DNA from: Actinomycetes bacterium
Lineage (GTDB): Bacteria > Actinomycetota > Acidimicrobiia > Acidimicrobiales > RAAP-2
Direction: 5' to 3'
Length of the DNA stretch: 64,000 nt
NCBI GenBank assembly: GCA_021827705.1
Contig: JAKAUQ010000029.1
Location: forward strand, 1-64,000
In this document: positions 1-64,000 of the stretch, in pieces
Layout: each line of letters starts with the position of its first letter
Numbering within the stretch: position 1 is the stretch's first letter
The notes under the pieces: model-generated
What the model was told of the DNA's origin: nothing
Databases searched by the model: none
What the model saw: only the letters and a program-made list of their open reading frames with translations
Position numbers and translations under genes: made by a program

Positions 1-1
1 C

Positions 2-352
2 TTAGACGACACCACTCCACGTGGAGCAGTTGGTGAAGCCGGCAACCCAGAGCAGGTTGCGAGCCGAGACCACGCATGCACGCTTGACGAGGTCTCGCCT
101 GCCCTCGTACCGCCGTCGATCTCGACTCGCCGGACCCACTGGCGCAGTGATCCGGTGGCGACGCCGAGCTGGCGCGCTACCCGGGTGGTTACTCCGTGGT
201 CGACCAGGTCTTGCGATCGCAGTTCGAGGATCATCTTGACGGCCCGCTCCTTGAACTCATCGGGGTAGCGGGTCGGCGGGAAACCCTTCTTCTTGTCTGA
301 CATGTCTCCATCCTCGCTTCCAAGGTATGGAGTCTCCAGGATTCCTGGACCG
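2..352 (-). mobile_element. Degraded IS3-family insertion sequence remnant (OrfA N-terminus joined to a short OrfB/DDE fragment, plus a putative terminal inverted-repeat end)
   Basis: Minus strand from ATG at 303: MSDKKKGFPPTRYPDEFKERAVKMILELRSQDLVDHGVTTRVARQLGVATGSLRQWVRRVEIDGG (IS3 OrfA HTH), then in another frame RDLVKRACVVSARNLLWVAGFTNCSTWSGVV*, which resembles the OrfB segment around the first catalytic Asp (usual form ..NxLWVADxTY..TWSGxVY..). 328-352 tggagtctccaggattcctggaccga resembles an IS end. Confidence 0.75.
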
Positions 353-521
353 AATGACTCGCGGTTGGCAGATCCCCCCTCAGATGTCAACTAGACGCGC
401 ACCAGTCCCGACTTGGGAGCAACATCACGGTTGGTGTTGCGCGCATTCCAATCTCAAGCAAGCTACGCAGTAAGTTCATCGAAGCGTGACCGCAGAGCGA
501 TTTTGGCCCGCTGAAACTACG

Positions 522-923
522 ATGACGACGATGAACGAGAGGCGAATCGACCACCGCGCGATCACGATGCTTTACGTCGCGGACGTGGGGCGATCGCGAG
601 ACTTCTACCGCGATCTCGTGGGACTTGATGTTGCCATGGACGCCTCCACGTACGTCGAACTCACCTGGGGCAATCTCATTCTGGGCCTGCGTTCACGTGA
701 CAACGCTCGCGCGCAGTTCCCGGGCGCGACGAGCGCAGGCGCGATGGGCGCGTCACATCAGGTCACCATCGAGGTCGACGACGTTGACGAGATGGCCGCA
801 CTTCTTGTCGCTCACGGTATCGAACTCCTTCAGGAGCCAACGGACCAGCCGTGGGGCATGCGCTCGACATCATTCCGCGACGCCGACGGGCACGTGTGGG
901 AACTCTGTACACCTATTGAGTGA
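522..923 (+). CDS. VOC (glyoxalase/bleomycin-resistance/dioxygenase) superfamily protein
   Basis: ITMLYVADVGRSRDFYRDLVGLDV...VEVDDVDEMAALL..GIELLQEPTDQPWGMRSTSFRDADGHVWEL is typical of the VOC fold; start could be 486 or 531. Confidence 0.8.
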   Translation: MTTMNERRIDHRAITMLYVADVGRSRDFYRDLVGLDVAMDASTYVELTWGNLILGLRSRDNARAQFPGATSAGAMGASHQVTIEVDDVDEMAALLVAHGIELLQEPTDQPWGMRSTSFRDADGHVWELCTPIE

Positions 924-1333
924 GGTCCCTCGAAGAGTCGACGTCGGACGACGTCGTGGGCGTGCGATTGGCCTCGATCCAAGCGCGCCGAGCGAAAGGC
1001 CAGCGCCCGGGCCGGCATGCACCTGACCACGAGGCGCGCGAGTGGCGCATCGGCTACGCGGCTCTCTCTACACGGGGCTCCGGGTGCGCATTGGCAAGCC
1101 GTGTCTGACGGAGCCCGGGCGGGCGCGCAGGGTGCCGTGGCGGGCGATGAGGAGTGGTGGTGTCGGTGTCACCTCGGTGACTGTCGCCTCGACGCCGTCG
1201 CGCGCAATCGCGCCGTTATTGGGCGGCGCGAACTCGCGGCCGGCCCCGTCGAAACACCCCTCGAGTGCGCCGGGGCGCGAGGACGGACTGATTACGGGGG
1301 ATTGAGTCGATTCGTGGGAATCCTCCCACTGGG

Positions 1334-1420
1334 TGGTGTCGGAGGCGGGACTTGAACCCGCACGCCCCTGAGGGCACCAGCCCCTCAAGCTGGCGCGTCT
1401 GCCTATTCCGCCACTCCGAC
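1334..1420 (-). tRNA. tRNA-Leu (anticodon GAG), CCA encoded
   Basis: Minus strand GTCGGAGTGGCGGAATAGGCAGACGC..CTTGAGG..GGGTTCAAGTCCCGCCTCCGACACCA; perfect 7-bp acceptor stem GTCGGAG/CTCCGAC, TTCAA T-loop, long variable arm. Confidence 0.95.
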
Positions 1421-1428
1421 GCGGCTAC

Positions 1429-3138
1429 TCAGTGTACCTGACGTCCCCGGGCCGATCCGCCGCCAGTCGTGGTGGTCGTCGACACTGGTGCGGCGTACCA
1501 CCAGGAGGGGATCTGGTCGACGAGCTCGGCCAGCGTGTCAGACGGGACCACGCCGCCCAGCTCCATGGACCACGTCTCCAGCGACGGCGGCGTGAACAGT
1601 GGGCGCACCCAGAAGCTCTCCATCAAGAGGTTGTCGATCTGGGCCCAGACGCTGCGTGCCGTCACCGCGTTGAACGTGTCCAGTGCCCGGTGATACAGCG
1701 CGGGGACGCCCGCGACGACTATGCCCGTCGCGTAGGCGTCGGGGTAGGCCGGACCCACGAAGGAACGCACCATCGTCGCGGGCGACAGTCCGGTCTGACG
1801 CTCCACGACGGCCACGTCGGCTCGCGCCGTCGCGATCTCGCTGACCGCCTGGCGCTCGCTGCGCGTGGCCTCCAACGACGTCGAGACTCCGAGGGCTCTC
1901 CACTGGGCCGCCAGCAGCCGGGCTGTCGCACGATCGAGGTCGTTCGGCCCGTAGGCGACCACCAGATGCACCCGCACGCCCTGGGGAGACACCAGGGCGG
2001 CGCCGTCGCGGCGGTAGCCCGCAGCGCGCAGCACGGCTCGCGCGCAAGCCACGCAGTCGGTGAGGGGCACCTGTCCCCGCGGCGCCGTGGTGATCGTCAC
2101 CGGCGGCACGGTGGAGGTCGTCGACGACGTCGTCGAGGCCGGCCCCCCTCCCCCGGGATAGGCGGCATCGCCCTGGGAGAACAGGGCCGAGGTGGCGACC
2201 GAGGGGGCGACGCCCGCGCTGCCCCATAGGGCCCTCAGGAGCGCGGTGCGATCCATCCCGATGCTGAGCGCCTCGCGCAGCGGGAGCGTTCGCATCAGCG
2301 GCCGGTGCGGGGCGTAGAGCACCTCCTCGAGTCCGTTGGAGGCGCCCAGATGGCTCACGTCAGCGGCGTGCGCACTGATCGCGTCGACCTGCGCCCGGTC
2401 GACGGTCAGGGAGAACGACGCGTAGGTCGAGGTGGGCTGGACCGGTGAGGGCGCGTCGACCACCGCGATGATGCGGGAGGGATCCTGGTGATCGACCGGC
2501 CAGGTCGCGTTGCGCACCAGGACGACGCGACGTGGCGAGGCCGCGACCACCCGGTAGGGGCCGAGGGAGGGCTCGGCCGCCAGACCCCCGGGTGGGCAGG
2601 TGACGGGCTCGCCGCGGTACCCCACATCGTGGAAGAGGAGCGCCCAGGGGCTGTAGGGGTGGGTGAACACCGCCGTCACCTGGGTCCCCCCCGCCCCGAG
2701 GCGCAGGCGCGCGATGTCGCGGTAGCCATCGCTGGCCACGCTGGGCAAGGCGCGTGCCGCGCGCCACCAGTCCACCAGATCCTGGGCCCGCCAGGGGTGC
2801 CCGTTGCTCCAGCGCAAGCCGCCAGCGAGCGTGTAGACGACCGTCTGGGGGCTCAGCGAGATCAGCTCGGCCGAGGTGATCGCGCTCTGGGATCCCGCCA
2901 GGACCCCGGTCGGCGAGGTGAGAAACGCCGAGGGACGCACCAGGTCGAGCAGGGAGCGCAGCGACGGCGACGACGTGGGATCGAGCACCGAGCACCCCAC
3001 CAGGGCGCCAGGCAGCGAGAGGGTGAGGGTGTAGTGCGGGGTCGACGGCGTCGCGCCGCCGGTGACCTCGGGGACGACGAGGACCGCTCCCAGGGTGAGG
3101 ACAGCGACCAGGCGCAGTGCGCGACCGGCTCGGCGCAC
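1429..3138 (-). CDS. Secreted family-5 (peptide/LpqW-like) extracellular solute-binding protein
   Basis: Signal peptide; LRWSNGHPWRAQDLVDWWRAAR and LREALSIGMDRTALLRALWG are SBP_bac_5-like; Ser/Thr-rich insert and tail. Confidence 0.75.
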   Translation of the reverse strand: MRRAGRALRLVAVLTLGAVLVVPEVTGGATPSTPHYTLTLSLPGALVGCSVLDPTSSPSLRSLLDLVRPSAFLTSPTGVLAGSQSAITSAELISLSPQTVVYTLAGGLRWSNGHPWRAQDLVDWWRAARALPSVASDGYRDIARLRLGAGGTQVTAVFTHPYSPWALLFHDVGYRGEPVTCPPGGLAAEPSLGPYRVVAASPRRVVLVRNATWPVDHQDPSRIIAVVDAPSPVQPTSTYASFSLTVDRAQVDAISAHAADVSHLGASNGLEEVLYAPHRPLMRTLPLREALSIGMDRTALLRALWGSAGVAPSVATSALFSQGDAAYPGGGGPASTTSSTTSTVPPVTITTAPRGQVPLTDCVACARAVLRAAGYRRDGAALVSPQGVRVHLVVAYGPNDLDRATARLLAAQWRALGVSTSLEATRSERQAVSEIATARADVAVVERQTGLSPATMVRSFVGPAYPDAYATGIVVAGVPALYHRALDTFNAVTARSVWAQIDNLLMESFWVRPLFTPPSLETWSMELGGVVPSDTLAELVDQIPSWWYAAPVSTTTTTGGGSARGRQVH

Positions 3139-3368
3139 TACTGCAGGCGCAGATCGAGCGTCAAGGTGGCAAAGGTGAAGACCAGGGCCATCGCCACCGT
3201 GATCCGGTCGAGGTTCTTCTCCACGACGGTGGAACCCGCTGCCGTGGCTCCGAGGCTGCCTCCCATGAGGTCCGAAATCCCGCCTCCGCGGCCAGAGTGC
3301 AGCAGGACCAGGAAGATGAGCGCGACGGCCGATACGGCCTCAATGATGATGAACGCCCAGGTGAACAC
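3138..3368 (-). CDS. secG: Preprotein translocase subunit SecG
   Basis: Two TM helices with LLHSGRGGGISDLMGGSLGATAAGSTVVEKNLDRIT; next to tpiA. Confidence 0.9.
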   Translation of the reverse strand: MFTWAFIIIEAVSAVALIFLVLLHSGRGGGISDLMGGSLGATAAGSTVVEKNLDRITVAMALVFTFATLTLDLRLQ

Positions 3369-3380
3369 CGCAACCTCCGC

Positions 3381-4151
3381 TTAGCGTCCGCCAGCGTAGC
3401 AGGACTCGCCCGCCGCGATGATGGCGGCAAAGCTCTCCGCGCGCAGGCTGGCCCCTCCCACCAGGAATCCGTCGACGTCGGCCGCGAGCAGCTCGGCCGC
3501 ATTGTCCCCCGTCACCGAGCCCCCGTAGAGGACGCGCACGTCGGTGAGGCTGGTGGCCCCCACGGCGGCCCGGATGACCCCGGTCATCTCGGCCACGTCG
3601 GCGACCGACGCCGTGCGCCCGGTCCCGATGGCCCAGATCGGCTCGTAGGCGACCACGACCTCCCCCGCCGGAGCGCTCAGTGCGCCCAGGGCCGCCGCGA
3701 CCTGGCCCTCGACGAAGGCCCGGTGCGCGGAGCGCGCGCGGACGTCCTCGGCCTCGCCCACGCACACGATCGCCCGCAGCCCCCCGGCGACGGCGGCCCG
3801 CGCGGTGTCGGCCACGGTCTGGTCGTCCATCCCGTAGAGCGTCCGGCGCTCCGAGTGGCCCACGATCACCCAGCCCACGTGGAGTCGGGCGAGCATCGGG
3901 ACCGCGATCTCCCCGGTGTGCGCTCCGGCCGGGCGCGGGTTGACGTGCTGGGCGGCGACCTGGAGGGCGCTGTGCTCGGCCTCGATGACCGAGGTCACCG
4001 AGCGCAGGTCGACGAAGGGCGGCGCCACGACGACGTCGACGTGCTCGGCCGGCCGGCTGGCCAGGATCACGGCCAGCTGCTGGGTCAGGTGCACGGCCTC
4101 GACGTGGTCGAGGTTCATCTTCCAGTTCCCGACGATCAGGGCGCGCCTCAC
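3381..4151 (-). CDS. tpiA: Triosephosphate isomerase
   Basis: RRALIVGNWKMNLDH..VIVGHSERR..AYEPIWAIGTGRTA..VLYGGSVTGDN; GTG start overlaps pgk stop (GTGA). Confidence 0.96.
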   Translation of the reverse strand: MRRALIVGNWKMNLDHVEAVHLTQQLAVILASRPAEHVDVVVAPPFVDLRSVTSVIEAEHSALQVAAQHVNPRPAGAHTGEIAVPMLARLHVGWVIVGHSERRTLYGMDDQTVADTARAAVAGGLRAIVCVGEAEDVRARSAHRAFVEGQVAAALGALSAPAGEVVVAYEPIWAIGTGRTASVADVAEMTGVIRAAVGATSLTDVRVLYGGSVTGDNAAELLAADVDGFLVGGASLRAESFAAIIAAGESCYAGGR

Positions 4152-5287
4152 GCGCGGCGCCCCTCGCGCAGGGCCCGCAGACCGGGCAGGTCGCCGAACT
4201 CCAGCAGCTCCAGGGACGCCCCGCCCCCACTGGACACGAAGTCGATCTGGTCGCTCAGGCCGAAGCGGGCCAACGCCGCCGCGGAGTCCCCGCCGCCCAC
4301 GATGCTGAGCGCCGGGGACGCCGCCACCAGGCGGGCGACCGCCTCGGTGCCCCCGGCGAAGCGCGGGTCCTCGAAGAAGCCGAGCGGGCCGTTCCAAAAG
4401 ACCGTCCGGGCTCCGTCGAGCACCTCGGCGAAGCGCGACAGGGAGCCCGCGCCCACGTCGAAGCCCTCGAAGCCGTCGGGGATCTCGGCCCCGAAGTCCA
4501 CCACCTCGTCGGGTCCGCCGTCGTCACCCACCGGCGCCCCAACGGCGAGCCCGCGGGTGTCGACGGGGATCACCACCTTGCCCGAGGCCAGCAGGTCCCG
4601 GCAGTCCTCCAGGTGCGCGGCGTCCACCAGCGACGCCCCGATGCCGCGCCCCAGGGCCGCCTCGAAGGTGTAGGCCATGGCGCCGCCGACGATGACCGTG
4701 TCGGCCCGCTCGACCAGGGCTCGCACCACGCCGAGCTTGTCGGCGACCTTGGCTCCACCCACGATCGCCACGAAGGGCCGGGCCGGCGCGGCCAGGGCGT
4801 CGAGCAGGAAGCCGACCTCGCGGCGCAGGTTCGGCCCCGCGGCGCTCGGCACGAGCGTCGGGGGCACCATCACCGAGGCGTGCGCCCGGTGCGAGGCGCC
4901 GAAGGCTTCATTGATGTAGTAGTCGCGACCCGCGACCAGCGAGGCCCCGAAAGCGGGGTCGTTGGCCTCCTCGCCCGGGTGGAAGCGCAGGTTCTCCAGC
5001 AGCTCGACTCCGGGATGGAGGGCGTTCAGGCGCTCACGGATCGGCGCGACGTCGTAGCGCGTGTCTCGAGTCCCGCGGGGTCGGCCGAAGTGGGTGGCGG
5101 CAACCACGCGGGCTCCGCGGGCCTGGAGCTGGGTGAACAGCGGCAGCGCGGTGCGGATGCGAAAGTCGTCGGCGACCTCGGGCCCTTGGGCTCCGGCGAC
5201 CACCGGCACGTTGAAGTCCACCCGCACGAGGACCGTTCGGCCCTCCAGATCCCAGTCTTCGGGCGTCGGCAGGTCGGCGGCGCTCAC
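4148..5287 (-). CDS. pgk: Phosphoglycerate kinase
   Basis: EGRTVLVRVDFNVPV..FGRPRGTRDTRYD..ENLRFHPGEE..AIVGGAKVADKLGV..SIVGGGDSAAAL; GTG start overlaps gap stop. Confidence 0.96.
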   Translation of the reverse strand: MSAADLPTPEDWDLEGRTVLVRVDFNVPVVAGAQGPEVADDFRIRTALPLFTQLQARGARVVAATHFGRPRGTRDTRYDVAPIRERLNALHPGVELLENLRFHPGEEANDPAFGASLVAGRDYYINEAFGASHRAHASVMVPPTLVPSAAGPNLRREVGFLLDALAAPARPFVAIVGGAKVADKLGVVRALVERADTVIVGGAMAYTFEAALGRGIGASLVDAAHLEDCRDLLASGKVVIPVDTRGLAVGAPVGDDGGPDEVVDFGAEIPDGFEGFDVGAGSLSRFAEVLDGARTVFWNGPLGFFEDPRFAGGTEAVARLVAASPALSIVGGGDSAAALARFGLSDQIDFVSSGGGASLELLEFGDLPGLRALREGRRA

Positions 5288-6297
5288 GAGCGGCCGACGA
5301 TGGCGGCCAGATCGACGAGTCGGTTGGCGTAGCCCCACTCGTTGTCGTACCAGCCGAACACCTTGACCAGGCTCGAGCTGTCGTCGAGGGGCTGGACCAT
5401 CGTCAGCAGCGAGTCGAAGGTGCACGAGGCCGGAGAGCCCACGATGTCGGAGGACACGATTGGCTCGTCGCTGTAGGCCAGGACGTGCGAGAGGGGGCCG
5501 GTCGCCGCGGCGGCGGCGAAGGCGGCGTTGACCTCGTCGACGCTGGTCGTGCGCACCACGGCCGTGAAGTCGGTGATGGAACCGTCGGCGACCGGGACGC
5601 GCAGCGACGTGCCATCCAGACGACCCTTCATCGCGGCCAGCACCAGGCTGGTGGCGCGCGCGGCTCCAGTCGAGGACGGGACAATATTGATGGCCGCCGC
5701 CCGCGCGCGCCGCAGGTCCTTGTGGGGCAGGTCGAGCAGGTTCTGGTCGTTGGTGTACGCGTGGACCGTCGTCATCAGGCCAGCCCGCACGCCGAGGGCG
5801 TCGTCGAGCACCTTGACCATGGGCACGAAGCAGTTGGTCGTGCACGACGCGTTGGACACCACATCGTGGCGGGCCGGGTCGTAGTCGCCCTCATTGACCC
5901 CCACGACGAAGGTCGCGTCGGCGTCCCCCGAGGGGGCCGAGATGATCACCTTGGGCGCTCCGGCCTCGAGGTGAGCGGCGGCGGCGGCGCGGGTCGTGAA
6001 CCGCCCGGTCGACTCGATGACCACGTCGACCCCGAGCTCGCCCCAGGGCAGCTGGGCCGGTTCGCGCTCGGCCAGGACCCGGATGGTCCGCTCCCCGACC
6101 TGGAAGCCCTCGCCGGTCACGCGGACGGGCACGCCGAGGCGTCCCTGTGTCGAGTCGTGAGCCAGCAGGTGGGCATTGACCTCGGGCGAGGTGAGGTCGT
6201 TGACGGCGACGATCTCGACGTCGGCGCGGTCCACGACCGCACGCACGAAGCCGCGCCCGATGCGGCCAAACCCGTTGATCCCCACACGAATGCTCAT
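5284..6297 (-). CDS. gap: Glyceraldehyde-3-phosphate dehydrogenase, type I
   Basis: IRVGINGFGRIGRGFVRA..VVSNASCTTNC..WYDNEWGYANRLVDL. Confidence 0.97.
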   Translation of the reverse strand: MSIRVGINGFGRIGRGFVRAVVDRADVEIVAVNDLTSPEVNAHLLAHDSTQGRLGVPVRVTGEGFQVGERTIRVLAEREPAQLPWGELGVDVVIESTGRFTTRAAAAAHLEAGAPKVIISAPSGDADATFVVGVNEGDYDPARHDVVSNASCTTNCFVPMVKVLDDALGVRAGLMTTVHAYTNDQNLLDLPHKDLRRARAAAINIVPSSTGAARATSLVLAAMKGRLDGTSLRVPVADGSITDFTAVVRTTSVDEVNAAFAAAAATGPLSHVLAYSDEPIVSSDIVGSPASCTFDSLLTMVQPLDDSSSLVKVFGWYDNEWGYANRLVDLAAIVGRS

Positions 6298-7175
6298 CCC
6301 ACACCCTTTCGTCCGTCAGCGTCGACGATGCGCCCCACGGCGCGCGCCAAGTCTTGCACACGGTGTACGTAGGGATTCCGTCCGCTGAGGCGCGCGCGCA
6401 CCGTGGGCAGCGAGCAGCGATCCTGCCCCAGGGGGCTGTGCAGGTCGACCAGGACGACGTCGGGGACCACGCCGTGGGCCTCGAGCGCATCGATGTGGTC
6501 CTGGAGGCTGTAGCCGGCGGTCTCGGGGACCTCCGGGCGCAGATTGGCCACGTAGATCCGCGTGGCCCGCGAGCCCGCGAGCGCCTGCGCCACTCCCGGA
6601 ACGACGGCGGCGGCCAGCACGCTGGTGTAGAGCGAGCCCGGGCCCACCAGCACGACGTCGGCCCTCTCGATGGCCTCCACCGCGGCGATGGGGGCCGGCG
6701 GGAAGGGCGGGTCGAGGACCACCCGCCGGATCGCGTGCTGGCGGTGCACCTCGGTCTGCCCGCGCGCGGATCCAGCATCGGTCGAGGCGCACAGGACGAC
6801 CCGCTCGCGGGTGGCCGGCAGGATCCGGCCCGTCACCCCGAGCACCTCGGCTACCGCGCTGATCGCCCCCTCGAGGTCGCCGGTCGCGTCGATCAGGCCC
6901 ACCAGCAGCAGGTTGCCCACCGTGTGCCCGGCCAGCTCCCCCACGCTGAAGCGGTGTTCGAAGGACTCGGCGACTGGGTTGTGGGCGTCGGCCAGCGCCC
7001 CGAGGCACTTGCGCAGGTCGCCCACGGCCGGCACGCTGAGCAGAGCCCGCAGGCGCCCCGTCGAGCCGCCGTCGTCGGCCACCGACACCACGCCGGTCAC
7101 GTCGCTGGTCAGGCGGCGCAGCGCCCGCAGCGACACGGCGGTCCCGTGGCCGCCTCCAATGGCGACCGCTCTCAT
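6294..7175 (-). CDS. yvcK: YvcK/CofD-like gluconeogenesis factor
   Basis: MRAVAIGGGHGTAVSLRALRRLTSDVTGVVSVADDGGSTGRLR; ATGA overlap with rapZ. Confidence 0.93.
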   Translation of the reverse strand: MRAVAIGGGHGTAVSLRALRRLTSDVTGVVSVADDGGSTGRLRALLSVPAVGDLRKCLGALADAHNPVAESFEHRFSVGELAGHTVGNLLLVGLIDATGDLEGAISAVAEVLGVTGRILPATRERVVLCASTDAGSARGQTEVHRQHAIRRVVLDPPFPPAPIAAVEAIERADVVLVGPGSLYTSVLAAAVVPGVAQALAGSRATRIYVANLRPEVPETAGYSLQDHIDALEAHGVVPDVVLVDLHSPLGQDRCSLPTVRARLSGRNPYVHRVQDLARAVGRIVDADGRKGVG

Positions 7176-8011
7176 CGAGCGATGTCGCGGTGGTAGACGG
7201 TCGCGGCCACGGGCAGCCGCCGGGCGATCTCCTCGGCGACGGCCACGGATCGGTGCCGCCCGCCGGTGCAGCCCACCGCCACGCTGAGGTAGGCCTTGCC
7301 CTCGCGGGCGAAGGCCGGCAGCTGCCAGCCGAGCATGTCGACGATGTCGCTGATCAGGTGCTGGGCGGGCTCCTGGCTCAGCACGTAGCTGGCGACCGCC
7401 GGGTCGAGCCCGGTCAGGGGCCGCAACTCGTCGATCCAGTGCGGGTTGGGCAGGAACCGGCAGTCAAAGACCAGGTCGACGTCGCGCGGCATCCCGTGGG
7501 AGAACCCGAAGGACACCACCGACACGCGCATGCTGGGGCCCTCGCGCGTCGAGAAGTACTCCTGGATCCGCGAGCGCAGCTGGTTGGGATTCGTGGTCGA
7601 GGTGTCGATCACCAGGTCGGCCGCGTCGCGCAGGACCTGGACGGCGGCCCGCTCCCCCGTGATCGCGTCCGCCAGGCTCGGCGCGGGGAAGGGGTGGCGC
7701 CGTCGACTCGACTCGTAGCGCTGGATCAGCACGTCGTCGGGGGCGTCCAGGAAGAGGATCCGCACCCCGCCCTGGCGCGCGCGCAGGTCCTGGACGACCC
7801 CGAGGACCGCCTCGGCCGACACGCGGCCACCCCGGCCCACGACCAGGGCCACGCCGGGGTACTCGACTCCCCCGCCGGCCAGGTCGCTGACGCGGCCCAC
7901 CAGCTCCAGGGGCAGGTTGTCGATGACGAACCAGCCCAGGTCCTCCAGGGCCGCTGACGCCGTGGACCGGCCCGCCCCCGACATCCCCGTCACCAGGACG
8001 ATCTCACTCAT
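7172..8011 (-). CDS. rapZ: RNase adapter / nucleotide-binding protein RapZ
   Basis: [85 protein letters not shown]. Confidence 0.95.
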   Translation of the reverse strand: MSEIVLVTGMSGAGRSTASAALEDLGWFVIDNLPLELVGRVSDLAGGGVEYPGVALVVGRGGRVSAEAVLGVVQDLRARQGGVRILFLDAPDDVLIQRYESSRRRHPFPAPSLADAITGERAAVQVLRDAADLVIDTSTTNPNQLRSRIQEYFSTREGPSMRVSVVSFGFSHGMPRDVDLVFDCRFLPNPHWIDELRPLTGLDPAVASYVLSQEPAQHLISDIVDMLGWQLPAFAREGKAYLSVAVGCTGGRHRSVAVAEEIARRLPVAATVYHRDIAR

Positions 8012-9841
8012 CGTCACGTCCCCTCGTGCCGCCCAGCCCGTGCAGGTGATCGTAGAGGCTGCGCGCCACCGGGTGGGGCAGCCCGGCGACCCCGGCGAGC
8101 TCCTCGCGCGTGGCGGCCCGGACTCGATCCAGCGACCCGAAGTGTGCCAGGAGGCGCTCGCGCCGCGCCGGCCCGAGACCCGCCACCCCATCGAGAGCCG
8201 AGGCGACCATGGCCCGCCCGCGCGTCGAGCGGTGAAACGTGATAGCGAAGCGGTGCGCCTCGTCACGTACGCGCTGGACCAGATACAGCTCCTCGCTGCC
8301 GCGCGGGAGCATCACCGGCGTGCTGGTGCCGGGGCGAAACACCAGCTCGTCCCGCTTGGCCAGGGCCGCCAGCTCGATACCCGCGAGACCGAGCTCGGCC
8401 ACGACCGCCTCGACGGCGTGGAGCTGGCCGAGACCGCCGTCCAGGATCACCAGGCTCGATGGGGCGAAGCGCCCGTCGCCGGCCACCGCGCGGGCCAGAC
8501 GCCGGCGCACCACCTCGGCCATGGCTCCCACGTCGTCGTTGCCCGCCACCTCGCGCACGTGGAAGCGCCGGTAGGCCGCCTTCACGGGCAGGCCGTCTTC
8601 GAAGACCACCATCGAGCCCACGTAGCTGGTCCCTTGCAGATGGCTCATGTCGAAGCACTCGATGCGAAAGGGCGGCGCGGCCAGGTCGAGGGCCCTACCC
8701 AGGCCCTCCAGGGCCGCGCTGCGGGCCCGGTGGTCGTGCGCGCGGCGCACCATGTCGCGCTGGAGCACGGCGCACGCGTCCGCGCGGGCCATCTCCACGG
8801 CGCGCTGGCGGCGCCCGCGCTGCACCGTGCGCACCCGCACGGCTCGACCACGCCGCTCGGCCAGGAGCGCGGCGGCCACCGGCGAGGTCTCCTCGCTCAC
8901 GACGACCTCGGGCGGCACCTCCTCGCCGGGGCCGTAGAGGTGGCCGAGGGCCGCCTCGATGATCTCCCCGCCGGTGGCGAGCGCGCCGCCCTCGGCCAGG
9001 GTCACGTCGCGCCCGACCACCCGTCCGGCGCGGACCCGGAAGCGCACTACCGCGGCGCGGCCCGCGTCGCTGGCCACGGCCACCACGTCGAGGTCGGAGT
9101 GGTCGTCTAGGACGACGCTCTGGTGCTGGGCCGCCCGCTCCAGGGCCGCCAGCGCGTCGCGCAAGCGGGCGGCTGCCTCGAAGTCTCGGGCCGCCGAGGC
9201 CTCCTCCATCTGCGTGCGCAGCCGCGTGCGCAGCGGGGCGACGCGGCCCTCGAAGAACGCCGACCACGCCGCGACCTGCTCGGCGTACTGGGCCGGGCTG
9301 ATCAGGCCGGCGCAGGGCCCGGGGCAGCGCCCGATGTCGTAGAGGAGGCAGGGCCGCCCGAGCCGCTCGTGGTACTGGAACTTGTGACGGGTGCAGGTGC
9401 GCAGCGGGAAGGCCTGGGCCAGCTCGTCGAGTACCCGGCGCACCGCGCCGACGTCGGCGTAGGGTCCGAAGTAGCGCACGCCGCGCACGTGGCGCGCCCG
9501 CGTCAGGGAGGGCACCGGGTAGGCGGTGCGCTGGTCGATGGCCACGTAGGGGAAGCTCTTGTCGTCCTTCAAGTTGAGGTTGTAGCGCGGCTGGTTCTGC
9601 TTGATCAGCTCGTTCTCGAGGATCAGCGCGTCGACCTCGCTCGGCGTGAGGATCCACTCCACGGCGCGGGCCTCGTCCATGAGCGCCTGCGTCTTGGGGT
9701 CGAGGGCCTCGCGACGCTGGAAGTAGTTAGGCAGCCGCTGGGCCAGCGAGAGGGCCTTGCCCACGTAGATCACCGTGCCGTGCTCGTCGCGGAACAGGTA
9801 GCAGCCGCTGGCCCGCGGGATCGCCGCCGGCCGCGCCAGCG

Positions 9842-9845
<4 letters not shown>
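8004..9845 (-). CDS. uvrC: Excinuclease ABC subunit C
   Basis: GIY-YIG region [37 protein letters not shown]-like [30 protein letters not shown]. Confidence 0.96.
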
Positions 9846-12676
<2,831 letters not shown>

Positions 12677-12692
12677 GTCGAGAATCTACCGG

Positions 12693-14705
12693 TCAGGACT
12701 CGCCGGCCGGCGCGGGCTCCACCTCGAGTCCCGGTCGGCGCAGGCTGTAGAGGGCGTCGCGCAGTGCCGCGGCCTCCTCGAAGCGCAGGTCGCGTGCCGC
12801 CTCCAGCATCGCGGCCTCGATGCGGGCGATCTCGGCGGCGTCGACGGGGGCGGGGGACTCCTCGAGATCCGGGACCGGCGCCCGACGCGCCGGGCGCGCC
12901 GCGGGCTCGCTGCGCAGCCGGCTGAGCAAGTCGGTGACCGACTTGGTGATGGTGCGCGGCTCGATCCCGCGCTCCAGGTTGTGCGCCAGCTGGCGCTGGC
13001 GGCGGTGCTCGGTGACGGCCATCGCCTCGCGGATCGAGTCGGTCAGCTGGTCGCCGTAGAGCACGGCCCGCCCGTTGGCGTTGCGCGCGGCGCGCCCGAT
13101 GGTCTGGATCAGGGCGCTGCGGGAGCGCAGGAACCCCTCCTTGTCCGCGTCCAGGATGGCCACCAGGGACACCTCGGGCAGATCGAGCCCCTCGCGCAGC
13201 AGGTTGATCCCGACGAGCACGTCGAAGGCCCCCGTGCGCAGATCGCGCAGGATCTCGATGCGCGCGATGGTGTCGATGTCGCTGTGCAGATACTGGACCC
13301 GGTAGCCGGCCTTGGCCAGGAAGGTCGTCAGGTCCTCGGCCATCTTCTTGGTCAAGGTCGTCACCAGCGCCCGCTCACCACGTGCGATGACCTGGTCGAG
13401 GCGCCCGCGCAGGTCATCGATCTGGTGGCGGGTGGGCACCAGCAGCACCTCGGGGTCGACCAGGCCCGTCGGGCGGATCACCTGCTCGACCACCTGGTCG
13501 CTCACCTCGAGCTCGTAGGGGCCCGGCGTCGCCGAGACGAAGACCACCTGGGGCACTAGCTCGATGAACTCGTCGAAGTTGAGCGGGCGATTGTCCAGCG
13601 CGCTCGGCAGGCGAAACCCGTGCTCGACCAGGACGTCCTTGCGGGACCGGTCCCCGGCGAACTGGCCGCGCACCTGGGGGACGGCCACGTGGGACTCGTC
13701 GATCACCACCAGAAAGTCTTCGGGGAAGTAGTCGAGCAGCGTGTAGGGACGCTCCCCCGCGCCGCGCCCGTCCAGGTGACGCGCGTAGTTCTCCACGCCC
13801 GAGCAGATCCCGGTCTGCTCGAGCATCTCCAGGTCGTACTCGGTGCGCTGGCGCAGGCGCTGGGCCTCCAGCAGGCTCCCCCGGGCGTTCAGCTCGGCCA
13901 GGCGGCCGGCCAGCTCCTCCTCGATCGCGCGGCAGGCGCGCGCCAGGGTCTCGGCCCCGGTCGCGTAGTGCGAGGCGGCGAAGATCGTCGTCTCGTCCAC
14001 GCGCCCCCGGTCCGCGCCCGTCAGCGGGTCGAAGAAGGCGATCGACTCGATCTCGTCGAACAGGGTCGAGATGCGCACGGCCTCGTTGGTGTAGGCGGGC
14101 TGCACCTCGATGGTGTCGCCGTGGACCCGAAAGGTCCCGCGCTGCAGGGTCATCTCGTTGCGCGTGTACTGCATCTCGATGAGCCGGCGCAGCGTGGCCC
14201 GCTGGTCGATCGGGTCGCCCACGCGCAGGGGCAGCATCCGGTCGCGGTACTCCAGCGGACTGCCCAGCCCGTAGATGCACGACACCGAGGCCACCACGAT
14301 GGTGTCGCGCCGCGTCAGCAGCGCCGACGTCGACGCGTGGCGGAGCCGGTCGATCTCCTCGTTGATCGAGCTGTCCTTCTCGATGTAGGTGTCGGTGCGC
14401 GGGATGTAGGCCTCGGGCTGGTAGTAGTCGTAGTAGGAAACGAAGAACTCCACGCGGTTGCTCGGCATCATGTCGCGCAGCTCGGCGGCCAGCTGGGCGG
14501 CCAGCGACTTGTTGGGCTCGAGGATCAGGGTCGGGCGCTGGACCTTCTCGACCAGCCAGGCGATGGTCGCGGTCTTGCCGCTGCCGGTGATCCCCTCGAG
14601 GGTCTGGAAGCGCAGACCGCTCGAGACGCCGCGGGCCAGGGCCTCGATGGCGGCGGGCTGGTCCCCGGCGGGAGCGAAGGCGGACTCGACGCGAAAGTCG
14701 CTCAC
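12693..14705 (-). CDS. uvrB: Excinuclease ABC subunit B
   Basis: [80 protein letters not shown]-terminal UVR motif; GTG start. Confidence 0.97.
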
Positions 14706-15292
14706 GCGGCGGCCAGCTGGGCCAGGGCCCGGTCCACGGCGGCGTGCAGGTCGTCCAGCGACCCGTCGTTGACGATGACCACGTCGGCCCACGCCGTGCG
14801 CACGTCGTTGGTCACCTGCGCGGTCAGGCGCCGGCGGGCATCGTCCTCGGACATCGCCCGCATCGTGACCAGGCGCTGCAGGGCCACGGCCGGATCAGCC
14901 ACCACGGTCCACACCACCGATGCGCCCAGCAGGTCGCGCAGCTCGGGACGGTAGAGGGGCACCGCCGCAAAGATCCACGGGACCTCGGCGGCGCTCAGCT
15001 GCTGGCGCAGCCGCTCAACGATCGCCGGATGCGTGATCCCCTCGAGGCGCCGGCGCGCCGCGTCGTCGCGAAAGACCACGCCAGCCAGGAACGCGCGGTC
15101 GAGGGATCCGTCGCCCGCCAGGGCCGCGGACCCGAAGGCGTCCACGATCGCGGTCCACACGGGGCCACCGGGCTCGGCCACCTCCCGGGCCGCGACGTCG
15201 GCGTCCACGACGGGGAAGCCCCGCTGCTCCAGGTACGCCCCGACGGTGCTCTTGCCCGCCCCGATGCCGCCGCTCACAATGACGACGCTCAT
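14702..15292 (-). CDS. coaE: Dephospho-CoA kinase
   Basis: [35 protein letters not shown]. Confidence 0.93.
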
Positions 15293-15340
15293 GACCTCAC
15301 CGTAGCGACCCCGGGCTCGCCGGCCGCGGGCCGCGCCGCT

Positions 15341-16693
15341 CTACTCCTCGTCCTCGGTCTCGTCGCTGCTCGCGACGCCCTCGGAGTCGTCGTCGTGCTG
15401 GGGGGCCTCGGTGGCGTACTCCGCCCAGGCCGCCTGCGCCTCGGTCTCGGGCGTGAAGTCGCCGTACTCGATGCTCCCGATGTAGTTGCCCTCGGCGTCG
15501 TAGGCGTGCTCGCCGAACGCCTCGCGGTACTCGGCCGAGACCTCGCCGCCTTCCAGGGCCTGCTTGATCGACAGGCTGATGCGCCGGCGCCCGGTGTCGA
15601 GCTCGATGATCTTGACCCACAGCTCCTCGCCGGGCGAGACCACCTGGTCGGGCGAGTCCACGTGGTGCGTGGCCATCTCCGAGATGTGCACCAGGCCCTC
15701 GATGCCGTCGCCCACCTGCACGAACGCGCCGAAGGGCACCAGCTTGGTGACCCGGCCATAGACCAGCTGGTCTACTGCGTGGCCCTCGGCGAAGACCTGC
15801 CAGGGATCCATCTGGGTCGCCTTGAGGGACAGCGAGATGCGCTCCTTGGAGTAGTCGACGTCCAAGACCTCGACCTCGACCTCGTCGCCGACCGCCACGA
15901 CCTGGCTCGGGTGGTCGATGTGCTTCCAGGACAACTCAGACACGTGGATCAGGCCGTCCATGCCGCCCAGGTCCACGAAGGCGCCGAAGTTGACCACCGA
16001 GGACACGACGCCCTTGCGCCGCTCTCCGGGCTTGAGGTTGTTGAGGAAGTCGCCGCGCTGCTCCTTCTGGGTCTCCTCGAGCCACGCCCGACGCGACAGC
16101 ACCACGTTGTTGCGATTGCGGTCCAGCTCGATGATCTTGGCCTCGACGGTCTTGCCGATGTAGGGCTGCAGCTCGCGCACGCGGCGCAACTCGACCAGGG
16201 AGGCAGGCAGGAAGCCCCGCAGGCCGATGTCGACGATGAGGCCGCCCTTGACGACCTCGATGACCACGCCCTGGACGACCTCGTTGCGGGTCTTCAGGTC
16301 CTCGATCGTGGCCCAGGCCTTCTCGTACTGAGCCCGCTTCTTGGACAGGACGAGCCGCCCCTCCTTGTCCTCCTTCTGGAGCACCAGGCACTCGACGCGC
16401 TCGCCCAGGGACACGACCTCGTGGGGGTCGACGTCGTTGCGGATCGACAGCTCGCGCGCCGGGATCACGCCCTCGGACTTGAAGCCGATGTCGAGGAGCA
16501 CCTCGTCCCGGTCGATCTTGACCACCGTGCCGATCACCAGATCACCGTCGTCGAACTCGAGCACCGTCGAGCCCACCAGGTCGTTCAAGTCCGTGCCGAC
16601 CAGGTTGTCTTCGGTGATGACCCGGGGGGTGTAGTTGCCCTCGGCGTCGAACGTGCCCATGGGCACATCGGAAAGGAGCGAGCCCTCCGTCAT
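15341..16693 (-). CDS. rpsA: 30S ribosomal protein S1
   Basis: Four S1 repeats: GTVVKIDRDEVLLDIGFKSEGVIPARELSIRNDVDP; GVVSSVVNFGAFVDLGGMDGLIHVSELSW; acidic C-tail. Confidence 0.96.
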   Translation of the reverse strand: MTEGSLLSDVPMGTFDAEGNYTPRVITEDNLVGTDLNDLVGSTVLEFDDGDLVIGTVVKIDRDEVLLDIGFKSEGVIPARELSIRNDVDPHEVVSLGERVECLVLQKEDKEGRLVLSKKRAQYEKAWATIEDLKTRNEVVQGVVIEVVKGGLIVDIGLRGFLPASLVELRRVRELQPYIGKTVEAKIIELDRNRNNVVLSRRAWLEETQKEQRGDFLNNLKPGERRKGVVSSVVNFGAFVDLGGMDGLIHVSELSWKHIDHPSQVVAVGDEVEVEVLDVDYSKERISLSLKATQMDPWQVFAEGHAVDQLVYGRVTKLVPFGAFVQVGDGIEGLVHISEMATHHVDSPDQVVSPGEELWVKIIELDTGRRRISLSIKQALEGGEVSAEYREAFGEHAYDAEGNYIGSIEYGDFTPETEAQAAWAEYATEAPQHDDDSEGVASSDETEDEE

Positions 16694-16785
16694 ACAGACT
16701 GCCTTTTTCGTGACCGCACCGGGATCTGCCTAGACGACACGGGAGGGGCCACCGGTGCTGGCCCGACGGACGAGCCTAGCGCACC

Positions 16786-19395
16786 TCACCCTTTGGCCGT
16801 CGCCCAGTCCCGTCCCCAGCGCAGGGAGATCTCCAGGGGCACGCTCAGCGTGGCCGCCTCGGTTAGCGCCACCGCTATCACCTCGCTCACGGTGGCGCGC
16901 TCGTCGTCGGGCACCTCGACGACCACCTCGTCGTGGACCTGCAGGACCAGGCGGGAGCGCCACGGTCCCGCGGTCAAGGCGTGGTCCAGGCGCACCAGGG
17001 CGGACTTGAACACGTCGGCCGCCATGCCCTGGATCCCCGCGTTCATCGCCTGGCGCTCGGCCGCCGCGCGCGAGGCGCCGGTCGCCGTCGCCAGGTCCGG
17101 GAAGGGCCGGATGCGGCCGGCCTCGGTGCGCGAGAACCCTCGTTCACGGATCTCGGCCACGGTGCGCTCCATGTAGTGGCGCACGGTGGGGAAGCTCGTG
17201 AAGTAGCGGTCCATGATCTCGCGCGCGTGCGCGACCGGCAGCCCCAGGCGCTGGCTGAGGCCGAAGGTCTCCATACCGTAGGCCAGCCCGTAGGAGACGG
17301 CCTTGGCCTGCTCACGCTGCTCGTGAGTCACCTGCTCGGGGGCCACGCCGAAGACCAGGGCGGCGATCTGGCGGTGGACGTCCCGGCCCGCGGCGAAGGC
17401 GGCCAGCAGTCCCTGGTCCTGGGAGAGGTGAGCCAAGATCCGCAGCTCGATCTGGTTGTAGTCGGCCACGGCCAGCCACCAGCCCGGCGGGGGCACGAAG
17501 GCGGTGCGCAGGCGGCGTCCCTCCGTCGTGCGTACCGGGATGTTGTGCAGGTTGGGACCCTCCGAGGAGATCCGCCCGGTGCGCGCGACCATCTGATTGA
17601 AGATGGCGTGGATGCGTCCGTCGGGGCCGACACTGTCGATCAGCGTGACCCCGTAGGTGCTGCGCAGCTTCTCGACCTCCCGGTAGCGCAGCAGGCGTCC
17701 GACGATGGGGTGCTGGTCGGCCATGGCCTCGAGACTGGCCGCGTCGGTCGAGAAGCCCGTCTTGATCTTGCGCACCGGGCGCAGCCCCAGCTCGGTGAAG
17801 AGCACCATCTGGATCTGGGGCGACGAGTTGACGTTGAAGGGATGGCCGGCGAGCACCTGGATCTCCTGGTCGAGCTGGGCGGCCTCGGCGGCGAACTCGT
17901 CGGCGATCGCCCGCAGCACCGTCACGTCGACGCCCACGCCGATCATCTCCATGCGCGCCAGCACGGTGACCAGCGGCAGCTCGATCCCCTCGTAGACGGC
18001 CTCGAGCTGCCACGTGGCGATCTCGCGCCGCAGCGCAGCCCGAACTGCGGCGGCTCGCGACACCTGCTCGATCAGCGCGGACCCCGTACCGTCGTCGAAG
18101 AGCTGGCCCGACGTGGCCGCCGGGGCCAGTGCGACGAAGCGCTCGGCCACCGCGTCCAGGTCGTAGCGCCCGCTCACCGAGTCCACCAGGTAGGCCATCA
18201 GCGCGCTGTCGTCACGGGGAGTCGGCACCTGGCGGCCGGACTCCAGCAGTTCGCGCACCAGACCCTTGATGTCGTGGCCGGCCAGCGCAGATCCGTCGTA
18301 GCTAGCGATCCACTGGGCCTTTGGCACCACGGCGACGCGCGCGCTGGACGCGTCCAGGACGGCCACGTGGCCCCCCCGCGCGGCGATCACGCACTCGGGC
18401 GCGCCAGCCAGATCGTCGAGGTCGACCAGGCGCGCCGCCGGCACCACAGCCCCCGCGCGGCGACCCGGCACGGGGCGGTCCTCGGCGCCCGCACCGAGAA
18501 GGCCCTCGTCGAGCAGCTGGGCGAAGCGTCGCCGCATGGTTGCCATGTCGAAGCGGTCAAAGAACGTCTCGATCTCGCTGCGGCGCCAGCCGCCCACCGC
18601 CAGGTCCGCCAGGTCAACGTCCACGGGCACGTCGCGCACCAGCGCCATGACGTCGGCGTTGTGCCGGGCTCGCTCCTGGTGGATGGCCAGATTCTCGCGA
18701 AGCTTGGGCGTGAGCTCGTCGAGATGGGCGAAGATGCCGTTCAGATCGCCGAACTGTGTGAGCAGCCGCGCCGCGGTCTTCTCCCCCACGCCGGGCACGC
18801 CGGGCAGGTTGTCGCTGGCGTCACCCCGCATCGCGGCCAGCAGCGGGTAGCGCGCCGGCTCGATGCCACAGCGCGCCACGATGCCGGCCTCGTCGTAGAG
18901 GTCGTACTCGGACACGCCGCGCCGGTTGTACAGGACCCGCACGTAGGGATCCTCGACCAGCTGGAAGGTGTCGCGGTCCCCCGACACCACCACGGTCGCG
19001 TGCTGGTGGTCGCGCGCCCGGGTGGCCAAGGTCGCCAGGATGTCATCGGCCTCGTAGTCGGGCACGCCGATCACTGGGATGGCCAGTGCCTCGCAGAGCG
19101 CGCGAATGAAGTCGAACTGCGGCTCGAGCTGGGGCGGCGTCGCGGCGCGCCCTCCCTTGTAGTCCTCGACCAGGCGGTTGCGAAAAGACCCCCCCGGCAG
19201 GTCGAAGGCGACTGCCAGGGCCCGGGGCCGCCACGTGCGCACCAGGGTGTGCACCATAGCGGCAAAGCCGTGCAGGGCGTTGGTGGGCGCGCCGTCGGAG
19301 GTCGTGAGGTCGGCACTCAGGGCGAAGTAGGCGCGAAACGCCAGGGACATCCCATCGAGCAGGATGAGAGGGCCCCCCGCCGGCGGCTCAGCCAC
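16786..19395 (-). CDS. polA: DNA polymerase I
   Basis: 5'-nuclease domain LILLDGMSLAFRAYFAL.. and family A polymerase LAVADYNQIELRILAHLSQDQGLLAAFAAGRDVHRQIA..LVLQVHDEVVVEVP; start GTG at 19395 proposed. Confidence 0.95.
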   Translation of the reverse strand: MAEPPAGGPLILLDGMSLAFRAYFALSADLTTSDGAPTNALHGFAAMVHTLVRTWRPRALAVAFDLPGGSFRNRLVEDYKGGRAATPPQLEPQFDFIRALCEALAIPVIGVPDYEADDILATLATRARDHQHATVVVSGDRDTFQLVEDPYVRVLYNRRGVSEYDLYDEAGIVARCGIEPARYPLLAAMRGDASDNLPGVPGVGEKTAARLLTQFGDLNGIFAHLDELTPKLRENLAIHQERARHNADVMALVRDVPVDVDLADLAVGGWRRSEIETFFDRFDMATMRRRFAQLLDEGLLGAGAEDRPVPGRRAGAVVPAARLVDLDDLAGAPECVIAARGGHVAVLDASSARVAVVPKAQWIASYDGSALAGHDIKGLVRELLESGRQVPTPRDDSALMAYLVDSVSGRYDLDAVAERFVALAPAATSGQLFDDGTGSALIEQVSRAAAVRAALRREIATWQLEAVYEGIELPLVTVLARMEMIGVGVDVTVLRAIADEFAAEAAQLDQEIQVLAGHPFNVNSSPQIQMVLFTELGLRPVRKIKTGFSTDAASLEAMADQHPIVGRLLRYREVEKLRSTYGVTLIDSVGPDGRIHAIFNQMVARTGRISSEGPNLHNIPVRTTEGRRLRTAFVPPPGWWLAVADYNQIELRILAHLSQDQGLLAAFAAGRDVHRQIAALVFGVAPEQVTHEQREQAKAVSYGLAYGMETFGLSQRLGLPVAHAREIMDRYFTSFPTVRHYMERTVAEIRERGFSRTEAGRIRPFPDLATATGASRAAAERQAMNAGIQGMAADVFKSALVRLDHALTAGPWRSRLVLQVHDEVVVEVPDDERATVSEVIAVALTEAATLSVPLEISLRWGRDWATAKG

Positions 19396-19966
19396 CGAAC
19401 TCCCCGCGCAAGATCTCCTGGGCGACGTCGCGCATCCGCACGCGCGCGCGCATCGCGGCCTGCTGGATGGTGTCAAAGGCGGTCGGCTCGTCGACGGCCC
19501 GCTCGTCCATCAGCCGCTCCTTGGCCCGCTGGACCAGGTCGCGCGTCTCGATCTTGTCGTCGACCTGGTGCGGCTCGGGGCCGGCCGCCGGCGTCACGGT
19601 GGTCGGATCCAGGATCGCGGCCAGCTTGGGCAGCAGCTCGGAGGAGCGGAACGGCTTGACCAGGTAGGCCGCCACCCCGGCGTCGCGAGCGTTCTCGATG
19701 AGCGTGCGCTGGGAGAACGCGGTGAGCAAGACGACCACCGTGTCGCCGCCCTGGATGGCCCGGGCGATCTCGATCCCGTCCAGGCCAGGCATCTTGATGT
19801 CCAGCAGGGCGAGGTCGGGGTGGTGCTCCTCGATCAGGGCCAGGGCGTCATCACCTCGGGCGGCCTCGCCCACGACCAGGTAGCCGTCGCTCTCGAGCAT
19901 CTCCTTGAGATCGAGCCGGATGATCGACTCGTCATCGGCGATCACTACTCGTCGTTCCATCCCCAT
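19388..19966 (-). CDS. pdtaR: ANTAR-domain response regulator (PdtaR/Rv1626-like)
   Basis: MERRVVIADDESIIRLDLKEMLESDGYLVVGEAARGDDALALIEEHHPDLALLDIKMPGLDGIE plus C-terminal ANTAR helices RDLVQRAKERLMDERAVDEPTAFDTIQQAAMRARVRM. Confidence 0.9.
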   Translation of the reverse strand: MGMERRVVIADDESIIRLDLKEMLESDGYLVVGEAARGDDALALIEEHHPDLALLDIKMPGLDGIEIARAIQGGDTVVVLLTAFSQRTLIENARDAGVAAYLVKPFRSSELLPKLAAILDPTTVTPAAGPEPHQVDDKIETRDLVQRAKERLMDERAVDEPTAFDTIQQAAMRARVRMRDVAQEILRGEFGG

Positions 19967-20252
19967 CCTTTGGTTCCCACGACCGGAGCAACTCGTCGCG
20001 CTCCGCCACCAGCTCCCCCACCTCGCGCCGCCGGCGCCGCATCTCGGCTGCTGCGACCGCCACGTGGCGCGACAACTCTTCGTACTCCTGCGCTTGCGTC
20101 GGGGTTTCCGAGACTAGCGCCCGGATCCGGGCCTCGTCGAGTGCCGCGTTCCACACGGCCACCTGCTCTTCGAGCACGTGCAGGCTTTCGCGCGCCGCGC
20201 TCAGCCGTCGCTGGCAGTCCTCCAATCGGCGACGCTGCACCCGCAAGCCCAT
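19932..20252 (-). CDS. Hypothetical coiled-coil protein
   Basis: 106-aa helical, Arg/Glu-rich ORF filling the menC-pdtaR gap and overlapping the pdtaR start by 35 nt. Confidence 0.55.
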   Translation of the reverse strand: MGLRVQRRRLEDCQRRLSAARESLHVLEEQVAVWNAALDEARIRALVSETPTQAQEYEELSRHVAVAAAEMRRRRREVGELVAERDELLRSWEPKDGDGTTSSDRR

Positions 20253-20270
20253 CGCCCTCAGTGTACGGGC

Positions 20271-21302
20271 CTACCACCGCGCGCTGGCGACGCACGGTCC
20301 CGTGCGCACCGCGTCGGCGAGGCGGTAGCCCAGGCCCCCGGGAGCCGCGACCACGTCGCCCCCGCCCGTGACCTCGACGTCGGCGACGTCGCTCGGCTCG
20401 CGCACCGCGTCGGCGGCCAGCATCCGCAGGGCGCTGCGCCCGAGGGGCGACTCGAAGAAGCCCCCGACGTAGGGCCGCAGCCCCAGTGCGCTCGCCCGGC
20501 GGCACAGCTCCCGGGCGACCGCCAGTCCCCCGACCCGGCCCGGCTTGACGCACACCAGCTGGGCCGCGTGGTGGGCGGCGACGAGGCGCACGTCGGCCAA
20601 GCTGCGCATCCCCTCGTCGACGCTGAGCGGCACCGCGGTTCGCGAGGCCAGGGCCGTCAGGCGGGCCAGGTCCCCCGGGGCGAAGGGCTGCTCGACGGCC
20701 ACGACGCGCAGCCGGGTCCACAGCGCGGCCTCGTCGGCCAGGACCTCCTCGACACTGGTGGCCGAGGCGTTGTAGTCGAGCAGAACCTCGGAGCCCTGCT
20801 CGGCGAGCCAGGCCACCGCGTCCTGGCGCCACTGGCCCGGTCGCACCTTGGCCCGCATCCGCACACCCCCCACCGCCCCCGGCGGCGGGGGGTCGAGCAG
20901 CGAGACCGTGACCAGGGACGGGACCGGTCCCGCGACGTGCCACCCGGCTGGGCGCGCCAAGCCGGTCGACCGCAGGTGCAGGTCGAGCAGGGCCATCTCC
21001 ACCAGGGCCCAGGCCACCCGCGAGGCCGGGCGCGGACCAGCCAGCTGGCCCACGCGGCTCCAGGCCGGCAGCCGGGACTCGCGCGCGACGATTCCCCCCA
21101 GGCGCTCGCTCACCTCGGTGCGCAGAGCGTCGACCACCTCCTCGGCGCCGGGGTCCCCGTTGAGCGCGAAGGGCTGCACGCCCACCTCGCCGAACCCCTC
21201 CGCGCCCGGCGTGGCCAGTCGGGCCAGCAGCCGGGGCCGGAGATCGTGGTGCTGGCCCGCCGCGCGCACGGGCCGCGCCAGCACCGCGTCGCGACGCCAC
21301 AC
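20271..21302 (-). CDS. menC: o-Succinylbenzoate synthase (enolase superfamily)
   Basis: AKVRPG..VLLDYNAS..VAVEQPF..VPLSVDEGMRSLADV..VCVKPGRVGGL; start uncertain (GTG at 21302 proposed, the raw ORF runs through the tRNA). Confidence 0.8.
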   Translation of the reverse strand: MWRRDAVLARPVRAAGQHHDLRPRLLARLATPGAEGFGEVGVQPFALNGDPGAEEVVDALRTEVSERLGGIVARESRLPAWSRVGQLAGPRPASRVAWALVEMALLDLHLRSTGLARPAGWHVAGPVPSLVTVSLLDPPPPGAVGGVRMRAKVRPGQWRQDAVAWLAEQGSEVLLDYNASATSVEEVLADEAALWTRLRVVAVEQPFAPGDLARLTALASRTAVPLSVDEGMRSLADVRLVAAHHAAQLVCVKPGRVGGLAVARELCRRASALGLRPYVGGFFESPLGRSALRMLAADAVREPSDVADVEVTGGGDVVAAPGGLGYRLADAVRTGPCVASARW

Positions 21303-21351
21303 CTCGAGTGTCCCGGTGCTCCAGTCGATGGCTGCTACGGTAGACCGGCCT

Positions 21352-21435
21352 GCCCGGATGGCGGAATCGGTAGACGCGGAGGCCTCAAAAGCCTTTACTC
21401 GCAAGGGTGTGTGGGTTCGAGTCCCACTCCGGGCA
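21352..21435 (+). tRNA. tRNA-Leu (anticodon CAA), CCA not encoded (CCC follows)
   Basis: GCCCGGATGGCGGAATCGGTAGACGCGGAGGCCTCAAAAGCC..GGGTTCGAGTCCCACTCCGGGCA; 7-bp acceptor stem, long variable arm. Confidence 0.95.
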
Positions 21436-21496
21436 CCCACCGCCGCAGGTGCCTGTCAGACCCTCCCGTCGTGCGTAGCCCTGTTAGCGTGGCGCC

Positions 21497-22414
21497 GTGA
21501 GTTTCGACGTCCCCTGGCGCGACGACGCCGTCGCCCTGTTCCCGGGGCAGGGCTCGATCGCCTCGGGCGCGGGCCGGGCGTGGACGGCGAGCCCCCACTG
21601 GTCCCTGGTCGCCGAGGTCTCCGAGGCTGCGGGCACCGATGTGGCCCACCTCCTGCTCGACGCGTCCGACGAGGACGTGATCCGCACCGACCACGCCCAG
21701 CTGGCGACCTTCGCCCTGTCCCTGGTCGGCTACCACGACCTGCTGGCCCTGGGGTGGCGCCCCCGCTACCACCTGGGCCACAGCCTGGGCGAGTTCAGCG
21801 CCCTGACCGCCGCCGGTGTGCTCACGCTCGCCGATGCCGCGCGCCTGATCGCCGTGCGCGGAGCCGCCATGGCCGAGGCCGCCCGGACCACCGCGGGGGC
21901 GATGCTCGCCCTGCTCGGTGGTGACGACGCGGCGCGTGCCCTGCTCGAGCAGCGACCGGGCATCTACGTGGCCAACGTGAACGGGGCCGGCCAGCTGGTC
22001 GTCAGCGGCGAGATGGCCGCGCTCGACGCCCTGGCCGGTGACGCCCGCGACCTCGGATTCAAGCGCGCGACCCGCCTCCCGGTCGGCGGCGCCTTCCACT
22101 CCCCTCTCATGGTGCCGGCCCAGGGCGCCCTGGACGCCCAGCTGGCGCGCACCCAGTGGCACACGAGTGACGCCGTCGTGGTGGCCAACGTGGACGGTCG
22201 GGTCCACCCGGCCGCCGACTGGCCCGACCTCCTGAGCCGCCAGCTCACCAGCCCCATCGAGTTCGTGGCCGCCACGACCGGGCTGCCCGACACGGTCACC
22301 GCCAGCATCGAGATGCCGCCCGGCGCCGTGCTGAGTGGGCTCACCCGGAGGATCCGCCCCTTCGCCACCCAGGTGGCCCTGACCGAGCCCGCCGAGCTGC
22401 GGGCCCTGGCGTGA
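21497..22414 (+). CDS. fabD: Malonyl-CoA:ACP transacylase
   Basis: VALFPGQGS..YHLGHSLGEFSALTAAGVLTLADAARLIAVRG..LPVGGAFHSPLM. Confidence 0.93.
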   Translation: MSFDVPWRDDAVALFPGQGSIASGAGRAWTASPHWSLVAEVSEAAGTDVAHLLLDASDEDVIRTDHAQLATFALSLVGYHDLLALGWRPRYHLGHSLGEFSALTAAGVLTLADAARLIAVRGAAMAEAARTTAGAMLALLGGDDAARALLEQRPGIYVANVNGAGQLVVSGEMAALDALAGDARDLGFKRATRLPVGGAFHSPLMVPAQGALDAQLARTQWHTSDAVVVANVDGRVHPAADWPDLLSRQLTSPIEFVAATTGLPDTVTASIEMPPGAVLSGLTRRIRPFATQVALTEPAELRALA

Positions 22415-23115
22415 GCCGCGTCGTCCTGGTCACCGGCGCGAGCCAGGGCATTGGCGCCGCCATTGCCGCGGGCTTCGTCGCGCTGGGCGACGTGGTTGTG
22501 ACGCTGTCCCGGCGCGCACTGGCGCCCGCTGGGGTCGCCGAGGCCCTCGCCGTCGACGTCGCCGACAGTGCCGCCGTCACGGCCGCCGTCAAGGGCCTCG
22601 TCGAGCGCCACGGGCCCATCGAGGTGGCGGTCCTCAACGCGGGGATCACCCGCGACGGGCTCGCCCTGCGCATGACCGACGCCCAGTGGCGCGAGGTCCT
22701 CTCCATCGACCTAGACGGCGCCTTCTACACGGCTCGCGCGGTCCTGGCACCCATGGTGCGCGCGCGCCGGGGGGCCATCATCTTCGTCGGCTCGGTGAGC
22801 CCCTTCCTCGGCGTTCCCGGCCAGGCCAACTACGCCGCCGCCAAGGCCGGGCTGGTCGGCCTGGCCCGGTCACTGGCCCGCGAGCTGGCCTCGCGCTCCA
22901 TTACGGTCAACGTCATCGCCCCGGGCCTCATCGAGACCGAGATGACCCGCGACGTGTCCGCCGACGGTCCCGCCGGGTCCGCGGGCATCCCCCTCGGCCA
23001 CCGCGGCCAGCCCGCCGACGTCGCCGCGGCGGCGCTGTTCCTGGCCAGCGACGGCGCCCGCTACATCACGGGCGCCGTCGTCCCGGTCGACGGTGGTCTG
23101 GCCCTCGGGCTCTAG
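22411..23115 (+). CDS. fabG: 3-oxoacyl-ACP reductase (SDR)
   Basis: VVLVTGASQGIGAAIAAGF..VLNAGITRDGL..ANYAAAKAGLVGLARSLARELA..VNVIAPGLIETEMT. Confidence 0.93.
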   Translation: MSRVVLVTGASQGIGAAIAAGFVALGDVVVTLSRRALAPAGVAEALAVDVADSAAVTAAVKGLVERHGPIEVAVLNAGITRDGLALRMTDAQWREVLSIDLDGAFYTARAVLAPMVRARRGAIIFVGSVSPFLGVPGQANYAAAKAGLVGLARSLARELASRSITVNVIAPGLIETEMTRDVSADGPAGSAGIPLGHRGQPADVAAAALFLASDGARYITGAVVPVDGGLALGL

Positions 23116-24059
23116 CCCCGGTTGTGGCCCGCGGCGCGGACCGCGGCCGGCGGCGCGGCATTCAGCAGAGCGGTCTCGATCGTCGTGGCCAGCAGCTCGT
23201 GCCCCAACGGGCTGGGGTGGATGTTGCACCCGGTCATACCGCTGCTCGCGGGATACGCGATCAGCAGGCCGGCCGCGCACGGGTCACCACCAAAGGGCGT
23301 CGCGGCCGCCTGGAACATGGAGAAGCCGTTGGCGACGATGCCGTGGAACTGCCTGGTGACCTGGTTGATCGTCGCGTCGAGCTGCTGAGCCTCGCCAACC
23401 TGGACCGGCTGGCTGTAGTTCAGCGCGTAGTAGTCCACGGCCACCAGAGCATGCGAGTAGTGCCCCTCGACGCGCAGGGCGTGGTAGATGATCGCCAGGT
23501 TGGTGGCGATCTGCTTGAGCACCGCGCCGAACTCGCTCAGGTTCAAGCACCCGTCCGCGGTCGTCTCCTGACACAGGAACGCGTCGTTGGCGCCGATGGT
23601 GATCGTCACCAGCCGCGTCGCGGGGTGGGTGCGCAAGAAGTGAACGGCGTAGCTCAACTGCGAGCCGGTGTAGCTCACGTGGAGGGGGTAGGCCGTGCGG
23701 TAGCCGGCGCTCTGACCGGGCGCGTTCTCACAGCCGTTGGAGGCCGCAGTCGCGTTGATCATCGAGGCGGTCGTCTCCCCCGGGCACGACGCGTTGAACA
23801 GGTGCAGGTTCAGCGCCGTCGCGACGTCGTTGGCGTAGCTCGAGAAGTTCGCGGCATCGGCGTAGGTCGCCGCGCTGGTCGTCTGGGGCGGCGTGTAGCC
23901 GAAGGCCACCGAGTCGCCCAGCGCCAGGTACGGTGCCCCCTGCCCCCAGCCCGCCTTGTTCCCCGCGGCTCCGGAGGCCGCCGCACTCACCACGACACTC
24001 GCGACCAGCATGGCGCTGGCCGCCACGGCCACTACTCGTCGGTACACCCGATGCCCCAT
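23112..24059 (-). CDS. Secreted SGNH/GDSL hydrolase
   Basis: Signal peptide MGHRVYRRVVAVAASAMLVASVVVSAAASGAAG; GDS block YLALGDSVAFGY; TITIGANDAF; IHPSPLGHELLA. Confidence 0.88.
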   Translation of the reverse strand: MGHRVYRRVVAVAASAMLVASVVVSAAASGAAGNKAGWGQGAPYLALGDSVAFGYTPPQTTSAATYADAANFSSYANDVATALNLHLFNASCPGETTASMINATAASNGCENAPGQSAGYRTAYPLHVSYTGSQLSYAVHFLRTHPATRLVTITIGANDAFLCQETTADGCLNLSEFGAVLKQIATNLAIIYHALRVEGHYSHALVAVDYYALNYSQPVQVGEAQQLDATINQVTRQFHGIVANGFSMFQAAATPFGGDPCAAGLLIAYPASSGMTGCNIHPSPLGHELLATTIETALLNAAPPAAVRAAGHNRG

Positions 24060-24193
24060 CACGCCCCCCTTGGCTGTATGCCCGTGCCCGGGCAGGCTCA
24101 TCCTAGGGCGCCCTCCCCCGCGGGCGCGGCCACCCCACGGGATCGGGCAGGATCGCGCGGCCATTTAGTACGATACGGCGACACAGAGAAGGG

Positions 24194-24439
24194 ATGAGCA
24201 TGGACCGCGACGAGGCCTTCAAGAAGTTCACCGACAGCGCCGTCGAGGTGCTGGCGGTGGACCCAGCCAAGGTGACGCCGGACGCCTCGTTCGCCGACGA
24301 CCTCGGGGCCGACAGCCTCGACCTGGTCGAGTTGGTGATGGCTCTTGAGGAGAACTTCCACGTCGAGGTGGGCGAGGACGAGCTCAAGGACATCACCACC
24401 GTCGGCGAGGCCTTCGACCTGATCTACGCGAAGCTCTAG
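24194..24439 (+). CDS. acpP: Acyl carrier protein
   Basis: VTPDASFADDLGADSLDLVELVMALEENFHVEV (DSL phosphopantetheine site). Confidence 0.96.
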   Translation: MSMDRDEAFKKFTDSAVEVLAVDPAKVTPDASFADDLGADSLDLVELVMALEENFHVEVGEDELKDITTVGEAFDLIYAKL

Positions 24440-25638
24440 TGCTCGTCGCGCGCACCCCCGAGGGGCCGGTCGCTGGTCGACGCGTCGCCATCACCGGACT
24501 GGGCGCGGTGTCGTGCGCCGGCCTCGGCGTGGACGCGCTCTGGTCGGCCCTGCACGAGCCGGTGGCCCCACCCACCAAGCGCGTGGAGCCCTTCGACGCC
24601 TCGCACATCGCTGGCCCCAAGGAGTTGCGCCGCCTGGACCCCTTCACCCTCTACGCCCTGGTGGCTGCCGACGAGGCCTGGCGCCAGTCGGGCCTCACCG
24701 GACCTCTCGAGGACGCTGGCAGCATCGTCACCACGGGCATCGGCGGACTCCAGTCCATCCTGGCCCAGGTCGAGGTGATGCGTGAGCGGGGGCCCGGGCG
24801 TGTTTCGCCCTTCATGGTGCCCATGATGATGCCGAACGCCGCCACTGCGGCCGTCTCCATGCGCTTTGGCCTGGGCGGACCCTGCGAGACGGTGACCACG
24901 GCGTGCGCCGCCGGGACCCACGCCATCGGCAACGGGGCGCGTCTGGTGGCCAGCGGACGCTGCCCGGTCGTCGTGGCCGGTGGTGCCGAAGCGGTCCTGG
25001 TCGAGATCGCCGAGGCGGGATTCCGCAACATGACGGCCCTCAGCGCGAGCGACCTGTCACGACCCTTCGACGTGGATCGCGACGGCTTCGTCATGGGCGA
25101 GGGCGCCGGGATCCTGGTCCTGGAAGACTGGGAGCACGCCGAGGCCCGCGGGGCCCGCATCCTGGCTGAGGTCCTCGGAGCCGCCTCGACCGCCGACGCG
25201 TACCACATCACCGCCCCCGACCCCGAGGGCCGCGGCGCGGTGCGCTCGATGCGGCTCGCCCTCGAGGACGCGCAGCTGGAGCCCGGCGCCATCTCGCACA
25301 TCAACGCGCACGGGACCTCGACGCCCTTGAACGACTTGGCAGAGGCCGTGGCCGTGGCCCGCGTGTTCGGCCACAGCGTGCCGCCGGTGACGTCGGTGAA
25401 GGGTCACCTCGGGCACTCGCTGGCCGCGGCGGGCGCCCTGGAGGCGGTCGCCTCGGTGATGACCCTGATCGACCAGGTCATCCCACCCACTGCCGGCACC
25501 ACCAACGTCGACCCGCAGATCCCCCTCGACGTCGTGCACGGCGCACCGCGCCCGGCCCGAGTCGAGACGGTGCTGTCGAACTCCTTTGGCTTCGGCGGTC
25601 ACAACGGCAGCGTGATCCTGCGCCGCGTCGAGTCCTAG
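24439..25638 (+). CDS. fabF: 3-oxoacyl-ACP synthase II
   Basis: RRVAITGLGAVSCAGLG..ETVTTACAAGTHAIGNGARLV..INAHGTSTPLNDLAEAVAVARVFG..SVKGHLGHSLAAAGALEAV..SFGFGGHNGSVILRR. Confidence 0.95.
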   Translation: MLVARTPEGPVAGRRVAITGLGAVSCAGLGVDALWSALHEPVAPPTKRVEPFDASHIAGPKELRRLDPFTLYALVAADEAWRQSGLTGPLEDAGSIVTTGIGGLQSILAQVEVMRERGPGRVSPFMVPMMMPNAATAAVSMRFGLGGPCETVTTACAAGTHAIGNGARLVASGRCPVVVAGGAEAVLVEIAEAGFRNMTALSASDLSRPFDVDRDGFVMGEGAGILVLEDWEHAEARGARILAEVLGAASTADAYHITAPDPEGRGAVRSMRLALEDAQLEPGAISHINAHGTSTPLNDLAEAVAVARVFGHSVPPVTSVKGHLGHSLAAAGALEAVASVMTLIDQVIPPTAGTTNVDPQIPLDVVHGAPRPARVETVLSNSFGFGGHNGSVILRRVES

Positions 25639-26300
25639 TCCTCGCTGGCCGCGGCGGGCCGCTCGGCGAAGGCGGCCCGGGCGCCGGCGATGAAGGCCCC
25701 CACCGCGACGGGATCCTTGGCTCCGGGCTCGTGCTCGAGTGCCGGGCCGGCCTCCACTCCCCACACGGGCAGCGCCCGCACGACGTCTCCGACCTCGTCG
25801 GCGCTGAGCCCACCGGCCACGACCGCGGGACCGAGGTACGGGCCGAACCCGCCGTCCAGGAGCGCCGCCAGCGCGCCCAGCCCCTCGAAGGGGTCCACCA
25901 CGACGTAGTCGGCCAGAGCCAGCCAGGCGGGCTCGGCGGCCAGCGTGTCGACGTCCAGGCGCACGAACAGCGTGGGCAGGCGCTCGCGCACGTAGCTCAT
26001 GTCGGCCAGGGCCACCGGCGCCACCAGCTCCACCGCCGACAGCCCCAGGCGGCTGGAGACCTCCACGACGCGCTGGGGCAGCTCGTGGTGGAAGGTCCCG
26101 ATGGTGATCACCCCCGCGGGCAGGCGGTGCTCGATGGCCCGCGCATCGTCGAGGGTCACCCGCCAGGGCGTGGGGCCGAAGTCGAACCCCAGCGCATTCG
26201 CGCCCAGCCCGACCGCCAGCAGGGCGTCATCCTCGGTGATCACTCCGGCCACCTTGATGAGCAGACCTTCCGGGAACAGGCGCACGGGCCACCTCCCCAT
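25635..26300 (-). CDS. Divergent phosphoribosylanthranilate isomerase (TrpF)-like barrel protein
   Basis: LLIKVAGVITEDDALLAVGLGANALGFDFGPTPWRVTLDDARAIEHRLPAGVITIGTFH..AVVAGGLSADEVGDVVRALPVWGVEAGPALEHEPGAKDPVAVGAFIAGARAAF aligns by eye to TrpF but lacks key motifs (see findings). Confidence 0.7.
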   Translation of the reverse strand: MGRWPVRLFPEGLLIKVAGVITEDDALLAVGLGANALGFDFGPTPWRVTLDDARAIEHRLPAGVITIGTFHHELPQRVVEVSSRLGLSAVELVAPVALADMSYVRERLPTLFVRLDVDTLAAEPAWLALADYVVVDPFEGLGALAALLDGGFGPYLGPAVVAGGLSADEVGDVVRALPVWGVEAGPALEHEPGAKDPVAVGAFIAGARAAFAERPAAASED

Positions 26301-26324
26301 GGCACGCTACCGGGCCCGGGTCCC

Positions 26325-27005
26325 TCACGCCACGAACGCCACCGTGAGCTCGCCATCCTCGATCTCGGCCAGGGTTCGGTGGGCGAACCCGAGGGCGCTG
26401 ACGCTGCCGTCGGCCTGCGCCACCGCGGTCGTGATGCCGCTGGGGCCTACCGGGCCGGCCGCGCGTAGGTACGCGTCCAGGTCAGCCAGGGCGCGCGCCC
26501 GTCCCCACACCAGGCGCCAGGGTGGCGTCGCGCCGCGGGCCTCCATGCGCGCGACCATCTCCTGGCCGGGGTAGCAGCCCTTGGTGAAGGACACCACCTG
26601 GTCCACGAAGCGGTGCCCGTAGGCGTGGGGGACCAGTCCGCGCGCCAGCTCGGCGGGCCCCGGCCAGCACGCTCCCACCCGGGTCGCCTCGTCGCCTAAC
26701 GGGTCGGCCGTCTCTCCCTCGTCGACCAGCTCGACCACGCGACGCAGGCGGAAGCGCTCGAGTCTCTGGCGCAGGGAGTCGGCCAGCGCATTGGGCACTC
26801 GCAGGATCAGCTCGTCGCCCTCGCGCTCGACGCGCGCCACCCCGACCAGCTCGCCGGTCGGTGCGAGGAACCCGCACCACCGTGCGTCACCGGGCCCCAG
26901 ACGCTCCAGGTCCTGGGACGCCTGGCTCTGCAGGAAGTCCTCGCCGTCGACCCCCCGCACCCGCCAGCGCCGCCATCCCCGGTCCAGGCCCTGCGCTCCA
27001 TCCAC
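26325..27005 (-). CDS. ygfZ: YgfZ/GcvT-domain folate-binding protein
   Basis: VVSFTKGCYPGQEMVARMEARG contains the YgfZ K-G-C-Y-x-G-Q-E signature. Confidence 0.88.
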   Translation of the reverse strand: MDGAQGLDRGWRRWRVRGVDGEDFLQSQASQDLERLGPGDARWCGFLAPTGELVGVARVEREGDELILRVPNALADSLRQRLERFRLRRVVELVDEGETADPLGDEATRVGACWPGPAELARGLVPHAYGHRFVDQVVSFTKGCYPGQEMVARMEARGATPPWRLVWGRARALADLDAYLRAAGPVGPSGITTAVAQADGSVSALGFAHRTLAEIEDGELTVAFVA

Positions 27006-27042
27006 CCCGCTACGCTAAGGCCCCGACGACCGAGCCGGACGG

Positions 27043-27237
27043 GTGCCCATGGCTGTGCAGCGCGAACTGACGACTCTGACCTCCTCGCTGGCCGAGCTGG
27101 CGGCCCGTCTGACGACCCTGGTGGAGCGCGAGGCCACTTCGCTGCCCCCCGCGGCCTACCAGGAGCTGGTCGCCGCCGAGCGCACCATCGGGACCCTCCT
27201 GCGCCGCCTCAACCGCCTCAGCCGCTCCCTGACGTGA
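27043..27237 (+). CDS. Small helical hypothetical protein, translationally coupled to the mshD-like gene
   Basis: 64-aa amphipathic ORF ELTTLTSSLAELAARLTTLVEREATSLPPAAYQELVAAERTIGTLLRRLNRLSRSL; stop overlaps the GTG start of the next CDS; start may be 27049. Confidence 0.6.
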   Translation: MPMAVQRELTTLTSSLAELAARLTTLVEREATSLPPAAYQELVAAERTIGTLLRRLNRLSRSLT

Positions 27238-28121
27238 GCCCCGGGGCGTCCGCGCACTGGGAGCTAGCCGCCCCGCTGAGCGAGCGCCAGCGCGACGAGG
27301 TCCGCGAGCTCCTGACGCGCACCGCGCGCCGACTCGGCCGCGAGGCCCTCGACGAGGGACGCCGCCGGGCTCTCGAACGCGGCGACTCTGCGGAGCACTG
27401 GTGCCGGCGCGACGCGGCCGGGCGCCTGCGCGGCTACGCCATGGTGAGCCCCGGTGCGCCCCCGGTGGTGGAGGCCTGCGGCGGCGGTGTGGACGCCGCC
27501 TTGCGCCAGGCTCTCCTCGCCCGCCACGGCGCGGTGCTCTGGTGGGTGCGCGCGCGCCGGCCGCCGCGCGGCCGCGTGGAGCGGACCTTGGAGGTCCGCC
27601 AGCGCCGCCTGCCCCTCGCCGTGGCGGTCACCTGGCCCGCCGGGGCCGTCTTGCGCCCCTTCAACCCGGACCGCGACGTCGAGCGCTGGCTGCGGCACAA
27701 CAACCAGGCCTTCGCCGACCACCCCGAGCAGGGCGCCTGGCGCGCCGACGAGCTGCGCGAGCGCCTGGCCGAGCCCTGGTTCGACGCCGCGGGCTTCCTG
27801 GTGCTCGACGACGGCGTGGAGATCCGCGCCTCGTGCTGGACCAAGGTGCACGACCGGGCGACGTCCCCCGGGCGGGTCGGGGAGATCTACGCCGTCTCGG
27901 TCGACCCCCGCTGGCGCGGGCGGGGCCTGGGCCGGGCCCTGGTCGTGGCCGGCACCGACACCCTCCACCGTCAGGGGGTCGAGGCGGCCGTGCTCTTCGT
28001 GGACCGCGACAACGTGGTGGCGCGCGAGCTCTACGCCGGCCTCGGATTCGACGTCGTGCGCACCGACGTCCTGGTGCGCATCGGGACTAGCCCCCGACCA
28101 GACGACCCACCAGCCACGTGA
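27234..28121 (+). CDS. mshD: Mycothiol synthase-like GNAT acetyltransferase
   Basis: LRPFNPDRDVERWLRHNNQAFADHPEQGAW..SCWTKVH..GEIYAVSVDPRWRGRGLGRALVVAGTDTLHRQGVEAAVLFVDRDNVVARELYAGLGFDVVRTDVLVR. Confidence 0.87.
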   Translation: MSPGASAHWELAAPLSERQRDEVRELLTRTARRLGREALDEGRRRALERGDSAEHWCRRDAAGRLRGYAMVSPGAPPVVEACGGGVDAALRQALLARHGAVLWWVRARRPPRGRVERTLEVRQRRLPLAVAVTWPAGAVLRPFNPDRDVERWLRHNNQAFADHPEQGAWRADELRERLAEPWFDAAGFLVLDDGVEIRASCWTKVHDRATSPGRVGEIYAVSVDPRWRGRGLGRALVVAGTDTLHRQGVEAAVLFVDRDNVVARELYAGLGFDVVRTDVLVRIGTSPRPDDPPAT

Positions 28122-28806
28122 CCGCGGCCGCCAGGCCCGCCACCCCGACCTGGCGCAGGGCCCAGCGTACGACGCCGCGCTTGGCGAGCCACCCGATGGC
28201 CCCGCCGACCGCCGCCGCACCCACCGCGCCACAGGCGATCGACCACCAGGCGGCATCCGGCGTGCCGGGCACCAGCCACGGGATGAGGGGCACGAAGGCG
28301 CCCACGGCGAAGGCCACCAGCGACGCCAGCGCGGCCAGCAGGGGAACGCCCGTGGCCGAAGGGTCGATGCCGAGCTCCTCGCGCGCGTGTGTGCGCAGCG
28401 CGAGGTCGGGGTCGCGCATGAGGTCCCGGGCCAGGCGGTCGGCCAACTCCTCGTCGATCCCGCGCTCCTGGAACAGGTCGCGCAGCTCGACGCGCTCGGC
28501 CTCCGGGCTCTCGGCGATCGAGCGTCGCTCCACGTCGATCTCGTACTCGAGGAGCTCTTTTTGGGCCCGCATGGACACGTACTCGCCCGTCGCCATCGAG
28601 AAGCCGCCGGCCACCAGCCCGGCCAAGCCCGCGAGGCGCACGACGTGCGCGCCGGGGCTGGCCCCGGCAAAGCCCAAGATCAGGGACACGTTGGTGACCA
28701 GCCCATCGCTGATACCGAAGATTCCCGCGCGCATCCAGCCGCCAGAGATCTGGCGATGGCCCTCGCGATGCACCCCCGGCTCCGCGCCCCCGTGGTCGCT
28801 GCTCAC
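28087..28806 (-). CDS. VIT1/CCC1-family metal transporter
   Basis: AGIFGISDGLVTNVSLILGFAGASPGAHVVRLAGLAGLVAGGFSMATGEYVSMRAQKELLEYEI. Confidence 0.9.
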   Translation of the reverse strand: MSSDHGGAEPGVHREGHRQISGGWMRAGIFGISDGLVTNVSLILGFAGASPGAHVVRLAGLAGLVAGGFSMATGEYVSMRAQKELLEYEIDVERRSIAESPEAERVELRDLFQERGIDEELADRLARDLMRDPDLALRTHAREELGIDPSATGVPLLAALASLVAFAVGAFVPLIPWLVPGTPDAAWWSIACGAVGAAAVGGAIGWLAKRGVVRWALRQVGVAGLAAAVTWLVGRLVGG

Positions 28807-28874
28807 CGGACCAGTCTACGAAACGCGCCGCGCCGCGCCGGCCCGAGCCTACGGTAAAGTCGCCAACGAGCCCC

Positions 28875-29324
28875 ATGACCGTCCTTGATCTCACCGACCT
28901 GCGCCGCCACCTGGGCGAGCACCTGGGGTACTCGCCCTACCACCAGATCACGCAGGCGCAGGTCGACCTCTTCGCCGACGCCACCGGGGACCACCAGTGG
29001 ATCCACCAGGACGTCGCGCGCGCGGCGGGCGGGCCCTTCGGAGGCACGATCGCCCACGGCTACCTGACGCTGTCGCTGCTCCCAGTGCTGCTCGGGGAGA
29101 TCTGGCAGGTGACCGGCGTGCGCATGGGTGTGAACTACGGCGCCAACCGCGTGCGCTTCCCCAGCCCCGTGCCCGTCGGCTCGTTCCTGCGAGCCGGCGC
29201 GACCCTGGTCGGCCTCGAGGACCTCGACGGCGGAGCCCAGATCGTCCTGGACGTCGAAGTCCAGGTGCGCGACGCGCCCAAGCCCGCCCTGGTGGCCCAG
29301 GTTCTCTACCGCTACTACCGCTGA
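28875..29324 (+). CDS. MaoC-like (R)-specific enoyl-CoA hydratase/dehydratase
   Basis: SPYHQITQAQVDLFADATGDHQWIHQDVARAAGGPFGGTIAHGYLTLSLLP. Confidence 0.9.
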   Translation: MTVLDLTDLRRHLGEHLGYSPYHQITQAQVDLFADATGDHQWIHQDVARAAGGPFGGTIAHGYLTLSLLPVLLGEIWQVTGVRMGVNYGANRVRFPSPVPVGSFLRAGATLVGLEDLDGGAQIVLDVEVQVRDAPKPALVAQVLYRYYR

Positions 29325-29325
29325 C

Positions 29326-30018
29326 ATGGACTACCGCCAGTTGCCCCAGGGCGAGGAGAAGACCCGCCAGGTACGGGCCATGTTCGACGCCATCGCACCG
29401 CGCTACGACCTGCTCAACCGCGTCATGACCCTGGGCATGGACCGGCGCTGGCGACGCCGCGCCACGGCCGACCTGCGCCTCCCGGCGCGCAGCGTGGTCC
29501 TCGACGTGGCCGCGGGCACCGGCGACTTCGTGCGCGAGCTGTCCGCCCAGGGTCTGCGCCCCGTGGCCACCGATCTCAGCGCCGGCATGCTCGCGGCCGG
29601 GCGCGGGGTCTACCCGCGCGTGCAGGCCGACGCGCGGGCCCTCCCCTTCGCCACCGGCGCCTTCGACGGCGTCACCTGCGGCTACGCCCTGCGCAACTTC
29701 ACGGACCTGCCCGCCACCCTGGCCGAGCTGGCCCGCGTCGTGCGCCCGGGTGGTCGCCTGGCCGTGCTCGAGGTGGCCGAGCCGCGCGGCGGCCTCTGGC
29801 GGGCGGGATTCCGCCTCTGGTTCCATCGGGTCGTGCCTCTGGTGGGCTCCCTGCTCTCGGACCGCGACGCCTACCACTACCTCCCCCGGTCCACCGCCTA
29901 CCTGCCCGCCCCGCCCGAGTTGCGTGACCTGTTCACGCGCGCCGGCTTCGTCGCGGTCAACCAGCGCACGATCCTGGGCGGCCTCAGCCAGGAGATCGTG
30001 GCCACGAGGACGGCGTGA
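29326..30018 (+). CDS. menG: Demethylmenaquinone methyltransferase (UbiE/MenG)
   Basis: VRAMFDAIAPRYDLLNRVMTLGMDRRWRRRA..VLDVAAGTGDF..GYALRNFTDLPATLAELARVVRPGGRLAVLEVAEP. Confidence 0.93.
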   Translation: MDYRQLPQGEEKTRQVRAMFDAIAPRYDLLNRVMTLGMDRRWRRRATADLRLPARSVVLDVAAGTGDFVRELSAQGLRPVATDLSAGMLAAGRGVYPRVQADARALPFATGAFDGVTCGYALRNFTDLPATLAELARVVRPGGRLAVLEVAEPRGGLWRAGFRLWFHRVVPLVGSLLSDRDAYHYLPRSTAYLPAPPELRDLFTRAGFVAVNQRTILGGLSQEIVATRTA

Positions 30019-31244
30019 AGTTCCTGCGTCGGGCCATGGCCCCGGTGCCCACCGCGACCCTGCGGGCCCTGGCCGCGCGCTCGGGCTGGCTGCTCGAGTC
30101 CCCCGACATGATCCGCTGCGGGCTCGGCGGCTCCGCCCTGGCCTGGGAGCTGCCCAGCGCGGGCGCGACGAGCCCCCCGCCCTTCCCGGCCACGACCCTC
30201 ACCGGCGATGACGGCCCCAGCGGCTCCGGCGTCGTCGCGATGGGATCACTTCCCTTCGAGCGCTCCCGACCGGGCACCCTGCACGTCCCGCGCATCGTCG
30301 TGACCCAGGACCGCCACGGCGGTGCCTGGATCACCTCGCGGGGACCCACCCCCGACCTGGCGGCGCTGCTGGCCGACGTGGGCGAGCCCACCCAGGGCCC
30401 CGTCGGCGTGCGGGCGGTGTCCTACGCCCCCACCCCCGAGGAGTACGCCCACCGCGTGGCCCGCGCCGTCGAGCTCCTGCGCCACGGCCAGTTGGCCAAG
30501 GTGGTGCTCGCCCGGGCGGTTCTCGGCTCGGCCACCGAGGAGGTGGACCCGGCGGCCCTGGCCCAGCGCCTGCGCACGCGCGAGCCGCACTGCACGCTCT
30601 ACAGCCTGCCCCTGCGCTCCGGACGGCGCTACGTGGGCGCCAGCCCCGAGCTGCTGGTGCGCCGCGAGGGTGCGGCGGTGAGCTGCCACCCCCTGGCCGG
30701 GACGATCGCCCTGCCCAGCCACGTCGCTCCCGACGACTACGAGGCCTGGCTGCTCGGCTCCCATAAGAACCGCCACGAGCACGACGTGTTGGTCCAGGAC
30801 ATCCTGGACACCCTGCGCGAGACCTACGACGTGGCCGCCGATGCCGCCCCGAGCATCGTGGCCCTGCGCTCGATCGCCCACCTGGGCACCTGGATCACCG
30901 GGACCCACCGCGGTCCCGCTCCGACCCCCAGCGCCCTCGACCTCCTGCGTCAGCTCCACCCCACCGCCGCCGTCGGCGGCATCCCTCGCGAGGGGGCCGA
31001 GGACCTGATCGGCGCGCTCGAGGGCCGCCCCCGCGGTCCCTACGCCGGTCCGGTCGGCTGGATCGACTCGGCGGGCGACGGCGAGTGGTGGATCGGCATC
31101 CGCGGGGTGCTGCTGAAGGGTGCCGCTTTCGAGGCCTGGGCCGGCGCCGGCATCGTCGACGAGTCCGACCCCATCGCCGAGCGCGAGGAGACCCGCGACA
31201 AGCTCCTAAGTGTGCTGTCGGCCCTGCTCAGTGACCGCGTGTGA
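30015..31244 (+). CDS. menF: Isochorismate synthase (MenF-like)
   Basis: KVVLARAVLG..SPELLVRREGAAVSCHPLAGTI..NRHEHDVLVQDI..LHPTAAVGGIPREGA..PYAGPVGWIDSAGDGEWWIGIRG. Confidence 0.9.
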   Translation: MKFLRRAMAPVPTATLRALAARSGWLLESPDMIRCGLGGSALAWELPSAGATSPPPFPATTLTGDDGPSGSGVVAMGSLPFERSRPGTLHVPRIVVTQDRHGGAWITSRGPTPDLAALLADVGEPTQGPVGVRAVSYAPTPEEYAHRVARAVELLRHGQLAKVVLARAVLGSATEEVDPAALAQRLRTREPHCTLYSLPLRSGRRYVGASPELLVRREGAAVSCHPLAGTIALPSHVAPDDYEAWLLGSHKNRHEHDVLVQDILDTLRETYDVAADAAPSIVALRSIAHLGTWITGTHRGPAPTPSALDLLRQLHPTAAVGGIPREGAEDLIGALEGRPRGPYAGPVGWIDSAGDGEWWIGIRGVLLKGAAFEAWAGAGIVDESDPIAEREETRDKLLSVLSALLSDRV

Positions 31245-31949
31245 GCGCCGTAGCCGCCCCAGCGACCAGCGCGTGACCAGCCACAGCGCCTCGCCCACGA
31301 TGGCCCCGGACATCTTGGACTCGCCGCGGGTCCGGTCCGTGAAGGCGATGGGCACCTCGCTGATCGACAGGCCGGCCCGGCGAGCCCGGAAGGTCATCTC
31401 GATCTGGAAGCCATAGCCGTCGGCCCGCACGCTCTCGTAGTCCATCTGCTCGAGGGCTTCGGCCCGGTAGACGCGGTAGCCGGCGGTGGCGTCGTGGACC
31501 CGCAGCCCCAGCATCACCGAGGCGTACCAGTTCCCCCCGCGCGACAGCAGCAGCCGGGGCACCGACCAGCGCGGCGTGGAGCCGCCGACCACGTAGCGCG
31601 ACCCGATCACCACGTCGAAGGCCCGCGCCTCGTGCAAGAGGGTCGGGAGCATCTCGGGATCGTGGGAGAAGTCGCAGTCGATCTCGACCAGCAGCTCGTA
31701 GCCGCGCTCCAGGCCCCAGGCGAATCCCGCTCGGTACGCGCCCCCCAGCCCCGCCTTGACCGGACGCTCCAGGACCTCGATCTGGCCCACCTCGGCCCCC
31801 AGCTCCCGGGCCCGCGCCGCGGTCCCGTCCGGGCTGGAGTCGTCTACCACCAAGACGGTGGCCGCCGGCACGATGCGCCGCAGGGCCCGCACCATCGGCT
31901 CGATGTTCAGAGCCTCGTTGTAGGTGGGCAGGACCACCAGCGTGCGCAC
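31206..31949 (-). CDS. Polyprenol-monophosphomannose (dolichol-P-mannose-like) synthase, GT2
   Basis: MRTLVVLPTYNEALNIEPMVRALRRIVPAATVLVVDDSSPDGTAARARELG..LVEIDCDFSHDPEMLPTLL..ATAGYRVYRAEALE..VPIAFTDRTRGESKMS. Confidence 0.88.
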   Translation of the reverse strand: MRTLVVLPTYNEALNIEPMVRALRRIVPAATVLVVDDSSPDGTAARARELGAEVGQIEVLERPVKAGLGGAYRAGFAWGLERGYELLVEIDCDFSHDPEMLPTLLHEARAFDVVIGSRYVVGGSTPRWSVPRLLLSRGGNWYASVMLGLRVHDATAGYRVYRAEALEQMDYESVRADGYGFQIEMTFRARRAGLSISEVPIAFTDRTRGESKMSGAIVGEALWLVTRWSLGRLRRSHAVTEQGRQHT

Positions 31950-32018
31950 CGATCCAGCCTACTGCCGGGCCTCTGGTGGATCCCCTCGCCGACGCGACCG
32001 CCCGTGGCAGGCTATGCC

Positions 32019-33071
32019 ATGGCCGATGAGCAACCGCGCGCGCGCTTCACCGTGCCCCACGAGCTGCGCATCATCATCAGCATCGGCCTGCTGGTGTTCG
32101 TCCTGGAGTATCTGGTCGTGCCCCAGTTCGCGTCGGCGCGCCGCTCGCTGCCCCTGCTGGCCACCATCAATCCGATCCTGGTCGGCGTGGCCGTGGTGTG
32201 CGAGCTCGCGGCCATCTACGCCTACATGGAGCTCACCCGCGCGGTGCTCTACCCCTACTCGCCCCCGCGCTATGACACCTTGCGGGTGAACCTGGCCGGT
32301 CTGGCCATCAGCCACACCATCCCCGGGGGCACCGCCCCGGCCGGCGCGCTGTCGTATCGGATCTTCAACCGGCTGGGCGTGCCCAAGGAGACCAACGCCT
32401 TCGGCATGGCCACCCAGGGCACCGGCTCCGCGGTGGTGCTGAACATCCTGTTCTGGTGCGCCCTGGTCATCTCGGTCCCCCTCCAGGGGTTCAACCCCCT
32501 CTACGGCTTCGCCGCCCTGGCCGGCGTCTTCTTGCTGGCCGCCTTCTTCGGGACGATCATCTTGATCACCCGGGGCCAGAGCCACGCCGACCGCTGGCTG
32601 CGCTCGATCGCCCGCCGCATCCCCGGACTCGACCCCGACCGGCTCTCGACGATCCTGGGCAAGGTCGCCGACCGCATCACCGTCCTGATCACCTACCGGC
32701 GCACGCTGTGGGCGGCCCTGGTGTGGGCCGCCCTCAACTGGATCCTCGACGCGGCCTGCCTGTGGATCTTCGTGTGGTCCTTCGGCCACGTGATCTCGCC
32801 CATCGACCTGCTCGTGGCCTACGGGCTGGCCAACGTCCTAGCCGCCATCCCCGTCACGCCGGCCGGCCTCGGCGTCGTGGAGGGCGTGCTCATCCCGACG
32901 CTGGTGGGCTTCGGCGTGCCCCACAGCCAGGCGATCCTGGCCGTGCTCGCCTACCGTCTGGTCAACTTCTGGATCCCGATCCCGATCGGTGGCGTCGCCT
33001 ACGCCAGCCTGGAGTGGCGCCGGCGCGCTAGCTCACCACCGACCGGTGATGGGCCAGTGCCCGCCGCTTGA
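32019..33071 (+). CDS. UPF0104/lysylphosphatidylglycerol-synthase-TM-like membrane protein (flippase-like)
   Basis: Multi-TM; GLAISHTIPGGTAPAGALSYRIFNRLGV..GTGSAVVLNILFW..AYGLANVLAAIPVTPAGLGVVEGVLIPTLVGFGVPHSQAILAVLAYRLVNFWIPIPIG. Confidence 0.88.
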   Translation: MADEQPRARFTVPHELRIIISIGLLVFVLEYLVVPQFASARRSLPLLATINPILVGVAVVCELAAIYAYMELTRAVLYPYSPPRYDTLRVNLAGLAISHTIPGGTAPAGALSYRIFNRLGVPKETNAFGMATQGTGSAVVLNILFWCALVISVPLQGFNPLYGFAALAGVFLLAAFFGTIILITRGQSHADRWLRSIARRIPGLDPDRLSTILGKVADRITVLITYRRTLWAALVWAALNWILDAACLWIFVWSFGHVISPIDLLVAYGLANVLAAIPVTPAGLGVVEGVLIPTLVGFGVPHSQAILAVLAYRLVNFWIPIPIGGVAYASLEWRRRASSPPTGDGPVPAA

Positions 33072-35085
33072 ACTCCGCCTGGGCCGAGAACCCCTCGAGC
33101 GCCTGGACCCGGCGCCAGCGCCGGTCGGGCCCGAGCAGCCACGTCGAGGTGTCGTCGCGCCACGTCACCTCGAAGGCGTCGCGCAGCTCGGCGCGCACCA
33201 CCTCGTCGGCGATGGGCACCAGCACCTCGACGCGCCGGTCGAGGTTGCGCTCCATGAGGTCGGCCGAGCCGAGCAGGATCGTCTCGTTCGGCCCCGGCGG
33301 GCCGAACAGGAAGATGCGCGAGTGCTCCAGGAACTCCCCCACCAGGCTGCGCACAGTGATGCTCGCCGACAGGCCCTCGATGCCCGGGCGCAGGCAGCAC
33401 AGGGTCCGCACCAGCAGGCGGACCGGCACGCCAGCGGCGCTGGCCTCGTAGAGGGCGTCGATCACCGCGGGGTCAGTCAGCCCGTTGACCTTGATGTCGA
33501 TGCGCCCGGCCGGCCCCCGGTCCCGCTCGCGCGCGATCAGCTCGATGATGCGCGTGCGCGTCATGGTTGGGCTCACGACGATGCGCTCGTAGCCGACGTT
33601 GCGGGCGAAGCCCGTCAGGTAGTTGAACAGCTCGCCGACGTCGTGGGTGATGGCCGGGTCGGCGGTCAACAGGCCGAAGTCCTCGTAGGAGCGGGCCGTC
33701 TTGGAGTTGTAGTTGCCCGTGGCGATGTGCGCGTAGCGCACCGTGCGCCCCCCCTCGGTGCGCACCACCAGCAGGGTCTTGGAGTGGGTCTTCAGGCCCA
33801 TGATCCCGTAGACCACGTGCACGCCGGCGTCTTCGAGGGTCTTAGCCCACTCGATATTGGCGGCCTCGTCGAAGCGGGCCTTCAATTCGACCAGGGCCAC
33901 CACCTGCTTGCCGTGCTCGGCGGCGCGGATCAGGCTCGCCACCACCGGCGAGTCGCCCGACGTGCGATACAGCGTCTGCTTGATGGCTACCACCCGCGGG
34001 TCGTCGGCGGCCTGGGCCACCAGCACCTCGACTGAGTCGCTGAAGGACTCGTAGGGATGGTGCAAGAGGACGTCGGCCTCGCGGATCACCGCGAACAGGT
34101 CGCCCACGTGGTCCCCCACCAGCAGGCGGGCGGGCGTCAGGGGCGACCATCCCTCGCCCTTGAGGTCGGGCCGGTTCATCTCGTAGAGACCCCAGAAGTC
34201 GTGCAGGCCCAGCGGGGCGTCGCTGACGTAGACGCTCTCGGCGTCCAGTCCCAGCTCCCCGAGCAGTAGGTCGAGGAACTCGGGGTCCATGCCGCGGTGG
34301 ATCTCCACCCGAATCGCCTCGCCGAAGCGCCGACGGCGCAGCTCGACCTCGAGGGCGACCATCAGGTCGTCGGCCTCGTCCTCCTCCAAGGTCAGGTCAG
34401 CGTTGCGCGTGACCCGGAACAGGTCCGCCCGGCCCACCTCCATCCCCGGGAACAGGCGGCCCAGGTGGGCCACGATCAGCTCTTCCAGGCGGCACCACCG
34501 GCCCGGCCGGGCCTCGAGGAACCGCGGCAGCGAGCTGGGCACCTTGACGCGCGCGCTGCGCTCCTCACCGCTCTCCTGGTCGCGCACCACCACCGCGATG
34601 TTGAGGCTCAGGTTCGAGATCATCGGGAAGGGATGGCCCGGGTCCACGGCCAGGGGCGTCAGCACCGGGTACACGTGCTGCTCGAAGTAGCGCCCCAGGC
34701 GCGAGCGCTCCTCGGCATCGAGATCCTCGACGTGCACGATGTCGACCCCCGACGCGCTGAGCGCGGGCAGCAAGCCGTCCAGCACGAGGCGATCGAGGCG
34801 CTCGACCAGCTCCAAGATGCGCTCGCGAATCATCAGCAGCTGCTGGCGCGGGCGCATGCCATCAACCGAGGGGGTCTCGACGCCGGCGGCCACCTTGTCG
34901 AGCAGGCTGACCACGCGGACCTGGAAGAACTCGTCGACCATGTCGGCGAAGATCGCCACGAACTTGCAGCGCTCCAAGATGGGCAGCCCTTCGTCACCGG
35001 CCAGGTCCACCAGGCGCGACCCGAATTCCAGGCGCGACAGCTCGCGGCTCGAGAACCGCTCGGGTCCGAAGTCGCGGACAGCCAC
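33028..35085 (-). CDS. ppk1: Polyphosphate kinase 1
   Basis: SRELSRLEFGSRLVDLAGDEGLPILERCKFVAIFADMVDEFFQVRV..LLHHPYESFSDSVEVLVAQAADDPRVVAIKQTLYRTSGDSP..YGIMGLKTHSKTLLVVR. Confidence 0.95.
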   Translation of the reverse strand: MAVRDFGPERFSSRELSRLEFGSRLVDLAGDEGLPILERCKFVAIFADMVDEFFQVRVVSLLDKVAAGVETPSVDGMRPRQQLLMIRERILELVERLDRLVLDGLLPALSASGVDIVHVEDLDAEERSRLGRYFEQHVYPVLTPLAVDPGHPFPMISNLSLNIAVVVRDQESGEERSARVKVPSSLPRFLEARPGRWCRLEELIVAHLGRLFPGMEVGRADLFRVTRNADLTLEEDEADDLMVALEVELRRRRFGEAIRVEIHRGMDPEFLDLLLGELGLDAESVYVSDAPLGLHDFWGLYEMNRPDLKGEGWSPLTPARLLVGDHVGDLFAVIREADVLLHHPYESFSDSVEVLVAQAADDPRVVAIKQTLYRTSGDSPVVASLIRAAEHGKQVVALVELKARFDEAANIEWAKTLEDAGVHVVYGIMGLKTHSKTLLVVRTEGGRTVRYAHIATGNYNSKTARSYEDFGLLTADPAITHDVGELFNYLTGFARNVGYERIVVSPTMTRTRIIELIARERDRGPAGRIDIKVNGLTDPAVIDALYEASAAGVPVRLLVRTLCCLRPGIEGLSASITVRSLVGEFLEHSRIFLFGPPGPNETILLGSADLMERNLDRRVEVLVPIADEVVRAELRDAFEVTWRDDTSTWLLGPDRRWRRVQALEGFSAQAEFKRRALAHHRSVVS

Positions 35086-35130
35086 GACTGCCTACCTCCC
35101 TGATCAGCCTGCCACGACTACTCTACGGGC

Positions 35131-36534
35131 ATGTCTCGTCGCCGGCGCGCTACCGCGAGCGTGAGCGCGCCCCGGCGACCCTCGCGCTCCGCGGAGCTCA
35201 CGCTGCTCATCTTGGCCTGGATCGTGGTGACGGCGTTCTACGCCCTGGCCTGGGTGGGGGCGGTCGGCCACCTGCCCCCGCGCCTGTGGGCGTTCCTGGC
35301 CGGCCTGATCGCCATCTCGCTGGGCATGCACGTGGCGGTGCGTCGCCTCGCGCCAAGCTCTTCCCAGGTGCTCGTGCCCATCGCGACCCTGCTCAACGGG
35401 ATCGGCTACGTGGAGATCGCCCGCTGGGACCCGACCGAGGCCGCCTACCAGTCGCTGTGGTTCCTGGTGAGCGGCGTGGCCCTGGTGATCACCCTGGCCG
35501 TGGTGCGCCGGATCCGGGACCTGGACCGCTACCGCTACCTGACCCTGCTGGTGGCTGGCGGCCTCCTGCTGCTGCCCCTGGTTCCGGGCCTCGGCATCTC
35601 GGTGGGCGGGGCGCGCCTGTGGATCGGTCTGGGGCCGATCTCGTTCCAGCCCATCGAGGTGGCCAAGATCCTCCTGGTCTTCTTCTTCGCCTCCTACTTC
35701 GCGGCCCAGGCGCCGATGCTGTCCACGCCGACCCAGCGCATCGGCCACCACCTGGTCGTTCCCCCCCGCGCCCTGCTCCCCGTCCTGATCGCCTGGGGAT
35801 TCGCCATCGCCGTCTTGGGTGTGGAGGACGACATCGGCTTCGCCATGCTGCTGTTCGCGCTGTTCATGGCGATGCTCTGGCTGAGCACCGGACGCCTGAC
35901 CTACATCGCCTTGGGCGTGGGGCTCTTCGCCCTGGGTGCCGCCATCGCGGCGCGCTACTTCAGCCAGGTGCACGTCCGCGTCAGCCTGTGGCTCGACCCG
36001 TGGTCGGCGGCCAACTTCTCTTTCTCCCACCAGCTCGCCTACGGCTGGTTCTCCCTGGCCGCCGGCGGCGTCTTGGGCACGGGTCTGGGCCTCGGCCAGT
36101 CGGGCACCATCCCCGAGGTGACCTCGGACATGATCTTCGCGGCCATTGGCGAGGAGCTGGGGCTGCTCGGCATCATTGCGGTGCTCGGCCTGTTCGTCTT
36201 GTTCATCGGCGAGGGCTTCCGCATCGCCCAGCGCGCCCGCACCACCTACGTGCGCCTGGCCGCGGCGGGGCTGACCACCGTCATCGGTCTGCAGGCCTTC
36301 TTCATCGCGGCTGGCGTCTTGCGCATTTTGCCCTTCACCGGCATCACGCTGCCCTTCATGGCCTACGGCGGCTCGTCGCTGGTGGCCAACTACATCATCG
36401 TCGCCCTGCTGTTGCGGATCTCGGACGAGAACGCCGCGCCGCGCGGCGGCGGCGAGCTGCGCCGGGTCCCTCAGGTTGGGTCGGCGGCCGACAGCACCTC
36501 GGCCTCGCACAGCACCGGCGCCACCACCGGCTGA
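35131..36534 (+). CDS. SEDS-family protein (FtsW/RodA/SpoVE)
   Basis: GGARLWIGLGPISFQPIEVAKILLVFFFASYFA..VEDDIGFAMLLF..GVLGTGLGLGQSGTIPEVTSDMIFAAIGEELGLLG..ITLPFMAYGGSSLVANYI. Confidence 0.92.
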   Translation: MSRRRRATASVSAPRRPSRSAELTLLILAWIVVTAFYALAWVGAVGHLPPRLWAFLAGLIAISLGMHVAVRRLAPSSSQVLVPIATLLNGIGYVEIARWDPTEAAYQSLWFLVSGVALVITLAVVRRIRDLDRYRYLTLLVAGGLLLLPLVPGLGISVGGARLWIGLGPISFQPIEVAKILLVFFFASYFAAQAPMLSTPTQRIGHHLVVPPRALLPVLIAWGFAIAVLGVEDDIGFAMLLFALFMAMLWLSTGRLTYIALGVGLFALGAAIAARYFSQVHVRVSLWLDPWSAANFSFSHQLAYGWFSLAAGGVLGTGLGLGQSGTIPEVTSDMIFAAIGEELGLLGIIAVLGLFVLFIGEGFRIAQRARTTYVRLAAAGLTTVIGLQAFFIAAGVLRILPFTGITLPFMAYGGSSLVANYIIVALLLRISDENAAPRGGGELRRVPQVGSAADSTSASHSTGATTG

Positions 36535-37046
36535 CGCAGGGCCAAGATCAGCGCGTCGCTGACCCGGCAGTCGATGACGCGGCGGCCCCGCGGCGTCATC
36601 AGCACCAGCTCACCGAAGAACACGCCGTTCTCGACCCGCGCGATGCGCGCGGCCACCATCTCGCCGCGCAGCTCGCCCAGGACCGTGGTGAACAGCTCGT
36701 GGGTGCTCGGCCGGCGACCCACCCGGTTCTCCAGGGCGTTGGCCAGGGCGACGGCCTCGGGCAGCGCGATGGGCACCTCGAGGCTCCGGTAGGGGGCCTC
36801 GGCCTCCAGCAGGCGCACCACGGGGGCGGCCTCGCCCAGGTCGTAGGTGACCGACTCGACGGTCATGACGACGTTGGGGACCCCCGCGTCGCTGGCCGCG
36901 CGCGCCGGGGCCCCGGCCTCACCGGCCGCCTGCTCGGTGCTCTCGCCCCCCTCGGCGACCGCGGACCCCACGATCTGGGGCCCCGACTCGTCGGGCACCA
37001 CCGGGGCCGCCTCGGGGGCCGCAGGCTCGGGAGGGGGCATGCTCAC
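36471..37046 (-). CDS. Bifunctional nuclease (BFN/DUF151) domain protein
   Basis: APYRSLEVPIALPEAVALANALENRVGRRPSTHELFTTVLGELRGEMVAARIARVENGVFFGELVL..RVIDCRVSDALILALRQPVVAPVLCEAEVL; GTG start overlaps rodA stop. Confidence 0.88.
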   Translation of the reverse strand: MSMPPPEPAAPEAAPVVPDESGPQIVGSAVAEGGESTEQAAGEAGAPARAASDAGVPNVVMTVESVTYDLGEAAPVVRLLEAEAPYRSLEVPIALPEAVALANALENRVGRRPSTHELFTTVLGELRGEMVAARIARVENGVFFGELVLMTPRGRRVIDCRVSDALILALRQPVVAPVLCEAEVLSAADPT

Positions 37047-38188
37047 GGGCTCATCCCCCGCCGCCGTGACACCGCGAGGACCAGCCCGCCCGCCGCGTAG
37101 AAGACCAGCACCGACGATCCCCCGTAGCTGAGCAGCGGCAGCGGGATGCCGGTGATGGGCATGATCCCCATGGTCATGCCGATGTTCTCGAAGCACGAGA
37201 AGGCGAAGAAGATGAACACGCCGAGGCCCAGCACCCGGCCCATGGTGTCGCGTGCGGTCTGGCCGACGCGAAACATCCGGAAGGCCACGAAAGCCAGCAG
37301 CAGGATGATCAGGGACGAGCCCACGAAGCCCAGCTGCTCGCCGATGGCCGTGAAGATGAAGTCGGTGCGCTGCTCGGGCACGTAGCCGAGCACCGTCTGG
37401 AGTCCGCGGAACAGGCCGGCGCCCGTCAGGCCGCCCGAGCCGATCGCGCTCTTGGCGTTGGAGACTTCGTAGACCAGCGGCGCCAGGGCCGGGTTGGTCG
37501 AGTTCTGGTTGAGGAACGAGATGAAGCGGTCGACCTGGTACTTGTGCAGCAGGTCGAAGTAGATGGCCCCGGCCACACCGGCCGAGCCGGCCACGGCCAG
37601 GGCGGTCATCAGGCGCGGGGGCACGCCGGCGATCACCATCATGGCGGCCACCACCAGCACGATGATGATCCCGGTGCCCAGGTCGGGCTGCAGCACGATG
37701 AGGCCCAGGGGAACAGCCCCCATCAGCAAGATCCGCACCACGTCGTACATGGTCAGGCCGTCGGAGCGCCGGTGGGCGTAGGTCGCGATCGCCACGATGA
37801 GCACCAGCACGGTGAACTCGCTCGGCTGGACCTGGACGAAGCCCAGGTTGTACCAGCGCTGGGCCCCCAGGGCGCTGGAGCCCGCGACGAACACGCCGGC
37901 CAGGCCGAGCAGGGCCAGCACGTAGAGCGGGGTGGCCACCAGCTCGAGGCGCCGGTAGTCGATCCGCGAGAGCAGCGTCATCACCACGATGCCGGCCACC
38001 ACGAAGATGCCCTGGCGCTCCAGGTAGTAGTGCGGGCTGAAGCCGGCATTGACCAGCGCCTGGCGCGTGGCCGAGTAGATCATCCCGTCGCCGACCAGGC
38101 CGAGCAGGATCATCCCGGCAAAGAGGCTGTAGTCGAAGCCGTCGCGGGACCGGGTGCGCTCCAGGACCGCCGCGATCGCGTCGCTCAC
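37043..38188 (-). CDS. rodA: Rod-shape-determining SEDS protein RodA
   Basis: ALGAQRWYNLGFVQVQPSEFTVLVLIVAIATYAHRR..IVLQPDLGTGIIIVLVV..QTVLGYVPEQRTDFIFTAIGEQLGFVGS..GIPLPLLSYGGSSVLV. Confidence 0.92.
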   Translation of the reverse strand: MSDAIAAVLERTRSRDGFDYSLFAGMILLGLVGDGMIYSATRQALVNAGFSPHYYLERQGIFVVAGIVVMTLLSRIDYRRLELVATPLYVLALLGLAGVFVAGSSALGAQRWYNLGFVQVQPSEFTVLVLIVAIATYAHRRSDGLTMYDVVRILLMGAVPLGLIVLQPDLGTGIIIVLVVAAMMVIAGVPPRLMTALAVAGSAGVAGAIYFDLLHKYQVDRFISFLNQNSTNPALAPLVYEVSNAKSAIGSGGLTGAGLFRGLQTVLGYVPEQRTDFIFTAIGEQLGFVGSSLIILLLAFVAFRMFRVGQTARDTMGRVLGLGVFIFFAFSCFENIGMTMGIMPITGIPLPLLSYGGSSVLVFYAAGGLVLAVSRRRGMSP

Positions 38189-38946
38189 CCCAGCACCTCG
38201 ACCAGGGCGGCCCCGTCGATGGGCACCGAGAACCACCACGCCATCTGGCGCGCGCCTTGATGGGCCAGCATCGGCAGTCCGTTCATCGTGATCCAGTGGT
38301 GTCGCTCGTGGTGGGCCAGCCAGGCCGAGACGCGCGGCTCATACGTTATATCGACCGCCACGGCACCGGGGCCCGCCACTCTCACGGCCGGCTGGTCGCG
38401 GCGCTCAGCGACCGGCACCGTGTTGATGACCAGGTCGAGCGCCTCGCCCGGTGCCAGGGTCCCCACGCCGGGATACCTCGCGGCCAGCGCCGCCAGCGCC
38501 GCGGGCCGCCGCGTGGCCACGACCACCTCGCTCCCCGATCCCACCAGGGCATCCACGATCGACCAGGCGGCTCCCCCGGCCCCCAAGACGGCGGCCCGCC
38601 GCCCCGCGGGCTGCCAGCCCACCGCCGCCAGGGCGTCGAGCAGCCCGCGACCGTCGGTGTTGGCCCCCCGCACGCGGCCCGCCGTCCGCACCAGGGAGTT
38701 CACCCGACCGGTGCGGGTCGCCACCTCGTCGAGGTCATCGCACAGCCGCGCCGCCAGCGCCTTGAGCGGCATGGTCACCGACAGGGCGTCAAAGTCCCCC
38801 AGGACCGCAGTGAGGGCCTCAAGGTCGACGACGTCCACGGCGCGCGACGTGCCCACCAGGCCCGCCTGGGCCAGCCCAGCGCGGTGGAGGCGAGGGGACA
38901 GCGAGTGGCCCACCGGATGGCCGACGACCCCGAGACGCCAGTTCAC
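38185..38946 (-). CDS. aroE: Shikimate dehydrogenase
   Basis: LGVVGHPVGHSLSPRLHRAGLAQAGL..LSVTMPLKALAARLCDDLDEVATRTGRVNSLVR..GANTDGRGLLDAL..VLGAGGAAWSIVDALV..NGLPMLAHQGARQMAWW. Confidence 0.92.
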   Translation of the reverse strand: MNWRLGVVGHPVGHSLSPRLHRAGLAQAGLVGTSRAVDVVDLEALTAVLGDFDALSVTMPLKALAARLCDDLDEVATRTGRVNSLVRTAGRVRGANTDGRGLLDALAAVGWQPAGRRAAVLGAGGAAWSIVDALVGSGSEVVVATRRPAALAALAARYPGVGTLAPGEALDLVINTVPVAERRDQPAVRVAGPGAVAVDITYEPRVSAWLAHHERHHWITMNGLPMLAHQGARQMAWWFSVPIDGAALVEVLG

Positions 38947-39938
38947 GGCAGTCCCCGGGCGGCCGCCAGGCGCTCGTTGGCCAGCTGCTGGGCGAAGGTC
39001 ACCGCGAAGGCCTCGGTGCCCGCGGCGTCGATCACCGTGAAGTAGCGCCACGGCCCGGGGGGCGCGTGCAGCACGGCGCGCAGGGCCGTGGCCGACACCG
39101 TGCAGATCGGGGTCGGCGTCAGGCCCGACACCAGGTACGTGTTGTAGGGCGAGCGCGTCTCGAGCATGGCGTGGGTGACGATGCCGCCATCGCGGCCTAG
39201 CGCGTAGAGCACCGTGGCGTCCATCTGGAGCGGGCCCCCCAGGGCCAGACGGTTCAGGATCACGCGGGCCACCCGGGGCATGTTGCGCGCGAAGTAGCCC
39301 TCCTTCTGGACAATCGAGGCGGCCGTGAGGATCTGGTAGGCGTCGAGGCCCGCTACCGTGCTCGTGCCCCTCAACCCGACGGCCGCCGCCTCGGCAGCAA
39401 AGGAGTCGCGCATCTGGGCCACCAGCTGGGCGGCGCTCTCGGGGGCCACGATGGTGTAGGTCCCCGGGCCGATCATCCCCTCCAGCGAGCGCGTCGCGCC
39501 CCAGGGATGGCTGGCCAGGGCGGCCCCCAGCGCCTGGGTGAAGGCCGTCGCGAACGTCGCGCCCTCCACGGCGCCAACCGCGTGGGTGACCTCGCCCAGG
39601 GTCTCGCCCACGCTCACGGTGACCCGCGGGGCGCCGAGGACTCCCATCACGGCGGCGAACGACGAGCGCTGGCGCAGCCGGTAGCTCCCCGGCAGCACCA
39701 CCGGCGCGCCAAAGACCGCCGCGTCGATGCGGAAGGCCAGCGGGCTGGCGATGACCCCCTGGGCGTGCAACTCGCTGCCGATGGTGCTCAACGAGTCCCC
39801 GGGCTTCACGACGACCGTCACCACGCGACCGGGGCTGGCCAGCGGATCGGCCTGCAGCCAGAACCACAGCGACCCGCCGCCGGCCACCACGACGAAGGCC
39901 ACCAGGGCGCTGGCCCACCCGCGCCACCTAGCGCGCAC
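38943..39938 (-). CDS. mltG: Endolytic transglycosylase MltG (YceG-like)
   Basis: VVTVVVKPGDSLSTIGSELHAQGVI..EGMIGPGTYTI..AASIVQKEGYFARNMPRVARVILNRLALGGPLQMDATVLYAL..YNTYLVSGLTPTPICTVSATALRAVLHAP. Confidence 0.93.
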   Translation of the reverse strand: MRARWRGWASALVAFVVVAGGGSLWFWLQADPLASPGRVVTVVVKPGDSLSTIGSELHAQGVIASPLAFRIDAAVFGAPVVLPGSYRLRQRSSFAAVMGVLGAPRVTVSVGETLGEVTHAVGAVEGATFATAFTQALGAALASHPWGATRSLEGMIGPGTYTIVAPESAAQLVAQMRDSFAAEAAAVGLRGTSTVAGLDAYQILTAASIVQKEGYFARNMPRVARVILNRLALGGPLQMDATVLYALGRDGGIVTHAMLETRSPYNTYLVSGLTPTPICTVSATALRAVLHAPPGPWRYFTVIDAAGTEAFAVTFAQQLANERLAAARGLP

Positions 39939-40343
39939 GCAGGGCCTCGAGGTAGTGCTCCAGGAGCACGGTGGCGGCCGCCGAGTCCACCCGCTCGCGG
40001 TGCTCCTCGGCCCGGCGCCCCGCGGCGCGCAGCTGGCGGGTGGCCTGCGCGGTCGTGAGGCGCTCGTCCCACTGCAGCACGGTCGCGTGGGTCAGCGCGG
40101 CGCGCAGCTCGTGGGCCAGCTGGTTGGCTGCCAGGGTGCTGGCGGTCTCGCGCCCGGCCAGGGACACGGGGCGCCCGATGACCACTAGGTCCACGCTCTC
40201 CTCGTCGACCAGGCGCGCGACGGTCGCCACCAGGTCGGGCCCACTGCGCAGCGCGGGTCGCGGGAAGGCCATCGTGCGAGCCGAGTCGCTCACCGCCACG
40301 CCGCAGCGCACCGCCCCGGGGTCCAGCCCGAGGATCCGACCCA

Positions 40344-40344
<1 letters not shown>
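39928..40344 (-). CDS. ruvX: Holliday-junction resolvase-like RuvX/YqgF
   Basis: GRILGLDPGAVRCGVAVSDSARTMAFP..VDLVVIGRPVSLAGRE..LQWDERLTTAQATRQLRAAGR..RERVDSAAATVLLEHYLEAL. Confidence 0.93.
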
Positions 40345-42890
<2,546 letters not shown>

Positions 42891-42894
42891 GGGT

Positions 42895-44211
42895 TCACTC
42901 TACCGGCGGGCCCTCGGGCGCCTCGGCCGTGTCGCCCCGGCGCGCGCGCCACCGCGCCGCGGCGGGACCCTCGGCTCCCCGACTCCCGGGACGGTAGAAG
43001 GGGCGCCCGGGGACCTCGTCGGGCAGGTACACCTGCTCGACCCAGCCGCGCGGGTCCTCGTGGGGGTACCGGTAGCCGACCCCGAAGCCCTCACTGGCCG
43101 CACCAGCAAAGCCGCTGGAGCGCAGGTGATCGGGCACCTCGACGGCTCGGGCCCGCACCGCCGCGGTCGCCGCCGCGAGGGCTCGCGTCACCGAGTTGCT
43201 CTTGGGGGCCAGGGCCAGGGCCACCGTGGCGTGAGCCAGGATCAACGCGCCCTCGGGCAGTCCCACCAGCTCGATCGCCCGCGCGGCGGCTTCGGCCACC
43301 ACCAGCGCGTCGGGATCGGCCAGGCCCACGTCCTCACTGGCCAAGATGACCAGGCGGCGCGCCACGAAGCGCGCGCTCTCGCCGCTCTCGAGCATCGTGG
43401 CCAGCCAGTACAGCGCGGCGTCGGGATCCGATCCGCGCACCGACTTGATCAGGGCCGAGACCTGGTCGTAGTGGGTGTCGCGCGACTGGCGCACCAGCCG
43501 CTGGTCTCGCGCCTGGCGCACGTGGCCCGCCTCGACCCGCGTTCCTTGCGCGGCGGCCAGCGTGGCCGCGGCGTCGAGCGTCGTGAGCAGGGCGCGGGCG
43601 TCACCGCTGGCGTAGGCCACCAGCTCGTCCCGCGCGTCCGGGCTCACCGTCACGCCGCGGGCCCCGGCCCCGCGCGCGGCCAGGGCCTCCAGGTCCTCGG
43701 GTGCCAGGGGCCCCAGGCGCCACAGCGTGCAGCGGCTGAGCAGCGGCGCGTTGACCTCGAAGTAGGGGTTCTCGGTGGTGGCGCCGAGCAGCACGATGTC
43801 CCCCCGCTCGACGGCGGGCAGCAAGAGGTCCTGCTGGGCCCGGTTGAAGCGATGGATCTCGTCGATGAACAGTGCCGTAGCCGCCCCGGTCTCGCCCAGG
43901 CGTCGTCGGGCTTGGTCGATTTCCTCGCGCACGTCGCGCACGCCACTGGACACCGCCGACAGGGCCACCAGCTCGTAGCCCGCCCCCGCCGCCAGGAGCC
44001 GGGCCAGCGTCGTCTTGCCGCTGCCCGCGGGGCCCCACAGGATCATCGAGGGGAGCCGACCGGCGGCGACCAGCGCGCGCAGGGGTCCGCGGGGCCCGAT
44101 CAGGTGCTGCTGACCCACGACATCGTCGAGGCGCGTCGGCCGGAGCCTCTCGGCCAGGGGCGCGAGCTCGGCCCGCCGGCGCTCGGCCGCCTCGTCGAAC
44201 AGGGAGCTCAC
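42895..44211 (-). CDS. rarA: Replication-associated recombination protein A (MgsA/RarA AAA+ ATPase)
   Basis: PLAERLRPTRLDDVVGQQHLIGPRGPLRALVAAGRLPSMILWGPAGSGKTTLARLLA..TALFIDEIHRFNRAQQDLLLPAVERGDIVLLGATTENPYFEVN. Confidence 0.95.
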   Translation of the reverse strand: MSSLFDEAAERRRAELAPLAERLRPTRLDDVVGQQHLIGPRGPLRALVAAGRLPSMILWGPAGSGKTTLARLLAAGAGYELVALSAVSSGVRDVREEIDQARRRLGETGAATALFIDEIHRFNRAQQDLLLPAVERGDIVLLGATTENPYFEVNAPLLSRCTLWRLGPLAPEDLEALAARGAGARGVTVSPDARDELVAYASGDARALLTTLDAAATLAAAQGTRVEAGHVRQARDQRLVRQSRDTHYDQVSALIKSVRGSDPDAALYWLATMLESGESARFVARRLVILASEDVGLADPDALVVAEAAARAIELVGLPEGALILAHATVALALAPKSNSVTRALAAATAAVRARAVEVPDHLRSSGFAGAASEGFGVGYRYPHEDPRGWVEQVYLPDEVPGRPFYRPGSRGAEGPAAARWRARRGDTAEAPEGPPVE

Positions 44212-45947
44212 GCCGGGGGCCGAACCGCCCCGAGTCGCAGTTCGCGCAGCTGGCGCGCGGTGATCCCCTTGGGCGCCCCGGTCATGAGGTCGGTGCCCGA
44301 CTGGGTCTTCGGGAAGGCGATGACCTCGCGAATGTTCTCCTCACCCACCAAGATGGCGGTCAGGCGGTCGATCCCGAAGGCGAACCCCGCGTGGGGCGGC
44401 GCCCCGTAGCGGAAGGCCCCCAGCAGGAACCCGAAGCGCGAGGCGGCCTCCTCCTCGCCGATACCCAGAGCCCGAAAGACCCGTGACTGGATGTCGGCCC
44501 GGTGGATGCGCACCGACCCGCTGCCCAGCTCCCAACCGTTCAGCACCAAGTCGTAGGCCTGCGAGCGCACGCTGAGAGGGTCGCTCTCCAGGCGCTCGAG
44601 GTCCTCGGGCAGCGGCATGGTGAAGGGGTGGTGCGCCGCCACCAGGTCACCGTCCTCGTCGAAGCCTTCGAACAGGGGGAACTCGGTCACCCACAAGTAG
44701 CGGTACGGGCCGGCCCCCACCGGGGGCGCCCCCAGGCTCACGCGCAGCGCTCCCAGCACCCGGCAGGCGCGGTCGTGCTCGTCGGCCACGACCAGCACCA
44801 GGTCGCCCGCCCCGGCACCGTCCAGCGTCGCCACGGCCGCCGACTCGTCGGGGCTGAGGTGCCGGGCCAGAGGCGACTCCAGGCCCGAGGCGGTGACCCG
44901 GAACCAGGCCAGCCCCTTGGCTCCCAGGGCCCGGGCCTGCTCTGTCAGCGCGTCCAGGCGGCTCCGGGTCATCTCGGCCCCCCCCGGCACGCGCAGGGCC
45001 TTGACGCTGGGCGCAACCAGCGCCTGCACGGCGGTGGTGGCGAAGGCGGTCGTGAGGTCGCCAATCTCCATACCGAAGCGCAGGTCCGGCTTGTCGGTAC
45101 CGTAGCGGTCCAGGGCCTCGGCCCAGGTCATGGTCACGATCTCGTCGGGGGTCTCCCCGGTCACCGCCGCCGCGGCGGCGGCCACGGCCTGGGAGACGAA
45201 GCGGACCACGTCGGTCTGCGTGACGAAGCTCGCCTCGACGTCGAGCTGGGTGAACTCGAACTGCCGGTCGGCCCGCAGGTCCTCGTCGCGCAGGCAGCGC
45301 GCGATCTGGTAGTAGCGGTCGAACCCGCCCACCATCAGCAGCTGCTTGGCGATCTGGGGGCTCTGGGGCAGCACGTAGAACTCACCGGGGTGGAGTCGCG
45401 AGGGCACGACGAACTCCCGGGCGCCCTCCGGCGTGGGCGCCCACAGCAGGGGCGTCTCGATCTCGCAGAATCCCTGGGCGTCCAGGGCGGCCCGCAGCGC
45501 CCGGTTGATCGTGGCGCGCACCCGCAAGTTGCGCTGCATCGGCTCACGGCGCAGGTCGAGGTAGCGGTAGCGCAGGCGTACCGCCTCGTCGATCTCGACG
45601 CGCTCGTCGAGCGGGAACGGCGGCGGTTCGGCGGCGTTCAGGACCTCGACGTCGCAGTCGGTCAACTCGACCAGACCCGTCGCCAGGCGCTCATTGGCGG
45701 TGCCCGCGGGGCGCCGCGAGACGGTCCCGGTCACCCGCACGACGAACTCCGGCCGCACCTCGACGGTCCCGGGGACCACCGCCTGGACGACACCCGTCCA
45801 GTCGCGCACGTCGACGAAGACCAGGTGCTCGCCGTGCTCGCGCCGCTTGGCGACCCACCCGCAGACACTCACGCGGCGCCCTTCCTGCTCGACGCCCACG
45901 TGACCGCACTGCAGGTCCCGCAGGCTCGTCGCTTCGTAAGAACTCAT
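44208..45947 (-). CDS. aspS: Aspartyl-tRNA synthetase (bacterial type)
   Basis: VCGWVAKRREHGEHLVFVDVRDWTGVVQAVV..RYRYLDLRREPMQRNLRVRATINRALR..LPQSPQIAKQLLMVGGFDRYYQIARCLRDEDLRADRQFEFTQLDVE..FGIDRLTAILVGEENIREVIAFPKTQSGTDLMTGAP. Confidence 0.97.
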   Translation of the reverse strand: MSSYEATSLRDLQCGHVGVEQEGRRVSVCGWVAKRREHGEHLVFVDVRDWTGVVQAVVPGTVEVRPEFVVRVTGTVSRRPAGTANERLATGLVELTDCDVEVLNAAEPPPFPLDERVEIDEAVRLRYRYLDLRREPMQRNLRVRATINRALRAALDAQGFCEIETPLLWAPTPEGAREFVVPSRLHPGEFYVLPQSPQIAKQLLMVGGFDRYYQIARCLRDEDLRADRQFEFTQLDVEASFVTQTDVVRFVSQAVAAAAAAVTGETPDEIVTMTWAEALDRYGTDKPDLRFGMEIGDLTTAFATTAVQALVAPSVKALRVPGGAEMTRSRLDALTEQARALGAKGLAWFRVTASGLESPLARHLSPDESAAVATLDGAGAGDLVLVVADEHDRACRVLGALRVSLGAPPVGAGPYRYLWVTEFPLFEGFDEDGDLVAAHHPFTMPLPEDLERLESDPLSVRSQAYDLVLNGWELGSGSVRIHRADIQSRVFRALGIGEEEAASRFGFLLGAFRYGAPPHAGFAFGIDRLTAILVGEENIREVIAFPKTQSGTDLMTGAPKGITARQLRELRLGAVRPPA

Positions 45948-47212
45948 CGCCGCTCCGTCACTCGCTCTCGCACCGTCGCGACCAGCTCGGACGCCGGGAC
46001 GGTCACCTGGGCACCCTCGGCGGCGCCGCGCAGGTCCCTAATGGTAACGCTCCCCTGGGCCGCCTCCGTGGGTCCCACCAGCACCGCGACAGCCGCACCG
46101 GAGCGGTCGGCCAGGCGCATCTGCGCCTTCATGGAACGCTGGCCGAAAGCGCGCTCGACCACCAGGCCCGCTTGGCGCAGCCGGTCGGCGAGCACCGTGG
46201 CGTGGGCTCCGCCGGTCGTGTCGACGACGAAGGCGTCTACCGGGTCAACCTCGCCGCGCAGGCCTTCGGCCTCCCACGCCAGGCGGAGGCGCTCGAGTCC
46301 ACTGCCGAATCCCACGCCCGCAGTCGCCGGTCCGCCCAACTGCTCGGCCAGGCCGTCGTAGCGGCCACCGCCCCCCACGGCGTTCTGGGCCGCGGCCAGG
46401 GCGTCGGAGACGAACTCGAAGGTCGTGCGGGTGTAGTAGTCGAAACCGCGCACCAGCCGGGGGGCCAGCGACCAGGGGATGGCGATGCTGTCGAGACCCG
46501 ACCGCACGGCGGCGAAGTGCTCGTGGCAGGCCGCGCAGAGGTGGTCGGGCAGCTGGGGGCCGTGCTCGGTCACGGCCACGCACTCGGGTCGCTTGCAGTC
46601 CAGGACGCGCAGGGGGCTGTCGGCGAAGCGCGTGCGGTGCTCATCGCACAGCTCGTCGGCGTGCTCGCCCAGGTACGCGGCGAGCACCGCGACGTAGGCC
46701 TGACGGCACTCGGGGTGGCCCATCGAGTTGATGAGCAGGCGCACGCGGCGCAGCCCGAGCGCCTCGTAGAACCGGGCCGCCAGGGCGATGACCTCCACGT
46801 CGAGGGCGGGGTCCGGTGACCCCAGCGCCTCCACGCCCACCTGGTGATGCTGGCGGTAGCGCCCGGCCTGAGGACGCTCGTAGCGGAAGGCCGGTGTCGC
46901 GTACCACACCTTCCAAGGAACGACCGGGTGGTGCTGAACGAAGGCCCGCACCACCGAAGCCGTCCCCTCGGGCCGGAGGGCCAACCGCCGTCCCCCCCGG
47001 TCCTCGAAGACGTACATCTCCTTGGTCGCCACGTCGCTGGTCGCACCGATCCCCCGGTCGAACACGGCCACGTCTTCGAACAGGGGCGAGAGCAGCAGCC
47101 CGTAGCCGGCTCGCCGGGCCAGCTGCGCGAAGGAGCCGAGGGCCTGCTCCCACCAGGCCGAATCGGGCGGCAGGACGTCATGGGTCCCGATCGGGGCTCG
47201 GAAGATCTCCAC
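45944..47212 (-). CDS. hisS: Histidyl-tRNA synthetase
   Basis: FRAPIGTHDVLPPDSAWW..LRPEGTASVVRAFVQH..YATPAFRYERPQAGRYRQHHQVGVEALGS..LVRGFDYYTRTTFEFVS..GGGRYDGLAEQLGG. Confidence 0.96.
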   Translation of the reverse strand: MEIFRAPIGTHDVLPPDSAWWEQALGSFAQLARRAGYGLLLSPLFEDVAVFDRGIGATSDVATKEMYVFEDRGGRRLALRPEGTASVVRAFVQHHPVVPWKVWYATPAFRYERPQAGRYRQHHQVGVEALGSPDPALDVEVIALAARFYEALGLRRVRLLINSMGHPECRQAYVAVLAAYLGEHADELCDEHRTRFADSPLRVLDCKRPECVAVTEHGPQLPDHLCAACHEHFAAVRSGLDSIAIPWSLAPRLVRGFDYYTRTTFEFVSDALAAAQNAVGGGGRYDGLAEQLGGPATAGVGFGSGLERLRLAWEAEGLRGEVDPVDAFVVDTTGGAHATVLADRLRQAGLVVERAFGQRSMKAQMRLADRSGAAVAVLVGPTEAAQGSVTIRDLRGAAEGAQVTVPASELVATVRERVTERR

Positions 47213-49420
47213 TCAGGACCCCTTTCGCTGACCGGGCAGCTGTCGGAAGGCGTCGAACACGCCGTCGACCGACTTCAGCGCCACGAGAAGGCTCTCCAGG
47301 TGCGCCGGGTCGGCCAGCTCGATGTCGAAGACCATGCGCACGATGCGGGTGCCCGAGCTGGTGGTCGACGACGAGCTGATCGAGAGGTGGTACTCAGCGA
47401 AGACCTTCGAGACGTCGAGCAGCAGGCGGGACCGGTCGAAGGCCAGCACCTCGAGCACCGCGCGGTACTGGCCGCCCCCGGCACCGTCCCACTCGACGTC
47501 GATGACCCGCTCGCCCAGGCGGTGGGCCAATGCCACGGCGTTGGAGCAGTCGTCGCGGTGCACCGAGACGCCGCGGCCCTGGGTGATGAAGCCCATGATG
47601 GGATCCCCCGGCACCGGCGAGCAGCACCGCGCCAGGTGGATCATGACGTCGTCGAGGCCTTCGACGTAGACGCCGGGCCCGCGGCGGTTGGACCGCCCCA
47701 CGCGCGGCATCTTGGTGACGGTCGTCGGCATCTGGGCGCCCTGGCCCCCGTGGAGCTCGCGCTCGAGCCGCTGGACGGCCGCCAGGGCCGACACGTGGTT
47801 GGAGCCGATCGCCACGAATAGCGCATCGACGCCCTCGAGGTTCAGCGAGTCGACCACCGAGGCCAGCGGCTGGGAGCTCAGCGAGGACGACACGGGCAGC
47901 CCGGCCCGCCGCAGCGCCTTGATGAACTCCTCGCGCCCCGACTCCATCGCGTCCTCGCGCCGCTCGCGCTGGAACCACTGACGGATCTTGGACTTGGCCC
48001 GCGAGGACTTGGCAATCTGCAGCCAGTCGCGTGAGGGGCCCGCGGTGTCGTTCTTGGAGGTGACGATCTCGACCACGTCGGCCGAGTGCAGCACGGTGTC
48101 CAGGGGCACCAGACGCCCATTGACCTTGGCCCCCACGCAGTGGTGGCCGACCTCGGTGTGCACGGCGTAGGCGAAGTCGACGGGCGTCGCCCCCTCGACC
48201 AGGGCAATCACCCGGCCCTTGGGCGTGAAAACGTAGACCTCGTCGTGGCCCAGGTCCAGCTTGAGCGCCTCCAGGAACGCGACGGGGTCGTCCTCTTCCT
48301 GCTCGACGTCGGCCAGGCGCTGCATCCAGGCGATCTCCTTGGCCGACGCGCCCTCCTTGTAGCCCCAGTGCGCCGCGATGCCAAACTCGGCCCGTCGGTG
48401 CATCTCGGAGGTGCGCACCTGGACCTCCAGCGACTTGCCACGCGGGCCGATCACCGTCGTGTGCAAAGACTGGTACAGGTTGAACTTGGGCGAGTTGATG
48501 TAGTCCTTGAAGCGCCCCTGCACCGGGGACCACAGCGCGTGAATGGCCCCCAGCACGGCCCAGCAGTCGCGCTCCTGCTCGACGATGACGCGCAGGCCCA
48601 CCAGGTCGAAGATCTCGTCGAACTCCTTGCCGCCCACGACCATCTTCTCGTAGATGCTCCACAGGTGCTTGGGGCGCCCGGTCACGTCCCCGTGAATCCC
48701 GAAGCCCTCGAGCTTGGAGGTCAGCTCGTCCATGACCTGGCGCAGGTAGATCTCGCGCTCGGGCTGACGGGCCGCGACCATCTGCTCGATCTCGGCGTAG
48801 CGCTTGGGGTGCAGGGTCGCGAAGCTGAGGTCCTCCAGCTGCCACTTGACCTGCTGGACGCCCAAGCGGTGGGCCAGCGGCGCGTAGACGTCGAGGGTCT
48901 CCTGGGCGATCGCGCGCTGGCGGTCCATGGGCATGACCGAGATCGTGCGCATGTTGTGCAGCCGGTCCGCCAGCTTGATGATCAGGACCCGCCAGTCGCG
49001 CGCCATGGCGATGAACATCTTGCGGATCGTGGCTGCTTGCTGGGCTTCCTTGGAGTCGAACTCCAGGCGGTCGAGCTTGGTCACCCCGTCGACCACGGCG
49101 GCCACGTGCTCACCGAACTCCTCGCTGAGCCACTGGGTCGTGACCCCGGCATCCTCCACCGCGTCGTGCAGCAGGGCCGCCGCGATGGTCACCGCGTCCA
49201 GGCCCAGGTCGGCCACGATGTCGGCCACGGCGATCGGGTGGGTCACGTAGGGGTCCCCGGTGCGCCGCAGCTGTCCCTCGTGGGCGGTGATCGCGGCCAG
49301 TCCGGCGCGCCGGATCACCGTTGCATCATCATCGTGGTGCTCGCGATACCGCGCGACCAGGCGCTCGACCGACGCGACCAGCGCCGCGTCGACCGACGAC
49401 CGCGGCGTCACGTCCACCAT
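47213..49420 (-). CDS. relA: Bifunctional (p)ppGpp synthetase/hydrolase RelA/SpoT
   Basis: HD domain YVTHPIAVADIVADLGLDAVTIAAALLHDAVEDAGVT; synthetase RFKDYINSPKFNLYQSLHTTVIGPRGKSLEVQVRTSEMHRRAEFGIAAHWGYKE; TGS and ACT domains. Confidence 0.97.
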   Translation of the reverse strand: MVDVTPRSSVDAALVASVERLVARYREHHDDDATVIRRAGLAAITAHEGQLRRTGDPYVTHPIAVADIVADLGLDAVTIAAALLHDAVEDAGVTTQWLSEEFGEHVAAVVDGVTKLDRLEFDSKEAQQAATIRKMFIAMARDWRVLIIKLADRLHNMRTISVMPMDRQRAIAQETLDVYAPLAHRLGVQQVKWQLEDLSFATLHPKRYAEIEQMVAARQPEREIYLRQVMDELTSKLEGFGIHGDVTGRPKHLWSIYEKMVVGGKEFDEIFDLVGLRVIVEQERDCWAVLGAIHALWSPVQGRFKDYINSPKFNLYQSLHTTVIGPRGKSLEVQVRTSEMHRRAEFGIAAHWGYKEGASAKEIAWMQRLADVEQEEDDPVAFLEALKLDLGHDEVYVFTPKGRVIALVEGATPVDFAYAVHTEVGHHCVGAKVNGRLVPLDTVLHSADVVEIVTSKNDTAGPSRDWLQIAKSSRAKSKIRQWFQRERREDAMESGREEFIKALRRAGLPVSSSLSSQPLASVVDSLNLEGVDALFVAIGSNHVSALAAVQRLERELHGGQGAQMPTTVTKMPRVGRSNRRGPGVYVEGLDDVMIHLARCCSPVPGDPIMGFITQGRGVSVHRDDCSNAVALAHRLGERVIDVEWDGAGGGQYRAVLEVLAFDRSRLLLDVSKVFAEYHLSISSSSTTSSGTRIVRMVFDIELADPAHLESLLVALKSVDGVFDAFRQLPGQRKGS

Positions 49421-49440
49421 GGGGTCAGCCTACCGGCCCC

Positions 49441-50547
49441 CTAGCGGCGCTTGGGCTTGCGCCCGCGCGCCTGCAGCGCGGGCTGCCGCGCCGGCCGCGC
49501 CGGCGAGGCGGGCCGTGAGGACCCGTCGGTGCTGAGGAGGGCTGCCGTCGCCGGCGTGAGGACCGTGCGCTCAACGCGGCTGGCCACCCGGGAGGCCAGG
49601 TCGCGGTAGCGGCTCTCGTGCTCCTTGAGCACGGCCAGCAGCGGGCTGGCAATGAAGATGGACGAGTAGGCCCCGCTGAGCAGCCCCACGACCAGGGCCA
49701 GGCCGTAGTTCTGCAGAGTGGTCGCACCCAGGAGGTACGCACCGACCAGCAGCACCGACAGCACGGGCAAGATGGCCACCAGCGACGTGTTGATGGAGCG
49801 GGCCAGTGTCTGGTTCATCGAGAGGTTGACCATATCCGAGTACGTGAGGTTGCCGCTCTTCAGGACCGTCTGGCTGTTGTCGCGTACCCGGTCGAACACC
49901 ACGACCGTGTCGTAGAGCGAGTATCCGAGGATCGTCAGCACGGCGATGACCGTGTCCGGCGTGATCTGGAAGCCGAACAGCGAGTACACCCCCACCGTGA
50001 CCAGCAGGTCGTGGATCATCGCGACGAAGGCGGCCAGGGCCATCTTGGGCTCGAAGCGCAGCGAGATGTAGACCACGACGGCCAGGAAGAAGACCAGCAG
50101 GGCCTCCAGGGCACGCTGGGTGATCTGACCACCCCACGTCGGGCCGACCGTGCTGGTAGATACCTGGTTGTCGGACACGCCGGCCAGTCGGGCCATCGCC
50201 GAGATCACCCGATTCTCGATCTGGGTCTGGCTCTGGGTCGAAAAGCTGTTGAGGTCGGCCGAGACCTGGTAGGTGTCCGAGCCCAGCTTCTCCACGACGG
50301 GTTGGGGGGCACCGGCGGCCTCGACCGCCGAGGTCATGGCCGAGATCGAGGTGTGCGGGGCCAGGACCTCCCAGGAGCTGCCGCCGCGAAAGTCGATCCC
50401 CAGGTTGAAGCCCCGCAGTCCCAAGGAGGCCAGGCCGGCCACGATGACGATGGTGGAAGCGATGAACCAGGTCCGGCGCCGACCCACGAAGTCGAAGGCC
50501 GTCAGTCCCCGGTACAGGCGACGGAAGGCACCGATCTCAGCTGACAT
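49441..50547 (-). CDS. secF: Protein translocase subunit SecF
   Basis: FDFVGRRRTWFIASTIVIVAGLASLGLRGFNLGIDFRGGSSWEV..GYSLYDTVVVFDRVRDN. Confidence 0.95.
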   Translation of the reverse strand: MSAEIGAFRRLYRGLTAFDFVGRRRTWFIASTIVIVAGLASLGLRGFNLGIDFRGGSSWEVLAPHTSISAMTSAVEAAGAPQPVVEKLGSDTYQVSADLNSFSTQSQTQIENRVISAMARLAGVSDNQVSTSTVGPTWGGQITQRALEALLVFFLAVVVYISLRFEPKMALAAFVAMIHDLLVTVGVYSLFGFQITPDTVIAVLTILGYSLYDTVVVFDRVRDNSQTVLKSGNLTYSDMVNLSMNQTLARSINTSLVAILPVLSVLLVGAYLLGATTLQNYGLALVVGLLSGAYSSIFIASPLLAVLKEHESRYRDLASRVASRVERTVLTPATAALLSTDGSSRPASPARPARQPALQARGRKPKRR

Positions 50548-52045
50548 TGCTGCTCCCCGCCAGAGCCAGGCCCGCGGCCATGGAGATCGCGCTGCCCTCG
50601 TCGGCGCTGCGCCGACCCAGCAAGATGACCAGTGGTCGCGTGAAGTACCACGTGATGACGATGTCCATCAGCGTCGAGAGACCCAGGAAGAAGGCGAAGC
50701 CGCGAACGCTCCCCACAGCGATCAGATAGAGGAGGACGGCCGCGAGGAGGCTGACCGTGTCGGCGGCCAGCACCGTGCGCCAGGCCGACTTGAAACCGCG
50801 GTCCACCGACGTGCGGATCGAGCGGCCCGAGCGGGCCTCGTCCTTCAGGCGTTCGAAGTACACGATGTAGCTGTCCACGTTGATGCCGATCGACACGATC
50901 AGGCCCGTGACGCCCGACAGCTCGAAGCTCGGGGCCAGCGCCGTGTGGCCCAGGGCCGAGATGATCGCCCACAGCAGCGAGGCCGCGACCGCGAGGCCCA
51001 CCACGATCACCAGGCCGAGCAGCCGGTAGTAGGCGATCGTGTAGAGCAGGACCAGCAACAGGCCGACCAGTCCAGCGCCCAGTCCGGCCACCAGGGCGCT
51101 ATGGCCCAGGGTGGGCGAGACGGTCGTGGTCGTCAGGGGCTCGAGACGCACAGGCAGGGCACCGAACTGCATGGCCAGCGCCAGGTTCTTGGCCGAGGAC
51201 TCGGTGAAGGACCCCGAGATCTCCCCTTGCCCGTTGAAGGACGTGAAGGTGGCCTGATCCGGCTGGATCAGGGGGGCGGACTGGACCACCCCGTCGAGCT
51301 CGATGGCGAGTTGCGCGTGGAAGTTGGCCTGAGCGACCCGATCCCAGGCGGGGCTGCCCGCCGAGGTCAGCGAGTAGTTGACGACCCACGCGCCCACCTG
51401 GTTCTGCTGGGCCAGCGCCGTCTTGACCGCCGTGCCCGTCAGCTCGGCCGGCCCCAGGACGTAGCGGATCTGGCTGGTCCCCAGCGCCGGCAGCACGACG
51501 GTGGCCTTCGGATTGTCCCGCGCCGGGCTGGTCGAGGCGATCTTCGCGTAGGCCGGGTCCAGCCCGATGTTGTTCGTGGGCTGTCCGGTCGACGAGTTCA
51601 CCGCCAGGTTCGTAGCGCTCATCAGATACTGCGAGCCGCACGCGGGCACCTGCGTGGTCACCTTGGCCCCCTTGACTGCCGGACCGGTCTCGCACAGCAC
51701 CGGGCGAAACAGCAGCTGGGCAGTCTGGCCAACCGTCTTGAGCACCGAGCGCGCGTCGGACACGCCGGGCACCGACACCACCACGTCGTGTCCCTGCAGG
51801 TTGACCTGGGCGCCCGAGACGCCTAGCCCGTTGACGCGGTTGTTCAGGATGCTGACGACCTCGTTCATGTTGGCCGTCGACGTCGCCGTGGCGGGCTTGT
51901 AGACCACCGACAGCCCACCCGCCAGGTCCAGGCCCAACTTGGGGCTCCACCCGGCCAGCACCGTGGCTAACAGCGCCCCAAAGGAGATCACCACGGTCAG
52001 CACCAGGCTGACCATCAAGGACCGACGCGATCCAACCTTGGCCAT
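50537..52045 (-). CDS. secD: Protein translocase subunit SecD
   Basis: WSPKLGLDLAGGLSVVYKP..VVSILNNRVNGLGVSGAQVNLQGHDVVVSVPGV..GVTGLIVSIGINVDSYIVYFERLKDEARSGRSIRTSVDRGFKSAWRTVLAADTVSLLAAVLLYLIA. Confidence 0.95.
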   Translation of the reverse strand: MAKVGSRRSLMVSLVLTVVISFGALLATVLAGWSPKLGLDLAGGLSVVYKPATATSTANMNEVVSILNNRVNGLGVSGAQVNLQGHDVVVSVPGVSDARSVLKTVGQTAQLLFRPVLCETGPAVKGAKVTTQVPACGSQYLMSATNLAVNSSTGQPTNNIGLDPAYAKIASTSPARDNPKATVVLPALGTSQIRYVLGPAELTGTAVKTALAQQNQVGAWVVNYSLTSAGSPAWDRVAQANFHAQLAIELDGVVQSAPLIQPDQATFTSFNGQGEISGSFTESSAKNLALAMQFGALPVRLEPLTTTTVSPTLGHSALVAGLGAGLVGLLLVLLYTIAYYRLLGLVIVVGLAVAASLLWAIISALGHTALAPSFELSGVTGLIVSIGINVDSYIVYFERLKDEARSGRSIRTSVDRGFKSAWRTVLAADTVSLLAAVLLYLIAVGSVRGFAFFLGLSTLMDIVITWYFTRPLVILLGRRSADEGSAISMAAGLALAGSSNVS

Positions 52046-52371
52046 CAGTGGCTGTCACCCGCCTCGAGGTCGGTGCCGGGCGGATCCACCGGCGGCGGGT
52101 CGAAGCGCCGGGCGATCGCCGAGGGAACGAAGTCCAGTTCGACGCCGCTCGCGCTGCGCAATGTCACCAGGTCACTGTCAACGCGCACCACGGTGCCCAC
52201 GAAGCCGCCCACGGTCTGGGCGCGCTGGCCGACCTCGACCTTGCGAGCCTCCGCCCGAGCCGCCTTCTGCCTCTTGCTGCGCGGACGCAGGTAGAAGAAG
52301 TACAGGGCGGCGAAGACGAGCAGATAGATGAGCAGGATCGACGATGAGCCGCCCTTGGACGCTGCGAGCAT
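52045..52371 (-). CDS. yajC: Preprotein translocase subunit YajC
   Basis: LLIYLLVFAALYFFYLRPRSKRQKAARAEARKVEVGQRAQTVGGFVGTVVRVDSDLVTLRSASGVELDFVPSAIARRF. Confidence 0.92.
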   Translation of the reverse strand: MLAASKGGSSSILLIYLLVFAALYFFYLRPRSKRQKAARAEARKVEVGQRAQTVGGFVGTVVRVDSDLVTLRSASGVELDFVPSAIARRFDPPPVDPPGTDLEAGDSH

Positions 52372-52422
52372 GGTGCCTCCGGTTTGTAACCCCTGAAACC
52401 CTAGTCGACCGGGCCACCGCAA

Positions 52423-53454
52423 CTAGACCAGTCCACCACCCAGTCCGGGCAGCCCCAGGTGGCGGTAGGCGGCTTCGGTGGCCACGCGTCCCCGCGGCGT
52501 GCGCACCAGGAGGCCGCTGCGCAAGAGGTAGGGCTCGTAGGCGTCCTCGAGCGTGGCCGGCTCCTCCCCGAGGGCGTGGGCCAGCGTGAGGAGCCCGACG
52601 GGCTGCCCACGGAACTGCCGGCACAGCAGGCCCAGAATGCGCCGGTCCAGCTTGTCCAGGCCCCGCTGGTCCACCCCGAACAGCTCGAGGGCCGCGATGG
52701 CGGTGGCCTCGTCGACGGCTTCGACTCCCGACACCGCGGCGAAGTCCCGCACTCGGCGCAGCAGTCGGTTGGCGATGCGCGGCGTCCCCCGGCTGCGGCC
52801 CGCGATCACGGTGGCCGCCGCCGGGCTCACCGCGACCGTCAGCAGCGCCGCGGAGCGCAGGATAATCCGCTCGAGCTCGCTGGGCTCGTACAGGTCGAGT
52901 TGCCCCACGAAGCCAAAGCGATCTCGCAGGGGCGCGGCCACCAGCCCCGTCCGCGTCGTCGCGCCAATCAGCGTGAAGTCCGGAAGCTCCAGGCGGATCG
53001 AGCGGGCCGAGGGCCCGCGTCCCAGCAGCACGTCGAGGCGGTGATCCTCCATCGCGGGATACAGCACCTCCTCGACGGCGCGCGGCAGCCGGTGGATCTC
53101 GTCGATGAACAGCACGTCGTGCTCGTCGAGGTCGCTCACCATCGCCGCCAGGTCGCCCGGGCGTGTCAGGACCGGCCCCGACGTCACGCGCAGCCCAACG
53201 CCGAGCTCGTTGGCCACGATGGCGGCCAGGGACGTCTTGCCCAGTCCCGGCGGGCCGGCAAAGAGCAGGTGGTCGACGCTGTGTCCCCGGGCGCGCGCCG
53301 CCCCGAGCACGATCTCGAGGTGACCGACCAGTTCGCGCTGACCCACGAAGTCGGCCAGCTGCTGGGGGCGCAGGGAGACCTCGCCGTGGCGCTCGGCGAC
53401 GCTGGCGTCTGCCGCGACCTCCCGATCGGCCCCGAGGTCGACGTCGCGTCTCAC
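52423..53454 (-). CDS. ruvB: Holliday junction branch-migration ATPase RuvB
   Basis: EVSLRPQQLADFVGQRELVGHLEIVLGAARARGHSVDHLLFAGPPGLGKTSLAAIVANELGVGLRVTSGPVLTRPGDLAAMVSDL.. ; GTG start overlaps ruvA stop. Confidence 0.97.
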   Translation of the reverse strand: MRRDVDLGADREVAADASVAERHGEVSLRPQQLADFVGQRELVGHLEIVLGAARARGHSVDHLLFAGPPGLGKTSLAAIVANELGVGLRVTSGPVLTRPGDLAAMVSDLDEHDVLFIDEIHRLPRAVEEVLYPAMEDHRLDVLLGRGPSARSIRLELPDFTLIGATTRTGLVAAPLRDRFGFVGQLDLYEPSELERIILRSAALLTVAVSPAAATVIAGRSRGTPRIANRLLRRVRDFAAVSGVEAVDEATAIAALELFGVDQRGLDKLDRRILGLLCRQFRGQPVGLLTLAHALGEEPATLEDAYEPYLLRSGLLVRTPRGRVATEAAYRHLGLPGLGGGLV

Positions 53455-53999
53455 CGGTGCCCCAACGTACGCAGGGCCAGGCGCAAGGCCTCGGACTCGT
53501 CGGCGGGCCAAGCCAGCGTGCTGAGCTCGCGAACCTCGCTGCTGGCGTACCCCAGCTGGCGCAGGGCCTCAGCGACGGCGAGCGGGACCGCTGCGGCGGG
53601 GCTCTCGGCCAACTTGCCTCGCAGCTCGAGGACGATGCGCGCCGCGGTCTTGGGCCCGATACCAGGAATCGAGGCCACCAGTCGATCGTCGCCCGCCTCG
53701 ATGGCCGCGCGCAGGGCGGACGCTGTCATCGTGCGCAAGGCAGCCAGGGCCGTCGAGGGGCCGACCCCGGGCGTGGCCAGCAGCTGCGTGAAGACGCCGC
53801 GCTCCTCGAAGTCCGCGAACCCGTACAGCAGGATCTGGTCGTCGCGCACCACCGTGTAGATGGCGAGATCCACCGCCTCACCCACCTCGGGTGGTGCCGC
53901 CGCGGCCAGGTGCACCTCGTAGCCGACGCCTCCGACGTCGAGCACCACGGCTCCGGAGGGCAGGTGCGCCACGACCTCGCCCCGCAGCGCCCCGATCAC
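53451..53999 (-). CDS. ruvA: Holliday junction protein RuvA
   Basis: MIGALRGEVVAHLPSGAVVLDVGGVGYEVHLAAA..TQLLATPGVGPSTALAAL..LVASIPGIGPKTAARIVLELRGKL. Confidence 0.96.
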   Translation of the reverse strand: MIGALRGEVVAHLPSGAVVLDVGGVGYEVHLAAAAPPEVGEAVDLAIYTVVRDDQILLYGFADFEERGVFTQLLATPGVGPSTALAALRTMTASALRAAIEAGDDRLVASIPGIGPKTAARIVLELRGKLAESPAAAVPLAVAEALRQLGYASSEVRELSTLAWPADESEALRLALRTLGHR

Positions 54000-54502
54000 G
54001 CCAGCGCCCCCGCACCGGCCCGGCGCTCGCGGCGCTCCACGGTCAGGTAGGTCATCGCCAGGGCCAGCGCGTCGGCCACGTCGGGCGGCTCGGGAGGCGC
54101 GACCAGTCTCAGCAGTTCCGCCACCATGGCCTGCACCTGGGCCTTGGACGCGGCGCCGTAGCCGGTCACGGCGAGTTTGACCTCCTGCGCGGTGAACTGC
54201 CGCACGACCAGCCCGGCCGCGGCAGCCAGCCCGACCGCGACACCACTGGCCTGCGCCACGGGGATGGCCGTGCGAGCATTGCGCTGGTAGAAGACCTTCT
54301 CCACAACAACCGCGTCAGGGCTCGCGTGCTCCAGCAGTGCGGCCAACTCGCGGTGCAGCGTGCCGAGACGCTCCTCGACTGGGGCCCGAGCATCGGTGGC
54401 GATCAGCCCGGCCCGCACGGCGCGATCGTGTGCCCGTCGGCCCGACTCGACCAGGCCGAATCCGCACCGCGTCAGACCCGGATCGATCCCCAAGACGAAC
54501 AC
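53996..54502 (-). CDS. ruvC: Holliday junction resolvase RuvC
   Basis: VLGIDPGLTRCGFGLVESG..DAVVVEKVFYQRNARTAIPVAQASGVAVGLAAAAGLVVRQFTAQEVKLAVTGYGAASKAQVQAMV. Confidence 0.96.
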   Translation of the reverse strand: MFVLGIDPGLTRCGFGLVESGRRAHDRAVRAGLIATDARAPVEERLGTLHRELAALLEHASPDAVVVEKVFYQRNARTAIPVAQASGVAVGLAAAAGLVVRQFTAQEVKLAVTGYGAASKAQVQAMVAELLRLVAPPEPPDVADALALAMTYLTVERRERRAGAGALA

Positions 54503-54543
54503 GTGTTCGATACTACCGCCTGCTCCCCGAGGGGCGCGGATGC

Positions 54544-55293
54544 CTACTCGTCGAAGGCGCTCATGACGTCGTCGGCGATGTCGAAGTTCGCGTAGACGTT
54601 CTGGACGTCGTCGTGGTCGTCGATCGCATCCACCAGGCGCAGAACGCGGCGGGCTTCGCCCTCCTCAAAGACCGGGATCACGTTCTGGGGTACCAGCGTC
54701 AACTCGCTGCCGATCACCCGTAACCCGTAGCCCTCGAGCGCCTCGCGCACGCGCGCGAGCTCTTGGGGCTCGGTCGTGACCACGATCTCCTCACCGGCCA
54801 CCTCGAAGTTCTCTCCGCCGGACTCCAGGACCCATTCGAGCAGCTGGTCCTCGTCCACCGGGCCCGCCAGGGTGATCTGGCCGCGGCGGTCGAACTGCCA
54901 GGACACCGCCCCGGGCTCCGCGATGGACCCCCCGTTCTTGGCGAACAGGTGCTTGATCTCGGCGCTCGTCCGGTTGCGATTATCCGTCAGAGTCTCCACG
55001 ATGACCGCCACGCCCCCCGGGGCGTACCCCTCGTAGGTCACTGACTCGTAGCGCACACCTTCCAGTTCGCCCGTGCCGCGCTTGATGGCCCGCTCGATCG
55101 TGTCCACCGGCACCGAGGCGTCGCGCGCCTTCTGGTACATGGTGCGCAGGCTGGCGTTGGCGGTGACGTCGCTGCCACCCTCGCGCGCCGCAACCTCCAC
55201 CTGTCGGATCAGCTTGGCAAAAACCTTGGCGCGCGCCTGGTCCTTGGCGCCCTTGCGATGCTTGGTCGTTGCCCACTTCGAATGGCCGGACAT
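54544..55293 (-). CDS. yebC: YebC/PmpR (TACO1) family protein
   Basis: MSGHSKWATTKHRKGAKDQARAKVFAKLIRQVEVAAREGGSDVTANASLRTMYQKARDASVPVDTIERAIKRGTGELEGVRYESVTYEGYAPGGVAVIVETLTDNRNRTSAEIKHLF. Confidence 0.97.
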   Translation of the reverse strand: MSGHSKWATTKHRKGAKDQARAKVFAKLIRQVEVAAREGGSDVTANASLRTMYQKARDASVPVDTIERAIKRGTGELEGVRYESVTYEGYAPGGVAVIVETLTDNRNRTSAEIKHLFAKNGGSIAEPGAVSWQFDRRGQITLAGPVDEDQLLEWVLESGGENFEVAGEEIVVTTEPQELARVREALEGYGLRVIGSELTLVPQNVIPVFEEGEARRVLRLVDAIDDHDDVQNVYANFDIADDVMSAFDE

Positions 55294-55337
55294 GCTTCCT
55301 CCCGCCCCCAGCGGGGCTCGGCCATGCTACCGGAGAA

Positions 55338-55916
55338 CTAGACCAGCGAGAGGAACAGCTCGTGGATGCGCGTCTCGCCGGTGAGCTCGGGATGAAACGC
55401 GCAGCCCAGTGCATGACCCTGGCGCACCAGCACGGGCGTGGGGCCTTCGCCGTGGTCGTGGGAGGCCAGAACCGTAACGCCCTCGGCGAACGAGACGATC
55501 TGTGGCGCTCGGATGAAGGCCCCGGCCACCGGACCGATCCCGGCCACCTCCACCACCGTCTCGAAGCTCGCCACCTGACGCCCGAAGCCGTTGCGACGCA
55601 CGTCGACGTCGAGCAGCCCGAGGCTCCACTGGTCCGAGCGCCCGTCGAGGATCCGCCGGGCCATCATGATCAGCCCCGCACAGGTTCCCAGGACGGGCAA
55701 ACCGCCCTCAACCAGCTCGGTGAGCGGCTCGCGCAAGCCCCCCGTGACCAGGAGTCGAGCCATCGTGGTCGACTCACCGCCCGGGATCACCAGCCCACTG
55801 ATTCCCGCCAGGTCCGCCACTCGGCGCACCTCGACGGCCGAGGAGCCGATCCGCTGCAGCACCGCGACGTGCTCGCGCACGTCACCTTGCAGCGCCAGGA
55901 CGCCGACGGACGCCAC
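55338..55916 (-). CDS. pdxT: Pyridoxal 5'-phosphate synthase glutaminase subunit
   Basis: VGVLALQGDVREHVAVLQRIG..LVIPGGESTTMARLL..VLGTCAGLIMMAR..FHPELTGETRIHELFL. Confidence 0.96.
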   Translation of the reverse strand: MASVGVLALQGDVREHVAVLQRIGSSAVEVRRVADLAGISGLVIPGGESTTMARLLVTGGLREPLTELVEGGLPVLGTCAGLIMMARRILDGRSDQWSLGLLDVDVRRNGFGRQVASFETVVEVAGIGPVAGAFIRAPQIVSFAEGVTVLASHDHGEGPTPVLVRQGHALGCAFHPELTGETRIHELFLSLV

Positions 55917-56812
55917 TACCAGCCGCGTTCGGCCAGTCGCTGCTCCAACGTCGCGGTCTCCGAGCCACGCATCGCGGCGCCCAGGCCCGTGGACACCTTG
56001 GCCACCACGCTCGGGTCGCGGAAGTGCGTCGTCGCCTCCACGATGGCCTCGGCCATGCGGACCGGATCTGCGCTCTTGAAGATCCCCGAGCCGACGAACA
56101 CCGCCTCGGCCCCCAGCTGCATCACGAGCGACGCGTCAGCCGGCGTGGCGATGCCGCCCGCACAGAACATCGGCACGGGCAGGTGCCCAGTCTCGGCCAC
56201 CTCGCGCACCAGGGGCAGGGGTGCCTGGAGGTCCTTGGCCAGGCCAGCCAGTTCGGCTGCGTCGGCGCTGTGCACGCGGCGCATCTGCGCGTTGATCGTG
56301 CGCAGGTGGCGCACCGCCTCGACCACGTTTCCCGTGCCCGCCTCGCCCTTGGAGCGGATCAGGCATGCGCCCTCGCCGATGCGTCGCAGAGCTTCGCCCA
56401 AGTTGGTCGCGCCGCACACGAAGGGGACGGTGAAGGCCCACTTGTCGATGTGATGCTCCTCGTCGGCCGGCGTCAGCACCTCGGACTCGTCGACGTAGTC
56501 AACCCCGAGCGACTCGAGGACCTGCGCCTCGGCGAAATGCCCGATGCGAGCCTTGGCCATTACGGGAATCGTCACGGTGGCCTGGATCTCCTGGATCAGC
56601 AGGGGGTCGCTCATGCGCGCCACACCGCCGTCGCGCCGGATGTCCGCCGGCACCCGCTCGAGCGCCATCACCGCCACCGCGCCCGCGTCCTCGGCGATCT
56701 TGGCCTGATCGGCGTTGACCACGTCCATGATCACCCCGCCACGCAGCATGTCTGCGAACCCGCGCTTGACCAGCGTCGAGCCGACCGTCGAACTGTCAGG
56801 GGAAGTCGTCAT
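55916..56812 (-). CDS. pdxS: Pyridoxal 5'-phosphate synthase lyase subunit
   Basis: [92 protein letters not shown]. Confidence 0.97.
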
Positions 56813-56834
56813 AGCCCCAGACTACTGGCCCCGC

Positions 56835-57731
56835 CTACCACTCCTCGAGGGCGCGAGCGCGCACCACGGGGTGGTCGAGATCACCGTCGCGGGGCTCGGC
56901 CTGGCCGCTTCGGGGGTTCAACCACAGGCACCGAGTGGCGTCGTAGTCGACCGTGCAGAAGTACGAGTCGGCGGGTATCTCCTGGTTGCCGCAGCGTCGC
57001 AGCGCCTGGGCCAGCCCGACCGGATAGCGGATCTGCGCTGCGGCGACCTCGTCGGCGCGATACGCCGTTCCCGGTCCCGCCAGGTTCAGCCGATCATCCG
57101 CGTCTCGTCCCACCACGACCGCCGCGCACCCGCGCACCACCAGCCCGAGGCGCTCGCGCGCCAGGCAGTGGGCCACGGCGCCCTCGAGCTCGATGAGGTC
57201 GAAGTCGCGCAGCAGCGCCGTCGTGACCAGGAGGGACTGCCCCGTCTGGTGTCGCACCAAGGCCACGTTGTACGCCTCGTCGCGCACGATCACCGGATGC
57301 ACCCCGCTCACGCCAAAGGTCGCGGTCAGGCGCTCGAGGACCGTGTCCAGGCGATCGCGGTCGTGGGCGTCCCCCCCGTGCGCGAAGCCGGCCGCCATGC
57401 GCGTGCCTAAGTCGGCGCTGCGCCGACGCAGGCGCGCCACGCCCGCCGGCGTCCAGATCCCGTAGGCCAGCACCACCGCGGCGGCCACGACGCCCCACCA
57501 CGCCGTCGCCAGCAGCGCCGCCACAACCAGGCCAATGACGATCAGGGCGACCAGGCTGCTCCAGGCCGCCTGGCGCCGCCAGTACACGCGACGCACCGCC
57601 CCCAGGTTGTGCTCGCGCTCGTGGTGCGCGGGCACGTAGGGGCTCTGCCAGGATGGGTCGAGCACGGGTGCGACGAACGCCCCCGTGCCCGCGCGCGGGC
57701 TGCGCCGTCGAGTGCGCGAGTGGGAGGCCAT
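56835..57731 (-). CDS. Membrane-anchored M48-like protein with degenerate metal-binding motifs
   Basis: TM segment, then LERLTATFGVSGVHPVIVRDEAYNVALVR..SLLVTTALLRDFDLIELEGAVAHCLARERLG..GTAYRADEVAAAQIRYPVGLAQALRRC; layout of M48 proteases with HExxH to HCLAR. Confidence 0.7.
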   Translation of the reverse strand: MASHSRTRRRSPRAGTGAFVAPVLDPSWQSPYVPAHHEREHNLGAVRRVYWRRQAAWSSLVALIVIGLVVAALLATAWWGVVAAAVVLAYGIWTPAGVARLRRRSADLGTRMAAGFAHGGDAHDRDRLDTVLERLTATFGVSGVHPVIVRDEAYNVALVRHQTGQSLLVTTALLRDFDLIELEGAVAHCLARERLGLVVRGCAAVVVGRDADDRLNLAGPGTAYRADEVAAAQIRYPVGLAQALRRCGNQEIPADSYFCTVDYDATRCLWLNPRSGQAEPRDGDLDHPVVRARALEEW

Positions 57732-57741
57732 CGGGTCCAGG

Positions 57742-58842
57742 CTACTGCCGACCCGCGAAGCGCCCACGCGCGCGATCGTAGAGGTCCTCGTAGCGACCCA
57801 CCAGCCGGTCCATCGACCACTGCTCGGCGTACGCGCGGGCGGCAGCCACCCAGTCGGGCCCCGCCGCCAGAGCCTCAGCAATGGCGCGCTCCACGTCGGC
57901 GGCGTCACCGGGCTGGGCCAGGACCGCGTGCCCGCCCGCGGCGTCGCGGTATCCCGGGATGTCACTGGCCACGACGGGGAGCTCGGCGGCCATGGCCTCG
58001 AGGAGCACCAGACCGAAGCTCTCGCGCCCGAGCGCGGGGGCCACCAGCACCGAGGAGCGCCGCAGCCACATCAGCTTGGTGCTCTCATCGGCCGCGCCCA
58101 GGAAATCGAACGCCGGGTCGTGGCCAAAGCGCGCGCGGAGCCCCTCTCCGAGGGGGCCGTCTCCCAGCACGACGCCGCGCCAGGGCGGCGCGCCCCCGGC
58201 GTTGTGGCGAACGACCGCCTCCAGCGCTACGGCGGCTCCCTTGCGCTCCTCCAGTCGCCCGAGCAGGAGGATCGTCGCGACCTCGGGGCGCTGGCGGGCC
58301 TCGCGGCGCAAGCGCGCCGTCTCGAAGCCGTTGAACAGGACGTCGGGATGCACACCGGCGGCTCGGCCCATGGTCTGGGCGGCGGCGGGGCTGACGGCGG
58401 CGACCACGTCGAGGCCGCGGGCCAGCCGGTGCAGCACCGGCGTGGTCCAGCGCGTCGCGGGGCCGGCCCCGGCACGGTGCAGCGTTCCCACACTCGGCGC
58501 CCCGTGGCGCAGCAGGGTGGACCAACCCAACACCGGCGCAAAGGGCTCGTGCAGATGGACGACGGATCCGGGAGCCGCCTCGACCAGGGACCGCAGCTGG
58601 CGCGCGGCACGCCACGAGATGGTGACCGGGGCGCGCGAGCCATTGGCGGGCACCGCCAGCGTCCGGCCCAGCCGGTGGACGTGCGCCGGCGTGTCGGGGG
58701 CCGGGCCCTGCGCGGGTCCGGGGGCCACCAGATCGACGTCGTGGCCCCGCGCGACCAGGACACGGCTCATCGCCAGCGCCTGCTCTTGGACCCCGCCGAA
58801 CGCCGACAGGGAGTAGGGGCACACCAAGATGACGTGGCTCAC
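57742..58842 (-). CDS. pimA: GT4 glycosyltransferase, PimA-like phosphatidyl-myo-inositol mannosyltransferase
   Basis: VILVCPYSLSAFGGVQEQALAMSRVLVARGHDVDLVAPG..HLHEPFAPVLGWSTLL..GRLEERKGAAVALEAV..APALGRESFGLVLLEAMAAELPVVASDIPGYRD; GTG start. Confidence 0.88.
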   Translation of the reverse strand: MSHVILVCPYSLSAFGGVQEQALAMSRVLVARGHDVDLVAPGPAQGPAPDTPAHVHRLGRTLAVPANGSRAPVTISWRAARQLRSLVEAAPGSVVHLHEPFAPVLGWSTLLRHGAPSVGTLHRAGAGPATRWTTPVLHRLARGLDVVAAVSPAAAQTMGRAAGVHPDVLFNGFETARLRREARQRPEVATILLLGRLEERKGAAVALEAVVRHNAGGAPPWRGVVLGDGPLGEGLRARFGHDPAFDFLGAADESTKLMWLRRSSVLVAPALGRESFGLVLLEAMAAELPVVASDIPGYRDAAGGHAVLAQPGDAADVERAIAEALAAGPDWVAAARAYAEQWSMDRLVGRYEDLYDRARGRFAGRQ

Positions 58843-59711
58843 GGCGCGAACCGGGCCTGGAGGACGTGCCACTGCTCGGGCGCGCGGCGAATCAGCCCCT
58901 CCAACTCGATGGCTACCGCCTGGGTCACTCGGGTCACGTCGTCGCGTAGGCGGCCCTGGCGTTCGGCGGCCACCGGAGGCACCACCACGGCGTAGTGCCC
59001 CGATTCTGGCCCGCTGTAGCACGCGGCCACCAGCAGAGTGGCTCCCGTGCGCAGGGCTAGCGTGGCCGGACCAGCTGGCAGGGTCGTGCGCTGCCCGAAG
59101 AACGTCACCTCCACGCCGTTACCCTGCAGATCGCGGTCGCACAGCAGCCCGACCACGCCGCGGTTCCCCAAGTGCTCGAGCAGCGCGGTCCCCGCGTGAT
59201 CATTCAGGGGGATCACGTGGATGCCGATAGCCTCGCGCTCCTGCGCAAACCAGGTGAACATCTCGGGGGGCTCGAGCACCTCCGCCACCGCGGTCATGGG
59301 CAGGTCGATCTGGGCCAAGAAGGCACCGCCCCACTCCCAGCTGCCCATGTGGGGCAGGGCCAGGATCATCCCGCGGCCCCGGGCCCGCGCGTCTTCGAGG
59401 TGGTGGCGACCCTCAACCACGCGGAAGCGGTCCACGACCTCGGAAGGCGGCGTGGCCGGCAGGCGCGCGCCCTCGACCCAGTACTGCGCGTACGAGGCCA
59501 TCGCGCGATCGGCCATCCGCCCCACGAGGGCGTCGGGCGTCTCGCCCCTCGAACCCAGAACGTGACGCAGGTTGGCCGTCAGGGGACGCCGCACGGTCGC
59601 CCGGCGTCCGGCCGCGATCGCCACGCGACGGGCCAGGGCCAGGGCCAGTGACTCGGGCAGCCATCGCAGCACTCGCGCCGTCGCCCGCCAGACGCCGACG
59701 GAGGCCGCCAC
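58839..59711 (-). CDS. patA: Lauroyl-acyltransferase family (PatA-like PIM acyltransferase)
   Basis: SYAQYWVEGARLP..VEGRHHLEDARARGRGMILALPHMGSWEWGGAFLAQIDLPMTAVAEVLEPPEMFTWFAQERE..VGLLCDRDLQGNGVEVTFFGQRTTLPAGPATLALRTGATLL. Confidence 0.87.
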   Translation of the reverse strand: MAASVGVWRATARVLRWLPESLALALARRVAIAAGRRATVRRPLTANLRHVLGSRGETPDALVGRMADRAMASYAQYWVEGARLPATPPSEVVDRFRVVEGRHHLEDARARGRGMILALPHMGSWEWGGAFLAQIDLPMTAVAEVLEPPEMFTWFAQEREAIGIHVIPLNDHAGTALLEHLGNRGVVGLLCDRDLQGNGVEVTFFGQRTTLPAGPATLALRTGATLLVAACYSGPESGHYAVVVPPVAAERQGRLRDDVTRVTQAVAIELEGLIRRAPEQWHVLQARFAP

Positions 59712-59716
59712 GGGCG

Positions 59717-60385
59717 CTAGTGGCGGGCCGCGCGCGCCATCCGACGCCGGACACGGCTGGCGTAGCGGTGCGTGCGCGTGTCGGGCCGCCGCGGAATGCG
59801 CTCGGGCCGGGCGGCGGCGTGCCACACCCGCTGAAAGCGTCCCAGCGCGGTCATCGTCGTCAGGGCCAGCATCAGCCACAGCACCGGCAAGAACACCGCC
59901 GAGCTCAGTAGTGCCACGCCCAGCAGGATCATGCGCTCGGCACGCTCCATGAGCCCACCGCGGGCCGAGAGCCCCAGGCTCTCGGCCTTGGAGCGCTGGT
60001 AGGAGATCAAGAACGTCGTCGTCAGGATCGCGAAGGGCAGCAGCACCAGCTGCCCGTGCCCGTGGGCGGTCAGGTAGTACGCCACCCCGCCCATCAGCAG
60101 CGAGTCCGAGACCCGGTCGACGACGGAGTCGAAGAAGCTTCCGCGCTGGCTGGCTCGGTGGGACGCCTTGGCCACCGCCCCGTCGAGCATGTCGTGGAAC
60201 CCGGTCAGGGCGAGCAGGATGACCGCGACGAAGTGGCGACCCGTCCCGATGGCCACTGCGGTGGCCGCCGCGAAGATCAGCCCGGAGCCGGTGAGGACAT
60301 CAGCCGAGACCCGCCGCGCGACGAGCCACCGTCCCGCCGGTGCGGTGATCTTCTCCACCCCCGTGCGAAAACGTCCGTCGAACAT
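59717..60385 (-). CDS. pgsA: CDP-alcohol phosphatidyltransferase (PgsA1-like phosphatidylinositol-phosphate synthase)
   Basis: FHDMLDGAVAKASHRASQRGSFFDSVVDRVSD matches the CDP-alcohol PT motif DxxDGxxA(R/K)..GxxxDxxxD; operon position between HIT and patA. Confidence 0.88.
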   Translation of the reverse strand: MFDGRFRTGVEKITAPAGRWLVARRVSADVLTGSGLIFAAATAVAIGTGRHFVAVILLALTGFHDMLDGAVAKASHRASQRGSFFDSVVDRVSDSLLMGGVAYYLTAHGHGQLVLLPFAILTTTFLISYQRSKAESLGLSARGGLMERAERMILLGVALLSSAVFLPVLWLMLALTTMTALGRFQRVWHAAARPERIPRRPDTRTHRYASRVRRRMARAARH

Positions 60386-60416
60386 GTCTCCCCTGGGCCG
60401 TTCGCGCCGAGTCTAC

Positions 60417-60929
60417 TCACGTCCCTGGGGCCGACGGCATCTCCAGGTAGGGCTGGACCTTGTGCCAGGTCGACTCCAGTGACTCGGGCAGCACCCGAAC
60501 CTCGGCGATCGCGGTCATGAAGTTGGTGTCCCCGTTCCAACGCGGCAGCGCGTGCGCGTGCAGGTGCCCCGGAATCCCGGCCCCGGCCGCGCGCCCCAGG
60601 TTCATGCCGATGTTCAGGCCGTCGGGACGGTAGGCCAACTCCAGGGCGCGCGCCGCCGCCCGGATCGTCTCGCTAAACACGCCGTACTCCTCGGCGCTCA
60701 GCTCCTCGAGACTCGCGGCGTGGCGCCGCGGCAGGACGAGCACGTGACCCGACCCGTAGGGGAACGCGTTCAGGACCACGAAGGAGAGCGGGCCGCGCCC
60801 CAGCACCCCCGACTCAGTCCCCACCGGCTCCTCACTTAGGCGGCAGAACACGCACCCGTCGCCTGAGGGCGCGCCGGCCGTGCTGACATACTGCTCGCGC
60901 CAGGCGGCCGCGAAGCGCTCGAGGGGCAT
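60417..60929 (-). CDS. HIT-family nucleotide hydrolase/phosphorylase
   Basis: CVFCRLSEEP..FVVLNAFPYGSGHVLVLPRRHAASLEEL..NIGMNLGRAAGAGIPGHLHAHALPRWNGDTNFM (HxHxH). Confidence 0.93.
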   Translation of the reverse strand: MPLERFAAAWREQYVSTAGAPSGDGCVFCRLSEEPVGTESGVLGRGPLSFVVLNAFPYGSGHVLVLPRRHAASLEELSAEEYGVFSETIRAAARALELAYRPDGLNIGMNLGRAAGAGIPGHLHAHALPRWNGDTNFMTAIAEVRVLPESLESTWHKVQPYLEMPSAPGT

Positions 60930-62897
60930 CTAGAGGTCCTCGGGCGCGCCCCGGCGCGCCACCTCGGTAGCCAGCCGCTCGACCAGGTCATCCACGCTCA
61001 CGCCGCGCTCGGGATCGGTCGCACCGCGCCGGTTGACCCCCACCGTCTGGTTCCCGGCGTCCTCAGCGCCCACCACCAGGATGTAGGGAATCTTGTCGAG
61101 TTTGGCCCGCCGAACGCGCGAGCCGAGCGGCTCGTCGGCCGGCTCAGTCGAGGCGCGCAGCCCCCGGGCCCGGAGGCGCTGGGCGACCTCGTTGGCGTAC
61201 CCTTCGAACTCGCCACGCACGCTCAGCACGCGGGCCTGTTCGGGGCACAGCCACGTGGGCAGGTTGCCCGCGTAGTGCTCGAGCAGGATCGCCAGGAACC
61301 GCTCCACGGACCCGAACAGCGCCCGGTGGATCATGATCACGCGCTCGCGACGGTTGTCTGCGCCCACGTAGGAGGCGTCGAAGCGCTGGGGCGTCTGGAA
61401 GTCGAGCTGGATGGTGGAGATCTGGTGGGTGCGCCCGATGGCGTCTCGTGCCTGCACCGAGATCTTGGGGCCGTAGAACGCGCCCCCTCCCTCATCGAGC
61501 ACCAGATCGAGTGCCGCGGCGCGCGCCACCCGCTCCAGGGTGGACTCGGCCTCGCTCCACTCCTCGTCGCTGCCCACGGCCTTGCCTGCGGGCCGCGTGG
61601 ACAACTCGAGGTAGAAGTCATGGAGCCCGAAGTCGCCCAGCAGGTCCAGCACGAACTTCAGCAACTTGGCCAGCTCCTCGCCCATCTGGTCGCGGGAGCA
61701 GAAGATGTGCGCGTCGTCCTGGGTCATGCCGCGCACACGGGTGAGGCCATGGACAACGCCGGACTTCTCGTAGCGATACACCGACCCGAATTCGAACAGT
61801 CGCAGGGGCAGCTCGCGGTAGCTGCGCTGACGCGACTTGAAGATGAGCACGTGGAAGGGGCAGTTCATCGGCTTGAGGTAGTACCGCTGGCCCTCGTCGA
61901 GCTCCATGGGCGGGTACATCCCCTCGGCGAACCACTGCAGGTGGCCCGACGTCTCGAACAGGTCGGCCTTGGAGATGTGCGGGGTGTAGACGAAGCTGTA
62001 GCCGGCCTCCTCGTGGCGCTGGCGCGAGTACTCCTCCATGACGCGCCGCACGATGCCGCCGCGCGGGTGGAACACGGCCAGCCCGGGACCCAGCTCACTG
62101 GGGAAGGAGAACAGGTCCAGCTCTTGGCCCAGGCGCCGGTGGTCACGGCGCTCAGCCTCGGCGAGTTGGGCGAGGTGCTCGTCGAGCGCGGCCGCGCTCT
62201 CGAAGGCCGTCCCGTAGATGCGCTGGAGCTGGGGCCGGTGCTCGTCACCGCGCCAGTAGGCTCCGGCCACCCGCGTCAGGCGGAAGTGCCCCAGGCGACT
62301 CGTCGAGGGCACGTGTGGGCCCCGGCACAGGTCGACGAAGGCCGCCGAGTTTCGGTATGCCGACACCGCAGATGCGCCTTCCCCCGCCTCGCCGGCGACC
62401 CCGTCGATGATCTCGACCTTGAAAGGCTGGTCGGCGAAGAGTGCGCGCCCCTCGGCGATCGAGTGCTCTTCGCGAGTGAAGGGCTGATCCTCGGCGATGA
62501 TACGCCGCATCTCGGCGTCGATGCGCTCTAAATCGTCGTCGCTGAAGTGCGCCCCGTTGGGCAGGGAGAAGTCATAGTAGAAGCCGTGCTCGATGGTGGG
62601 ACCGATCGCGTACTTCGCGCCGGGCCACAGTCGCGTGACGGCCTGGGCCAGGACGTGGGCAGTCGAGTGGCGCAGCACGTCGCGCCCCGCGTCACTGGCC
62701 GCGGTGACCACGCGAACTTCAGCGCTATCAGGGAGGACCGTCGCGAGGTCCGTCAGCGAGCCGTTGACCTGCGCGGCCACCGCGTCACGCGCCAGTCGCG
62801 CACCGATCGCCGCCGCCAGATCCTGGGCCGTGGAGCCTGCTGGCAGCGTCCGCGACGAGCCATCGGGCAGCCGAATCACCACCTCGGACATGTCCAC
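60930..62897 (-). CDS. thrS: Threonyl-tRNA synthetase
   Basis: RHSTAHVLAQAVTRLWPGAKYAIGPTIEHGFYYDF..FVDLCRGPHVPSTSRLGHFRLTRVAGAYWRGDE..MNCPFHVLIFKSRQRSYRELPLRLFEFGSVYRYEKSGVVHGLTRVRGMTQDDAHIFC. Confidence 0.97.
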   Translation of the reverse strand: MDMSEVVIRLPDGSSRTLPAGSTAQDLAAAIGARLARDAVAAQVNGSLTDLATVLPDSAEVRVVTAASDAGRDVLRHSTAHVLAQAVTRLWPGAKYAIGPTIEHGFYYDFSLPNGAHFSDDDLERIDAEMRRIIAEDQPFTREEHSIAEGRALFADQPFKVEIIDGVAGEAGEGASAVSAYRNSAAFVDLCRGPHVPSTSRLGHFRLTRVAGAYWRGDEHRPQLQRIYGTAFESAAALDEHLAQLAEAERRDHRRLGQELDLFSFPSELGPGLAVFHPRGGIVRRVMEEYSRQRHEEAGYSFVYTPHISKADLFETSGHLQWFAEGMYPPMELDEGQRYYLKPMNCPFHVLIFKSRQRSYRELPLRLFEFGSVYRYEKSGVVHGLTRVRGMTQDDAHIFCSRDQMGEELAKLLKFVLDLLGDFGLHDFYLELSTRPAGKAVGSDEEWSEAESTLERVARAAALDLVLDEGGGAFYGPKISVQARDAIGRTHQISTIQLDFQTPQRFDASYVGADNRRERVIMIHRALFGSVERFLAILLEHYAGNLPTWLCPEQARVLSVRGEFEGYANEVAQRLRARGLRASTEPADEPLGSRVRRAKLDKIPYILVVGAEDAGNQTVGVNRRGATDPERGVSVDDLVERLATEVARRGAPEDL

Positions 62898-62912
62898 GAC
62901 TCCTTTCGACCT

Positions 62913-64000
62913 CTAGAGCGTAACGCCCAGCAGCGCCGCCGCCGGGCCGACGCTGAAGCCCGCGTGGGCGGCGCGATCCATCGCCGCGATCGCCCCAGGC
63001 GTGTCGAGGTCGTCGTCGAGCGCGGCGCGCACCTCGTCGATCAGGTTGGAGGGCCGTCCGGCCACCAGCGACGATCGCCAGGTCGCCAGACGCGACTGGG
63101 CTAGGTGCAGCAGCTCATCGCGCCACTCCCAGTCCTGGCGGTAGTGCTGGTCGAGCAGGGCCAGGCGCACCGCGGCGGGCTCGGAGCGCGCCACCAGCTC
63201 CGAGACGAACACCAAGTTGCCCAAGGACTTGGACATCTTGGTGCCGTCCAGCCCGACGAGGCCCACGTGGAGCCAGTGGTGCACGAAGCCCACACCCGTC
63301 ACGGCCTCGCTCTGGGCCGCCTCGCACTCGTGGTGGGGGAACACCAGGTCGCGACCTCCGCCGTGCACGTCGACGGTCGGACCGAGCTCGCGCATCGCCA
63401 GAGCCGAGCACTCAATGTGCCAGCCGGGTCGTCCCGCACCCCAGCGGGACTCCCAGGCCGGCTCATCGGCCAGGGAGGGCTGCCACAGCACGAAGTCGAG
63501 GGGATCGCGCTTGCGCGGGTCCTCGGGCCAGGCACCGTGCTCTGCCGAAACGCGGGCCATGGCTGAGTCGGCCACGTGGCTCACCTGACCGAAGCGTGGA
63601 AACTTGGCGACCTCGAAATAGACCCAGCCGTCGCGCTCGTAGGCCAGCCCGCGCTCGAAGAGGCGCCCTATCAGGGTGAGGATCTCCGGGATCGCCGATG
63701 TGGCGCGCGGCTCGCTGTAGCAGGGCACCAGATTCAGCAACTGCATGTCGCGCTCGAAGATGGCCATCTCTTGGGCCGCCAGGTCCAGGTAGTTAACGTC
63801 GAGCTCGCGAGCCTTGCGCAAGATGTCGTCGTCAACGTCGGTCACGTTGCGCACGCAGCGCGTATCGTGCCCGTCGTCGCGCAGGCGCCGCTGGAGCACG
63901 TCGAAGATCAGGTACACGTAGGCGTGGCCCAGGTGGGCAGCGTCGTAGGGCGTGATACCACAGCTGTACAGGGTCACGACCGGGCCGGCCTCCAGCGGGT
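62913..64000 (-). CDS. mshC: MshC-like L-cysteine:1D-myo-inositol 2-amino-2-deoxy-alpha-D-glucopyranoside ligase (CysS paralogue); 5' end truncated by window edge
   Basis: LYSCGITPYDAAHLGHAYVYLIFDVLQRRLRDDGHDTRCVRNVTDVDDDILRKA..GWHIECSALAMRELGPTVDVHGGGRDLVFPHHECEAAQSEA..TKMSKSLGNLVFVSEL; reading frame stays open to position 64000. Confidence 0.85.
   Translation of the reverse strand, partial: PLEAGPVVTLYSCGITPYDAAHLGHAYVYLIFDVLQRRLRDDGHDTRCVRNVTDVDDDILRKARELDVNYLDLAAQEMAIFERDMQLLNLVPCYSEPRATSAIPEILTLIGRLFERGLAYERDGWVYFEVAKFPRFGQVSHVADSAMARVSAEHGAWPEDPRKRDPLDFVLWQPSLADEPAWESRWGAGRPGWHIECSALAMRELGPTVDVHGGGRDLVFPHHECEAAQSEAVTGVGFVHHWLHVGLVGLDGTKMSKSLGNLVFVSELVARSEPAAVRLALLDQHYRQDWEWRDELLHLAQSRLATWRSSLVAGRPSNLIDEVRAALDDDLDTPGAIAAMDRAAHAGFSVGPAAALLGVTL

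Follow-up and report, generated by a model that had tools for sequence, protein, structure and literature searches.

The pimA-pdxS locus and its HtpX-like gene

The window, i.e., the whole stretch of 64,000 nucleotides that was analysed, carries an open reading frame of 298 amino acids on its minus strand, which runs from an ATG at 57731 to a stop codon ending at 56835. Only 10 nt separate the pimA stop codon from the start of this frame, termed pseudo-HtpX in the following, and 22 nt its end from the start of pdxS. It belongs to a same-strand run continued by pdxT, yebC, ruvC, ruvA and ruvB on the pdxS side and by patA, pgsA, a HIT protein and thrS on the pimA side; neighbouring genes were named from their ORF translations and established families. 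An intact frame between pdxS and pimA-patA-pgsA, as proposed in a preliminary description of this DNA, is therefore borne out. The features are as follows:

57742–58848, minus strand: pimA-like glycosyltransferase gene directly upstream, start approximate (ORF; constant neighbour)
56835–57731, minus strand: pseudo-HtpX coding sequence, 298 aa (open frame; same-slot orthologues; M48 homology)
55916–56812, minus strand: pdxS, directly downstream (ORF; constant neighbour)
57615–57674, minus strand: N-terminal tail motif VxPVLDPxWQxPYxPxxxER, residues 20–39 (conserved in the genus)
57447–57563, minus strand: predicted TM1-TM2 hairpin, approx. residues 57–95 (AF2 helices; hydrophobic sequence; alignment with HtpX TM1/2)
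57249–57272, minus strand: edge strand with N155, residues 154–161 (AF2 strand; N155 in 98% of intact and 97% of site-less sequences)
57183–57185, minus strand: E183, a Glu in the helix, five residues ahead of the first zinc His (100% of 53 intact and 66 site-less sequences)
57156–57170, minus strand: former HExxH, now H188-C-L-A-R192 (gapless alignment with HELAH/HELSH orthologues)
57051–57065, minus strand: former ExxAD, now A223-Y-R-A-D227 with invariant Asp (alignment with EYRAD/ELRAD orthologues; D227 100%)
57021–57029, minus strand: RYP motif, residues 235–237 (P237 invariant; R235 in 100% of intact and 97% of site-less sequences)
56859–56861, minus strand: R291, Arg of the former HPx4R plug (100% of intact and site-less sequences; HP lost)

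Here, site-less sequences (n = 66) are those in which two or more of the four site residues are missing. On the opposite strand, an antisense open frame of 390 aa (56024–57196, plus strand) faces pdxS and pseudo-HtpX; such frames are typical of high-GC DNA and its status as a gene is not supported.

Searches with the window protein alone gave little: NCBIfam HtpX matched weakly (residues 57–191, E = 2.9e-4), Pfam M48 did not match, and phmmer against the PDB returned noise only. A Pfam fatty-acid desaturase match (E = 0.05) was rejected as noise over the TM segment. Its M48 identity is settled by its relatives. Intact orthologues in the same slot exceed the Pfam M48 (PF01435) cut-off (e.g., G010:C38, G019:C144, G067:C24). 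In a 36-member family alignment, 22 sequences match Pfam M48 and 34 an NCBIfam HtpX model, and the profile of this alignment finds the solved HtpX domain (PDB 3cqb) with E = 4.3e-10. Two AF2 models, built from six sequences, were of low confidence (mean pLDDT 52 and 55.5) with a weak C-terminal half; the leading Foldseek matches of these weak models are M48 enzymes (3cqb HtpX, 3c37, ZMPSTE24, BepA) at E-values of 0.006–0.07, none below 0.001. Profile and structure searches thus point to the M48 fold suspected beforehand, and we regard it as virtually certain that the window gene is an HtpX (M48) by descent whose zinc and catalytic site has been lost.

The protein shares with HtpX (PF01435; PDB 3cqb) the slot occupied in relatives, the TM1/2 anchor, the strand, E183, D227, RYP and the plug Arg. 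In contrast, it lacks several features of an active M48/HtpX peptidase: HExxH, the third-ligand Glu, the HP of the HPx4R zinc plug (as defined in PMC7950410) and the TM3/4 hairpin. Re-reading of the frame gave exactly the HCLAR and AYRAD coordinates of the preliminary description and its account of the loss: two of three zinc ligands are gone, with Arg in place of the second His and Ala in place of the Glu, and Cys stands where the catalytic Glu was. At the aligned place of the plug, HP is missing, with LD in the window's lineage, and only 30 residues lie between the former HExxH and ExxAD, compared with 67–81 in full-length forms. The N-terminal membrane anchor noted earlier is present, but instead of one segment it appears to be a two-helix hairpin as in HtpX (N-terminal AF2 helices at 36–73 and 77–115). 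By motif, the edge strand with N155 matches the NA found in the edge strand of BepA (PMC8423444).

Ahead of the anchor, L24, D25, W28, Y32 and E38 of the tail motif are invariant in 29 sequences of the window's genus. The motif WQxPYxPSxEER is apparently common to this genus and genus g18 (L030: WPPQYGVSTEER); the intact genera g10 and g19 lack it and carry another conserved tail (VVLPPSAETSLFG).

Three forms in one slot and repeated loss of the zinc site

An orthologue is present in the pimA-pdxS slot of 94 of the 101 genomes of the window's family, far more than expected by chance. The order pgsA-patA-pimA-[M48]-pdxS-pdxT-yebC is conserved across the class irrespective of whether the protease is intact, and three forms occupy the slot. 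Full-length HtpX has 67–81 residues between HExxH and ExxAD, including TM3/4, and is intact in 20 of 20 cases. A short form, with about 28–52 residues between the motifs and without the TM3/4 hairpin, has an intact site (n = 33). The third form is short as well and lacks the full site; site losses were seen only among short forms. Since the plug HP is found in 19 of the 20 full-length proteins and has given way to other residues, mostly LD, in nearly all short intact ones, it seems that TM3/4 and the plug were lost before the zinc site. In several relatives with an intact M48 gene, approximately 1.2–1.8 kb with further open frames lie between this gene and pdxS (L098:8297-9466, L108:8861-10015, L059:4810-6375, L062:2234-3998, L066:4717-6002); the window's genus has no such insert.

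Every sampled genome of the window's genus (g1) has lost the site, which excludes a local mutation or sequencing error. A paralogue swap was likewise excluded, as intact and dead forms share synteny. The loss in the window's lineage covers g1 and the neighbouring genera g7, g14 and g18, and intermediate states occur within it: HELAH/LYRAD (L048), HLLAH/LWEAD (L043, L044) and HGLAH/LLRAD (L030). Intact orthologues had been named at the outset as a possible sign of a purely local change; other genera do keep HExxH, yet the loss is genus-wide and recurs in other families. Two sequences of genus g5 (L060, L065) read QELVH with EFSAD, only the first His being changed, to Gln; this may reflect a loss that happened very recently or a metal site that has changed.

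On a FastTree phylogeny of PdxS, YebC, PgsA and PimA, 12 site changes were counted by both Fitch and Dollo methods, and 13 on an IQ-TREE marker tree of 80 taxa, the exact number of losses being uncertain because support is weak for several branches. By itself, the M48 gene tree gives 7 changes; probably, fast-evolving dead sequences attract each other there. One single ancient loss is rejected on the marker tree: uniting all site-less forms in one clade, with the constrained group set by motif and not by the tree, lowers lnL by 1108 (p-AU 3.6e-94).

Selection on the dead forms and the arginine at the former His positions

Pairs of dead genes show NG86 dN/dS values of 0.04–0.37, mostly at or below about 0.2 and of the same order as in the neighbouring pimA; for the window gene and its 90% relatives the range is 0.13–0.21. 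All these values are point estimates, as dS is high in several pairs. The signature of relaxed selection that would have spoken for decay is absent. Furthermore, G140, T170, E183, D227, P237 and R291 are identical in all 53 intact and all 66 site-less sequences. Within the genus, conservation is highest, besides the N-tail motif, in the helices of the former active site (mean identity 0.87) and the former ExxAD (0.86) and in the C-terminus (0.78). Passive decay is disfavoured by the dN/dS values and the invariant core residues. What remains is a homologue under purifying selection whose catalytic residues are gone, i.e., a pseudoprotease as judged from its sequence.

The replacement of the lost His residues appears to be biased. 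Among 64 proteins in which at least one zinc His is lost, Arg occupies the second position in 49 and the first in 11, never both, and neither in 4, so that exactly one Arg is found in 60 of the 64. Counted by loss clade on the IQ-TREE phylogeny, 10 of 13 have the Arg; it is absent from three lost lineages (L060/L065, L151, L154) and also from genera g14 and g18. A single transition, of a kind favoured in GC-rich DNA, turns His into Arg, and the excess may be partly mutational for this reason and because lineages are related. The binomial tail for 10 of 13 clades is 0.0001, 0.0025 or 0.02 at an assumed per-clade chance of 0.25, 0.35 or 0.45, so the excess is likely but not overwhelming. Selection on the Arg is favoured by the constancy of R192 in every sampled member of the genus and by codon drift at the His positions over the whole set (CGC, CGT, CGG, CGA, AGG). 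The Asp of ExxxD touches the first His in thermolysin-like zincins; hence an Arg facing this Asp could keep the two helices joined in the absence of metal. That Arg stands in for zinc in this way is, in our judgement, conceivable but slightly more doubtful than probable. We also considered R192 as a relocated R222, which is present in 53 of 53 intact proteins but in only 11 of the 49 whose second His has become Arg; this is suggestive, but it is confounded by the large genus, and we do not claim it.

A probable retained role without cutting and its alternatives

The preliminary description had suggested a retained non-catalytic role instead of decay. Since profile and structure searches point to M48/HtpX, the loss is not local and no relaxed selection is seen, this suggestion is supported, and judged from sequence comparison the gene very probably retains a non-catalytic function. 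As to its nature, the slot gene was inherited vertically from the HtpX of the class between pimA and pdxS and turned into a pseudoprotease, apparently losing first its C-terminal TM3/4 hairpin and the HP plug that contacts zinc and then zinc and catalysis, an order suggested by comparing the living forms. Strict selection acts on the two-helix anchor, the edge strand (N155, T170), E183, D227, RYP and R291. Most likely, the cleft would still hold an extended client peptide on its edge strand without cutting it, while the Arg at one former His position would pair with D227 or E183 and join the two helices in place of zinc. Such a protein could act at the membrane, facing the cytoplasm, as a holdase or as an adaptor handing membrane clients over to another factor, e.g., FtsH or the genome's second, active HtpX, with the tail motif PVLDPxWQxPY as the likely docking site in the window's genus.

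Two precedents and the retained anchor and substrate strand lead us to favour a non-cutting binder or adaptor. In BepA of E. coli, both cutting and chaperone-like activity depend on the equivalent edge strand (PMC8423444), and the protease-dead rhomboid YqgP is an FtsH adaptor whose active site must stay unobstructed (PMC7231995). However, chaperone-like activity is weakened in the protease-dead BepA E137Q (PMC8423444), a point against client holding. On the whole, we consider an HtpX-derived pseudoprotease acting as a predicted non-cutting client binder or adaptor the better-founded explanation and a reasonably probable one, whereas for the specific mode of holding or handing over a putative client the chances appear evenly divided.

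A different role would be that of an inhibitor or heteromeric partner of an active HtpX encoded elsewhere in the genome. The protease activity of HtpX is not missing from this genome, since contig 27 encodes a second, fully intact HtpX with HELSH, RELAAD and HPSLERR, and each sampled genome of the family has at least one intact-scoring M48 gene elsewhere. Inactive members of a family often regulate its active ones, and regulation of this kind is described in a pseudopeptidase review (PMC11266112). Nevertheless, the active HtpX is unlinked, on another contig beside a PspA-like gene, and the pimA-pdxS slot held an active HtpX in relatives that also carry a second copy, so we consider a regulator unlikely. 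The intact gene itself (L001:1477-2382) lies directly downstream of the PspA-like coiled-coil gene and near a purE-like gene; this arrangement suggests a membrane-stress unit. Somewhat less likely still is a scaffold or stabiliser of the PIM pathway that holds PimA, PatA or PgsA at the inner membrane face. The gene directly follows pimA in almost every genome examined, in any catalytic state, and its predicted cytoplasm-facing topology would suit the peripheral PimA, but pdxS, pdxT and yebC accompany it just as constantly, most of the class has an active HtpX in the slot, and position is the sole link, also for the PIM/PLP connection raised in the preliminary description.

The tight spacing of 10 and 22 nt would also fit a gene without specific function that decays slowly, its frame being kept by translational coupling to the downstream pdxS, and some dead forms at the order level do diverge fast (L155/L157, dN/dS 0.37). 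But coupling guards a frame and not its residues; given dN/dS values of 0.04–0.2 in most pairs and six cleft residues invariant over 66 dead sequences, this explanation is very improbable. The least credible proposal is an enzyme that still works, with a different nucleophile or with metal bound at another site: neither H188 nor D227 varies within the genus, but no extra ligand or nucleophile is conserved, the residue at C189 can be C, L, G or V, and other dead lineages have lost H188.

Known proteins compare with the non-cutting client binder proposed here as follows. BepA shares the M48 cleft, an edge strand with a non-cutting role (PMC8423444) and a Foldseek match, but it is periplasmic and active and has a TPR domain and a His switch, whereas the window protein is membrane-anchored and, from its sequence, has lost catalysis. 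Rhomboid pseudoproteases (iRhoms, Derlins) and YqgP likewise show a membrane protease family yielding non-cutting adaptors (PMC7231995); they differ in the fold and chemistry of a serine intramembrane protease, whereas here a bacterial zinc protease underwent many separate losses. Other inactive metallopeptidase homologues also kept zinc peptidase folds for binding after loss of catalysis (PMC11266112). M48, HtpX and Ste24 are unmentioned in the text of that 2024 review, and no publication joining HtpX/M48 with pseudoprotease or pseudoenzyme was found in the literature searched, which mostly left subscription papers outside; an HtpX/M48 pseudoprotease therefore appears to be new, provisionally. 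More tentatively, HtpX may have become a cleft that holds clients without metal about a dozen times within one bacterial class and by the same route, with the hairpin and plug lost first, zinc second and usually one salt bridge gained between the invariant Asp and an Arg at either His position, a generalisation we rate as rather speculative. If true, the conversion of a zinc protease into a stable pseudoprotease would follow a repeatable structural rule. One orthologous locus offers a natural series of a full active enzyme, a short active form and a dead form, with many separate losses, which makes it possible to test the roles of a membrane zinc protease besides cutting, and the residues that keep a zinc cleft standing without zinc.
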